Positions 1 through 50,452 of a stretch of DNA of 50,452 nt are shown one piece after another. Each line of letters opens with the position of its first letter. Position 1 is the first letter of the stretch. The position numbers and the translations under genes are program-made. This DNA comes from Acidobacteriota bacterium (GTDB lineage Bacteria > Acidobacteriota > Terriglobia > 2-12-FULL-54-10). The stretch is taken from positions 1 to 50,452 of the forward strand of contig JACQGE010000095.1 of NCBI GenBank assembly GCA_016199675.1. Reading direction: 5' to 3'. The notes under the pieces were generated by a model. That model was not told where the DNA came from. It was given only the letters and a program-made list of their open reading frames with translations, and ran no database searches.

Positions 1-102
1 AGAATCTTGCGCCCCTTCGGGGCTGAACTACCGTTGTTACAACCGGTATACACCAACTGGAGAACCGCTCTAGAGAAATGAGCTAGCGTCCGCCAGGCGC
101 AG

Positions 103-720
103 CTACCGCGCTGCGACCGTTGCCAGGACGTCTTCCGTGTTGAGCAATTTTGCCCCGCCCGCCTTCATTTCCAGTAAGGCTTTTTGGCCCCCCTCGGCTT
201 CGATCTCCCGAATTGCGTCCAGCAACAGCGTGACGGGCCGCTTGCGCTCGAGCAACCCCAAGACAGCCAGCCGGACGCAGTATTCTGTGGCTACCCCATA
301 GACCACATATTGCCCGACATCGAATCGGCCGACCAGATCATCGGCCTGCGGGTTGGTGAACATATCCAGATCGTCTTTTTCCAAGATCCATTGCTGATAG
401 CGGGAAAGCTCCGCGTCGATAAGAGCGTATCGTCTTTCCTGGGGCACCACCATGTAGCGGCTCAACAGCGACGCCGGAATCTTCAGTTGACCCGGCGTCG
501 CTCGAACGCAATGCGCCGGCCATTGCCGGAACTCCGGGTCGTCCGTGGCATGAGCATCCGTGCTGGTAATCACGGGCACGCCATGCTCTTCGGCAAAGTC
601 TCGCAGACGTTCTATGGTGGGGATAATTTTCTCCGCTCCTGGAACATAGAGTTTTCCCGTTGGCAGCATAAAATCCGCCTGGGTATCTACATCCACAAAA
701 ACGGTATTGTATTTGGCCAT
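103..720 (-). CDS. pncA: Nicotinamidase / isochorismatase-family hydrolase
   Basis: FVDVDTQADFMLPTGKLYVPGAE start, ...GVATEYCVRLAVLGLLER catalytic Cys region; directly downstream of pncB. Confidence 0.85.
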   Translation of the reverse strand: MAKYNTVFVDVDTQADFMLPTGKLYVPGAEKIIPTIERLRDFAEEHGVPVITSTDAHATDDPEFRQWPAHCVRATPGQLKIPASLLSRYMVVPQERRYALIDAELSRYQQWILEKDDLDMFTNPQADDLVGRFDVGQYVVYGVATEYCVRLAVLGLLERKRPVTLLLDAIREIEAEGGQKALLEMKAGGAKLLNTEDVLATVAAR

Positions 721-734
721 ACAAACCTCCGCAA

Positions 735-2114
735 TTACTCTGGCTTGGCGATTGTAGGCATCGGGACATAATGATTCCGTAAGCTCTCCAGCAGGTCCTG
801 AAGCGCTTCGGACTTCCTCACCGGATAGGCATCGCTGCCTTCTAGCCGCCGGTAGCGTTCCGGCAAACGAGCCAAACTGGCGGCAACCCGTTCCCGGATT
901 TGCTCCAGCGAAGGCAGCACCGTTAGCCGCCTTCCGTTTTCGATGACTGGTTCCAGCAGTTTTTCTGTAGAGGGAAAATTTTCAGTTGCCAGACCAATCA
1001 CGTCATGTGCATATTCTCCTCTGGGTGTAAAGAAGCGGAAGATTTGCTTCTTTCCCGGGTAGCTGATCTTGGACTCGCTGAACTTGGCCGTGGTGCGGCT
1101 CTGCCCGCCGCTTTCGATCTCCACAATCTTGTACACCCCGCTCAACGCCGGAGCGTCCCGCGAAGTCACTAAGTCTGTTCCCACTCCGAACAGGTCAATG
1201 GGCGCATTCTGCTCGGCCAGCGTGGCGATGACATATTCATTCAGGTCTCCGCTGACCAGGATCAGGGCGTCCGGCCGTCCTCCCTCATCCAAGAGTTTCC
1301 GAACCTGGCGGCTGAGTTCCGTGAAATTTCCGCTGTCCAGGCGTACTCCCCGAAAGGGCAGACGGAGCCGAAGCGCCTTGCGTACCGCCTCCACCGAATC
1401 GTAAGTATCCACCAGCAACATCGTCTTGGGGCCGTATATTGCCGCGAATTGGCGAAAGGCTTCCTCTTCTTCCTCAAAGGACATCATCCAGGAATGAGCC
1501 ATCGTCCCGTAAATAGGGATGCCCAGTTCAAAGCCTGCCTGGACATCGGAGGTTCCCCGACATCCGCCGATATAGCTGGCGCGGGCTGCCAACAGACCCG
1601 CTGCCGGGCCATGCGCCCGCCGCATCCCGAACTCGACGATCCCGCGCCCCCCAGCCACCTCCACCATGCGCGCCGCTTTCGTGGCCACTGTCGTTTGATA
1701 GGTCAGCATGGAAAGCAGGTAGGTCTCGGCAATTTGGGCTTCGATCACAGGCGCGGTCACGCGCAGCAGTGGTTCTTCCGCAAAGACAATAGTTCCTTCG
1801 GGGACAGCCCATACGTTTCCCGTGAACTGCAAGCCAGCCAGAACATCAAAAAATTCAGGATTCACCCCTTCGAAAGCAGGATGTTTCCGGAGAAAATCAA
1901 TTTCTGCTTCGTTAAAGGAAAGCCGCTCAAAATACTCTATCGCCTGCTCCAGCCCTGCGGCCAACAAGAAGGAGCGCTGTGGAGGCAAGGAACGAATGCT
2001 TAATTCAAAAGTGGCGATATCCTGCGATTTGCCGCATTGCCAGTATGCGGCTGCCATCGTCAGTTCGTAGAGGTCGGTTACTAATCCTACGCAGGCTGGT
2101 TTTGAGGAGTTCAT
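735..2114 (-). CDS. pncB: Nicotinate phosphoribosyltransferase
   Basis: LVTDLYELTMAAAYW start, GTMAHSWMMSF, VDTYDSVEA, FGVGTDLVTS motifs. Confidence 0.93.
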   Translation of the reverse strand: MNSSKPACVGLVTDLYELTMAAAYWQCGKSQDIATFELSIRSLPPQRSFLLAAGLEQAIEYFERLSFNEAEIDFLRKHPAFEGVNPEFFDVLAGLQFTGNVWAVPEGTIVFAEEPLLRVTAPVIEAQIAETYLLSMLTYQTTVATKAARMVEVAGGRGIVEFGMRRAHGPAAGLLAARASYIGGCRGTSDVQAGFELGIPIYGTMAHSWMMSFEEEEEAFRQFAAIYGPKTMLLVDTYDSVEAVRKALRLRLPFRGVRLDSGNFTELSRQVRKLLDEGGRPDALILVSGDLNEYVIATLAEQNAPIDLFGVGTDLVTSRDAPALSGVYKIVEIESGGQSRTTAKFSESKISYPGKKQIFRFFTPRGEYAHDVIGLATENFPSTEKLLEPVIENGRRLTVLPSLEQIRERVAASLARLPERYRRLEGSDAYPVRKSEALQDLLESLRNHYVPMPTIAKPE

Positions 2115-2279
2115 TGCGGTGTGCTCAATGAAACCGCATCTTCTTTTCTGCCTTCACAGAAACACAGCATCTTTCTATTTTGATTGTATCGAGCCAGAAA
2201 CGAGGGGGTCAAGGCAAAGCGGAGCGGACTAAATTTCAAGGCTATATGAGTCTGTGTGAAAACACCGTCGAAAGGCCCT

Positions 2280-2350
2280 CAGCGGCTGAAGCCGCAAGGA
2301 AGGGCACTTGATTTTACATGGCTTGCGGCACGGTTAAAACCGTGCCCTGG
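2280..2350. repeat. Two-hairpin REPIN-like composite repeat
   Basis: CAGCGGCTGAAGCCGC ... GGCACGGTT-AA-AACCGTGCCCTGG. Confidence 0.75.
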
Positions 2351-2420
2351 CAAAAACTCAAGCTATCACACAGGCTCTCTATAGCCCTTGAGGTCATCAC
2401 ACCGTCTCTACATACGCTTC

Positions 2421-3350
2421 TCATAAGTGGCGGGAGACGACCACTCGATTACGCAAGATTCCAATGCCTTCTACTTCGGCTTCCACCAGGTCGTCTTCCT
2501 TAAGAAATTCAGGAGGAGTCCGGCCCAGACCTACACCTTCTGGCGTGCCGGTCGAGATAATGTCGCCCGCTTCCAGCGACATACCCCTGGAAAGAGATTC
2601 GATGATGGCGGCCACAGGAAAGATCATGTCTGCAGTGGTAGCGTCTTGTTTGACTGCCCCATTCACCCGTAGCGAGATCCGCTTCTTCTGCGGATCGCCA
2701 AACTCATCCGCAGTCACTAAATAAGGTCCCATGGGGCAAAATCCATCCAGGCTTTTTCCCTTGAACCACTGCAAGTGATTCTTTTGGAGGTCTCGCGCCG
2801 TCACGTCATTCAGCACCATGTAGCCGAAGACATGCTCCAGAGCCTTTGCTCGCGGAATATTTTTTCCGCTGATGCCAATCACCACCGCCAGCTCCGCTTC
2901 ATAGTCCACCTGCTCCGTGACCGACGGGTCCCAGGGAATCGCCTCCATCGGGCCATTGACCGCCGTGGGCGCTTTGGTGAAAAAAACCGGCACTTCGGGA
3001 ATCTTCACCTCCCGCCCACGAGCACGCGCGGTCTCCTCCATGTGGCTTTTGTAATTCAGCCCCAAGCAAACAATGTTTTTAGCAGGACGTGGAATGGGTG
3101 CGTGCAAGCGCACCTCTTCCAAAGAATGGCCGATTCCAGGCGAGAGCGGTTGCAACAAGCACTCCCCCACTAACATGGACATGCGCCGCCAAATCGCTGG
3201 ACCCATCTGGATGAATTCCAGCAAGCTTTCCGGAAGATGGCCTCCCCATTGTTTTCCCACCAGTTGCCGGATATTCAATATTCGGTTGGCATTCACGACG
3301 CTAAGACACGGGATCGATTCCGCAAACGATGAGTAGGTCGCATATTTCAT
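2421..3350 (-). CDS. Fumarylacetoacetate hydrolase family protein
   Basis: IVCLGLNYKSHMEE, DYEAELAVVIG, GDIISTGTPEGVGLGR motifs. Confidence 0.9.
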   Translation of the reverse strand: MKYATYSSFAESIPCLSVVNANRILNIRQLVGKQWGGHLPESLLEFIQMGPAIWRRMSMLVGECLLQPLSPGIGHSLEEVRLHAPIPRPAKNIVCLGLNYKSHMEETARARGREVKIPEVPVFFTKAPTAVNGPMEAIPWDPSVTEQVDYEAELAVVIGISGKNIPRAKALEHVFGYMVLNDVTARDLQKNHLQWFKGKSLDGFCPMGPYLVTADEFGDPQKKRISLRVNGAVKQDATTADMIFPVAAIIESLSRGMSLEAGDIISTGTPEGVGLGRTPPEFLKEDDLVEAEVEGIGILRNRVVVSRHL

Positions 3351-3459
3351 CCGGGGCCGTCCTCCTGAATGTTAGAAACTTTTGGGAATCGTATAAGATA
3401 CAACGAGGATATTTTAGGGCGAAAGGAAGTTTTTGTGATTCCGGGAATGAAGGGGTTAT

Positions 3460-3485
3460 AAAAAAGGCGCGCCCTAAAGCGCGCC
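3460..3485 (-). terminator. Intrinsic-terminator-like hairpin in the 5' leader region of the FAH-family gene
   Basis: GGCGCGC-CCTAAA-GCGCGCC perfect 7-bp stem; A6 on plus strand gives T6 tract after the hairpin on minus strand. Confidence 0.6.
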
Positions 3486-3814
3486 CACACCTAACTAGTC
3501 TTGACCAAAATCAGGAGACTAGCTATTCTCCTCGTCCGATAGCTTCCTTGGAAGCAATCCGAACACCAAAATCATCCCGTTGGAGATTCAATCATTTAAC
3601 AATGGGAAAACTCTGATTCCATTTTTAAATCCAGATTTTTGAAGCAAACTAATATGGAATTCAGAATTTGCTCTCATTCTTGTCCCGCAAGATGCTTTAT
3701 TGAATCAAATTAGTGACCTCATCCCCGAGGCCAATTTTTTCTTGACAAGTCGGGGAAATAACCCAAAATGGGAATCGCCAACGGCTACGTGTTTCCGGGA
3801 CCCCCTCCCCAATT

Positions 3815-4465
3815 TTGTCTGGTGATTCCCTAAACACCCCATTGAGTACTATCGCAACCGAAATTCAAAACCGCGAAGTTGTGCGCTGTAGCCGTTGTCA
3901 GTTGGTCCAATATCGAACGCTTTCGGACCTTTGCCGGCGGTGCACTCATCTTCTACCACAAACCCTAAAAGGGAACCTGGAACCCTGCGACGACATCCAA
4001 CGAGCCTCTGGCCAAAGAACGTCCGGCAGTGTTTCCTTTACCGCCGATCGCAGCCTGATTCGCAGCGAGCTTCGGCTCCGGGGCAAAACAGCCCGGGAGT
4101 TCACTATTGGCCGCCGGCTGCGGGAGTTGCGTGAACAGAAACATCTTACCCAGCAGGAGATGGCCGTCCGAGCCGGAGTCCCACGCACCTATATCTCCCG
4201 AATCGAAAACGCCCGTCTGCTGCCGGGTCCTGTTATGCTCCACCGGATCGCGGACGCCTTGTCGGTTGCCATGCTGAACTTGCTTCCGCACAACCAGAAT
4301 GGCAACAACCATCTGGATGCGAGAGAGGATTCCTATTGGACAGAATTGGTTCATCATTTCTCCTGTTTGCGAGCCGAACAGATTCAACTAGTGCTTGCTC
4401 ATGCTCGCAGCCTGGCAGGTGAAGAGAAGAGCCGCAGTCTAGAAGCACAGTTGATGGCAAGTTAA
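3815..4465 (+). CDS. XRE-family HTH regulator with N-terminal CxxC-x11-CxxC zinc-ribbon-like segment
   Basis: RCSRCQLVQYRTLSDLCRRC followed by LRELREQKHLTQQEMAVRAGVPRTYISRIENARLLP; TTG start as tracked, exact start uncertain. Confidence 0.8.
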   Translation: MSGDSLNTPLSTIATEIQNREVVRCSRCQLVQYRTLSDLCRRCTHLLPQTLKGNLEPCDDIQRASGQRTSGSVSFTADRSLIRSELRLRGKTAREFTIGRRLRELREQKHLTQQEMAVRAGVPRTYISRIENARLLPGPVMLHRIADALSVAMLNLLPHNQNGNNHLDAREDSYWTELVHHFSCLRAEQIQLVLAHARSLAGEEKSRSLEAQLMAS

Positions 4466-4510
4466 AGCTGCCTGCCGCGCCAAAAGGTTCTAAATTCGCT
4501 CCATCGTCCC

Positions 4511-4564
4511 TTCAGCAACTGCTGAACCGGCCCAGGGAATGCAACTTCAGGTCGCATTCCCTGG
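4511..4564 (+). terminator. Two adjacent inverted repeats downstream of XRE gene (possible terminator or structured 3' end)
   Basis: TTCAGCA-AC-TGCTGAA (4511-4526) and CCAGGGAATGC-N11-GCATTCCCTGG (4532-4564); no clear T tract. Confidence 0.4.
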
Positions 4565-4739
4565 CCATCATCTTATTAGCTCCTGCTTACCTGCCCCTCT
4601 TCCGAAGCCGTTCCCTTCGAACACCCCGTTTTATGATTAACAATAGGGCTGGTATGATCAATTTATTAAGCTCTGTTTAGAATCACAACTGGTGTGTTGC
4701 TAAGCCGCTTCCAGAGTTAGCCACGCACACAGGAGAGCA

Positions 4740-5771
4740 ATGGCTCGTGACGCAAGCATCGCGCTTAGTGTAATCGCCTTTGGAGTCGGGATGGCAATTT
4801 GCTATTTCGCGGCTGCAGTGATCCAGACGATTCTGGTTGCCATCTTGCTTGCGCTGCTGTTGGACCCGCCTGTGGAAAGGCTGCGACGATGGAAATTCCC
4901 ACGGACTTTTGCGGTGCTCCTGATGCTCTTGCTTTTTCTGGGAGTGGTCTCGGTTAGCTCTTTCTACTTGTATAGCAGCGCACAAGAATTTATCGAGGAA
5001 CTCCCCAGCTATTCTCAAGACATCCGTCAGAAGATATTGCAAATCCGCAGGAGAGCAGAACGAATACAGCAGCAGACCGAGCAGGTAATCCCGCCAGCTC
5101 AAGAGGAGGCAGAGGCAGTAACGGACCAATCACTCTGGTCCCGTTATGTTTTTCCTGGTTCCGAAAGAATTTTCAACTTCATCATCCTGGTCAGCTTTAT
5201 CCCGTTTATGATCTTTTTTCTGCTCACCTGGAAAGAACGCCTGTACGCAAGCTGTCTTTCCGGATTTCCGGAACAAGAGCGGCCGGGCATTGCTCAGCTT
5301 CTGCATACGATTTCGGGCATGCTGCGAGGATTTCTTATTGGAAATTTTTTCGTCGGTTTAATTCTTTCCGCGATGGGCGCCATCTTGTTCTTTGCCCTGA
5401 AACTGAAATACGCTGTTTTGCTAGGTCTGATTAGCGGATTCCTGAATTTGATTCCGTATGTCGGCATTGTTCTGGCGATGATCCCGCCATTTCTGGTGAC
5501 GTTGGAACAGCCCCGGAATACGCAATTGCTATTTATCCTGGCCGGGGGCATCTCAACATTCCATTTGGTAGGGTTAAATGTGTTTTATCCGAAAATTGTT
5601 GGCCACAGGGTCAGATTGAATCCCTTTGCGGTTATGGTAACACTGCTGGTATGGAGTTGGATGTGGGGTCTCATGGGTTTTATCTTAGCGATTCCCATCG
5701 CTGCGGGTGCAAAAGCTCTGTGCGACAACACCGGCCAGTTGCGGCCCATCGGGCGGTTATTGGGTGAATAG
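4740..5771 (+). CDS. AI-2E family transporter (PerM/YdiK-type permease)
   Basis: Multi-TM protein, LLALLLDPPVERLRRW and GLISGFLNLIPYVGIVLAMIPP motifs. Confidence 0.85.
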   Translation: MARDASIALSVIAFGVGMAICYFAAAVIQTILVAILLALLLDPPVERLRRWKFPRTFAVLLMLLLFLGVVSVSSFYLYSSAQEFIEELPSYSQDIRQKILQIRRRAERIQQQTEQVIPPAQEEAEAVTDQSLWSRYVFPGSERIFNFIILVSFIPFMIFFLLTWKERLYASCLSGFPEQERPGIAQLLHTISGMLRGFLIGNFFVGLILSAMGAILFFALKLKYAVLLGLISGFLNLIPYVGIVLAMIPPFLVTLEQPRNTQLLFILAGGISTFHLVGLNVFYPKIVGHRVRLNPFAVMVTLLVWSWMWGLMGFILAIPIAAGAKALCDNTGQLRPIGRLLGE

Positions 5772-5772
5772 G

Positions 5773-6024
5773 ATGGATGAGTCCGAGGGACGAACGAGAA
5801 GTGTTCGATTGCGTTGCCTCCACCTAGATCCGGCCGGATGGCAGTGCCCTGCCGAGGCATTGGAAGGGAGCGAGTTCTGCACCGACCACCGGCCCTTTTT
5901 TGATGCGGAAGAAACGGAAGCGAAAAGCAGCCGCCCTTTGCTGTACCGGCTAGCCGCTCTGATCCTTCTGTTGATCTTTCTTTTTAATGCCTATCAGATT
6001 TCTTGTGCTGGAATGGGCCGTTAG
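5773..6024 (+). CDS. Small Cys/His-containing membrane protein
   Basis: Internal ATG at 5773 of ORF 5707-6024; RCLHLDPAGWQCPAEALEGSEFCTDH plus one C-terminal TM helix; directly follows AI-2E gene. Confidence 0.5.
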   Translation: MDESEGRTRSVRLRCLHLDPAGWQCPAEALEGSEFCTDHRPFFDAEETEAKSSRPLLYRLAALILLLIFLFNAYQISCAGMGR

Positions 6025-6806
6025 CCCACAACATCTTCCCCACCATCCACTCCAATCACGTTGCCGGTAATCCAATACGTATTCGACTGAGCGAGCACGC
6101 CGATGGCGGCGGCGACATCTTGCGGCGTCGTCAGGCGTTTATGCGGGTTGCGAGCGATTGCGAACTCCATCAGCTTTGCACTGCCGGGAATTTTTCGGAG
6201 AGCAGGAGTATCGGTGACACCGGCGCGAATGGCATTGGCCGTGATGCCGAGCCGGGCCAGCTCCAAAGCCAGTTGACGGATATGCGATTCCAGGATGGCC
6301 TTGGCCGCTGAAACCGGCCCGTAATGGGGCAAGACGCGCGTTCCCCCGGAACTGGTCATGGCGAAAATGCGCCCCCCACTCTCCATCAGGTCGTTCTTTA
6401 CCAAGTCTTGTGTCCAATAAACCAGGGAGTGGCCCATAACGTCGGCGGTCATCTCCATCTGCGATTGAGTCACAGCATTTTCGTTGCCGATAAAGGGCTG
6501 CAATGTGCCAAAGGCCAGCGAATGCAGCAGCACCTGCACGGTACCGGGTTGTTTTTGAAACTCCTGTTGGATGCGGCCAATCACTTCTTTGCGTTTCTCT
6601 TCATCGGCAGCGTTCGCGTTAAAGAAAACGGCTTCGCGGCCTGCTTGCCGAATCCTACCGACGACCTCCTCTACGTGCGGCAGCGCCGAGCGGCGGTCGA
6701 AGTGAACCCCGAAGATGTTGTAGCCCAAGCGCGCCAGTTCCAGCGCCGCCGCTTCCCCGAACCCGCTCGACGCTCCCAGAATCAACCCCCACAACGTTTT
6801 CTCCAT
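6021..6806 (-). CDS. SDR family oxidoreductase (enoyl-ACP-reductase-like)
   Basis: ILGASSGFGEAAALELARLG, YGPVSAAKAILESHIRQLALELARLGITANAIRAG. Confidence 0.8.
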   Translation of the reverse strand: MEKTLWGLILGASSGFGEAAALELARLGYNIFGVHFDRRSALPHVEEVVGRIRQAGREAVFFNANAADEEKRKEVIGRIQQEFQKQPGTVQVLLHSLAFGTLQPFIGNENAVTQSQMEMTADVMGHSLVYWTQDLVKNDLMESGGRIFAMTSSGGTRVLPHYGPVSAAKAILESHIRQLALELARLGITANAIRAGVTDTPALRKIPGSAKLMEFAIARNPHKRLTTPQDVAAAIGVLAQSNTYWITGNVIGVDGGEDVVG

Positions 6807-6815
6807 TTTTCTTTG

Positions 6816-7334
6816 TCACGCTCCCTTTTTTTGGTTCCCGGCATCGCTGCGCTTTGCCCTGCCGCTTCGGCTTGTTTCATCCGGCGAATGAAACTCAATC
6901 CTGCGCTCTGTGTCGTTCGCTGCTTCCAGGTGAATCTCTACCAGGCGGCCCGCCAGCCAAGGCGCGCGAAACGCAGGCCCAAGCTTCTCCCCCCACTCCA
7001 CAAGCACCACGGCGCGTTCGGCCATCAGGTCTTCCAGGCCGAGTGTCTCCAAGTCTCGCGGCGTTTCCACGCGGTATAGGTCCACGTGATAGACACGCTG
7101 GGCATTCTCTGAGGCGCTTCCATATTCGTGCACCAAGGTGAAGGTCGGGCTGGTAACTTCCTCTTCCGAAGCGGCTCCCAGTCCTGCCACTAACCCTTTC
7201 GCCAGAGTTGTTTTCCCGGCTCCCAATTCGCCGATCAGCAGGACCACCACTGGCGGCCTGAGTTGCCGGGCGATCCGGCGGCCCAACTCGATGGTTTTTT
7301 CCGGCGAATGGGTAACGAAGATATGGCGGCCCAT
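6816..7334 (-). CDS. tsaE: tRNA threonylcarbamoyladenosine biosynthesis ATPase TsaE
   Basis: LIGELGAGKTTLAKGLVAGLG, VTSPTFTLVHEY, HVDLYR; start refined to internal Met because the tracked ORF overlaps nnr. Confidence 0.9.
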   Translation of the reverse strand: MGRHIFVTHSPEKTIELGRRIARQLRPPVVVLLIGELGAGKTTLAKGLVAGLGAASEEEVTSPTFTLVHEYGSASENAQRVYHVDLYRVETPRDLETLGLEDLMAERAVVLVEWGEKLGPAFRAPWLAGRLVEIHLEAANDTERRIEFHSPDETSRSGRAKRSDAGNQKKGA

Positions 7335-7335
7335 T

Positions 7336-8946
7336 TCAGCAGCGTCCGGTCCCGGCTGTCTCGTTTCGCGAAGTTTCTTCGGGCGCACGCAAAGCCTCAG
7401 GCAGGGCGTCAATCAAGTCTGTGGAGAGCAAAGAAAGTTCTCCCTTGCGGGCTGCGGCTACGTCTCCCGCGGCTCCGTGCCAATACACTGCCGTTGAAAC
7501 CACTCGCTCCACGGGCATCTCCGGGTACTGCGCCAACAGCCCAGCGATTATTCCGGCCAAAACGTCTCCGGTGCCTGCGGTTGCCATTCCTGGGTTGCCT
7601 GTCGAATTCACGTATAGCTGACCGCCGGGCTCGGCAATGAGTGTTCGATAACCTTTCAGCACCACGTACGCTTTGTGCTCAACCGCAAACTCCCGCACCA
7701 CTTCGACGCGCTTGGACTGGATTTCTTTGGTGCTGAGGCCGGTCAGGCGAGCCATCTCGCCCGGATGCGGCGTCAGGATGAGCTTGCGTCCTTCGCCCTG
7801 CAACAGTTCAGCGGCTCCCGTGAAGGCATTCAATCCATCGGCGTCCACAACGACGGGGAGTTGTGAATATTCTCGGACGACTCGCCGCACAAACTCAACC
7901 GTATCGGGGTGAGTGGTAATACCCGGCCCGATAGCCAGGACTGATTTACCTTCCGCCATCCGGGCGAAGCGTTCGTTATCAAAGGCGCGGGTAGAGATTG
8001 TGCCGTGATCGTTTTCGGGCAGCGGTTCCGTCATCAATACCGGGGCGACTCCGGCCACCAGCGGCAAAATACTTGAAGGCACTGCTGCTGTCACCAAGGC
8101 GGTCCCGGCGCTGAGCGCGCCCATCGCCGCCAGCGCCGCCGCTCCACTCATCCCGCGCGATCCGCCCACCACCAGCACATGCCCGTAGTTGCCCTTGTGG
8201 GAACTGACGTGGCGTTTTGCTCTTAGCCCGGTCAATATCTCATCTCCCAGCAAGTTCAAAAAAATCGAAGGGTCCTCCTCCACAGTAGAGGCTGGCGTCC
8301 CGATAGGCGTAACGAACAATTCACCCACCCGCTCACAGTTGGGCGGGAAGATGTGGCTCCATTTGGGAGCCGTGAAGGTCACTGTATAGCGAGCCTTTAA
8401 GGATTCTCCAAGTGCCTGGCCAGTATCGCTCGGCAGACCGGAAGGCATATCCACGGCTATGATGGGGATGTGGGCGAAGTGGGCATTCAGGTCTCGGATG
8501 ACCTCTAAGTAAAAGCCTTCCACCGGCCCTTCCAGGCCCGTGCCTAACAGGGCGTCCACCAGAAGAGTCGAAGTGAGCAACTCGGACCGGATTGCAGCCC
8601 AGTCCTTGAAATCCCGGACAACGGCGGGAGGCCAGCCTGCCTTCACAAGGATCTCATAATTGACTTTGGCGTCGCCTTTGAGGCTGGCGGGATCCGCCAG
8701 CAAAAAAACGCGTGGCCGGTAGCCTCGCATGAGCAACTGCCGGGCGACGACGAACCCATCCCCGCCATTGTTGCCCTTGCCGCACAGGATGGCGATCTGC
8801 TCCTGCTGGAGCACCGGAAATTTTTGCTGGATCAGGTGGAAGACATTGCGCCCGGCGTTCTCCATGAGCACCAGGCTGGGCACGCCAAATTTCTCCGTTG
8901 TGAGGCGATCCACTTCCCGCATTTGCCGGGCGGTAAGGATTTTCAT
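7336..8946 (-). CDS. nnr: Bifunctional NAD(P)H-hydrate epimerase / ADP-dependent dehydratase
   Basis: N-terminal YjeF_N (ILCGKGNNGGDGFVVAR) and C-terminal carbohydrate kinase-like domain (ILTPHPGEMARL, NSTGNPGMATAGTGDVLAG). Confidence 0.93.
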   Translation of the reverse strand: MKILTARQMREVDRLTTEKFGVPSLVLMENAGRNVFHLIQQKFPVLQQEQIAILCGKGNNGGDGFVVARQLLMRGYRPRVFLLADPASLKGDAKVNYEILVKAGWPPAVVRDFKDWAAIRSELLTSTLLVDALLGTGLEGPVEGFYLEVIRDLNAHFAHIPIIAVDMPSGLPSDTGQALGESLKARYTVTFTAPKWSHIFPPNCERVGELFVTPIGTPASTVEEDPSIFLNLLGDEILTGLRAKRHVSSHKGNYGHVLVVGGSRGMSGAAALAAMGALSAGTALVTAAVPSSILPLVAGVAPVLMTEPLPENDHGTISTRAFDNERFARMAEGKSVLAIGPGITTHPDTVEFVRRVVREYSQLPVVVDADGLNAFTGAAELLQGEGRKLILTPHPGEMARLTGLSTKEIQSKRVEVVREFAVEHKAYVVLKGYRTLIAEPGGQLYVNSTGNPGMATAGTGDVLAGIIAGLLAQYPEMPVERVVSTAVYWHGAAGDVAAARKGELSLLSTDLIDALPEALRAPEETSRNETAGTGRC

Positions 8947-9056
8947 GGGAACAGTCTACACGAAGAGGAGCGCAAAATGCTTCAAAGTCGCTCCGCCGAT
9001 GGCTTCGCGACGGGCCTACGGCAGTGCGCAAGGGGTCTTAGAATCAACTTTTTCTC

Positions 9057-9120
9057 GGCACGGTTAAAACCGTGCCCTGACGGAAAAACCCACGGCACAC
9101 AAGGCGTGCCGTGGCTACCC
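9057..9120. repeat. Two palindromic intergenic repeats between nnr and AIPR gene
   Basis: GGCACGGTT-AA-AACCGTGCCCTGACGG (9057-9082) and CCCACGGCAC...GTGCCGTGGCTACCC (9089-9120). Confidence 0.8.
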
Positions 9121-10797
9121 GACGAGAGCGCGAATCGCCGCATGGTTTCGATACAGGCGCTTCGGTTTGAAATTGCCTTCCTCGGCTACTTGGCAGAGGC
9201 GCATCCAAATTTCATCGATCTCGGCGATGTCAATACTATGCGTAGCCAAGTCAAGGATGTTCTGCGGGTGGGATTCCCCAAGTTTCCTAGTAGCCCACAC
9301 GTATGCAAATAGCCACCGATAATTTGCCGGGAACTTGACTCCTCCTTGTCGCCCCCACACGACTCGACGGTCTGTCAGGAGGTGCTCAACTTGCTTGACG
9401 ATGTCCAATACGACAGGATAAATTCGTATGTCGAGACATGGATTGAATATTTCCTTATACTGACTGTCGATTCGCATAAACTTAATTTTAAGTCTTGAGG
9501 CTTTCGCGGGATCTTTTAAAACGAGTGCGAGAATGCAACTCGCTAGATATGCAGGAGATACGATCCGTTGAATGGGTCTACCTTGATTCCTGTGGTAGTT
9601 CTTCCTCCGATCATAAAACCAGTTGTGCTCCAACAATATGTCTTCGATGTCTCTCTGAATTTTTTCTGTGGCACGCAGAGACGGTAGCTCAACGGCTGTT
9701 TGATAATTAGTTGCCTTGATAATCCTATCTCTGATTTCTGCATTTTGAGTGACGATGATTTTCACCAGAACAGCACGATCATCATCCCTATCTCTGCACT
9801 GAAAATGCTCAAATATGGTCTCTGTAGTCTGGAGTCCATTTACGATCTGAATGTTTTCGAGATTGATCTCTTTGCCTGCTACATTAGCAGCAGTAGAGAT
9901 TATCGTGACCCCATTATTCAGCCACCAGAAATCGCACTGATCGATCCTGCTTGGTGCCTGAAGCGTTGCAGAAATATCCTCGTTCACTGGCACACGTCCA
10001 AGAAAATCACGGACGTTTGATTCAAAAAGATAGCGTCGCAGCTCTCCCTCTTCATCAGTGATGAATTTGTAGTAGTCCGAAAGTCTACATAGCACCACAT
10101 AATTGGACTTTGCACGAGATAACGTGTTTTCGATAAAGGTCAGTCCAAGTGTTGAGGAACGCTGTTTGCGTGTCAACTGAAGGAGTTCTGAGGCACCGTA
10201 GAAATCGAAACGGGTGCTGCAGTCGCTAAACAGTTCGGACATTCGAGATTCAAAAAGACATGCCCGACCTCGAATATTCTCAGCTATGTCAGTAGTGTCA
10301 CCCCTAGAAGCATAGATGAACCTGACATGCAGCGACGGTTGCCGCGCAGCCAACTCTTTGAATGTCTCGCAGAAGAGTTCTCTTTGTTCAAGCAAGTTTT
10401 CATTGTATTTTGACTCGAATGAACTGCTACTTCTCGACAGGTCGAACAACTCAGGAACTGACGCTAGGAGGTTGTTCAGGGGAGCCTGCCGAAATGTTGC
10501 CTCATGCTTGCAAGTTATTACCACAATTTCGATCTCGGGTCGTTTTCGCACATCGTTACTATTCGGGGATTCCGTTATGGGGAGACCATCCAGGAAAATG
10601 AAAAATGCGTCAACACCTCCGTCGTCACCTCCATCCACCCAACCTTGTTCAATTTCCTCGTATGAGAGGTCATGGTCCTTAAGAATATTTTCGAATGCGA
10701 AAACGTCGAACAACTCCCCGAGGTCGCTCAGGTCCGGGTAGTCCGCGAGTTTCTTCTGCAATAGGGCGTCTAGCAGAACCAGATCATTTTTCGCCAT
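9115..10797 (-). CDS. AIPR-family protein (abortive infection phage resistance protein)
   Basis: NNGVTIISTAANV, IQIVNGLQTTETIF, IKATNYQTAVELPSLRATEKIQRDIE motifs; N-terminal GGDDGGVDAFF...VVITCKHE. Confidence 0.85.
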   Translation of the reverse strand: MAKNDLVLLDALLQKKLADYPDLSDLGELFDVFAFENILKDHDLSYEEIEQGWVDGGDDGGVDAFFIFLDGLPITESPNSNDVRKRPEIEIVVITCKHEATFRQAPLNNLLASVPELFDLSRSSSSFESKYNENLLEQRELFCETFKELAARQPSLHVRFIYASRGDTTDIAENIRGRACLFESRMSELFSDCSTRFDFYGASELLQLTRKQRSSTLGLTFIENTLSRAKSNYVVLCRLSDYYKFITDEEGELRRYLFESNVRDFLGRVPVNEDISATLQAPSRIDQCDFWWLNNGVTIISTAANVAGKEINLENIQIVNGLQTTETIFEHFQCRDRDDDRAVLVKIIVTQNAEIRDRIIKATNYQTAVELPSLRATEKIQRDIEDILLEHNWFYDRRKNYHRNQGRPIQRIVSPAYLASCILALVLKDPAKASRLKIKFMRIDSQYKEIFNPCLDIRIYPVVLDIVKQVEHLLTDRRVVWGRQGGVKFPANYRWLFAYVWATRKLGESHPQNILDLATHSIDIAEIDEIWMRLCQVAEEGNFKPKRLYRNHAAIRALVG

Positions 10798-11026
10798 CTG
10801 CTTGCTCTTTGTTTAGGGTGGTCTGGATAAACCCACAGCCGGTGTCAACCTAATACGACTGTAGGGGCACAATTATACCGGATCGGGGCACGTCTGGGCA
10901 GTTGATTGTGAAGACGGTAGGGGCAACTGCCACCACAACGGGAGAAGGCGATCCGCAGAAGACGCAGATGAAAGGGGCAAGTGCAGCAGGGTAGCCCCGG
11001 CACGGTTTGTGGGCCGTGGGGCTTCC

Positions 11027-11227
11027 CTATCGTGCGATCTGGAACTCCATTTTCTGCGCTTCGGTTACGCGTCTGGAGGCGTCCAGGATTTCCATGGACA
11101 CCAGGTCACCCCTCTCGTCGTAATCCAGGATCACCCCCGGCTTATCTTCATCGCTTTCGACAACCTGGGAGTTTTCTTTCAGGATGAAACTCAGGGTATC
11201 GGTTTTCGGATCATAGCTGGCTTTCAT
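11027..11227 (-). CDS. DUF2283 family protein
   Basis: MKASYDPKTDTLSFILKE..., GVILDYDERGDLVSMEILDAS. Confidence 0.8.
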   Translation of the reverse strand: MKASYDPKTDTLSFILKENSQVVESDEDKPGVILDYDERGDLVSMEILDASRRVTEAQKMEFQIAR

Positions 11228-11508
11228 TGCTTTTCCTTCCAGTATTTGGAAACCTTGCTGGTGCGGTAGGCGGAGACGACTTCCGCCGGGTCGCGGTTCA
11301 CATCCACAAAAACGCGGACCAAGAAAGTTTTCCCTTCCTCCATGACAACTCTCGATTGCAATACCATACGGCCGGGCCGAATCTGTAACTCTTGCTCCGG
11401 TTCGGCGAGAACAGAACGCACTAGCTGCTCGGTCAAACGCCGACGGCTCATTTCAAAGAGGGCGTGTTCTGTGAAGACGTAGTTTCGAGCAGGGGCAGGA
11501 ATCGCCAC
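11224..11508 (-). CDS. DUF4258 family protein
   Basis: YVFTEHALFEMSRRRLTEQLVRSVL; 4-bp overlap with DUF2283 gene. Confidence 0.75.
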   Translation of the reverse strand: MAIPAPARNYVFTEHALFEMSRRRLTEQLVRSVLAEPEQELQIRPGRMVLQSRVVMEEGKTFLVRVFVDVNRDPAEVVSAYRTSKVSKYWKEKQ

Positions 11509-11603
11509 CTCCTTTCACTTCGTCAGACACAATAGCATAGCATCCGGGACTCGGGACTAGCCATTGGAAGCCTTGGCGTACTCATACTCCACAATAACCA
11601 AAA

Positions 11604-11634
11604 ACCCACGGCACAGAGTGTGCCTTGGCCACCA
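11604..11634. repeat. Palindromic intergenic repeat (CCCACGGCAC..GTGCC.TGG family)
   Basis: acccacggcacagagtgtgccttggccacc. Confidence 0.6.
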
Positions 11635-11649
11635 CAGGCTTGTGGCCTG

Positions 11650-11700
11650 CTTGCTGATCCCTCGACTTCGTTCGGGACAGGCTCAGCGCGGCTCGGATTA
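11650..11700 (-). repeat. Stop-codon-abutting repeat, copy A
   Basis: Plus strand ccctcgacttcgttcgggacaggctcagcgcggctcggatta; terminal tta is the TAA stop of the adjacent minus-strand gene. Confidence 0.75.
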
Positions 11701-12465
11701 TTTATACGCGGCACAGACGACGCGCTTGCCGCGGGCGTGTTGCTCATAAGCGCCGGGCGGGGGCGTTACGATTTCCGCACGGCGGAAGCCGGCTTGCTTC
11801 AGCAAGAACATGAGCGCCTTCGGGGATGGGCACAGGGCTACGGGCGTGCTCCCCGTCTCCGCGTTGTCGGCATAAAATTCCCCGGACTCATCAATCACCG
11901 CCATTACGCCCTGATAGGGCCGGGTCCATTGCCGGGAACCCCATTCGGTCGCGCCTTCCACCTCCTGGATTACCTGCGTCTCCACGATGCAAAGCTCTTT
12001 GGTGATCCGGCTGAGGTTGCGCAGGCAGAGGATAGGGTTTTCCAGGTGATAAAGCACGCCGAGAAACAGAGTCAGTTCATGCTGTCCCACTTCCTCCGGG
12101 CTTAAATGCTCGCAGTTGCCCTGCTGGAAGCGGACTTGGGACAGCCCGAGCACACCGGCCACGAACCGCGCCTTGCGCAAACTGGACTCGCGCACGTCCA
12201 GCCCCACCACTTCGCGGATACCCTTCTTCGCCATTGCAATGGAGTAGAACCCTTCATGGCAACCCACATCCAGGCAACTGATCTCTTTCAGCCGCGAGCT
12301 GAAATGACTTTCGACCACATCTTCCACCATTTTCAGGCGCGTCTCAAAGATGCCGATAACTTCCGGGGGAACTTGCGACTCGGTTCGAAGGCCATTGCCG
12401 AAATCGAAGGGATAAAACCAGGGGGCCAGATCTGCAATCTGCTGCTGGATTTGCTGGGAGTTCAT
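11698..12465 (-). CDS. Class I SAM-dependent methyltransferase
   Basis: CLDVGCHEGFYSIAMAKKGIREVVGLDVRESSLRKARFV motif I region. Confidence 0.85.
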   Translation of the reverse strand: MNSQQIQQQIADLAPWFYPFDFGNGLRTESQVPPEVIGIFETRLKMVEDVVESHFSSRLKEISCLDVGCHEGFYSIAMAKKGIREVVGLDVRESSLRKARFVAGVLGLSQVRFQQGNCEHLSPEEVGQHELTLFLGVLYHLENPILCLRNLSRITKELCIVETQVIQEVEGATEWGSRQWTRPYQGVMAVIDESGEFYADNAETGSTPVALCPSPKALMFLLKQAGFRRAEIVTPPPGAYEQHARGKRVVCAAYK

Positions 12466-12472
12466 GGGAGTT

Positions 12473-12533
12473 CAGCGGCTAAAGCCGCTCTGGTTATTGC
12501 TCTTTTTGGCACGGGCAAAACCGTGCCCTGACG
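12473..12533. repeat. Two-hairpin REPIN-like composite repeat
   Basis: CAGCGGCTAAAGCCGCT ... GGCACGGGCAAAACCGTGCCCTGACG. Confidence 0.75.
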
Positions 12534-12718
12534 ACATGTTGAAGCAGGTCTTGGAAATAGCTTCACAGTCATGTCTATATTCCATATTCGGGTCTCGCTT
12601 TGCGACAACACGTTGCGGAAGCGTTATGGTAGCATAGTCATAGAAGCAGCAACAGATTGGCTGCTGGTAGCATCTAATAAGCAAGTGCCGAGAGGTGTTT
12701 TGAGGAGGAATTTGAGAG

Positions 12719-13411
12719 ATGTTATTTGATCCGATTTATTTGCTGTTTATCGCGCCAGGATTTGCGTTGTCCCTATGGGCTTCGATGCGCGTGAAGAGCG
12801 CGTTCAATAAATACTCCAAGGTGCGGTCGGCGCGGGGGTTGACCGGGGCGGAGGCCGCCGAAGAGATGCTACGGTTCGCCGGGATTAGCGACGTGAAGAT
12901 CGTCCGCCACCATGGGATGCTGACAGACCATTACAATCCGACCAATAAGACCCTGGCCCTTTCGGAACAGGTTTATGATTCGACTTCCCTTGCCGCCGTC
13001 GGAGTGGCCACCCACGAAGCGGGGCATGCCATCCAGCACGCCCGCAACTACGCTCCCTTGTGGATTCGCTCCGCGTTGGTCCCCACGGCGAGCATCGGCT
13101 CGTCGCTTGGCTATATGGTGATGCTCTTTGGGCTGTTCATGGCTTCAACGAATATGGTGCTGGCAGGGGCCATCATGTTTTCTGCCGTCCTACTTTTCCA
13201 AATTGTCACGCTGCCGGTGGAATTCAACGCCTCCAGTCGCGCCAAGGTTTTGGTCGTCGAGAATGGGATTGTGACCGCCCAGGAGCGCCAAGGGATTGAC
13301 AAGGTTTTGAATGCCGCCGCCATGACCTATGTGGCAGCCGCTGTCAGCACGCTGCTGACTTTGCTCTATTTCCTCATGAGGTCGGGCCTGCTCGGGGGCC
13401 GAAGAGACTAA
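12719..13411 (+). CDS. Zinc metallopeptidase, YugP family
   Basis: GVATHEAGHAIQHARNY HExxH-type motif, membrane helices, typical length. Confidence 0.88.
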   Translation: MLFDPIYLLFIAPGFALSLWASMRVKSAFNKYSKVRSARGLTGAEAAEEMLRFAGISDVKIVRHHGMLTDHYNPTNKTLALSEQVYDSTSLAAVGVATHEAGHAIQHARNYAPLWIRSALVPTASIGSSLGYMVMLFGLFMASTNMVLAGAIMFSAVLLFQIVTLPVEFNASSRAKVLVVENGIVTAQERQGIDKVLNAAAMTYVAAAVSTLLTLLYFLMRSGLLGGRRD

Positions 13412-13448
13412 CCTCAAGCCCGTACAAGCTGTTTTAGGAGATTGGCAA

Positions 13449-13474
13449 GGCACGGTTTTAACCGTGCCTTTTTT
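13449..13474 (+). terminator. Rho-independent terminator of YugP-like gene
   Basis: GGCACGGTT-TT-AACCGTGCC followed by TTTTTT. Confidence 0.85.
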
Positions 13475-13493
13475 CTGCCGAGATAAGATGGGC

Positions 13494-14567
13494 TTAGCCT
13501 TCTATCCGTGGCATCCGCACTGCCGCATTTTGAGAGGATGCAGTCTCAAATAGACGCAATTGGGCTACTGGAGCGAATTTTTCGGCAGGATCGGGGCATG
13601 CTCCTTCGGAGGAGTATCCACGCCGCGGACCGTTCAAATGATATTTGGCACGTAACCGTTCGGCCAGTTCTTGAAGTCGCTTGGCATAAGTTCCTCGGGC
13701 GTAGGCGCCGCGCGCGTACAGCCGATGATATTTTTCGACCAAGTGGGGAAACGCCTGCTCCAGAAAAGGGAAAAAGGCCCTTTGCGCCGAGGGCATCAAA
13801 AACAGCGCATTCATGGCAAAATAACAGGCCCCGGCCCGCGCTGCTGCGCGAGCCACGCCTTCTAAGTCCCTCGGGGCATCCGTTATGGCAGGCAATACCG
13901 GCATGGCGAAAATCGCCACCGAAATGCCTGCCTGAGCCAGTTCTGCCGCCGCAGCCAAGCGCAGGTCTGGCCGAGGGGCCCTCACTTCCAAGCAACGGGC
14001 CAGTTCCGGGCAAAGAGTGGTAACAGAGATGTTCACTTGCAGGTCATTGACTTTTGCTATTGCCCGCAACACATCCAGGTCCCTCCGGATTAAATCGGAT
14101 TTTGTAGTAATGGAAAGCTGCAAACCTCGGAATGCCTGCAGGGTTTCCAAGATGCTCCGTGTAGTTCGAAAAAGCCGTTCGGCAGGCTGGTAGGGGTCCG
14201 TGGCCGTTCCAATGGCGATGGCTCCCTGAGGATTTTTGCGGAGTTCCCGCAGAAGAATCTCTCCGGCGTGTTCCTTGCTGTAGATTTTTTCCTCAAAAGC
14301 TGCCGAATCTTCCAATCCCAAATATTCATGGGTATAGCGCGCATAGCAATATTTGCATCCAAATTCGCATCCACGATAGGGATTGATGGTCCAAGTGAAA
14401 GGAACTCTTTCGCTGGCGCAGCGGTTCAGGATCGTCTGCGCCCTCAAGCCGAAATATTCGACTTGGTGTTTGCGGACCAAGCTGGGACTTTCGGCTGCTT
14501 TTTTTGCCAGACCGATCAGAGGTGTGGCCGGCGAAGTTTCCGGATGTGAAGCGGGGAAGAGTTGCAT
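13494..14567 (-). CDS. PA0069/SplB-like radical SAM protein
   Basis: INPYRGCEFGCKYCYARYTHEYLG (CxxxCxxC), GTATDPYQPAE. Confidence 0.85.
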   Translation of the reverse strand: MQLFPASHPETSPATPLIGLAKKAAESPSLVRKHQVEYFGLRAQTILNRCASERVPFTWTINPYRGCEFGCKYCYARYTHEYLGLEDSAAFEEKIYSKEHAGEILLRELRKNPQGAIAIGTATDPYQPAERLFRTTRSILETLQAFRGLQLSITTKSDLIRRDLDVLRAIAKVNDLQVNISVTTLCPELARCLEVRAPRPDLRLAAAAELAQAGISVAIFAMPVLPAITDAPRDLEGVARAAARAGACYFAMNALFLMPSAQRAFFPFLEQAFPHLVEKYHRLYARGAYARGTYAKRLQELAERLRAKYHLNGPRRGYSSEGACPDPAEKFAPVAQLRLFETASSQNAAVRMPRIEG

Positions 14568-14871
14568 GCCCTATTATTCGCTTTTTATTCGCCATACGTC
14601 AAGATTGTTTTTTAGGGAGAACCGGGCTGTTGCAACGATGAAGACCGGGGCCGAATCGTGAGAACGCTTCTATAATCTCCTGTGAATCCGTCAAAGAAAA
14701 TCCCAGGTTTCACTGTTAAAAGTAAGGCCCCATTGGATTGACATCGCCGTTGAGACAGCGACATAATCAACACGGGATGACAGCTATTCGGCAAGGTGGG
14801 TCTACCATACCGCAAGGCAGAGGACAAAACAGATTCAGCGCGCTATTTTCAAGAATCCCTGCCTGGCGGAG

Positions 14872-15375
14872 ATGAGGGGATGGAAAATGAACCAGCAGCG
14901 AGTTAAAACGGCAATATTGGGGTTGTTCCTGATCCTGTGGATTTCTGCCACTGGCGCTCCTTTTGCAGAGGCTCAAGAAAAAGGCGCTACGCTCTATCAA
15001 CGCTTGGGCGGGTACGACGCGATAGCCGCTCTAGTAGATGATTTTGTGGGCCGGTTAGCCGCCGACCCCCAGTTTGCCCGTTTTTTCCAAGGATCGAGCA
15101 AAGATTCCAGAAAGCGCCGCCGACAACTACTGGTGGAGCAACTCTGCGAAGCGGCTGGCGGGCCGTGCTACTATACCGGCCGCAGCATGAAAGCCGCTCA
15201 CGAAGGGCTGGGGATTAGTGAACGAAACTGGGACCTCATGCTAAAACATCTCACAGAATCTTTCGACAAATTTCATATCCGCCCGGACGAGAGAAAAGCC
15301 GTGCTCGATATTGTCGCTGGAACCCGAGGAGATATTGTAGAATCCAGCGACAAGGCCGAAGGCGGCACGATCTAA
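14872..15375 (+). CDS. Group 1 truncated haemoglobin with N-terminal signal-like segment
   Basis: TLYQRLGGYDAIAALVDDFVGRLAADPQFARFF, CEAAGGPCYYTGRSMKAAHEGLGISERNWD; N-term KTAILGLFLILWISATGAPFAEAQ; ATG may be 14887. Confidence 0.85.
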   Translation: MRGWKMNQQRVKTAILGLFLILWISATGAPFAEAQEKGATLYQRLGGYDAIAALVDDFVGRLAADPQFARFFQGSSKDSRKRRRQLLVEQLCEAAGGPCYYTGRSMKAAHEGLGISERNWDLMLKHLTESFDKFHIRPDERKAVLDIVAGTRGDIVESSDKAEGGTI

Positions 15376-15508
15376 CGAACGACGCTTTGCTTGTTTTGAA
15401 GGAAGCCGTTTCTTGAGAACTGAAGAGTGGGAGAGACTGAAAAGAGATTTGATTCAGGCAACATTTGAAGCCAGCAAATTCATCCTCATCATTAGGGAGA
15501 GCTAAACA

Positions 15509-17629
15509 ATGGTTGGAGTACCCTCTGCAGTTGCCCAGCAAAAATACGGGGGTTTGGATCGTCAACGCCTGGCTTGGGTCTACCGGATCATGTATCTTTC
15601 GCGCCGGATGGATGAAAAAGAAATCCAACTGCACCGGCAGGGGCACACTTTTTTTGAAATTAGCGCCGCGGGGCATGAGGCATTGCAAACGGCGGCTGCG
15701 ATGGCTTTGCAGCCCGGGTACGATTGGTTCTTCCCTTATTATCGCGGTCGAGCCCTGGCTCTGGCCCTAGGGGTAACCCCGCTGGAACTTCTGCTAGAGG
15801 CTGTGGGATCAGCCGATGCGCCTTTCAGCGGGGGGCGTCAAATGCCTTCCCACTGGGGCAGCAAGGCGCTGAACATCGTCTCGCAGTCCAGCCCCACCGG
15901 AACCCAATGGCTTCAGGCTGTGGGCTGCGCCGAAGCCGGTGTATATTACAAGGAATCACCGGGCGCTCAGCCATGGGACGGATCCTTTGAAAAAGATGAA
16001 GTTGTCTGCGTGACGGGTGGAGATGGTAGCACCAGCGAAGGGGAGTTCTACGAATCGCTCAATACCGCCTGCACGGCTCGTCTGCCTGTGCTTTATTTGA
16101 TCGAGGACAATGGATATGCCATCTCTGTGCCGGTAGAACGTCAAACCCCAGGAGGCAATATTTCTCACCTGCTTTCTGGGTTTCCCAACTTGCTCCGCGA
16201 GGAGGTGGATGGAACCGACCTTCTGGCGAGTCTGGATACACTGCGCCGGGCAGTAGCGTATTGCCGGGAGAGGCAGGGGCCAGCCCTGGTACATGGCCAC
16301 GTCGTCCGCCTTCACTCCCACTCTCTTTCTGACGATCAGAAACTATATAAGACGTCAGAGGAACTCGCCGCTGAGGCGCAGCACGATCCGGTTCACCGGT
16401 TTGCGGACTTCCTGCAGCGCGAAGGTCTTCTGGGTGAGCAAGAGCGCCAGAAGTTGGAGCAAGAAGTGGAACAGGAACTGGAAGAGGCAATGAGCCACGC
16501 TCTTAAGGCTCCGGCTGCGGAAGGCCGCTCGGCCCCCCTCCACGTTTACTCCGAGACTGCGGACCCTGCCTCCTCCATTTTTGCGGCTCCTGCAAGACTC
16601 TCCGGGGAACCCGCCACCATGGCGGAGCTTTTGAATGCTTGTCTGCGGGACGAAATGCGGCGGGATCCGCGCGTGGTAGTGTTTGGTCAGGACGTGGCCG
16701 ACACCAGCCACGAAGAAAATCTGCCGAAAGTGAAAGGCAAAGGCGGCGTCTTTAAGGTGACGCACGATCTGCAACGGGAATTTGGCAGTCGCCGGGTCTT
16801 CAATGCTCCGATTGCCGAAGCCAACATCGTGGGCCGCGCCATTGGTTACGCTCTGCGAGGCCTAAAACCGGTGGTGGAAATCCAGTTTTTTGACTACATC
16901 TGGCCGGCGATGATGCAGATTCGGGATGAGCTGGCCGTGATCCGCTGGCGCTCCGTCGGAAACTTTTCGTGCCCGGTGGTGATCCGCGTCGCTTATGGTG
17001 GGTATTTGAATGGCGGCGGGATCTACCATAGCCAGTGCGGAGAAAGCATTTTCACGCACATTCCAGGCATCCGGGTGGTGCTGCCTTCCACGGCCCTGGA
17101 TGCCAACGGACTGCTCCGCACGGCGATCCGGTGTGATGATCCGGTTTTATTCTTGGAGCACAAGCACCTGTATCGCCAGCCTTATAACCGGAGTTCCTAT
17201 CCTGGCCCTGACTTTATGATTCCTTTCGGCAAAGCGCATACCGTCAGAGAAGGTAAGGACATGACGGTCATTACCTATGGCGCGGTTGTGCAAAAGGCGT
17301 TACAGGCTGCCGAGAAGCTGGCTGAAGAAGGGATGAGCGTAGAGTTGCTGGACCTGCGGTCTCTGAATCCTTACGACTGGGAGACCATCGCCGCCTCCGT
17401 TCGCAAGACCAGCCGCGTGCTGGTGGCGCATGAAGATTGCCTCTCCTGGGGATTCGGCGCCGAAATCGCCGCCCGCATTGCCGACGAACTTTTTGACTCC
17501 CTGGATGCTCCGGTCAAACGTGTCGGGGCACTCGATACCTTTGTCGGTTACCATCCGAACTTGGAAAAAGCGATTCTCCCGCAAGCCTCCGACTTAGAAA
17601 ATGCCATGCGGGCGCTGCTTTCCTGGTGA
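15509..17629 (+). CDS. Fused E1 alpha-beta subunit of branched-chain 2-oxo acid dehydrogenase type complex
   Basis: N-terminal TPP domain ([17 protein letters not shown]...[14 protein letters not shown]), C-terminal transketolase-like domain ([29 protein letters not shown]). Confidence 0.92.
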
Positions 17630-17707
17630 GCTTGCTGCCTATCTTGTGCACATTTATAGCTTCAAAACCTTTACACAAATTTGCTCAAGGCATGCTAAGG
17701 AACAGAT

Positions 17708-17740
17708 CCACGACATAAAGAACATGCCGTGGCTACCCTG
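17708..17740. repeat. Degenerate CCACGGCAC-type intergenic repeat
   Basis: ccacgacataaagaacatgccgtggctaccctg. Confidence 0.45.
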
Positions 17741-17747
17741 CTTTTTG

Positions 17748-17800
17748 CCGCTCGCTTACCCTTCGGCAAGCTCAGGGCAGGCTCAGCGCGGCTCTGATTG
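17748..17800 (-). repeat. Stop-codon-abutting repeat, copy B
   Basis: cttcggcaagctcagggcaggctcagcgcggctctgattg; UDG ORF reads into it and stops at its internal TGA (17783). Confidence 0.75.
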
Positions 17801-18481
17801 ACAATAGGACTTCGCTTTCTTGAATATATCCAAAAACATGCGGTGGGTGAGTCTGCCGGTCTGGGTGTTTTGTCGGCTGGGATGATAGGAAGCAATCAAG
17901 GTCGGCAACGGCGGAGGAAATTTGTAAACCGCGTCGTGGCCAAAGCGGAACCGGCTGCAGGAAGCTATCTGGCCGCGTTTTCGAAGGATGGAGAGGTAGG
18001 TATCAAAAGCGATCTTCCCCAGTGCCACCACGACCCTGAGACTGCGAAGCAGATTGAGTTCGCGTTCCAAGTATTCGCGGCAGTTACGAAATTCCGATGG
18101 CAGCGGCTTGTTGCCAGGGGGCGAACAGCGAACGGAGGCCGTAACGTAAGCACCTTTCAGTCGCAATCCATCGTTGCGGGAAACCGAGTGCGGTAGGTTG
18201 GCAAAGCCGGTGCGGTAAAGAATTGCAAAGAGTAAATCGCCCGAGCTATCACCGGTGAAGACGCGCCCTGTGCGGTTGCCGCCGTGCGCCGCCGGCGCTA
18301 GTCCTAATACCAACAGCCGCGCCTTCGGATCACCAAAACCAGGAACCGGCTTTCCCCAATACTCCCAATCGCGATAAGCCCGGCGCTTCTGCTGGGCGAC
18401 CCGGCAGCGGTATTCCACGAGGCGGGGACATCGCGTGCATACGATGACTTCCTGCCGCACTTTTGACAGGCTGTCTCTCAA
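17783..18481 (-). CDS. Uracil-DNA glycosylase (family 5, UdgB-like)
   Basis: VCTRCPRLVEYR, VPGFGDPKARLLVLGLAPAAHGGNRTGRVFTGDSSGD, SYHPSRQNTQTGRLT. Confidence 0.88.
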   Translation of the reverse strand: MRDSLSKVRQEVIVCTRCPRLVEYRCRVAQQKRRAYRDWEYWGKPVPGFGDPKARLLVLGLAPAAHGGNRTGRVFTGDSSGDLLFAILYRTGFANLPHSVSRNDGLRLKGAYVTASVRCSPPGNKPLPSEFRNCREYLERELNLLRSLRVVVALGKIAFDTYLSILRKRGQIASCSRFRFGHDAVYKFPPPLPTLIASYHPSRQNTQTGRLTHRMFLDIFKKAKSYCQSEPR

Positions 18482-18593
18482 AGAATCCCTATGTCTCCCT
18501 GGGCCTGATGTATTGGATGGCTTAACACGTATGTAGTATTCCTTGTTTTCTGAACAAACGGTTTTTTCGGATACCGAGCGGCAAGAGCAAGAG

Positions 18594-18680
18594 TGCCCGG
18601 GGCCGGAATCGAACCGGCACGGGCGTTACCGCCCGAGGGATTTTAAGTCCCTTGCGTCTACCAGTTCCGCCACCCGGGCA
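18594..18680 (-). tRNA. tRNA-Leu (anticodon UAA)
   Basis: Reverse complement TGCCCGGGTGGCGGAACTGGTAGACGCAAGGGACTTAAAATCCCT...GGTTCGATTCCGGCCCCGGGCA; 7-bp acceptor stem, long variable arm, anticodon loop CTTAAAA. Confidence 0.96.
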
Positions 18681-18820
18681 TAAATAAAACTGCATGAGCA
18701 CCAGACGCCAAAAAGAGTGTATCACGAAGCTTTGGGAAGCCAGGAATGAGACGTAACAACCTGGTCCGGTGATAGCAGTTGGAGTTAAGAGAGATGGCCC
18801 CGCTAGGACGTTGCGGAAAT

Positions 18821-19984
18821 TTATTCCACTGGGCGTGGGGCGTAATAACCTTCGCGGGCCTGGACTTTATATTTAATTTCCTTGCCCTTCTCGTTGAGGA
18901 TTTTCAAAGGTTGCCCGTCCGGCCCCACCAATTCCACTTTGATCTTGCGGAACTTGCCGTCACGGGCCTGATTCGTGGGGCTATAGGCAATGGTGTATTC
19001 GTTGCGTAGCGTCGCCGCGATGTCGGCATAGATACTGGGGAATTGTCCTTCAAAGCGGGGAAAATAAGAACGTCCGCCGGAGAGTTTGGCAAAGCTGCGC
19101 AGTTGATTGTCGGCCTGCAAGAAGTTCATTCGTTGGATATCACCGATATAACCGCGTGCATCATAATACTCCCGCACTGCCTGTCCGGTTCCGATGGCAT
19201 AGATCGGCGTGCTGGAAGTTTGGACCAGCTTTAGTGTCTGGTCATAGCGCGTCCGGCTGAAGGTGTCGACGCCGCTGGAGATCAGGACAATCGACTTTTT
19301 CCCTTCGATGTCCTCCATGCGCTTCAAGGTGTCCGTCAGAGCATCAAACAGGTTGGATTCGCTAAAACCGGGAGAGGACAGTTGATTGAGAGCATCAAAT
19401 GCAGCTGCCTTGTTTCGCGTAAAGTCCAACATGATGATCGGCTTCATGTCAAAGACAATCACCGCCACCCAATCATCCGGCTGTAAGGAATTGATGAATC
19501 CATAAGAGGCTTGCAAGGTCTGATACAGGAATTGCCAGTAAAGGTCGCTAAATTCCATCAGCAAGGCTACCGTCATGGGGGCTTCGGCAGCTTCCACGCG
19601 CTGGATTTGCTGCACAACTCCATCTTCCTGGATCCGGAAGTTCTGCTTCCCCAATCCAGAGAGGAAAATTCCCTTATCATCCTGGACCACGACGCTGACC
19701 GTGACCAATTCCACCTCGGTACGGAAACGAACTGGCTCATCGCGGTTAGTTTCCGGTCTTTTCTGGGTTGCAGGAGGTCTGGTGGGCTGCTGGCGGGGAA
19801 CGATTACCGTTTCCCCGACACCTCTTTTCGGTCCGGATTCTGGGATGTTCGCGCCTTTGGGTTCGTTTGGTTGTTCAGCGGGTTGGGCCGTTGTTTCCTG
19901 TTCCGAATATTGAGCGCTAAGAGGCGATCCGAGAAGGGATACCCAGACGAAAAACAGGACGATTCCCGCCATCTCTCTTCTCAT
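18821..19984 (-). CDS. VWFA domain-containing exported protein (acidobacterial VWFA-related type)
   Basis: VWA-like core (VALLMEFSDLYWQ, KSIVLISSGVDTFSRTRYDQTLKL, YTIAYSPTNQARDGKFRKIKVEL); start refined to MRREMAGIVLFFVWVSLLGSPLSAQ signal peptide. Confidence 0.82.
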   Translation of the reverse strand: MRREMAGIVLFFVWVSLLGSPLSAQYSEQETTAQPAEQPNEPKGANIPESGPKRGVGETVIVPRQQPTRPPATQKRPETNRDEPVRFRTEVELVTVSVVVQDDKGIFLSGLGKQNFRIQEDGVVQQIQRVEAAEAPMTVALLMEFSDLYWQFLYQTLQASYGFINSLQPDDWVAVIVFDMKPIIMLDFTRNKAAAFDALNQLSSPGFSESNLFDALTDTLKRMEDIEGKKSIVLISSGVDTFSRTRYDQTLKLVQTSSTPIYAIGTGQAVREYYDARGYIGDIQRMNFLQADNQLRSFAKLSGGRSYFPRFEGQFPSIYADIAATLRNEYTIAYSPTNQARDGKFRKIKVELVGPDGQPLKILNEKGKEIKYKVQAREGYYAPRPVE

Positions 19985-20146
19985 ATGCCCCCTTCCAAAG
20001 TAATTCTTTTGCACCAGATACGCCAGCGCACATCGCAGCGGGTGGTGCGAGTATGGCATAATCCGAACGAGTTCTTCTTCCATATTACATTGGATGCGTT
20101 CTTTTGTCATCCGCACGCCGGGGAATTTGCAGAAATGAGAGAGATA

Positions 20147-21565
20147 ATGGCAAAACGCCGCACAAAGATTATCTGCACACTGGGTCCGGCAACTAATAGT
20201 CGGGAGGCTATTGGGGAGCTAATCAAGGCCGGGATGGACGTGGCCCGCTTGAACTTCTCGCACGGCGCGCACGAACAACATGCCAAGCTGGCGGGGTGGG
20301 TGCGGGAGGCAGCAAAGGAAGCCGGTCGGCCGGTGTCGCTGCTACAGGACTTGGCCGGCCCCAAAATCCGAACTGGACGGCTGCGCGGCGGGCATCCGAT
20401 TTCCCTGACTAAAGGGCAGAAGCTATTGCTGACCGCTGACGACACAACAGGCACCGCGCGCCGTATTTCTGTAACGTACCCGGGTCTGGCAAAGGATGTG
20501 CGAAAAGGAAACCGGATACTTCTCAGTGATGGTTTGATCGAGCTTCGGGTGCTCCGCATTGTTGGGGACGAAGTGGAAACGGAAGTGATGGACGGAGGCA
20601 TCCTGGGAGAGCGCAAAGGAGTAAACCTGCCGGGGGTGCGGCTGCGAGTGGGGGCGCTGACGGAAAAAGACGAGGCGGACCTGCGTTTCGGAATCCGATT
20701 GGGGGTGGACTACGTAGCCATTTCCTTCGTGAGAAAGGCGGAGGATATCCGCCGCGTGAAAGCGTTGCTCGAGCGCGAAAAAGCTTCAATTCCGGTGCTG
20801 GCAAAGCTGGAAAAACCGGAGGCGGTCAAAAACCTGGACGCGATCCTGGCAGTAAGCGACGGGGTAATGGTGGCGCGGGGGGACCTGGGAGTGGAACTGC
20901 CGCCCGAACAGGTACCGCTGATTCAGAAGAAAATCATCCGAGAAGCCGGAGAGGCCAAGATTCCGGTCATCACGGCGACGCAGATGCTAGAGTCCATGAC
21001 GGTAGAGCCGCGACCCACGCGCGCCGAAGCCAGCGACGTGGCCAATGCCATCTTCGACGGCACTGACGCGGTCATGCTCTCCGCAGAAACGGCTACCGGG
21101 CGATACCCCATTGAAGCAGTCCAGATGATGGCCCGCATCGCAGAGCAGGCGGATGCGGGGACCCAGGAGCAAACCATCTTCCGTCGTTCCCGCCCCCTCG
21201 ACATCGCCGAGACCATCAGCGAGAGCGTGGCCCACGCGGCCCACATGCTGGCGGTAAAGGCCGTGGTGGTTTTTACCCGCAGCGGCTCCACGGCGCGGAT
21301 GATCTCAAAATACCGGCCGCCATGCCCGGTTTACGCCTTCTGCCATGAAGAAGCCATTGCGCGTAGGGCGGCTCTTTATTGGGGAGTAACTCCTTTTGTC
21401 ATGCCGCTCACGCTGGACGCCGAGGCGACCTTGGCGCAGGCCGAGGCGGAACTGTTCCGTCGCAAGCTGATCGCGCGGGGTGAGATTCTGGCCGTTGCAG
21501 CGGGCAGCCCCGGCCAGCCGGGGCAAACCAATGTGCTAAGACTCATCCGGGCGGGGATTGGCTGA
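20147..21565 (+). CDS. pyk: Pyruvate kinase
   Basis: RRTKIICTLGPATNS, ARLNFSHGAHEQH, MVARGDLGVELPPEQVPLIQKKII, VITATQMLESM; start refined from ORF 19511-21565 (20135 alternative). Confidence 0.95.
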   Translation: MAKRRTKIICTLGPATNSREAIGELIKAGMDVARLNFSHGAHEQHAKLAGWVREAAKEAGRPVSLLQDLAGPKIRTGRLRGGHPISLTKGQKLLLTADDTTGTARRISVTYPGLAKDVRKGNRILLSDGLIELRVLRIVGDEVETEVMDGGILGERKGVNLPGVRLRVGALTEKDEADLRFGIRLGVDYVAISFVRKAEDIRRVKALLEREKASIPVLAKLEKPEAVKNLDAILAVSDGVMVARGDLGVELPPEQVPLIQKKIIREAGEAKIPVITATQMLESMTVEPRPTRAEASDVANAIFDGTDAVMLSAETATGRYPIEAVQMMARIAEQADAGTQEQTIFRRSRPLDIAETISESVAHAAHMLAVKAVVVFTRSGSTARMISKYRPPCPVYAFCHEEAIARRAALYWGVTPFVMPLTLDAEATLAQAEAELFRRKLIARGEILAVAAGSPGQPGQTNVLRLIRAGIG

Positions 21566-21570
21566 AAACG
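21509..21570 (+). repeat. Direct repeat copy 1 (pyk 3' end)
   Basis: 62 bp, about 54/62 identical to 22168-22229 by hand alignment. Confidence 0.85.
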
Positions 21571-22013
21571 AGTTGGGAAGGGTTGGGAGGACCCCCTGCT
21601 AGTTCTGGCGGCCGCTTGGCAATGCGGTCATTCGGTCCCGGGACATAGATCGGCCTTCCCAAGGGTCGCCGTGGGAGCTTCCTTGCGAAGGCCAGCAGAA
21701 GTCTTTCCCGAGCAATTTTGAGATATTCGTAGGAAACTTCTGCTCCGGCGGATTTTCGCCCATGAATTGCAGCCGCACAAGCCGTTGATCCCACACCCAG
21801 ATAGGGATCAACCACTAGGTCTCCAGGATTGGTGAGAGCCAATACGAGTCGCTCCACGAGTTCAATCGGAAACTGACAGGGGTGAATCGTTTTTTCTGGA
21901 TGATTATGCTTTACGTTCGGAATGACCCAGACATCTCCAGGATTTTTCCCAAGTGGGTGACACGAATACTGCCCGACTTTCGGTCCCTTTGTGCCTGTCA
22001 ACCCAAGAAACAC
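21543..22013 (-). pseudogene. Truncated site-specific DNA methyltransferase (C-terminal part)
   Basis: KNPGDVWVIPNVKHNHPEKTIHPCQFPIELVERLV...GDLVVDPYLGVGSTACAAAIHGRKSAGAEVSYEYLKIARERL; no DPPY/SPPY-type catalytic motif upstream; in-frame stop at 22050-22052; possible N-terminal remnant in another frame. Confidence 0.75.
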
Positions 22014-22167
22014 AATACAGTGTGCCTTGCTCGGATGCCTATCCAGCCTTCATTCCTGATGTACATATCGGCAGACAGTCCCGCGAATTTAGTGTTCCTA
22101 TTGGTTTATTTAAAAAAAATCCATTAGCGGATCTTACGGTTGGTTCCATTGTGATTCTGGCGGAGGT

Positions 22168-22229
22168 CCCGGCCAGCCCGGTCAAACCAATCTGCTAAAA
22201 CTCATCCGGGCGGAGGAGGGCTGAAAACG
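22168..22229 (+). repeat. Direct repeat copy 2 (duplicated pyk 3' end)
   Basis: Encodes PGQPGQTNLLKLIRAEEG* versus PGQPGQTNVLRLIRAGIG* in pyk. Confidence 0.85.
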
Positions 22230-22270
22230 CCCTGCCGCAGGCCGCTTCTTACACCAGGTACTGGCGCCAG

Positions 22271-23107
22271 TTACTGGGGGGCCATCTTCATCATCTGCAT
22301 CATGTCCTGTTTCTTCAAGCCAGAGGGCAGACCAAACTGGCTGGGATCCAAGTCCCGTTGCTCGGCCTTCACCACTTCCCATTCGGAAACAGTGCGACCT
22401 CCTTCGTAAGAACGCCAGCGCACGGGGAAGCCTTTGATTTGGGAAACTCCAGAGACACCCCATCCACCCTGAGGGGCGTTGCGGCGCAGCGGCTCATAGA
22501 ACTCGGCCATCGCCTGAAAGGTCTGGTATTCCGGCGGTTGCATTAGTGCCTGATCGAGAGGCGCGGCACAGACTTCCTGGGTGCGTTGCCCGTTAGTCAG
22601 CACGTCGTAAAGGGAGCAGGAGAACTGGCCAACTTTGTCGCCTTGGCCTTTTTCCTCCACAGTGATTTGGGGGGCTGCCGGTTGAGCCATCGTCATGGAC
22701 CCCTGCTTCATCATTCTCTCCATCATCGCCCGTTGTTCCGGAGGCATGTTGGCCATTTCCGCTTCCATCTGTTTCATCATCTCGGACATCTGGCCCATCG
22801 CCTGGCCCATGCTTTGCCCCATCTTCTGGACATCGGCGGCGGTAATCTCGTAATAGGTCCCGGCCTTGCGATCAATCGTCCACATCACCTGTTTGGATTG
22901 ATCGAAGATCATCACGACATCTTCACCCTGGGGACTCTTGGTCTCCATCCGCAACTTTCCGGCGTCAACATATAGGATGGCTGTATGCGCTTGGTTCTGA
23001 TTCGCCGGCTGGCGCTCCTGTTGCTCGATGACTACACCTGCCTGTGCTGACTGCGCCCAGCAGACGACGGCAACTAAGAATACATTTGCGTGCAGCATGA
23101 TTTTCAT
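22271..23107 (-). CDS. DUF4412-like exported Met-rich protein
   Basis: Signal peptide MKIMLHANVFLVAVVCWAQSAQAG; LYVDAGKLRMETKSPQGEDVVMIFDQSKQVMWTIDRKAGTYYEIT. Confidence 0.7.
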   Translation of the reverse strand: MKIMLHANVFLVAVVCWAQSAQAGVVIEQQERQPANQNQAHTAILYVDAGKLRMETKSPQGEDVVMIFDQSKQVMWTIDRKAGTYYEITAADVQKMGQSMGQAMGQMSEMMKQMEAEMANMPPEQRAMMERMMKQGSMTMAQPAAPQITVEEKGQGDKVGQFSCSLYDVLTNGQRTQEVCAAPLDQALMQPPEYQTFQAMAEFYEPLRRNAPQGGWGVSGVSQIKGFPVRWRSYEGGRTVSEWEVVKAEQRDLDPSQFGLPSGLKKQDMMQMMKMAPQ

Positions 23108-23307
23108 GGGTTTCTCCTTGCGATGTTTGCTTTAACAGAAAATGATCTTAAGCCTAGCGTTTTCCCTGGTCAATGGGAAGTCACATAGCGATGCTACTAC
23201 CCTTTTAGAGTGTTCTTGTTTGTACCATGCAACTTATTATATAATCTGCCTTAGTTGCATATCAGGGAGAGCCCCCCCTTAGAGCAGTTTCTTAGCCAGT
23301 CATCAGA

Positions 23308-26280
23308 ATGGATTTACGGAAAAGCATTGCGAGGCAGGTGGGAAGGCATTCGAGTGCCTTCCTATACATCATTTTATTGGGGATAGCCCCGCTTTCGATC
23401 CTTGCTACTGGGGAAGAAGTTACTTCTACTCCTCCAAATGACAGCACGCGAGAACGGGAAGAATGGTTTTACGGGCAGCGGCTTTACGGGTTGGGCTATA
23501 TCCCGCAGGATGCATTGGCCAGAGCCGTGGCGCAGCGCGATGGCGGTTCCATTACCTCTGGCAGCTCCGGCTACAAGCTCCAATCGAATTCTTCCTCCTT
23601 CCAGTCTTATTTCCGGATGGCGGCGACAAGCCAGGACCGCTGGTTCATCCTTGGCCCTGCGGGGATAAACTCTGTCAGTAATGGGTTAATCAGCGGACGC
23701 ATTACCAGTTTTGCTCTTGACCGCCGTAACCCTTCCACTGTTTATGTGGCGGCGGCGGGCGGCGGGGTTTGGAAGTCCACCAATCGAGGCGCGCGCTGGA
23801 GTCCCATCTCCGACCATTTAGCTTCGCTGGCCTCCGGGGCTGTGGCCGTGGACCCTTTTACCGGCGAGATTTGGTATGGAACCGGGGAACTGAACTTTTG
23901 CCGCGATTGTTACTATGGAGCCGGAGTGTACCGAAGCGCGGACGGCGGTTCCAACTGGGCCCGAGTCAACCAGGAAAGTTTTCTCGCTTCGCCGACGTCC
24001 GTCATTGTGTTTGATCCGAAAGCGCAAGACACGCTGTTCATCGGGCGATCAACGGGATTATGGAGATCCGGTGACGGAGGGCAAACCTGGAAGACGGTTT
24101 TGCAAGGGGTCATCACGGATTTTGTGTTTCATTCGCTCGACAGCTCGATTGCCTATGCCGCCATTGGAAATTATTCCGGCAGCCCGGAGAATGGAATCTA
24201 CCGAACGAGTGACGGCGGCCAGACCTGGACGCGATTGACAGGGGAGTTGCCTGCGCAGCCTACGATGGGGCGCATCTCCTTAGCGGTCACTCCCGCTTCA
24301 CCCGCCACCGTCTATGCATTGATTGCCCGCTCGAGCGATTTTAAGCTCAACGGTCTCTATCGCTCTTTGGATGGAGGAAACAGCTGGACTCTCCTCTCTA
24401 ATGTGCCAGCCGATCTGTTTACGGAAGAGGGGGAAGGGCATGGTCTCTTTAATCTGCTGGTGGCCGTGGACCCTCGGGATGAAGGAGTCCTCTACGTGGG
24501 CGGAGTGGCGCTGTGGAAGTCCACCGACCACGGGGCTACGTGGGCAAAGCTGAATATCGCGGGCGCGCCGGAAGACCCTGATCCGAGAAAGATCGTCTTC
24601 GATCCTTCCGATCCCCAGACCTTCTATTTGATCGGAGACAGCGGTGTGTGGAGGTCTTCCGATAAGGGCCAAAGTTTTATCAACCTGAACCACACTCTGG
24701 CGGTGACCCAGTTCCAAAGCGTGGGCCTGCACCCCACGAATCCCAACCTAGCCGTCGGTGGGACACAGGACAACGGCACCGCGCTCTACGGTGGCGGTTT
24801 AATCTGGGAGCAGAGCCGCCCCGGCGATTCTGGAGCAGCGTTCTATGACAGTGCGAATCCTAATATCATCTATGCGGTGGCCCGCCGGACCTCCCTGCGA
24901 CGTTCTGACGATGGGGGAAAGACTTTTGATCTTATAACGCAAGGCTTGGATACGAATGACCGGGTTCAGTTTTATCCTCCGTTCATTGCCGATCCGAACC
25001 AGCCCGGGACGCTTTACTTTGGCACTCAACGAGTATGGCAGAGCCTGGATCGCGGAGATCATTGGACGGCATTATCAAATGACCTGACGGGCGGCAGTTC
25101 GGCCACGATTACTGCGCTGGCAGTAGCGCCCTCCAACTCCTTGACCCTTTATGCTGGCACCAGCGACGGGCGGGTTCAGGTCTCTGCGGATGGGGGCAAA
25201 AATTGGGTTCTTGCCGCTCCTCTTCCGAACCGGTTCGTTACTTCCATCGCCGTGCATCCACAATTGCCGGAACAAGCGATTGTAGGGTTGTCCGGGTTCG
25301 GTTCTGGGCACGTCTTTCTCACCAACGACCGTGGCAGCCATTGGCAAGACATTAGCTCGAACTTGCCCGATATCCCGGTGAATGCTGTGCTGGTGGATGC
25401 AAGGGTTCCCGACCGCGTGTACCTGGGGACTGACATAGGAGTCTTCCGATCCGAATCTGACGGCTTGTGGAGCGTGCTCAACCAAGGAATACCGAACGCC
25501 ATTGTTCTGGGACTCTCCCAGAATTCCGCGACGGGCCTGCTGGTCGCCGCCACTCATGGACGCGGTGTCTTCGGGCTAGCCCAGGGTGAATTGGCAGCCA
25601 GTGCGCCCCGCATCACGGCGCTGTTCAATGCCGCCGGTTTCCAGAACACCCTCGTGGCGCCGGGCATGGTTGCTGCCTTGTTCGGGTTCAATTTAGCGGA
25701 AGTAAGCAGCGTTCCGTTCGACTCTCCTTTGCCGATTAGCCTGGCCGATACTTCGATCACTGTAAATGGAGTTCCGGCGCCTTTGCTTTTCGTCTCACCG
25801 ACACAGATCAACTTCCAAGTGCCCTACGAAAGCAGCGGCGGAACGACGGAAGTAACCGTTCGCACGGCCAGGGGAACAGCCACGCTCCGTGTCCAGCGGG
25901 TTCCGGCCAGCCCAGGAATCTTCCTAAGCGGGGGAGTCGCCAGCATCTATCACGGGAGCGGCACACAGGTGTCTGACGTGTTCCCAGCCCGAGGCGGAGA
26001 AGAGTTAATGCTTTTTGCCAGCGGACTGGGCGCGGTGGAGCCAGCCGTCGAAAGCGGCTTTCCCGCTCCGTTCTCCCCGATGGCTCGAACTACGATTCCG
26101 CTGGGAATACGAGTCGAGGGGTTGTCTGTAGAGATTCGCTCTTCTGGCCTGATGCCCGGCTCTGTGGGGCTTTACCAGGTGAAATTCGTCGTTCCCACCG
26201 GCGTCTCCGGCAAGGTTCCAGTAGTCCTGGAAATGAACGGAATCCAGAGTAATTCCGTCTCGCTTAGCGTGGCGCCGTAG
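23308..26280 (+). CDS. Large exported protein with BNR/sortilin-like repeats and C-terminal Solibacter-type (TIGR03437-like) domain
   Basis: Repeated S(D/A)DGG.(T/N)W motifs; C-term FNAAGFQNTLVAPGMVAALFGFNLA...VNGVPAPLLFVSPTQINFQVP. Confidence 0.85.
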   Translation: MDLRKSIARQVGRHSSAFLYIILLGIAPLSILATGEEVTSTPPNDSTREREEWFYGQRLYGLGYIPQDALARAVAQRDGGSITSGSSGYKLQSNSSSFQSYFRMAATSQDRWFILGPAGINSVSNGLISGRITSFALDRRNPSTVYVAAAGGGVWKSTNRGARWSPISDHLASLASGAVAVDPFTGEIWYGTGELNFCRDCYYGAGVYRSADGGSNWARVNQESFLASPTSVIVFDPKAQDTLFIGRSTGLWRSGDGGQTWKTVLQGVITDFVFHSLDSSIAYAAIGNYSGSPENGIYRTSDGGQTWTRLTGELPAQPTMGRISLAVTPASPATVYALIARSSDFKLNGLYRSLDGGNSWTLLSNVPADLFTEEGEGHGLFNLLVAVDPRDEGVLYVGGVALWKSTDHGATWAKLNIAGAPEDPDPRKIVFDPSDPQTFYLIGDSGVWRSSDKGQSFINLNHTLAVTQFQSVGLHPTNPNLAVGGTQDNGTALYGGGLIWEQSRPGDSGAAFYDSANPNIIYAVARRTSLRRSDDGGKTFDLITQGLDTNDRVQFYPPFIADPNQPGTLYFGTQRVWQSLDRGDHWTALSNDLTGGSSATITALAVAPSNSLTLYAGTSDGRVQVSADGGKNWVLAAPLPNRFVTSIAVHPQLPEQAIVGLSGFGSGHVFLTNDRGSHWQDISSNLPDIPVNAVLVDARVPDRVYLGTDIGVFRSESDGLWSVLNQGIPNAIVLGLSQNSATGLLVAATHGRGVFGLAQGELAASAPRITALFNAAGFQNTLVAPGMVAALFGFNLAEVSSVPFDSPLPISLADTSITVNGVPAPLLFVSPTQINFQVPYESSGGTTEVTVRTARGTATLRVQRVPASPGIFLSGGVASIYHGSGTQVSDVFPARGGEELMLFASGLGAVEPAVESGFPAPFSPMARTTIPLGIRVEGLSVEIRSSGLMPGSVGLYQVKFVVPTGVSGKVPVVLEMNGIQSNSVSLSVAP

Positions 26281-26373
26281 GCCCCCACGCGAGAAAAAGC
26301 GCTCGCTGTCGTTATCTACCCTGATAGCATTTATAATTGGCACAGCGATAATTTGTAGGGAGGCTGATCCCAG

Positions 26374-26583
26374 ATGAAAACATTTACGGCAGTGGTGGAA
26401 CGCTGCCCGGACACCGGCCTCTATGTGGGCTATGTTCCAGGTTTTCCGGGAGCGCACAGTCAAGCCGAAACTTTAGACGAATTGAACCGGAATCTCCAAG
26501 AGGTGATCGGAATGCTCCTCGAAGACGGCGAACCTACACTCGAGGCTCAGTTTGTCGGAACGCAAACAGTGACCATAAGCTGA
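26374..26583 (+). CDS. hicB: HicB-family antitoxin
   Basis: MKTFTAVVERCPDTGLYVGYVPGFPGAHSQAETLDELNRNLQEVI. Confidence 0.88.
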   Translation: MKTFTAVVERCPDTGLYVGYVPGFPGAHSQAETLDELNRNLQEVIGMLLEDGEPTLEAQFVGTQTVTIS

Positions 26584-26585
26584 GC

Positions 26586-26810
26586 ATGGGCAAGACCCCG
26601 GTTCTCAAATCACGGGAAGTTATTTCTATTCTTGAAAGCCTCGGCTTTACACAGGTTCGCCAACGGGGCTCCCACAAGCAGTTCCGGCATCCTGACGGCA
26701 GGAGCACGACGGTTTCAGTCCACCAGGGACGAGATATTTCTCCGATCATGCTGCGCCAAATTGCCTCGGACATCGGTTCAACGGTCGAGGAGTTCCTGGA
26801 ACACCGGTAG
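26586..26810 (+). CDS. hicA: HicA-family mRNA interferase toxin
   Basis: LKSREVISILESLGFTQVRQRGSHKQFRHPDGRSTTVSVHQGRDI. Confidence 0.92.
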   Translation: MGKTPVLKSREVISILESLGFTQVRQRGSHKQFRHPDGRSTTVSVHQGRDISPIMLRQIASDIGSTVEEFLEHR

Positions 26811-26838
26811 TCTTGCAGGCTTTTCCCAAATTTACAAA

Positions 26839-26868
26839 CCCACGGCACAAAAACCGTGCCGTGGCTAC
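26839..26868. repeat. Palindromic intergenic repeat downstream of hicA
   Basis: cccacggcacaaaaaccgtgccgtggctac. Confidence 0.75.
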
Positions 26869-26965
26869 TACCCCTTCCACAAGAAATAACTCATGGACAT
26901 GGCCTGCCCTTGCATGGCCAAAAACCTTTCAGTCGTTCGGCTCAGCTTCTACTTGCTGAGGTACA

Positions 26966-28330
26966 ATGAGGACAAGACCATTTAAAAACGGAGGGCGGAG
27001 AGTGAAAAATCCACATCAGAGAGTTTTCTCCCAAAGGTGCTTATGGGTCGTTTCGGCGTGCACATTTTTTCTGGCTGGGACGGGACTGGCTCAGGTGGAT
27101 CTGGAACAACAGCTCCAGGACCCGGACCCCAAGATTCGGGAAAGAGCGGCGAGGGGACTAGGCAATGAAGGGAATCCGGCCTACGTGCCGGCGCTGGGAA
27201 CTGTCGTACAAGACCAGGATGAGAAGGTGCGGACGGCGGTAGTGAAGGCGCTGATCCGATTAGGATCGCCAGCCAGCTTGCCCCCCCTTGGATTGGCTGT
27301 GCGGGACGGGATTCCAGAGATCCGCTATCTGGCCATAGATGGTCTCGTAAATTTCTATATTCCCGGATATGTGGACACCGGTTTCGGCGGCTTCTTCCGC
27401 TCGGTCTCCAAGCGGGTGGAGGGATTGTTTTCCGATGTGGATACCCTGGTGGTGGACCCCGATGTCCGGTTGGATGAAGGAGTAGTGCGAACGCTACGGG
27501 AGGCATTGACTGGCGCTCCGGATATGAATACCCGAATCCGAGCGGCGCGAGCCTTGGGGATTCTTCGCGCCCAGGAAACTCTTGAGGATTTGGTGCAGGC
27601 AGCGTTCAGCAATAACGTAGGGTTGATTGAAGAAGTCTTGCGGGCGCTGCAAAAGATTAAAGACCCTTCGGTGGGGCCCCGCGTCATTTTTCTGCTCGAT
27701 TACCCGCAAGAACATATCCAGGAAAGGGCAGCGGAGACAGTAGGACTGCTGCGCACTGAAGAAGCGATTCCAGATTTGCAGCGATTGCTGCGAAATAGCT
27801 CGAGCAAAGTAGTGCGCGCCACCGCTCTGGAGGCCCTGGCTTTTATGCCAACCACCGAGACCGCCCCAATCTTCACGCAGTATCTGGAAGATAGGGAAAA
27901 GGCGATGCGGACGGCGGCGGCGCTAGGACTGGGCAGGCTCAAGGACCCCAACCATCTAGGAACGCTCGACCAAGCCTGGCAGAAAGAAAAGGATAAGAGC
28001 GTGGGGCTGGCGCTGGCTTTTGCCCTGGTGGCGCACGGGAAGATGGAGGCGTTGGACGAATTAGTCTCGAACCTCAGTTCCCGAGTGCGCGAAGGAGAGG
28101 CGCGGCCTTACCTCATCGAACTCGCCCGCGAACCGGCGGTCCGCGAGGCGCTTTATCCGCAATTGCATAACAGGGATGCGGACATCCGAAGGAATCTTTG
28201 TCAGGTCTTTGCCGCTTCCGGGGACAGCACATCCATCAGTTATCTGGAAACTCTCCTGCGAGACCGCAACTCTGAAGTGTCTGTAGAAGCCGGACGCGCC
28301 ATCCGACTCCTCCGCTCTCGGGGACTGTAA
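26966..28330 (+). CDS. Exported HEAT-repeat protein
   Basis: Hydrophobic N-terminal segment then repeated helical HEAT units (LQDPDPKIRERAARGLGNEGNPAYVPALGTVVQDQDEKVRTAVVKALIRLG). Confidence 0.85.
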   Translation: MRTRPFKNGGRRVKNPHQRVFSQRCLWVVSACTFFLAGTGLAQVDLEQQLQDPDPKIRERAARGLGNEGNPAYVPALGTVVQDQDEKVRTAVVKALIRLGSPASLPPLGLAVRDGIPEIRYLAIDGLVNFYIPGYVDTGFGGFFRSVSKRVEGLFSDVDTLVVDPDVRLDEGVVRTLREALTGAPDMNTRIRAARALGILRAQETLEDLVQAAFSNNVGLIEEVLRALQKIKDPSVGPRVIFLLDYPQEHIQERAAETVGLLRTEEAIPDLQRLLRNSSSKVVRATALEALAFMPTTETAPIFTQYLEDREKAMRTAAALGLGRLKDPNHLGTLDQAWQKEKDKSVGLALAFALVAHGKMEALDELVSNLSSRVREGEARPYLIELAREPAVREALYPQLHNRDADIRRNLCQVFAASGDSTSISYLETLLRDRNSEVSVEAGRAIRLLRSRGL

Positions 28331-28341
28331 ATTTACGAGAT

Positions 28342-28851
28342 GTGCTTACGGATAAATCCATGTCTTTGACCAACGACGATTCCAGCCGGGCACGCCAGCG
28401 GGAAAAGGGCCGGGTCTTAGCCATTGATCTCGGGACTCGCCGGATAGGTTTGGCCATCAGCGATCCTTTGGGGCTCATCGCCCAGGGGTTGCCGACCTAT
28501 GAGCGGAAGAATAAACGGGGGGACTTGGGGCGTCTGAACTCGCTGGTGCGCGAGTATGGAGTTTCTTTAATTGTGGTTGGCAATCCGGTGAACATGAATG
28601 GCACGGAAGGAATGCAGTCGGCCAAAGCGCGAGAGTTTGCCAGTGAACTGGAACAGCAGCTAGACATTGAAGTGCGAATGTGGGATGAGCGTCTGACAAG
28701 CGTGGAAGCCAACCGGATCCTCGATGAGTCCGGGGTGAACAGAAACAAGAGGGCGGAGATTGTAGATCGGGTGGCGGCAGTACTCTTGCTGGAAAATTTT
28801 CTGGACTCGCACCGAACCCCGTTGCCTCCTGATCTGGAGAACGAAAGATGA
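28342..28851 (+). CDS. ruvX: Holliday junction resolvase-like protein RuvX/YqgF
   Basis: RVLAIDLGTRRIGLAISDPLG, VVGNPVNMNGTEG, WDERLTSVEANRIL. Confidence 0.93.
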   Translation: MLTDKSMSLTNDDSSRARQREKGRVLAIDLGTRRIGLAISDPLGLIAQGLPTYERKNKRGDLGRLNSLVREYGVSLIVVGNPVNMNGTEGMQSAKAREFASELEQQLDIEVRMWDERLTSVEANRILDESGVNRNKRAEIVDRVAAVLLLENFLDSHRTPLPPDLENER

Positions 28852-29846
28852 TTCGGTTGGTGGCCAGAGTTTTTCTCACGGCCCTGGCCGGAGCGATGTT
28901 GTGGGGACTTTGGCTTCTGGCAGATGGGACCCGGCCTTATCTGCGGTCCAATGCGCCAATCCTGCTGGAAATTCCCCGGGGGATGAGTGTACGGGAAATT
29001 GCCAGAAGATTGGAAGAGGCTGGAGCCATCCGGAGCCGTATTACATTTCTTGCTTTTCATTCTTTAAGACGGGGCGCAACTTTAAAGGCGGGCGAATATT
29101 CCTTCGACCGGCCCGCTTCCACGCTAGAGGTATTGGAGAAGATCCGCCGGGGCGAGATTGCTTATCTGGCTCTGATAATTCCTGAAGGTTACAATCGCTT
29201 TGAGATTGCGGACGCCGTAGCTACCCTTGGATTTTCTGCGCGGGAGGAGTTCCTGCAGGCTACCCAGGACGTTGGCCTGATTGCGGACATGGCTCCGCAA
29301 GCCAAAGACCTGGAAGGATACCTCTTCCCCGATACCTACCATTTCCCCCGGCGGACTCCTCCAGAGCAGATCGTCCGGGCAATGGTGGACCGCTTTCGGC
29401 AGGTTTATTCAGAGCTAAAAATGCCCGCAGCGGGAGAACCGGTCCATGAGATCGTTACCATGGCCTCTCTCATCGAAAAAGAAACGGCTTTATCGGGGGA
29501 AAGGCCGCTGGTAGCAGCAGTTTTTTATAACCGGCTCCGGCGCAGCATTGCCTTGCAATGCGATCCTACAGTCATCTACGCCGCGATCCTGGAAAACCGC
29601 TATGACGGAACCATTCGCCAGTCCAATTTGAACTCACCATCGCCTTACAATACTTACTTGCATCGAGGTCTTCCTCCTGGCCCGATTGCGAATCCCGGAA
29701 AAAGCTCGCTGGCGGCCGCCCTGCACCCTGACGCGGGCGATTATCTCTATTTCGTGGCTAATCCCGACGGAGGACACACCTTTTCTCGGACGCTCGCCGA
29801 ACACAATCAGGCGGTCAGCTTCTATCGGAAAAGTTTGGGGCCATAG
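28848..29846 (+). CDS. mltG: Endolytic transglycosylase MltG
   Basis: LEGYLFPDTYHFPRRTPPEQIV, TMASLIEKETALSGERPLVAAVFYNRLRR, SPYNTYLHRGLPPGPIANPG. Confidence 0.94.
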   Translation: MIRLVARVFLTALAGAMLWGLWLLADGTRPYLRSNAPILLEIPRGMSVREIARRLEEAGAIRSRITFLAFHSLRRGATLKAGEYSFDRPASTLEVLEKIRRGEIAYLALIIPEGYNRFEIADAVATLGFSAREEFLQATQDVGLIADMAPQAKDLEGYLFPDTYHFPRRTPPEQIVRAMVDRFRQVYSELKMPAAGEPVHEIVTMASLIEKETALSGERPLVAAVFYNRLRRSIALQCDPTVIYAAILENRYDGTIRQSNLNSPSPYNTYLHRGLPPGPIANPGKSSLAAALHPDAGDYLYFVANPDGGHTFSRTLAEHNQAVSFYRKSLGP

Positions 29847-30904
29847 GAAAGAACTTTGCGAGTAATGGTTGTAATGGGCATCCGCTCGATCTGGTCGAGA
29901 CTCACCCACTTCTCCTGTGGAGAGATCGGAGGGCGCGCCAGGTAGCCCTGATAGAAAGCCACTTCGATCTGATTCGTTGTGATGCGGTGGCGGAGACGGC
30001 CTAGAAACTCGCGCAGAATGATTCCGTCTTTTCGGTTGTGTCGGGCGCGCGTGTTAGTTTCTTTGTTGTCGAGTTCCCACATGGGTAATTCCCAAAAACC
30101 TCCCATCCAATTTTCCTCTGGCGGTCGGCGAGCCAGCAAGCACTTTCCCTGCCCATCCCGGATGTGAACTGCTAGAAAGCTTCGGAGTTTGGTTGACACC
30201 TTGCTGTGGGTAGGCGGGTAACGATCCATCTGATCTCGCGAGTAGGCTTTGCAGTATTTTCGCAATGGGCAAACGGAACATTGCGGTTGGCGTGGCGCGC
30301 AGACCGTAGCTCCCAGTTCCATCAGCGCCTGATTAAAATCGCCCGGGCGCCGGCGGGAGAGCAGGGACTCGGCCATGTTCAGCAGTTTTCTCTTTCCGGA
30401 AGTGCTTCGGAGATCGGCCCGGCGAGCATAGAGACGCGAGAGGACACGAGCCACGTTGCCGTCGAGAACTGGAAACGGGATTGCGTAAGCGATGCTGAGC
30501 ACCGCGCGAGCCGTGTAATCGCCGACGCCAGGCAATTCGAGCGCGGCCTGAAGATCGCGGGGAAAGCAACCCCCGTGGTCGCGCACAATCATCCGAGCCG
30601 CCTTGCGCAGGTTTCGCGCCCGCGAGTAGTACCCCAGCCCGCTCCAGCAGGCGAGTAAATTGGACTCGTCAGCGGCAGCGAGCGTTTGCACATCGGGAAA
30701 ACGATTCAGAAATTTTTCATAGTAAGGGATGACGGTCAGCGCGCGCGTTTGCTGGAGCATGACCTCAGAAATCCAGATGCGGTAGGGGTCGCGCGCTTTC
30801 CGCCAGGGGAGCCCGCGTCGATGGGGGTCATACCAGCGCAGGAGAGCCTGCCGGATGGCGTTTACCTGATGCTCTGCGTGTTGAGAAATGGCTCGGGGCG
30901 CCAT
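29822..30904 (-). CDS. mutY: A/G-specific adenine glycosylase
   Basis: RRGLPWRKARDPYRIWISEVMLQQT, LPGVGDYTARAVLSIAY, C-x6-C-x2-C-x5-C FeS cluster motif. Confidence 0.93.
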   Translation of the reverse strand: MAPRAISQHAEHQVNAIRQALLRWYDPHRRGLPWRKARDPYRIWISEVMLQQTRALTVIPYYEKFLNRFPDVQTLAAADESNLLACWSGLGYYSRARNLRKAARMIVRDHGGCFPRDLQAALELPGVGDYTARAVLSIAYAIPFPVLDGNVARVLSRLYARRADLRSTSGKRKLLNMAESLLSRRRPGDFNQALMELGATVCAPRQPQCSVCPLRKYCKAYSRDQMDRYPPTHSKVSTKLRSFLAVHIRDGQGKCLLARRPPEENWMGGFWELPMWELDNKETNTRARHNRKDGIILREFLGRLRHRITTNQIEVAFYQGYLARPPISPQEKWVSLDQIERMPITTITRKVLSYGPKLFR

Positions 30905-31110
30905 GTTGAGAGTTTATTCGAAAACCGTAGGGATCCATAGAAGAATAGGGGCGGAGTTTGAAGAGCACAAAGTCTGCGCTACTCGCTCCGTCGGATCAGC
31001 AACGGTCGCCGCCTAAATAAATTTTTTTTTGATTCTTCTGAATTTCTGATTTAGAATTCCAGCACTATTTTTATTGTGCCAAGTAAGAACTTAAGCGAAA
31101 GGAGTGGGGT

Positions 31111-31527
31111 ATGATGCGTAGGATAAGGCGGACAATCGTTTGGAGCGTGTGCGTGACGTGCCTGGGCGCGGCGTCATGGGCGCAGGATGAGGCGGAATAT
31201 CCGAACTGGATGAAGACGGTGAGCGCGACAGCAAGCAGCCTGGGCAAGAACCTGGAAGCAAAATCAGGCGATGCCGCCGCTGCGGATGCTCAGAAGCTGC
31301 AAGAGGTGTTCGGGCAGGTCAAGGCCTTCTGGGAAAAGAGGAATGTCAGCGACGCGACACAGTTCGCCACGAATGCGCAGTCGGGATTCCATGAGATTGG
31401 GCAACTGGCGGCAGGGGGCAAGTTCGAAGAGGCTTCGGCGGCTCTGACCAAGGTGCGCGAAAACTGCGCGGGCTGCCACAACGCCCACCGCGAGAGACAA
31501 ACGGACGGGACGTTCAAGATCAAATAA
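31111..31527 (+). CDS. Exported cytochrome c' -like monohaem protein
   Basis: Signal peptide ...SVCVTCLGAASWAQ; C-terminal CAGCHNAHR haem motif. Confidence 0.75.
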   Translation: MMRRIRRTIVWSVCVTCLGAASWAQDEAEYPNWMKTVSATASSLGKNLEAKSGDAAAADAQKLQEVFGQVKAFWEKRNVSDATQFATNAQSGFHEIGQLAAGGKFEEASAALTKVRENCAGCHNAHRERQTDGTFKIK

Positions 31528-31709
31528 AGTTCAGCATCCCCAAAAAACAGCAACATTGTCGCCGCTCGTGCGGTTGGGCGGTGGTGTCGTTGGGGCTGGG
31601 TTTTCGGGGTGTCAGGCGGTCACGCGATCGCGTTGGTGGAGGAACTCTGGCGCCAAGTCGGCCCTGTTGGGCCAAAACAGCGTGTGAAACTCCGGGTATT
31701 GGATCCAAA

Positions 31710-31804
31710 CCCACGGCTCACGCCGTGGGCTATGATCTTCCGCCCCTTCGGTGCTAAATGAAAACCTAAAAGCCCACGGCACAAAAATCGTGCCGTGGCT
31801 ACCA
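31710..31804. repeat. Cluster of palindromic intergenic repeats
   Basis: CCCACGGCTCACGCCGTGGGCTATGATCTTCCGCCCCTTCGGTGCT and CCCACGGCACAAAAATCGTGCCGTGGCTACC. Confidence 0.75.
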
Positions 31805-31814
31805 CCCGCTGGGC

Positions 31815-31855
31815 TGACCTCCCCCGACTGCGCTCAGGGCAGCGCACGCGGCTCA
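31815..31855 (-). repeat. Stop-codon-abutting repeat, copy C (3' end of hpnE)
   Basis: gacctcccccgactgcgctcagggcagcgcacgcggctca. Confidence 0.6.
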
Positions 31856-33247
31856 GAAGCTGCTGAGGAAGCGCACGAGGGGGTCGGTGGGCAGGTCAGG
31901 TTGGAGGAATTGTTGGGGGCGGGCGGTGGCGCGGGTCACCTCTTCGGCGGCGCGGTAGCCGCTGCGCACTGCTCCCTCCATCGTGGGAGGCCAGCCGCTG
32001 GCAGTCCAGTCGCCCGCCAGAAACAGATTGTCGAAAGGCGTTTCCGGGCCGGGCCGCAGGGCATCTGATCCTGGCGGGAAGGAGAGAGTCGACTTGGTTT
32101 CCTTCACGACTACGGATTTTAGCAACTTGGCCTCTCGCGCCTTAGGGAAGAGCTGTCGCAGTTCTTCGAGCGATAATTCCAAGATTTCTTCGCGCCGCAT
32201 CGGCACCAGCGTGCGGGAAGCGCTTACGACCAACTGAATGTAGTTGGAGCCATCCGTTTTGCCCGTAATCGCGGATTTGTTGAAAACCCATTGAATCGTC
32301 CGGCCCAGTACCGCAGCGTGGTGCAGATCGGTGATGGGCTGGTCAAACCACAGATGGATGCCGGTGATGGGCGACCATTCCAGCGATGCCAAGGCCGCAA
32401 TCCGGGGCCACTCTTTTCCAAAAGTTTCTGGAAGTAACGCAGCCAGGGCATCGGGGGGCAGGGCGCTGATGTAATAGTCAGCCATTTTCTCTTCTCCGTT
32501 CCTTAGGCAGACTCCGGCGATGCCATGTTCAGAAAGTTTCAATGAGGCGACGTGCGTACCCAATCGCAGTTTGCACTTCTCGCGCAAGAGGCGGCTGGAG
32601 TACAGATCGCTTAGCGAGATGGTGGGGATTCCCATGCGGTAGCCGGAGCGGTTGCGAAGGAAAGATTCTCGGAAGACCTGAAAGGCGGGGCGCGTGGAGA
32701 GTTGCTCCAGATCCTCGTTCAGCGCGCTAACCAGGACGGCGCGCCAGAAAAACTCGATGGCCCGGCGCGTCTGCCGCCGCTGCTGGAGCCAGTCGATTAA
32801 GGGCTGGTCGGGCAGGGGATTACGGCTGCGAAGGATGGCTCCCATGGCCTGCATGATTGCCCAGCGGTCGCGCCAGTCCAGGTCACGGAAACGCAGGAGC
32901 GAAGGGAACAGGTGAAAGGGAGCCGGGAGCGCTGAGGCACTGATGGAGGATAGGCCCTGCGGGCCTAAAAACAGAAAGCGATTGTAAAAGCGAAACTGGT
33001 TGGCGGTACCGGTGCGCTGGAAAAAGTCCATCAGGTTAGTGCAGCAGCCGAGCAGAACGTGCTGGCAGTTGTCAATGGGTTCAGGCGGCTCAGGTCCCCC
33101 AGGCGGAAGGAAAGAGGAGGCCCGACCTCCCAGCACGGAGCGCTTTTCCAGCAGCTCGACGTTGTAACCAGCTTCTATTAGGCGGACTGCCGCCGCCAGT
33201 CCAGCCAAGCCTCCTCCCAGGATGATTACTTGCGCCCCTGCTGCCAT
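31853..33247 (-). CDS. hpnE: Hydroxysqualene dehydroxylase
   Basis: VIILGGGLAGLAAAVRLIEAGYNVELLEKRSVLGGRASSF; C-terminal NLFLAGDWTASGWPPTMEGAVRSGYRAAEE; next to hpnD/hpnC. Confidence 0.92.
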   Translation of the reverse strand: MAAGAQVIILGGGLAGLAAAVRLIEAGYNVELLEKRSVLGGRASSFLPPGGPEPPEPIDNCQHVLLGCCTNLMDFFQRTGTANQFRFYNRFLFLGPQGLSSISASALPAPFHLFPSLLRFRDLDWRDRWAIMQAMGAILRSRNPLPDQPLIDWLQQRRQTRRAIEFFWRAVLVSALNEDLEQLSTRPAFQVFRESFLRNRSGYRMGIPTISLSDLYSSRLLREKCKLRLGTHVASLKLSEHGIAGVCLRNGEEKMADYYISALPPDALAALLPETFGKEWPRIAALASLEWSPITGIHLWFDQPITDLHHAAVLGRTIQWVFNKSAITGKTDGSNYIQLVVSASRTLVPMRREEILELSLEELRQLFPKAREAKLLKSVVVKETKSTLSFPPGSDALRPGPETPFDNLFLAGDWTASGWPPTMEGAVRSGYRAAEEVTRATARPQQFLQPDLPTDPLVRFLSSF

Positions 33248-33320
33248 CGGTTCCCATTAGAGCATTTTCATAAATGATGTAGACCGACCAGGAACCGTGA
33301 ATCCTGCAGAAGACGAACCT

Positions 33321-33385
33321 CAGCGGCTAAAGGCCGCATTGATTTCTGCGGAAGTTCCGGCATGGCTGAAGTCGTGCCCTGACGG
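33321..33385. repeat. Two-hairpin REPIN-like composite repeat (degenerate) between hpnD and hpnE
   Basis: CAGCGGCTAAAGGCCGC ... GGCATGGCTGAAGTCGTGCCCTGACGG. Confidence 0.65.
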
Positions 33386-33419
33386 ACCAAGAGTCTATAC
33401 CAAAAGTGAAACTGCTCCA

Positions 33420-33512
33420 GCAGATTCTTGCGCCCCTACAGGGCTTGGCTCAGTCCCCTTTCTTAAACCACGGCTTGCGCCGTGGGCTAGACTCTTCCGC
33501 CCCTACGGGGCC
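33420..33512. repeat. Further palindromic repeats between hpnD and hpnE
   Basis: gattcttgcgcccctacagggcttggc and accacggcttgcgccgtgggctagactcttccgcccctacgggg. Confidence 0.7.
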
Positions 33513-33557
33513 GGGGGCTGGGAAAACCCGGCGCTAGACACCAACGATGAAAGCGCT

Positions 33558-34460
33558 CTAAAATCTTTCAACCTTGCGGGACTGAATTGCCTCGTTCCAG
33601 TCACGATGGAAACACATACGGGCGGCTTGTAACACGAGATGAATTTTTTCCATGTCGGACAAAACGGCGGGGCGGGAAAAAACGTTGCCATCGTTGCGCT
33701 CGATAGAGCGGAGAATGCCGCGATAAATCGAGATGAGGGCCCACAAAGCCGAACGGGTCTCCGGCTCCACCATCTCAATCAACGGATAAGCCCGCTCGTA
33801 AAATTGGCTGGCGCGCTCGATTTCAAACTGCATCAGCTCACGGAACTGCTGATTATAAACCGCCGCCATCAATTCTTCAGGGGAATAATGAAACCGCTCG
33901 AGGTCTTCAAGGGGAAGATAGACGCGGCCGTTTTGCACATCCTCACGGAGGTCGCGCAAAATGTTGGTCAACTGAAACGCGATCCCGCATTCCTCCGCGA
34001 GTTTCTTGGCTGCCGGATCGCGGAAGCCCAGGATGTATAGCGAGCACAAGCCCACCACGGCGGCCACGCGATAGCAGTAATGGTATAGATCTTCAAAAGT
34101 ACGATAGGAGCGGATGGTGAGGTCCATTTCCGTTCCGGTGATGAGCTCATGCAGATACTCGACAGGGATGGAGTATTGCCGGACGGCACGATGGAAGGCG
34201 GGCCAGATCAAGCTATCGCCATAATCACCCGCCAGCGCCCGATCTAAGGACTGATGGCAATTCTCTAGCTGAATCGCTTTTTCCGAAACGCTTGCCTCCC
34301 CGTCGGCTACGTCATCGCAATAGCGCATGAAAGCATAAACCGCGTAGAAGGCTTCCCGACGCGGTTTGGGCAGCAACAGGAAGCCGTAGTAAAAGTTTTG
34401 AGCGCGCGCTCGCGCCAAACGGCGGCAGTACCGGGAGGAAGCTTCAAGAGTGTTTTTCAT
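33558..34460 (-). CDS. hpnD: Presqualene diphosphate synthase
   Basis: FYYGFLLLPKPRREAFYAVYAFMRYCDDVADG, RDLREDVQNGRVYLPLEDL. Confidence 0.92.
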   Translation of the reverse strand: MKNTLEASSRYCRRLARARAQNFYYGFLLLPKPRREAFYAVYAFMRYCDDVADGEASVSEKAIQLENCHQSLDRALAGDYGDSLIWPAFHRAVRQYSIPVEYLHELITGTEMDLTIRSYRTFEDLYHYCYRVAAVVGLCSLYILGFRDPAAKKLAEECGIAFQLTNILRDLREDVQNGRVYLPLEDLERFHYSPEELMAAVYNQQFRELMQFEIERASQFYERAYPLIEMVEPETRSALWALISIYRGILRSIERNDGNVFSRPAVLSDMEKIHLVLQAARMCFHRDWNEAIQSRKVERF

Positions 34461-34548
34461 GATGGTATAAAGCCGTCAACGTGCGCGTTGCACAGGGAGA
34501 AAAAGCAGATCCTCGCTTCGCCCGGGATGACATGTTACCAGTACTTCC

Positions 34549-35499
34549 TTACCTTCGCTTCTCGGGTTTGCGGGAGAAAATCCGGCGCGCTAGGGCAGAA
34601 GCCAGTACGAGGGCTTTGTCATCGGAGTCTAGAGATGGCCGCCGCGCCAAGACATTATAATTTAATCGTTCGATCCGGCGCAGGACTTCGATGCCGCCGC
34701 GGCTGAACAGCTCAATGTCCATCGCCAGCCGCCGGTCCACGCGCACGGTCAGAGGCAAACCGAGATCAAACAATCCCCAGGTGCGCTCGACGAGTTCCCG
34801 GAGCAGGCTTGCAAAGCGCTCATCATAGCGGAAGGCGCGAAGGTCTTCCTGCTCTGAATAGCCGTGCTGTGCCATGGATTCGAGCGGAATGTAAACGCGG
34901 CCGATCTGATAATCCCGGCGAACATCCTGCCAGAAATTGGCAAGCTGGAGGGCGGTGCAGGTAAAGTCAGAGAGACGGTGCAGTTCCGGATCGCGGTAGC
35001 CGCAAACATAAAGGACGAGACGGCCCACCGGATTGGCGGAATAGCGACAATAGTCCAGCACCTCCGCCCAGGTCTGGTAGCGGGTCTTGCTTTGATCCAT
35101 GCGGAAGGAGGTGATCAAATCCCGAAAAGGTTCTGGGGGAATTTCACATTGCTGGATCGTTTCCCGCAGAGCGACGAACACCGGATGACGGGCCTGCCCT
35201 TGGTAGCAAGCAAGAAGTTCATCTTCCCACCGTTGCAGAAGGGCCAGGGAGCGGCGGCGGTCGCCGACTTCATCCGCCAGGTCATCGGCCCAACGGCAGT
35301 AGGCATAGACGGAGTAAAAGTGAGGTCGCAGGCGGGCAGGAAGAAGAAAGGTAGCTACATGAAAATTTTCATAGTGGGTTCTGGCTAAAGACTCGCAATA
35401 GTGACGAGCCTCTTCGAGCGAGGCCGGGCGAACCGGGAGGTTACCGCTCCAGGCCGCGGGCGGTGGCTGCAAAACAGAAGTATCGGCCTCAGATTTCAT
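34549..35499 (-). CDS. hpnC: Hydroxysqualene synthase
   Basis: HFYSVYAYCRWADDLADEVGDRRRSLALLQRW, QDVRRDYQIGRVYIPLESM; second squalene-synthase-like paralogue in cluster. Confidence 0.92.
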   Translation of the reverse strand: MKSEADTSVLQPPPAAWSGNLPVRPASLEEARHYCESLARTHYENFHVATFLLPARLRPHFYSVYAYCRWADDLADEVGDRRRSLALLQRWEDELLACYQGQARHPVFVALRETIQQCEIPPEPFRDLITSFRMDQSKTRYQTWAEVLDYCRYSANPVGRLVLYVCGYRDPELHRLSDFTCTALQLANFWQDVRRDYQIGRVYIPLESMAQHGYSEQEDLRAFRYDERFASLLRELVERTWGLFDLGLPLTVRVDRRLAMDIELFSRGGIEVLRRIERLNYNVLARRPSLDSDDKALVLASALARRIFSRKPEKRR

Positions 35500-35609
35500 T
35501 TCCCTACAGAAGCAAAGAGCTAAGCGCCGGAATCAGTAATCTCACCGGGGGAAAACAGATCCCTCGCTTTCGCTCGGGATGAAGCATTCATAGTAACCGG
35601 ATCAAGTCC

Positions 35610-36641
35610 CTACGGGATGATGGCGGTTTTCAAGTCTCCGTTGCGGTTCGCCATATGCCGCAGCACCTCGGGGAGACGAGTCAATGGTGATTGGCCGGTG
35701 ATGAAGTGTTTCCCCTGGATGTCGCCGCGATTGATGCATTCCAGCGCCTTACGGATGTAGGTGGGTGTATGGTGGAAACTGGCTTTGATGGTGATCTCGG
35801 AATAGTGCAGCCGTGAAGTGTCCAGCCGGACGCTGCTGCCGCTGGGGCATCCTCCGAAGAAATTGACGGTTCCCCCGCGGTGAACCATGCCAGCGGCCCA
35901 TTCCCAAGTCAGAGGCGTGCCGACGGCCTCAACAGCAATATCCACTCCATCGCCATCGGGAGTGCGGCGACGGACTTCCGCCACCACATTTTCCGTTTCC
36001 GTGCTATTCACAATCTCGTCCGCGCCCATTCGTTTAGCCGCGAGCAATTGACTGGGCCTTTTCCCGATGGCGATCACTCGCGCGCTACGGAGTTTTGCCA
36101 GCCGGACAAATAGCAAACCGATAGGTCCCAGCCCGATGATGGCCATCGTATCCCCAGACCGTAATCCGGTTTGGTCCACACCCCGCAGGACGCAGGCCAG
36201 AGGCTCGACCAAGGCCGCATCCGCGAAATCAATATGATCCGGGATCTCCAGTAAATTCTGTCGGACAATGGGGCCTGGAATTCGGATGAATTCGGCATAA
36301 GCGCCATTGTTGAACAAGAGGCGTTCGCAAAGATTGGCGCGATCGCGGCGGCAATAACGGCACTCTAGACAAGGGGCGGAATTCGCCGCGACGACCCGCA
36401 TTCCCTTGTGGAAGTTGCGAACATCCTCTCCCACTTTCTCTACTATCCCAGCCAGTTCATGCCCGAAGATGGCGGGCGGGACAATCATACGCGCGTGATA
36501 GCCCTGCCGATACACCTTCAGATCCGTTCCGCAGGTAAGGGCGGCTTTCACGCGCACCAGCACCTCATCGGGAGATAATGGCGGCACGGCCACCTGTTCT
36601 ATGCGCAACTCCTCTTTGCCGTACAATACGGCTGCTGTCAT
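35610..36641 (-). CDS. Zinc-dependent MDR alcohol/polyol dehydrogenase embedded in hopanoid operon
   Basis: CGTDLKVY, GHELAGIVEKVG, CLECRYCRRDRANLC structural Zn site, IIGLGPIGLLFVRLAK Rossmann; start refined from tracked ORF end 36722. Confidence 0.88.
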   Translation of the reverse strand: MTAAVLYGKEELRIEQVAVPPLSPDEVLVRVKAALTCGTDLKVYRQGYHARMIVPPAIFGHELAGIVEKVGEDVRNFHKGMRVVAANSAPCLECRYCRRDRANLCERLLFNNGAYAEFIRIPGPIVRQNLLEIPDHIDFADAALVEPLACVLRGVDQTGLRSGDTMAIIGLGPIGLLFVRLAKLRSARVIAIGKRPSQLLAAKRMGADEIVNSTETENVVAEVRRRTPDGDGVDIAVEAVGTPLTWEWAAGMVHRGGTVNFFGGCPSGSSVRLDTSRLHYSEITIKASFHHTPTYIRKALECINRGDIQGKHFITGQSPLTRLPEVLRHMANRNGDLKTAIIP

Positions 36642-36779
36642 TTGCCCTATCCCGGCACTTTTTTCCTCGCAGATTTCTGCAGTTTTCTGAAGAATCAACT
36701 TACTATCTCCAATAGCTGGCAACCCTGTAAGTCTCGGTGGGGAAGATGTGGGGCTGCATGATCGCTTTCCCTTAGGATT

Positions 36780-37502
36780 TCAAGACCGATATAAGGCTGC
36801 CCCCAAATTTTTGGCGGCAAGGCGAGCGCCCAGCCCGAGCGCCCACAAATCCCGCATCCCCTGCCAACTTTGAATTCCTTTATGGATTACCCGCATGGCG
36901 GACAACTTTCCATGGTCGCTCCGACAGTCCTGAAAGTCAATGGAAATACTTTGTTTGGAATCATCGGTAATGGACTTGATGGCTCCAAAGGGCACTCCGG
37001 CCCGAGCAGCAGCGCGCGCGACCCCAGAGGATTCCATATCCACGGCGAACGCTTTGTGGCTCTCGCCAAGCCGCTGTTTTTCCGCTGAGGAACTGATTAC
37101 TCGGTTCGCAGAAAGTAGGATTCCTCGCCGCGCGTCATTGACGGGAAGTAGGTCGCCCCGGCAGAAAAAATTCTCCCCAGTGTCTAAATCCACGACGCGG
37201 TCCGCCATAATGACATCCCCTGGCAAAACAGAACCTGATAGCCCTCCGGCAAATCCCAATGAGAACAATCCTTGGACCTCAAATTGTTGCGCCAATTCCT
37301 GTGCGGCGCGGAAAGAGTTTTGTGGGCCTGTCCCCCCAATGGCCAACACAGTCGGGGTTTGTCCTAGAGTCAAGAAATAGACGTTGTCACACAACCGCCG
37401 GGCATGGAATCGTTTGCTCAGCAAGAATTGAACTTCCCAGCGCAGGGCTGCCACAATTCCCAGAGAAGGAAGCGTCGAGGATAAAGATTGATGGGAAAGC
37501 AT
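36780..37502 (-). CDS. hpnG: Hopanoid-associated nucleoside phosphorylase (adenosylhopane nucleosidase-like)
   Basis: IGGTGPQNSFRAAQELA, GLFSLGFAGGLSGSVLPGDVIMADRVVD, AVDMESSGVARAAARAGVPFGAIKSITDD; start overlaps hpnA stop (ATGA). Confidence 0.9.
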   Translation of the reverse strand: MLSHQSLSSTLPSLGIVAALRWEVQFLLSKRFHARRLCDNVYFLTLGQTPTVLAIGGTGPQNSFRAAQELAQQFEVQGLFSLGFAGGLSGSVLPGDVIMADRVVDLDTGENFFCRGDLLPVNDARRGILLSANRVISSSAEKQRLGESHKAFAVDMESSGVARAAARAGVPFGAIKSITDDSKQSISIDFQDCRSDHGKLSAMRVIHKGIQSWQGMRDLWALGLGARLAAKNLGAALYRS

Positions 37503-38515
37503 CAGGATAGCCCTCCCTGGACCTTGCCGTTTTCCCGGAACCATGCAATGGCTCGTTCCAAGGCGTTCTCCACCGGACCGGACCGGTAGCCCAGTTCCCG
37601 TTTGGCCTTGGCTGAACTCGCATACATTTTATAGCGAGCCATTTTCACCGCTTCGAAGGGGATGCGAGGCGGACGGCCCGTGAAACGCGCTGCCCAAGAA
37701 TTCACGGCTCCGGCGCACAGGGCAACTCCGAAGGGGAGTTGCCAACAAGGAGAGGCCAGCCCAGTGATTTGAGCCAGCGCGTCCAAGATTTCCTTGAAGC
37801 TCATGTTGCGCCCACCGAGAATATAACGCTGCCCGGGTTTGCCATAATGCAGAGCGGCCAGATGCCCAGCCGCAACGTCCCGCACGTCTACCAAGTTCAA
37901 GCCAGTATCAATATAGGCTGGCATCCGGCGATTCAGGAAATCCAAAATCATTTTTCCCGTTTCTGTCGGTTTACGATCCCCCTCTCCGACCGGGGCAGTG
38001 GGATTTACAATCACAACTGGAAACCCTTCCCGCGCATGGCGCAACACCTCTTGCTCGGCCAGAAACTTCGACCTTTTATAAGGGCCGGAGAGGGTGCGTG
38101 GATCGGGGAAATCTTCTTCCGTACCGTCCGCACCATTGCGAGGAACCCCAATCGTTCCCACGGTGCTGGTATAAACCATGCGGCTGATTCCAGCTTCTCT
38201 GGCCACAGCCAACATGTTCTTCGTACCGTCCACGTTGCTTCGATACAGTTCCATTGGATCCCGGACCCAGAGGCGATAATCGGCAGCGACATGGAAAACG
38301 GTCTGGCAATCTTTCACGGCCCGTTGCAGCGAATTCTTGTCCTGCAAATCCCCAGCGGCGATTTCCACCGGCAACCCTTCCAGCGAATCAAGCAAGCTGG
38401 TTGGTCGCGCCAGGACCCGAACAGAGAATCCTTCCGCGCAGAGCCGTTGCACTACATGACTGCCAATAAAACCCGTTCCACCGGTCACCAAAACCTTGCT
38501 GATCGTGGCCTGCAT
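37502..38515 (-). CDS. hpnA: Hopanoid-associated sugar epimerase (extended SDR)
   Basis: VLVTGGTGFIGSHVVQRLCAEGFSVRVLARPTS, YKRSKFLAEQEV, VNPTAPVGEGDRKPTETGKMILDFLN. Confidence 0.93.
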   Translation of the reverse strand: MQATISKVLVTGGTGFIGSHVVQRLCAEGFSVRVLARPTSLLDSLEGLPVEIAAGDLQDKNSLQRAVKDCQTVFHVAADYRLWVRDPMELYRSNVDGTKNMLAVAREAGISRMVYTSTVGTIGVPRNGADGTEEDFPDPRTLSGPYKRSKFLAEQEVLRHAREGFPVVIVNPTAPVGEGDRKPTETGKMILDFLNRRMPAYIDTGLNLVDVRDVAAGHLAALHYGKPGQRYILGGRNMSFKEILDALAQITGLASPCWQLPFGVALCAGAVNSWAARFTGRPPRIPFEAVKMARYKMYASSAKAKRELGYRSGPVENALERAIAWFRENGKVQGGLS

Positions 38516-38530
38516 TTGCCTACTTGCTGA

Positions 38531-38570
38531 TCTTCACAGGCTCAGGGCAAACTCCGCGCGGCTCGGATTA
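38531..38570 (-). repeat. Stop-codon-abutting repeat, copy D (between hpnH and hpnA)
   Basis: tcttcacaggctcagggcaaactccgcgcggctcggatta; terminal tta is hpnH TAA stop. Confidence 0.75.
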
Positions 38571-39572
38571 AGAGCGGAGCGCCCAGGCCATCATCTTCAA
38601 AGTGTCACCCAGCTTTCTGTTCACCCCTAAAGCGGCGGAGGGCTCATAGCCGCAATGCACCATGCAATTCTCGCAACGGGGGTCTTTGCCATACCCATAT
38701 TTCTCCCAAGGCGTGCGGTTCAGGAATTGCTGGAACGTAGGATGGTGGGCATCGGTCATCAAATAGCAAGGCCCTTTCCATCCCTTGGTGTTATAAGTGG
38801 GGTTTCCCCAGGCAGTGCAGGTAAGTTCCCGTGTCCCTTTCAGGAATTCCACATACACCGGAGAACTATTCAATTTGAATTTGCGAAAGAGGCGGTCAAT
38901 ATCCCTGAATTTTTCCCGGATCACCGCCCGGTCCATGAAAATTTCTTTGACCTGCACCGCGCTATAAGAATACGCGGGAGAAAGCATATGCCCATCGCAA
39001 CCCAGAGTCTGCAAATAATCGAGCATGGCCTCGACTTCTCCCATATCGGTTTCCTTATAAATGGTGGTGTTCGTGCAAACCAGGAAACCTGCGGCTTTGG
39101 CCGTCTTGATGCCCTCGATGGCAGCCCGGAAAACGCCTTTCCTTTCCACGCATAGGTCGTGGGTTTCTTCCAGCCCGTCCAGGTGCACGTTGAAGAAAAA
39201 CCGGGGCGAAGGCTGGAACTCCTGGAGGCGCTTCTGGATGAACATTCCGTTGGTGCATAGGTAGATGTACTTTTTGCGCTTCAGCAGTTCCGCCACGAGT
39301 TCCCCCAGGGGGGGATAAATCATGGGTTCGCCACCGCAGATTGAGATGATGGGGGCGCCGCAGTCTTCTACCGCGCGGAGGCACTGTTCGACCGTCAGTT
39401 TCTCCCGGATTGTTGCCTCGTATTCCCGGATGCGCCCGCAGCCGGTGCAGGTGAGATTGCAGGCATGAAGCGGCTCCAGCATCATTACCAGAGGGAACTT
39501 TTCCCGACCCTGAAGTCTTTTCTTCAGGAGGTAACTCGTCATGGTTGCAGTCATGCGGAGCGGAAATGGCAT
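38568..39572 (-). CDS. hpnH: Adenosyl-hopene transferase, radical SAM
   Basis: MLEPLHACNLTCTGCGRIREYE, ISICGGEPMIYPPLGELV, CRRCENCMVHCGYEPSA-type C-terminus (RCENCMVHCGYEP). Confidence 0.95.
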   Translation of the reverse strand: MPFPLRMTATMTSYLLKKRLQGREKFPLVMMLEPLHACNLTCTGCGRIREYEATIREKLTVEQCLRAVEDCGAPIISICGGEPMIYPPLGELVAELLKRKKYIYLCTNGMFIQKRLQEFQPSPRFFFNVHLDGLEETHDLCVERKGVFRAAIEGIKTAKAAGFLVCTNTTIYKETDMGEVEAMLDYLQTLGCDGHMLSPAYSYSAVQVKEIFMDRAVIREKFRDIDRLFRKFKLNSSPVYVEFLKGTRELTCTAWGNPTYNTKGWKGPCYLMTDAHHPTFQQFLNRTPWEKYGYGKDPRCENCMVHCGYEPSAALGVNRKLGDTLKMMAWALRS

Positions 39573-39654
39573 TGCGAACTCCTCTGCAAGCTAGGTGTCC
39601 TGAGTCAAAAAGTTCATCGTATCAATTCGGAACCATTCGCCTTCGCGAATGGCC

Positions 39655-41661
39655 TTAGGCCATCTGCAATTCTGACAGCCGCCTGGCAGTGGTGCGAGTG
39701 GAGGGCCTCCGGTAAAAATACTCGCTCAGCGCCAGGATCGGAAAGTAAACGCTATACAGGTGGTATTTCAAATAAAAGACGCTCGGAAATCCAGTCCCCG
39801 TAAAGGACTCATCTTTCCACACCCCGTTTTTCTGCTGCGTTTCCAACAGAAATTGCACGCCCCGGGCCGCCGATTCCGACTCAAAGTCATCGGTGGCAAA
39901 TAAGCCAAGTAAAGCCCAGGCCGTCTGGGTTGCCGTGCTGGGTCCTTCGCCGCGCAACGCGGGGTTATCATAAGAGCCGCAATCTTCCCCCCATCCGCCA
40001 TCCGGATTTTGGCAGGAACGCAGCCACTCGGCGGCGCGCAGGCAAAAGCCCTCGCGCATATCCACTCCAATCGCCGCCAGGCCTCGGAGGGCAAAGCAAG
40101 TGCCGTAGATGTAGTTGACTCCCCAACGCCCATACCAGCAGCCATCGCTCTCCTGCATCTCGCGTAAGAAGTTTATGGCCCGGTGGGCGGGAGGGAATTG
40201 GGCATCGTATCCCAGGGTTGCCAGCGTTTCCAGTACCCGGCCTGTGATATCCGCACAACTGGGATCGAGCATGGCATTATGATCGGCAAATGGCACGTGG
40301 CCAAGAATGTCTTTATTAATATCTTTATCGAAAGAGGCCCAACCGCCATCGCTTGACTGCATGCTCAACATCCATTCCAGGCCGCGATGGATCGCTTCCC
40401 GCTGGCGGGAAATATCCGGCAGGCGAACCCGGCTGAGCGCCAGCAGGACCATCGCGGTATCATCCACATCGGGAAAAGGATCATTGGCGAATTCAAAAGC
40501 CCAGCCACCGGGTTTTCCTTTCGGATTCGTGATGATCCAATCGCCCGGCTGCAAGACTTGCTTCTTGATGAGCCATTCTGCAGCACGACAAAGCACGGGG
40601 TGGGCCGGAGGAAGCCCGCTCTGGGCAGCAGCAAACAAGGCTTGTGCTGTGTCCCACACCGGCGAGAAGCAAGGCTGCATCCACATCGTTTCCTGATCTT
40701 CGAGCGCCAATCTCCAGAATTCGGCGACCTGGCGGCTAAAGAGCGGGTCATCATGGTCATACCCCAGGCAATCCAATGCCAAGATCGAATTCAGCATAGC
40801 CGGATAAATTGCTCCCAAACCGTCGCTGCCTTCCAGATGCTTCACAATCCACCGCTCTGCATTTCTCAGAGCTTTGCGGCGCAAAGGAACCCACTGCCTA
40901 CGCTCGAGAGTGGCGAGAAACCAATCGGCGGTTTGGAAGAAAGATTTCCAACTCAATTCCAGGTTGCTCAGCGAGAGCAGGCGTTCACCATTGGCTCCGT
41001 TATTGTTGACGTACAAGCTTTGCAGGCTGACTCCCTGCGGAGGAATTCGCCGCGGCTGGAAGGCGTAGATGACGGACAAGGGCACTACAATGGCTCGGGT
41101 CCACGCCGAGACTTCATGAAGATTGAAATAGGCTGAGGGAGGGAGCAAAACAAGCTCTGGAACGACGGCGGGGACTCTTGCCCAATCATACTGCCCGAAC
41201 AGACACAAATAAATTCGCGTGTAGCTGTTGGCTGCCTCTATACCGCCTAGTTGGAGCGTAATCTCCCGCGCTTTGCGGAGAACGGGATCCGATTCCCGGA
41301 AGCCGGCCAACCGCAGAGCAAAATATGCCTTGACCGTCAGGCTAACATTGGGAGAACCTCCGGGGTAGAGACTCCAACCTCCCGCTGTCGTCTGTTGTTC
41401 CCGGATGCTATTGGCCAGCTTGCGAATCCGCTCGGGGTGGGGATCGCCCAAGTAATATTCCAGAAGAATTGCATCGGATTCCAGGGAACTATCGGCTTCA
41501 AGTTCTCCGACCCAATATCCTTCCTGCCGTTGTAACTGGAGTAAATATTGGACAGCAGCCTGGAGACCCTCTATAACAGAACTGGCTGCGGGGCGAAGGG
41601 AAAAAGGCCGTGGCTTCCATTCGGCTGTGGTCATGCCATCCAATGACTCAGGGCTGCTCAT
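39655..41661 (-). CDS. shc: Squalene-hopene cyclase
   Basis: FPDVDDTAMVLLAL (DxDD), multiple QW motifs (SSDGGWASFD, NPDGGWGED), WYGRWGVNYIYGT. Confidence 0.97.
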   Translation of the reverse strand: MSSPESLDGMTTAEWKPRPFSLRPAASSVIEGLQAAVQYLLQLQRQEGYWVGELEADSSLESDAILLEYYLGDPHPERIRKLANSIREQQTTAGGWSLYPGGSPNVSLTVKAYFALRLAGFRESDPVLRKAREITLQLGGIEAANSYTRIYLCLFGQYDWARVPAVVPELVLLPPSAYFNLHEVSAWTRAIVVPLSVIYAFQPRRIPPQGVSLQSLYVNNNGANGERLLSLSNLELSWKSFFQTADWFLATLERRQWVPLRRKALRNAERWIVKHLEGSDGLGAIYPAMLNSILALDCLGYDHDDPLFSRQVAEFWRLALEDQETMWMQPCFSPVWDTAQALFAAAQSGLPPAHPVLCRAAEWLIKKQVLQPGDWIITNPKGKPGGWAFEFANDPFPDVDDTAMVLLALSRVRLPDISRQREAIHRGLEWMLSMQSSDGGWASFDKDINKDILGHVPFADHNAMLDPSCADITGRVLETLATLGYDAQFPPAHRAINFLREMQESDGCWYGRWGVNYIYGTCFALRGLAAIGVDMREGFCLRAAEWLRSCQNPDGGWGEDCGSYDNPALRGEGPSTATQTAWALLGLFATDDFESESAARGVQFLLETQQKNGVWKDESFTGTGFPSVFYLKYHLYSVYFPILALSEYFYRRPSTRTTARRLSELQMA

Positions 41662-42614
41662 AGCTGAACAGTTGCTCCACTCCGTGCTTCCAGTTCTGGC
41701 GGCAGAGCAAAGCGGACATCTTCGGCAATGGTTTCCACTTCTTCGAGGCAGTCAAAGCCCTGTGCTCGCAAGAAATCGAGCACGTGCTGGACCAGATATT
41801 CCGGGGCAGAGGCTCCGGCCGTCACCCCTACCGTGCGGCTGCCCTCTAACCAAGTCATCGCAATCGCTTGTTGATCCTCAATTAAATAAGAGGGGAGTCC
41901 CTTGTTTCGAGCGACCTCGACCAGGCGGTTGGAATTCGAGCTGTTGGCGGAACCTACCACCAGCAATAGGTCGCAGATGGACGCCACAGTTTTCACAGCG
42001 AGTTGACGATTCTCAGTGGCATAACAGATGTCTTGCGCCGGAGGACCCACAATGTTCGGGAACTTGACTCGCAAGGCCGCGATAATCCCCCTGGTTTCGT
42101 CCAGGCTCAAAGTCGTCTGAGTCAAATAGGCCACGCGGGAAGGATCGGGGAACGACAAACCAGCCACTTCTTCCTCCGTGCTGACCAGCCTGGTTTGACC
42201 AGGGGCTTCTCCGAGAGTTCCGATGACTTCATCGTGGTCCTTGTGGCCGATCAAAATGATCGAATATCCCAGGCGAGCAAAGCGAACCGCTTCCAAGTGT
42301 ACTTTGGTGACGAGTGGACAAGTGGCGTCAATGACTCTTAGTTTCCGGGCAGTTGCTTGCTGGCGAACTTCCGGGGAGACTCCGTGGGCGCTGAAGATGA
42401 TCCGTCCTCCCGGAGGTACTTCGTCAACGGAATCCACAAAGATGGCTCCACGGCGCGCCAGATCGGCGACCACCGGAGAATTGTGGACGATTTCTTTCCT
42501 CACGTAGATAGGAGGGCCATAACATTCCAGAGCTATATTGACGATGTCAATCGCCCGTACCACTCCGGCGCAAAAGCCGCGAGGTTTCAGAAGAAGAATT
42601 CTTTTTGAGGCCAT
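41658..42614 (-). CDS. ispH: 4-hydroxy-3-methylbut-2-enyl diphosphate reductase
   Basis: KPRGFCAGVVRAIDIV, VHNSPVVADLARRGAIFVDSVDEVPPGGRIIFSAHGVSP, DATCPLVTKVH; 4-bp overlap with shc. Confidence 0.96.
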   Translation of the reverse strand: MASKRILLLKPRGFCAGVVRAIDIVNIALECYGPPIYVRKEIVHNSPVVADLARRGAIFVDSVDEVPPGGRIIFSAHGVSPEVRQQATARKLRVIDATCPLVTKVHLEAVRFARLGYSIILIGHKDHDEVIGTLGEAPGQTRLVSTEEEVAGLSFPDPSRVAYLTQTTLSLDETRGIIAALRVKFPNIVGPPAQDICYATENRQLAVKTVASICDLLLVVGSANSSNSNRLVEVARNKGLPSYLIEDQQAIAMTWLEGSRTVGVTAGASAPEYLVQHVLDFLRAQGFDCLEEVETIAEDVRFALPPELEARSGATVQL

Positions 42615-42789
42615 GGTTCTGGTTCCCGCCGAACAGCATATTATATGCGCAATCTCAGCGATGGAAAAGTAGATGTCATTTGAATTTCGCCAGTTCTCTT
42701 CCTCTCGGCTCCGCGCAGGACAAATCTCGGCGCAGACTTCCGCAGGCGAGGATAGTTTTGATGGAGGCGATTTCCGGTCGGGAGACGGG

Positions 42790-44373
42790 CTAACGAGATT
42801 CCTTTTGTGCCATCAACTGTTTCCCGTTTTCCAGCAAAGCGGCGGCCTGAGGCAGCAGTTCGATAGATTTCTGAATTTGCGGATCGGCGGCTGCCTCCAA
42901 TTTGTAAGCTTCATCCATGCCGAACACCGACAAATAGAGCTCCATCTTGATGACTTGCTGAATGTACTCCCGGTTCGCCTCGATATCCGATTCCTGGAAG
43001 GGAACCTGCTGTTCCTTAAGAAACTGCCGGAAACGGTCTAACACCTCGCCGTTCACTTCGAAGTCTCGGGAGATTGTCTGATGTTCCGCCAAATAGCGTC
43101 TCGCGAAGTTGAAGAAGGCATAATTACGGGCCAAGGTTTCCTGAAACTTGTTCAACTTGCGTTCGGGGACCTCGACATCAGGAGAAATGCCGCCTCCGCC
43201 ATAGACCGGCCGACCGGAGTCGGTGTGCCGGGTATCTCTGGACTTAGAGGTTCCGCTGTCTTTGTGATAATAATAATCGTACAGCGATACGCTGGAGTAA
43301 TCGCGCTGGATCAGACGGCCGCTGGGAGTGTAATACTTCGCTGTGGTCAGCGCCAATCCTGTGTTTTCACTCAGGGGATAGACGGTCTGGACCAATCCCT
43401 TCCCGAAGCTGGATTCTCCGACAACAAGCCCTCGGTCGTGATCCTGGATGGCGCCCGCCACAATCTCCGCTGCGCTGGCGGAGTAGCGGTTGATGAGAAC
43501 CACCATGGGGAACTGAGGTCCTCGATTTCCCCGACTGGCGGTGTATCGCTTCTCTGGAGAAGACCGGCCGCGGTGGGAAACGATCAGTTGCCCTCGTTCC
43601 AAAAACAGGTCTCCAACATTCACCCCTTCCGCCAAAAGACCGCCGGGGTTGTTGCGCAAGTCCAGCACCAAGCCTTTCATCGTCGCTGGGTTGAATTCCC
43701 GAAGGGCGTCCCGCAGTTCCCGGCTTGTATTCTCGTTGAAATTGGCAATGCGAATATACCCAATACTGGGTGCGATCCAGAAAGCATGCTCAATGCTCTT
43801 CCGCGGAATCTCGTCCCGCACAATGGCGAATTCCAATGGCTCTGGAGTGCCTTCGCGCGTCACCCGTATGCGAACTTTAGTGCCTTTAGGGCCTTTGAGT
43901 AACTCCGCAATCTCGCTCGTGTTCAGATTATCCGTGGAAGTATTATCTACTTGGACAATCACATCTCCCGGACGCAATCCAGCTTTGTAAGCGGGAGACC
44001 CCACGAAGGGCGCTAAGACAATGGTTTTTCCATTGCGAGGGGTTACAGTCATCCCAACGCCATAATAGCGGCCTTCCTGTTCTTCCCGCAGCAGAGCGAA
44101 ACTTTTTGGATCAAAAAAATTGGAATGCGGGTCCAGCCTCCGCAGCATGCCTGGAATGGCCCCGTTGTAGATCACTTTTTCTACATCGACGGGGTCGGCA
44201 TACTGTTGCTCCACGATACGCAGAACCTTGGAGATAGTGCGAAAACTTTGCTGTATTTGCGCATCCGTGGAACTGCTTTGGGCCGTGACTCTCTGGCCGT
44301 AAACACCCCCTAGTAATGCGCATAGCAAAATAACAAGCGGAACAAAAAGAATTCCACGGCTTCTAACTTTCAC
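42790..44373 (-). CDS. S41-family C-terminal processing peptidase with PDZ domain
   Basis: YGVGMTVTPRNGKTIVLAPFVGSPAYKAGLRPGDVIVQVD PDZ, LVLDLRNNPGGLLAEGVNV, YSASAAEIVAGAIQDHDRGLVVGESSFGKGLVQ. Confidence 0.93.
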   Translation of the reverse strand: MKVRSRGILFVPLVILLCALLGGVYGQRVTAQSSSTDAQIQQSFRTISKVLRIVEQQYADPVDVEKVIYNGAIPGMLRRLDPHSNFFDPKSFALLREEQEGRYYGVGMTVTPRNGKTIVLAPFVGSPAYKAGLRPGDVIVQVDNTSTDNLNTSEIAELLKGPKGTKVRIRVTREGTPEPLEFAIVRDEIPRKSIEHAFWIAPSIGYIRIANFNENTSRELRDALREFNPATMKGLVLDLRNNPGGLLAEGVNVGDLFLERGQLIVSHRGRSSPEKRYTASRGNRGPQFPMVVLINRYSASAAEIVAGAIQDHDRGLVVGESSFGKGLVQTVYPLSENTGLALTTAKYYTPSGRLIQRDYSSVSLYDYYYHKDSGTSKSRDTRHTDSGRPVYGGGGISPDVEVPERKLNKFQETLARNYAFFNFARRYLAEHQTISRDFEVNGEVLDRFRQFLKEQQVPFQESDIEANREYIQQVIKMELYLSVFGMDEAYKLEAAADPQIQKSIELLPQAAALLENGKQLMAQKESR

Positions 44374-44489
44374 ATTGGACTCCCGGAGCGACCATTTATT
44401 TAGAAGTATAACACAAATTCAAACCTGAATTTTCGAACTCTTCGGCAGACGTTAGAACATTTCTTTCAAATTGCCGCAGCTTGTTTTTC

Positions 44490-44533
44490 ACCACTCCGGC
44501 TACGCTCCGGACAGGCTCCGCGAGCTCTGATTA
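44490..44533 (-). repeat. Stop-codon-proximal repeat, copy E
   Basis: ccactccggctacgctccggacaggctccgcgagctctgatta; tta lies in frame 15 nt past the adjacent gene's TAG. Confidence 0.6.
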
Positions 44534-44545
44534 CCCGCGAAGCCG

Positions 44546-46633
44546 CTATCGGGTTCGCGCAATGATTCTGCGTTCCTCCGAAGGTTTTTCGCCCGAAGCA
44601 GCTTCACGGTGCGCAATCGATGGGATTCCAGCCCGCAAGTCACGTTTCTCAAAGCTCGGTGAGATGCTCCGGGCCGCTGGCCTGGCTCCGCGAGGAACCA
44701 AATGCAGCTCAACCCGGCGAGACGCTGCTCCGGGGCTAAGCGTTCCCGTTCCGATGGCTACCCGGGATTGCGCAACTCCTTTGTCGCGGACCAAGTATGT
44801 CCTGGTATTCTCTGCCCGGGACCGGGCCAGACGCTGAGCCCCTGATTCGGAGGTCTCGGCATAACCAAAAATTGATAGCATAGCCTCTGGTTCGTTCTGG
44901 AGCCGCAAAGCCACGTTATCCAGAATTGCTTTGCAAATATTATCGACCCGTGCTGAGTTCCGACCGAACGAACACTGATCCAACCTCACAGTCTGCGGCG
45001 GCGGCGGTGGCGGCGGTGCTTCCACGGTGATTTCTATGTTGCAATACGCGCTCTGGCTCGTGTCATCCGTTACGACAACTTGCACCGTATAAGTGCCTGC
45101 AGTCAGGTTCGTGGTGTCAAACCGAACCGTGGCTCCCGTCCCTTCAATTCGGCCCCCGTTAGACCTCCACTGGTAAGTCAGGGGACGGTTCGCCGGACTC
45201 TGGGCCCGGGCAGTAAGGGGCACGACCTCACCCACACGAACGGTAGTTCGCTCCGGTGAGCAGGTCACAGTCGGTGGAGCCGATGGTGGCGGCAAGGGCG
45301 GAGCGAGAAGTCTTACTTGGACCGTACAATCAGCAGACACATCCGGGCTTTCCGAGGCTCGCACTGTGGCTCTGTAGGTTCCCGGTCCCACATTGGCGGT
45401 CCGCAACTGGACGACCGGGCCACTGCCTTCGATGGTGCCGGCATTGGCAACCCACTGATAGGTAAGCGCAGCACCAGTGGCGGAAGTTCCCTGGGCCGAT
45501 AAAGTGACGGTTTCTCCCGCCAAAACTTCGCTCGGTTCTGCCGTGCAAGTTAGCGTCGGAGGCGCTAGCACCGGTTCAGCATAGGGAGGGCCATAGTTGT
45601 ATCCTAAGAGAATCACAAAACCATTCTTATCCCCTCCCCCTTGATTCATGGGTGTTCGATAACCTGCACTCAAAGAAACATTCCTGCTAAAAAATAGCCG
45701 GAACCCCATCGTGGCATCCACCGCGTCCTCGGCGTCAGGCGTCGTATTGGCAGTGCGGCTGCCGACCAGCAGGTCCGCAGTAACCTCTTCGACAAACTGG
45801 AATCGGCCGTTACGAGGAATGGTGATGCCAAAGCTCAGCGGAACAGAATCGGAGAGCCGCACAATCTGGGCATTGTCCGGGCTTTGAATGTTGCGGAATC
45901 CCGCGTTCAAATAGATTTCCGCCCCATTCTCCCAAAGCCCTTTGTTCAGGAGCAAATCCACACCTTGCTGCAAGGCTCCTGTCTGGGTTGGTTCCTTCAA
46001 CAGAGTCGCCATGGAGCGCCGTGTGGGGATCACCACATAAGCGCGGGCACCAAAACCAAACGGGTCGCCTCTGGATTCAGACAAAATATTGAATTTTAGA
46101 CCGGCGGTTAGCGGGCCGACCCCGTTCCCCTGGTTCCTGCTGGCAAAGGGAAGCATGTTATAGTAGCCAGCGGCGCCAGTGAGCGCTCCGAGAGGGTTCG
46201 GTGGAAACCGCAATTGCGGTATTTGCTTTCCCGGCATCAATTCGTTGGGAAAGGGGAGCGAACCGGGAGTCTGGTTGCCAAAAAAACCCAACTCCTGCTG
46301 ACCGAAGCTTAGCTGGTTCTGGCGGCGTACGAGAACGCGGCGGTTGATATCAAAACTGGCTCCAAACTCCAACCAATCGGTCAGGCCAGCAGCGCCGCCC
46401 ACACCGATCGTGCTGATCGTTAACCAGCCCGGATTGCGGTTCATCCGATCATACCAGACTGAAAAAGCGGCCTGTCCTGGCGGCAGGGTTTCTGGACTTA
46501 ATACTTTCCATAGTCCGGTGTTGCCATGCAGGCTGGCCGTGGGCTGGAGAAATCGGGAGTCTTGCGCCTTGGTTACAACTGTACAAACTAAAATCCCGCA
46601 GAGAAACGAAAAAAAACGCGCCGCATTCCACAT
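44546..46633 (-). CDS. Outer-membrane barrel protein with two Ig/PKD-like repeats, Pro-rich linkers and OmpA-like C-terminal domain
   Basis: Start refined to signal peptide MWNAARFFSFLCGILVCTVVTKAQ; two similar TCxxEP/TxVxVGExV...LTYQW repeats; C-term LDNVALRLQNEPEAMLSIFGYAETSESGAQRLARSRAENTRTYLV. Confidence 0.8.
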   Translation of the reverse strand: MWNAARFFSFLCGILVCTVVTKAQDSRFLQPTASLHGNTGLWKVLSPETLPPGQAAFSVWYDRMNRNPGWLTISTIGVGGAAGLTDWLEFGASFDINRRVLVRRQNQLSFGQQELGFFGNQTPGSLPFPNELMPGKQIPQLRFPPNPLGALTGAAGYYNMLPFASRNQGNGVGPLTAGLKFNILSESRGDPFGFGARAYVVIPTRRSMATLLKEPTQTGALQQGVDLLLNKGLWENGAEIYLNAGFRNIQSPDNAQIVRLSDSVPLSFGITIPRNGRFQFVEEVTADLLVGSRTANTTPDAEDAVDATMGFRLFFSRNVSLSAGYRTPMNQGGGDKNGFVILLGYNYGPPYAEPVLAPPTLTCTAEPSEVLAGETVTLSAQGTSATGAALTYQWVANAGTIEGSGPVVQLRTANVGPGTYRATVRASESPDVSADCTVQVRLLAPPLPPPSAPPTVTCSPERTTVRVGEVVPLTARAQSPANRPLTYQWRSNGGRIEGTGATVRFDTTNLTAGTYTVQVVVTDDTSQSAYCNIEITVEAPPPPPPPQTVRLDQCSFGRNSARVDNICKAILDNVALRLQNEPEAMLSIFGYAETSESGAQRLARSRAENTRTYLVRDKGVAQSRVAIGTGTLSPGAASRRVELHLVPRGARPAARSISPSFEKRDLRAGIPSIAHREAASGEKPSEERRIIARTR

Positions 46634-46883
46634 GAGATTTCCCTCCCAGAAAAGCAGTAATGTCGATTGGGTTGTTTTTGCCGCTTCGCTTCCTTTGTCT
46701 GCAACAGAATACCAGATTGTGCTACGCTCGGCGCAGCCTTTTGCTTCACTATGCAAAAAAGAGGTTCCCGAGGTGCACGGATGGTTACTGCCATCGCAAC
46801 GTGCCGCATCGGCGGCAAAACCCGGTAATTCATTCTAAAAGATTAGAAGTATTTTTCTGGAGAGAATCAAAAAACAATGGCAG

Positions 46884-47957
46884 CTATTTTTCTTTTAAGC
46901 GCCGCAGGCATTCTTCATAGGGAGCGGTGGCGATCCCGCGCTCGGTGATGATGGCAGAAACATAGACATGAGGGGTCACGTCGAATGCAGGGTTGTGAAC
47001 AGCGACGCCTGCTGGCGCGATTCTCACCCCCTGGATCTCAGTGACCTCGGTCTCCGGCCGCTGCTCGATAGGGATCGCTTCGCCAGAAGGGATGGAAAGG
47101 TCTATCGTGGAAAGCGGAGCTGCCACGTAAAACGGGACTCCGTTTTCTTTTGCCAGCACAGCGACCGTATAGGTTCCAATCTTGTTGGCCACATCACCAT
47201 TGGCTGCGATGCGGTCGGCTCCTACCACCACACATCCAATTCGTCCTGAGTGCAGAAAATAACCGGCCATGTTGTCGGTGATGAGAGTCGTTGGAATGCT
47301 GTCCTTTTGCAATTCCCAGGCCGTCAGACGCGCTCCTTGGAGAAATGGGCGGGTTTCTAGGGCTATCACATCTATATTCTTTCCTAGACAGACCGCCGAA
47401 CGGATCACTCCCAGCGCAGTCCCGTAGCCTGCTGTGGCCAGCGTTCCTGCGTTACAGACCGTCATCACGGTTTTGCCTCCCGGCACCAGGGATGCCCCAT
47501 GTTGCCCCATCGCCTTGTTGGCCTCAATGTCTTCCCTTTGAATGGCCAGCGCTTCTTCCTGGAGGCGCTGCTGGATGTCATGAATCTCCGCCCCTTGAGC
47601 CAGGAGGTCATCAAATACCTTTTTCATGCGCCGGATGGCCCAGAATAGATTGACGGCCGTCGGCCGAGTCGCCGCCAGAGTATTGCAAATCTGATCAAAT
47701 TCTGTTTGCAGCGTATTCAAATCGCGCGTCTTGGAAGCCTGGATGCCGAGAGCAACGCCCATAGCGGCAGCCACGCCAATGGCCGGAGCGCCGCGCACGA
47801 CCATGGTCTGGATCGCCTCGGCCACTTCTAGATAGGTCCGGCAAAGACGGTATTCTTCCCGGTGCGGAAGCAGGCGCTGGTCAATCAAAACTATCCCTTC
47901 CGGCGTCCATTCCAGGGTTTTAACGGTATCGGCGGCTAGGTTCACAGATCCCTTCAA
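46884..47957 (-). CDS. mtnA: S-methyl-5-thioribose-1-phosphate isomerase
   Basis: [78 protein letters not shown]. Confidence 0.95.
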
Positions 47958-47967
47958 ACCTCCTCTG

Positions 47968-48828
47968 CTAATTCCTCAAAGCGCGAAACTGATCTGTAGA
48001 AAAATAGAGCGCAACAAATATGAAAGCATTGTAGGCGAAATGCATGAGAAAGGGAGGCAACAAAGAGCCGGTTTTCCCTCGGCAGTAGGAAAACACTGCT
48101 CCAACAAAAAAGATGCCAGCGATCTCTCTCCACCCACCGCGCAATTGCGGGATGTGAATGGAAGCGAAAAGAAAGGCGGTCAAAAATACCGCCGGGATCA
48201 TCCCCCAGAGCTTCTCAAAGACTGGATAGAAAAAACCGCGAAACACCAGTTCCTCGACAAAGGGAGCCACGCAAACCCCAAAGATTGCCAGCAGGTAAGC
48301 CGACTGCGGGCTGGAAAATAACCGCTCAATCGGCAGTTGTTTCTCAGAAGAAAACGCAAGGTTGGCTACCACCGCTACGGCCACCCCGGCGGCAAGATAG
48401 AGACCCGGACGCGGCCTACGCAGCCATTTGATGGCTTCCCAGAAGCCGCGACGGTACTTTATCGTGATCACGAAGTAAATGAAGAACAACCACAACATTT
48501 CCCAACCGGCCTGCAGCAAGAGGACGAATGGCGTTCGGGTAAAGGCCTGTTGTAGAGTGATTCCCCAGGAGAATTGATGCCGGAGGGCCAGGAATATCAC
48601 GACAGCTACAACGTTGACCAGAATGAAGGAAAGGACAGCAAAAAGGACGAAGGCTCCTATATCGCCTAAGGACCAGGGGGTGTCCGGATCGGGAGTAGGC
48701 TGGGAAGGAGCAGGGGAAAGTGATTCGGGAGGGGCAGACTCTGCCGGCCAAAGCGAGAGTTGCGAACCGCTTTGCTCCGGAGAATGGCTATCCGGGAGGC
48801 CAGGCTGTTCTTGTTCAAGCTTATCCAT
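47968..48828 (-). CDS. CPBP family intramembrane metalloprotease
   Basis: [22 protein letters not shown] (EExxxR), [26 protein letters not shown]. Confidence 0.9.
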
Positions 48829-49813
48829 ATTCGATTAGGGCCGCCGCCAATAAGGGAAGCAGAATTTCATGATGGCCCGTGAGGGCATACCCCTGGCCGG
48901 CTTCCAGCGTGGGCCGGCGCACGACATTTTCTAGGGGCCGGTAGTGTTGAAGGAAGTCCAGGTTTACGGTGGTGAAGTCCCGCAAGGGATGTCCTAGGTT
49001 GCGGACGACGGAGACGGCCTTCAGGAAAACCTCAGGCAAGATCACGGCAGAACCGATGTTCAGGTAAACCCCGCCGCCTTCCAAGCCTCGCACCAGGCTG
49101 GCAAACAGCAGAAAGTCGCGGTGGCTTGCACCGCCAATGGCGCGGCCATCGGCTAAAGGGTGATTGTGCGGAGTGTCGGTGCCAATGGCCACATGCACCG
49201 TGACGGGAATTTTGCGCCGGTAAGCCTGGAGTAAGAGACTATTGTCGGCATACTGCACCTGCAATGTGGAAGTGCTTTTGGAGGTGTCTGTGGGATTAGT
49301 CCACTTCTTCTGCAAAAATTCTCCAAGCCCCTCGCCGATTCCAATCTGGCGGCTGTCTGCCTCGGAGATTGCCTGATTCATCCAGGCTCCCGTTTCTTCC
49401 GCCATGCCAAATTGCCCGCCTGGAAGAACTGCATCCACCTCCTCGGAGGTGGAGCCGACTAGAGCGACTTCGAAATCATGAATCGCCGTGGCTCCGTTCA
49501 TGGCGATGCCGGTCACAAAACCCCGCTCCATCAGATCAATCAGGATGGGGCCGAGGCCTACCTTGACGACGTGGCCACCCAAGCCCCACAGAATCGGCTT
49601 GCCATTTTCCCAAGCCTGGCCGATGGCCTTCGTAACCGCGCGGAAGCTGTTGCCGGCCAGAATCTGTGGGAACGATTCCAGAAGACCTTTCAAGCCCTGC
49701 CCCTTCTCGTACGGGGAAGCGAACTGGCTGACGGTCACTTTGGCGGGGCGCTTGGCGAGCGGGATCGTCTTCAACCCCTTTCGGTCTAGCGGTTGTTGGT
49801 CGTAGATGGACAT
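48821..49813 (-). CDS. Deoxyhypusine-synthase-like family protein
   Basis: GGHVVKVGLGPILIDLMERGFVTGIAMNGATAIHDFEVALVGSTSEEVDAVLPGGQFGMAEETG; family assignment from memory of motif. Confidence 0.65.
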   Translation of the reverse strand: MSIYDQQPLDRKGLKTIPLAKRPAKVTVSQFASPYEKGQGLKGLLESFPQILAGNSFRAVTKAIGQAWENGKPILWGLGGHVVKVGLGPILIDLMERGFVTGIAMNGATAIHDFEVALVGSTSEEVDAVLPGGQFGMAEETGAWMNQAISEADSRQIGIGEGLGEFLQKKWTNPTDTSKSTSTLQVQYADNSLLLQAYRRKIPVTVHVAIGTDTPHNHPLADGRAIGGASHRDFLLFASLVRGLEGGGVYLNIGSAVILPEVFLKAVSVVRNLGHPLRDFTTVNLDFLQHYRPLENVVRRPTLEAGQGYALTGHHEILLPLLAAALIEYG

Positions 49814-49867
49814 GCGTGTTTTTTCTGCAACTCTGTGCCCCTGTAATTAACGCGAATTGTTTGCTGC

Positions 49868-50131
49868 TCATTCATATACTTCCCGCCGGTGACGGACGCG
49901 GTAGAAAAAGAGCAGCCGACCCTCGATGTCGAACCGAATGCGATAATCACCCACCCGAAACCGCCAGCGTCCTGGCCCGCTCTTGCCCACGAGTTTCCGG
50001 CCGTGCTGGAATGGGTCCTTCAGCAATTTCGTCTCGATGGCGCGCAGGATTCGGGCCTGAACCGAGGGTTCAAGCTTCTTGAGATCAGCCGCAAACTGAC
50101 GCGTGTACCTCGCTTCAAAAGCGGTTGCCAT
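49868..50131 (-). CDS. RelE/ParE-superfamily toxin
   Basis: YTRQFAADLKKLEPSVQARILRAIETKLLKDPFQHGRKLVGKSGPGRWRFRVGDYRIRFDIEGRLLFFYRVRHRREVYE. Confidence 0.9.
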   Translation of the reverse strand: MATAFEARYTRQFAADLKKLEPSVQARILRAIETKLLKDPFQHGRKLVGKSGPGRWRFRVGDYRIRFDIEGRLLFFYRVRHRREVYE

Positions 50132-50132
50132 T

Positions 50133-50363
50133 TTAACGCAATTTCTTGTTTGCCAAGGCCAGTTTCAGTTCGCTGTGGGTCAGGAATCGGCCGCGCTTGA
50201 TCTCGCGCGCCCCGTGCTTCAAACTCCGCTGGAATTCCGGGTCGGACTCTTCAAGCAAGGTATCCAAGAAGTCTTCGACATCTTCATATTGATCGGCGTG
50301 TTGCTCGACAAAATCCTGGACGCTCAAAAGAACTCCCACCGGAATATTGCGGCGAAGCACCAC
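50133..50363 (-). CDS. Putative antitoxin cognate to RelE-type toxin
   Basis: 76-aa ORF immediately upstream of the toxin on same strand, acidic helical sequence. Confidence 0.65.
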   Translation of the reverse strand: MVLRRNIPVGVLLSVQDFVEQHADQYEDVEDFLDTLLEESDPEFQRSLKHGAREIKRGRFLTHSELKLALANKKLR

Positions 50364-50452
50364 AAATCGTTCCTTGTCCCGCAGGTCTCGCAGGATACGG
50401 CCTAATTGTGTTATCAGAGTTTATGCCGTATTCGCTTTCGTCTTGATTCCCT

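Follow-up and report, generated by a model that had tools for sequence, protein, structure and literature searches.

A zinc-dependent dehydrogenase gene in the hopanoid operon of Acidobacteriota is a candidate for the conversion of ribosylhopane to bacteriohopanetetrol

Introduction

Which enzyme converts ribosylhopane to bacteriohopanetetrol (BHT), and is the dehydrogenase gene within an acidobacterial hopanoid operon a plausible candidate? BHT and related hopanoids are major lipids of bacterial membranes, and the hopane fossils that are used in geology derive from them. The primary papers on ribosylhopane are reportedly Liu 2014 and Bodlenner 2015, and a cell-free reduction is said to have been published.

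The initial annotation of the window, i.e. the whole stretch of 50,452 nt that was analysed, had stated that no reductase is firmly assigned to this step. This still holds: a paper of November 2025 calls the enzyme “not established”, and the surroundings of the hpn clusters of Alphaproteobacteria yielded no new candidate (PMC12583986). In 2017, hpnA was proposed for the step; the same paper refers to evidence that Burkholderia cenocepacia does not need hpnA to form BHT (PMC5462960). According to that study, acidobacterial clusters contain “ug1”, which follows hpnG and was given no function, and a second gene, “ug2”, which is often situated just before hpnC and encodes a Zn-binding alcohol dehydrogenase with a length of about 350 amino acids. 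All SD1 and SD3 acidobacteria have ug2, and it is absent from Chloracidobacterium thermophilum, a maker of BHT derivatives; the authors associated ug2 with hpnCDE, left it without a function, and stated that the production of squalene by HpnC, HpnD and HpnE had been demonstrated in E. coli (Sinninghe Damsté 2017, PMC5462960).

Results

The gene of interest, here termed MDR2, is located on the minus strand at 35610..36641, with the ATG at 36641 and the end of the stop codon at 35610, and encodes 343 amino acids with no internal stops. Pfam detects the domains ADH_N (91.6 bits) and ADH_zinc_N (83.6 bits), both far above the gathering scores. The ligands of the catalytic zinc are found in the motifs CGTD (C37) and GHE (H61/E62), together with E146, the structural zinc site is of the Cys4 type (C91/C94/C97/C105), and the Rossmann motif GLGPIG is present at position 170. 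The zinc ligands are retained in 109-112 of 112 relatives that are linked to hpn genes. An AlphaFold model has a confident MDR fold (mean pLDDT 95.2), and its closest structures, with TM-scores of about 0.9, are TADH (4cpd), a Sinorhizobium dehydrogenase (4ej6), the NADP(H)-dependent ketose reductase of the silverleaf whitefly (1e3j), and sorbitol dehydrogenases. The whitefly enzyme shares the MDR polyol-dehydrogenase fold (TM-score 0.89) and the zinc ligands with MDR2, and both proteins have a non-acidic residue at the end of beta-2 that is followed by a basic one; it differs in having only 28% identity, fructose/sorbitol as substrate, a eukaryotic origin, and no link to lipids. By its domains, zinc ligands and modelled fold, MDR2 is a zinc-containing MDR of the polyol-dehydrogenase type, for which activity with a polyol, aldose or ketose is predicted. 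The intact zinc MDR gene with CGTD, GHE, Cys4 and Rossmann motifs, on one strand with hpnG and hpnC and between them, as initially described, is borne out by the open reading frame and by the Pfam and NCBIfam searches.

None of the curated NCBIfam MDR families matches MDR2 at its cut-off. The best is the scyllo-inosose 3-dehydrogenase IolM (NF041097), with 166.8 bits versus a cut-off of 450, and HpnZ and the other curated MDR families are all far below theirs. Orthology to threonine dehydrogenase, which had been considered in the initial annotation, can be dismissed, as the match to L-threonine 3-dehydrogenase (TIGR00692) reaches 156 bits versus a cut-off of 458. A scan for promoters and terminators around MDR2 gave nothing above shuffled sequences.

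The gene order in the window is ispH-shc-hpnH-hpnA-hpnG-MDR2-hpnC-hpnD-hpnE, with all genes on the minus strand. Profile searches (NCBIfam) identified ispH (41658..42614) and, above the respective cut-offs, the squalene-hopene cyclase gene shc (39655..41661; TIGR01507, 706 bits), the gene for the radical SAM adenosylhopane synthase hpnH (38568..39572; TIGR03470, 447 bits), hpnA for a hopanoid-associated SDR “sugar epimerase” (37502..38515; TIGR03466, 458 bits), hpnC for squalene synthesis (34549..35499; TIGR03464, 338 bits), and hpnE for the hydroxysqualene dehydroxylase (31853..33247; TIGR03467, 442 bits). The assignments of hpnG, encoding a putative adenosylhopane nucleosidase/phosphorylase (36780..37544), and of hpnD, encoding the presqualene diphosphate synthase (33558..34460), rest partly on context, because their best matches are below the cut-offs (TIGR03468, 115 versus 187 bits, and 250 versus 279 bits, respectively). 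An mtnA-like open reading frame, recognised by eye only, is present at 46884-47957.

Near relatives were retrieved by scanning 84,980 species genomes, and for all of the best 80 hits, i.e. the nearest by selection, hpn genes are found within 9 kb of MDR2 (80/80). Because these relatives were selected as nearest, a survey of 160 genomes of the class, all at least 95% complete with the exception of the window's own genome, is the less biased test of linkage. HpnH was detected in 141 and MDR2 in 136 of the 160 genomes; 136 have both, none has MDR2 only, five have HpnH only, and 19 have neither (Fisher p ~2e-20, with shared ancestry ignored). The MDR2-negative genomes are spread over several families, two of which (f76 and f77) contain positive genomes as well. 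Of the five genomes with HpnH and no MDR2, one (G338) contains an MDR fragment adjoining hpnC that is cut by the contig edge, and in another (G007) the contig ends next to a transposase-like ORF, with everything downstream of hpnH missing. In 114 of 122 places, hpnC/hpnD come after MDR2. The linkage of MDR2 with hpn genes is far above chance, and the gene is gained and lost together with the hopanoid pathway across the class. Its presence in the operon and its joint gain and loss with the pathway make MDR2 a good candidate for a BHT-forming enzyme.

The scores of the HpnH proteins of the class fall into two groups, one of about 515-558 bits and one of about 400-450 bits; that of the window belongs to the lower one. 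Two genomes have two HpnH genes each (G311, C145/C108; G329, C58/C71), the second of which (~253 bits) is situated about 3-4 kb from MDR2 on one contig.

The initial annotation had described a single MDR gene in the operon. This is true for the window, but the usual operon of the relatives has two: in all 74 relatives for which the upstream region is long enough, a further MDR gene, MDR1, lies directly upstream of MDR2, between hpnG and MDR2. The two proteins are about 30% identical. In Granulicella-type genomes (our own label, based on gene order and PMC5462960), the cluster is split, with MDR1 remaining with hpnA-hpnG and MDR2 with hpnCDE. Because the split clusters separate the two genes in this way, ug1 and ug2 can be taken as two MDR paralogues. 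The distance matrices of MDR1 and MDR2 are highly correlated (r = 0.96 over 97 loci).

The site of MDR1 is a gap of 138 bp in the window (36642..36779), and MDR1 is also absent from its expected place in the only other genome of the same family (G251, locus L202). Since both genomes lack it at the same place, an assembly artefact is unlikely, and a loss in the lineage is the better explanation. The window's genome encodes a further MDR on another contig (L002, G000 C115, 1480-2526), beside genes for class I and class II aldolase-like proteins; the surroundings resemble a likely sugar catabolic group, and a probable counterpart is found in G251 (C3:52490-53509). This protein was rejected as a moved MDR1, as it adjoins aldolases and groups outside of the hpn-linked MDR1 clade. 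It may be a functional stand-in for MDR1.

The two dehydrogenases have opposite coenzyme motifs. In 111 of 112 hpn-linked MDR2 proteins, the end of beta-2 is non-acidic, in most cases with K/R-R after it, which is the pattern of NADP(H) enzymes; the MDR2 of the window has G-K-R, which aligns with A-R-S of 1e3j. MDR1 proteins have D or E at this position (90/90), as is the case for NAD(H) enzymes. The motifs suggest that MDR2 is of the NADP(H) type, with a predicted preference for NADPH, and MDR1 of the NAD(H) type, and this opposition would be compatible with a reductive role of MDR2 and an oxidative role of MDR1.

To which part of the pathway MDR2 belongs can be judged from genomes with incomplete gene sets. 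Five genomes without HpnH and Shc (G249, G267, G278, G282, G288) have kept hpnC and hpnD and have no MDR2, which argues against a role in squalene synthesis. Three others (G255, G261, G291) have kept hpnH, hpnA and hpnC/D, two of them (G255 and G291) together with Shc, and in all three MDR1, MDR2 and a clustered hpnG are absent; weak, unlinked nucleosidase-like genes are present in two of the three. The joint absence of MDR2 and clustered hpnG indicates that MDR2 tracks HpnG. The distribution of MDR2 matches that of HpnG more closely than that of HpnH or of squalene synthesis, a pattern with few independent events behind it.

Homologues of MDR2 are also found outside of the hopanoid operon. 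Unlinked MDR1-MDR2 pairs or MDR2 homologues occur in hopanoid producers as well as in genomes without Shc and HpnH (G132, G221, G078, G207, G230). Because G132 and G221 encode homologues with 52-54% identity and neither Shc nor HpnH, the enzyme type appears to have a non-hopanoid use, too. The same is indicated for the pair by family f40 (L071/L072, ~5100-8600), in which a hopanoid producer (G066) and a non-producer (G221) have both kept it, directly after a proline-dehydrogenase-like gene (by eye). In the tree, the hpn-linked MDR2 proteins form one clade, with the sequences of f40 and of locus L063 just outside (SH-aLRT only, 93 for the linked clade and 98 for the larger group). L063 (7240-10412), from the hopanoid-free genome G132, carries a single MDR2 (54% identity) divergent to mtnB/mtnD/mtnC-like genes for 5-methylthioribose salvage, as recognised by eye.

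The nearest relative outside of the phylum, as found in a plasmid collection only, is a zinc-binding dehydrogenase of Rhodococcus opacus S8 (WP_242323970.1, plasmid pLPS8; 46% identity over 98% of the query). It differs from MDR2 in its context, where genes for an FGGY kinase, a class II aldolase and a DeoR regulator form an operon-like group, with no hopanoid genes nearby. Outside of the phylum, the genes of relatives share sugar/polyol operons with genes for kinases and aldolases. No MDR is present in five plasmid-borne hpn loci of Streptomyces, Azospirillum, Roseomonas, Burkholderia and Mycetohabitans, the only loci by which other phyla were represented, and many HpnH-positive Acidobacteriota outside of the MDR2 clade have no clustered MDR. 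The expected conservation of the linkage with hpnH/hpnG thus applies within the class (80/80 relatives; 136, 0, 5 and 19 genomes), but was not seen in the five clusters from outside of Acidobacteriota (0/5).

Two further loci were observed. One genome (L213, G266 C96, 2178-5778) contains another copy of MDR2, with 60% identity to that of the window. A squalene epoxidase-like gene (PF08491) follows 22 bp after it, and an oxidosqualene cyclase gene (TIGR03463, 601 bits), interrupted by the end of the contig, is on the other strand, so that MDR2 is beside sterol-type genes. A sequence titled Acidimicrobiia (L129, VFZE01000054.1) has MDR1-MDR2 in an hpn cluster of the acidobacterial type, with 62% identity to the window, and is perhaps a misnamed bin.

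Discussion

By its description, its length and its position, immediately before hpnC in SD1/SD3 Acidobacteria, MDR2 is the ug2 of 2017, so its linkage to the operon is already known (PMC5462960). New are the class-wide counts of MDR2 and HpnH, the joint loss with hpnG, the co-inherited MDR1 and its loss in the window's family, and the coenzyme motifs; the available part of that paper describes neither the MDR nature of ug1 nor the coenzyme motifs or the pattern of joint loss. Taken together, MDR2 appears to be a conserved, lineage-restricted polyol dehydrogenase of the NADPH type that is tied to hopanoid synthesis after HpnG.

We propose that, in Terriglobia-type Acidobacteriota, MDR2 acts after HpnG and on the C35 side chain of the hopanoids. 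It would reduce the C-35 aldehyde of ring-opened ribosylhopane to the primary alcohol, yielding BHT, with the catalytic zinc polarising the carbonyl and NADPH delivering the hydride. Substrate and direction are deduced from sequence features, and we assign this reading a probability of roughly 40%; that MDR2 is involved with the hopanoid side chain in one way or another is probable. The side-chain reductase proposed initially gains from the NADPH-type motif and from the outside relative in a sugar-kinase/aldolase operon, but the homologues in hopanoid-free genomes count against it. Two points from PMC5462960 also speak against it, i.e. hpnA as an alternative candidate and C. thermophilum, which makes BHT derivatives without ug2. 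HpnA (TIGR03466) and MDR2, both encoded in the window, are alike as hopanoid-associated oxidoreductase-type proteins proposed for the same step, and differ in that HpnA is an SDR and MDR2 an MDR. Because the five non-acidobacterial loci and, according to that source, C. thermophilum have no MDR2/ug2, MDR2 would be at most a lineage-specific BHT reductase; a universal one would have to be present in all BHT producers, and this idea was rejected.

The constant company of MDR1 could point to a different function within the side chain. MDR1 and MDR2 might be a redox pair, with oxidation by MDR1 with NAD and re-reduction by MDR2 with NADPH leading to an altered stereochemistry or a lineage-specific head group, and with BHT itself formed by another enzyme, as in other phyla. 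The position of MDR1 directly upstream in 74/74 relatives, the correlated distances (r = 0.96, 97 loci), the opposite coenzyme motifs, and BHT formation in groups without ug2 (PMC5462960) all fit such a pair, but MDR1 is missing from the operon in the window and in G251, where MDR2 has been kept, so MDR2 can stand alone. We know of no modified BHT stereochemistry in acidobacteria of the MDR2 type, which adds to the reasons for regarding the pair as a doubtful, if serious, alternative. A more remote alternative is that MDR2, or the pair, is a general dehydrogenase of small sugars or polyols, e.g. of a 5-deoxyribose- or methylthioribose-like product, and resides in the operon for a side purpose. 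The unlinked pairs in hopanoid-free genomes (L062, L072), the sugar kinases and aldolases next to relatives, and the 54% homologue divergent to mtnB/mtnD/mtnC-like genes would be accounted for, but such an enzyme would be expected to survive in some of the 19 hopanoid-free genomes, and none of the 136 class genomes with MDR2 is without HpnH; we regard it as distinctly unlikely. As ug2 was associated with hpnCDE in the 2017 study, one might regard MDR2 as a partner of HpnC/D/E in the synthesis of squalene, a function that is very improbable. It would agree with hpnC/hpnD following MDR2 in 114/122 places, with MDR2 staying with hpnCDE and MDR1 with hpnA-hpnG in Granulicella-type genomes, and with the second copy in G266 by genes for a squalene epoxidase-like protein and an oxidosqualene cyclase. 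However, hpnC/D persist without MDR2 in the five genomes without HpnH and Shc, and together with Shc in G255 and G291, so squalene synthesis was rejected as the main reading; moreover, HpnC, HpnD and HpnE have been shown to make squalene in E. coli (PMC5462960).

Under the preferred reading, i.e. MDR2 as the reductase of ribosylhopane, the NAD-type MDR1 of most relatives presumably works on the same polyol chain, e.g. in oxidation or stereochemical editing, and the window's family would have kept MDR2 alone in the operon. One may speculate further that Acidobacteriota have a side-chain unit of two dehydrogenases, in which MDR2 would convert ribosylhopane to BHT with NADPH and MDR1 would re-oxidise or edit the product with NAD, and that this unit was recruited into the hpn operon from an older acidobacterial sugar/polyol module as one of several independent solutions across phyla, with a different enzyme in charge of the step elsewhere; in its entirety, this scenario is rather unlikely.

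The cultured genera Granulicella and Terriglobus make the question of the BHT reductase directly testable in the MDR2 lineage. If the assignment is true for Acidobacteriota only, the step from ribosylhopane to BHT would have evolved more than once, and MDR2 would be a genomic marker for BHT in this phylum of soil bacteria.
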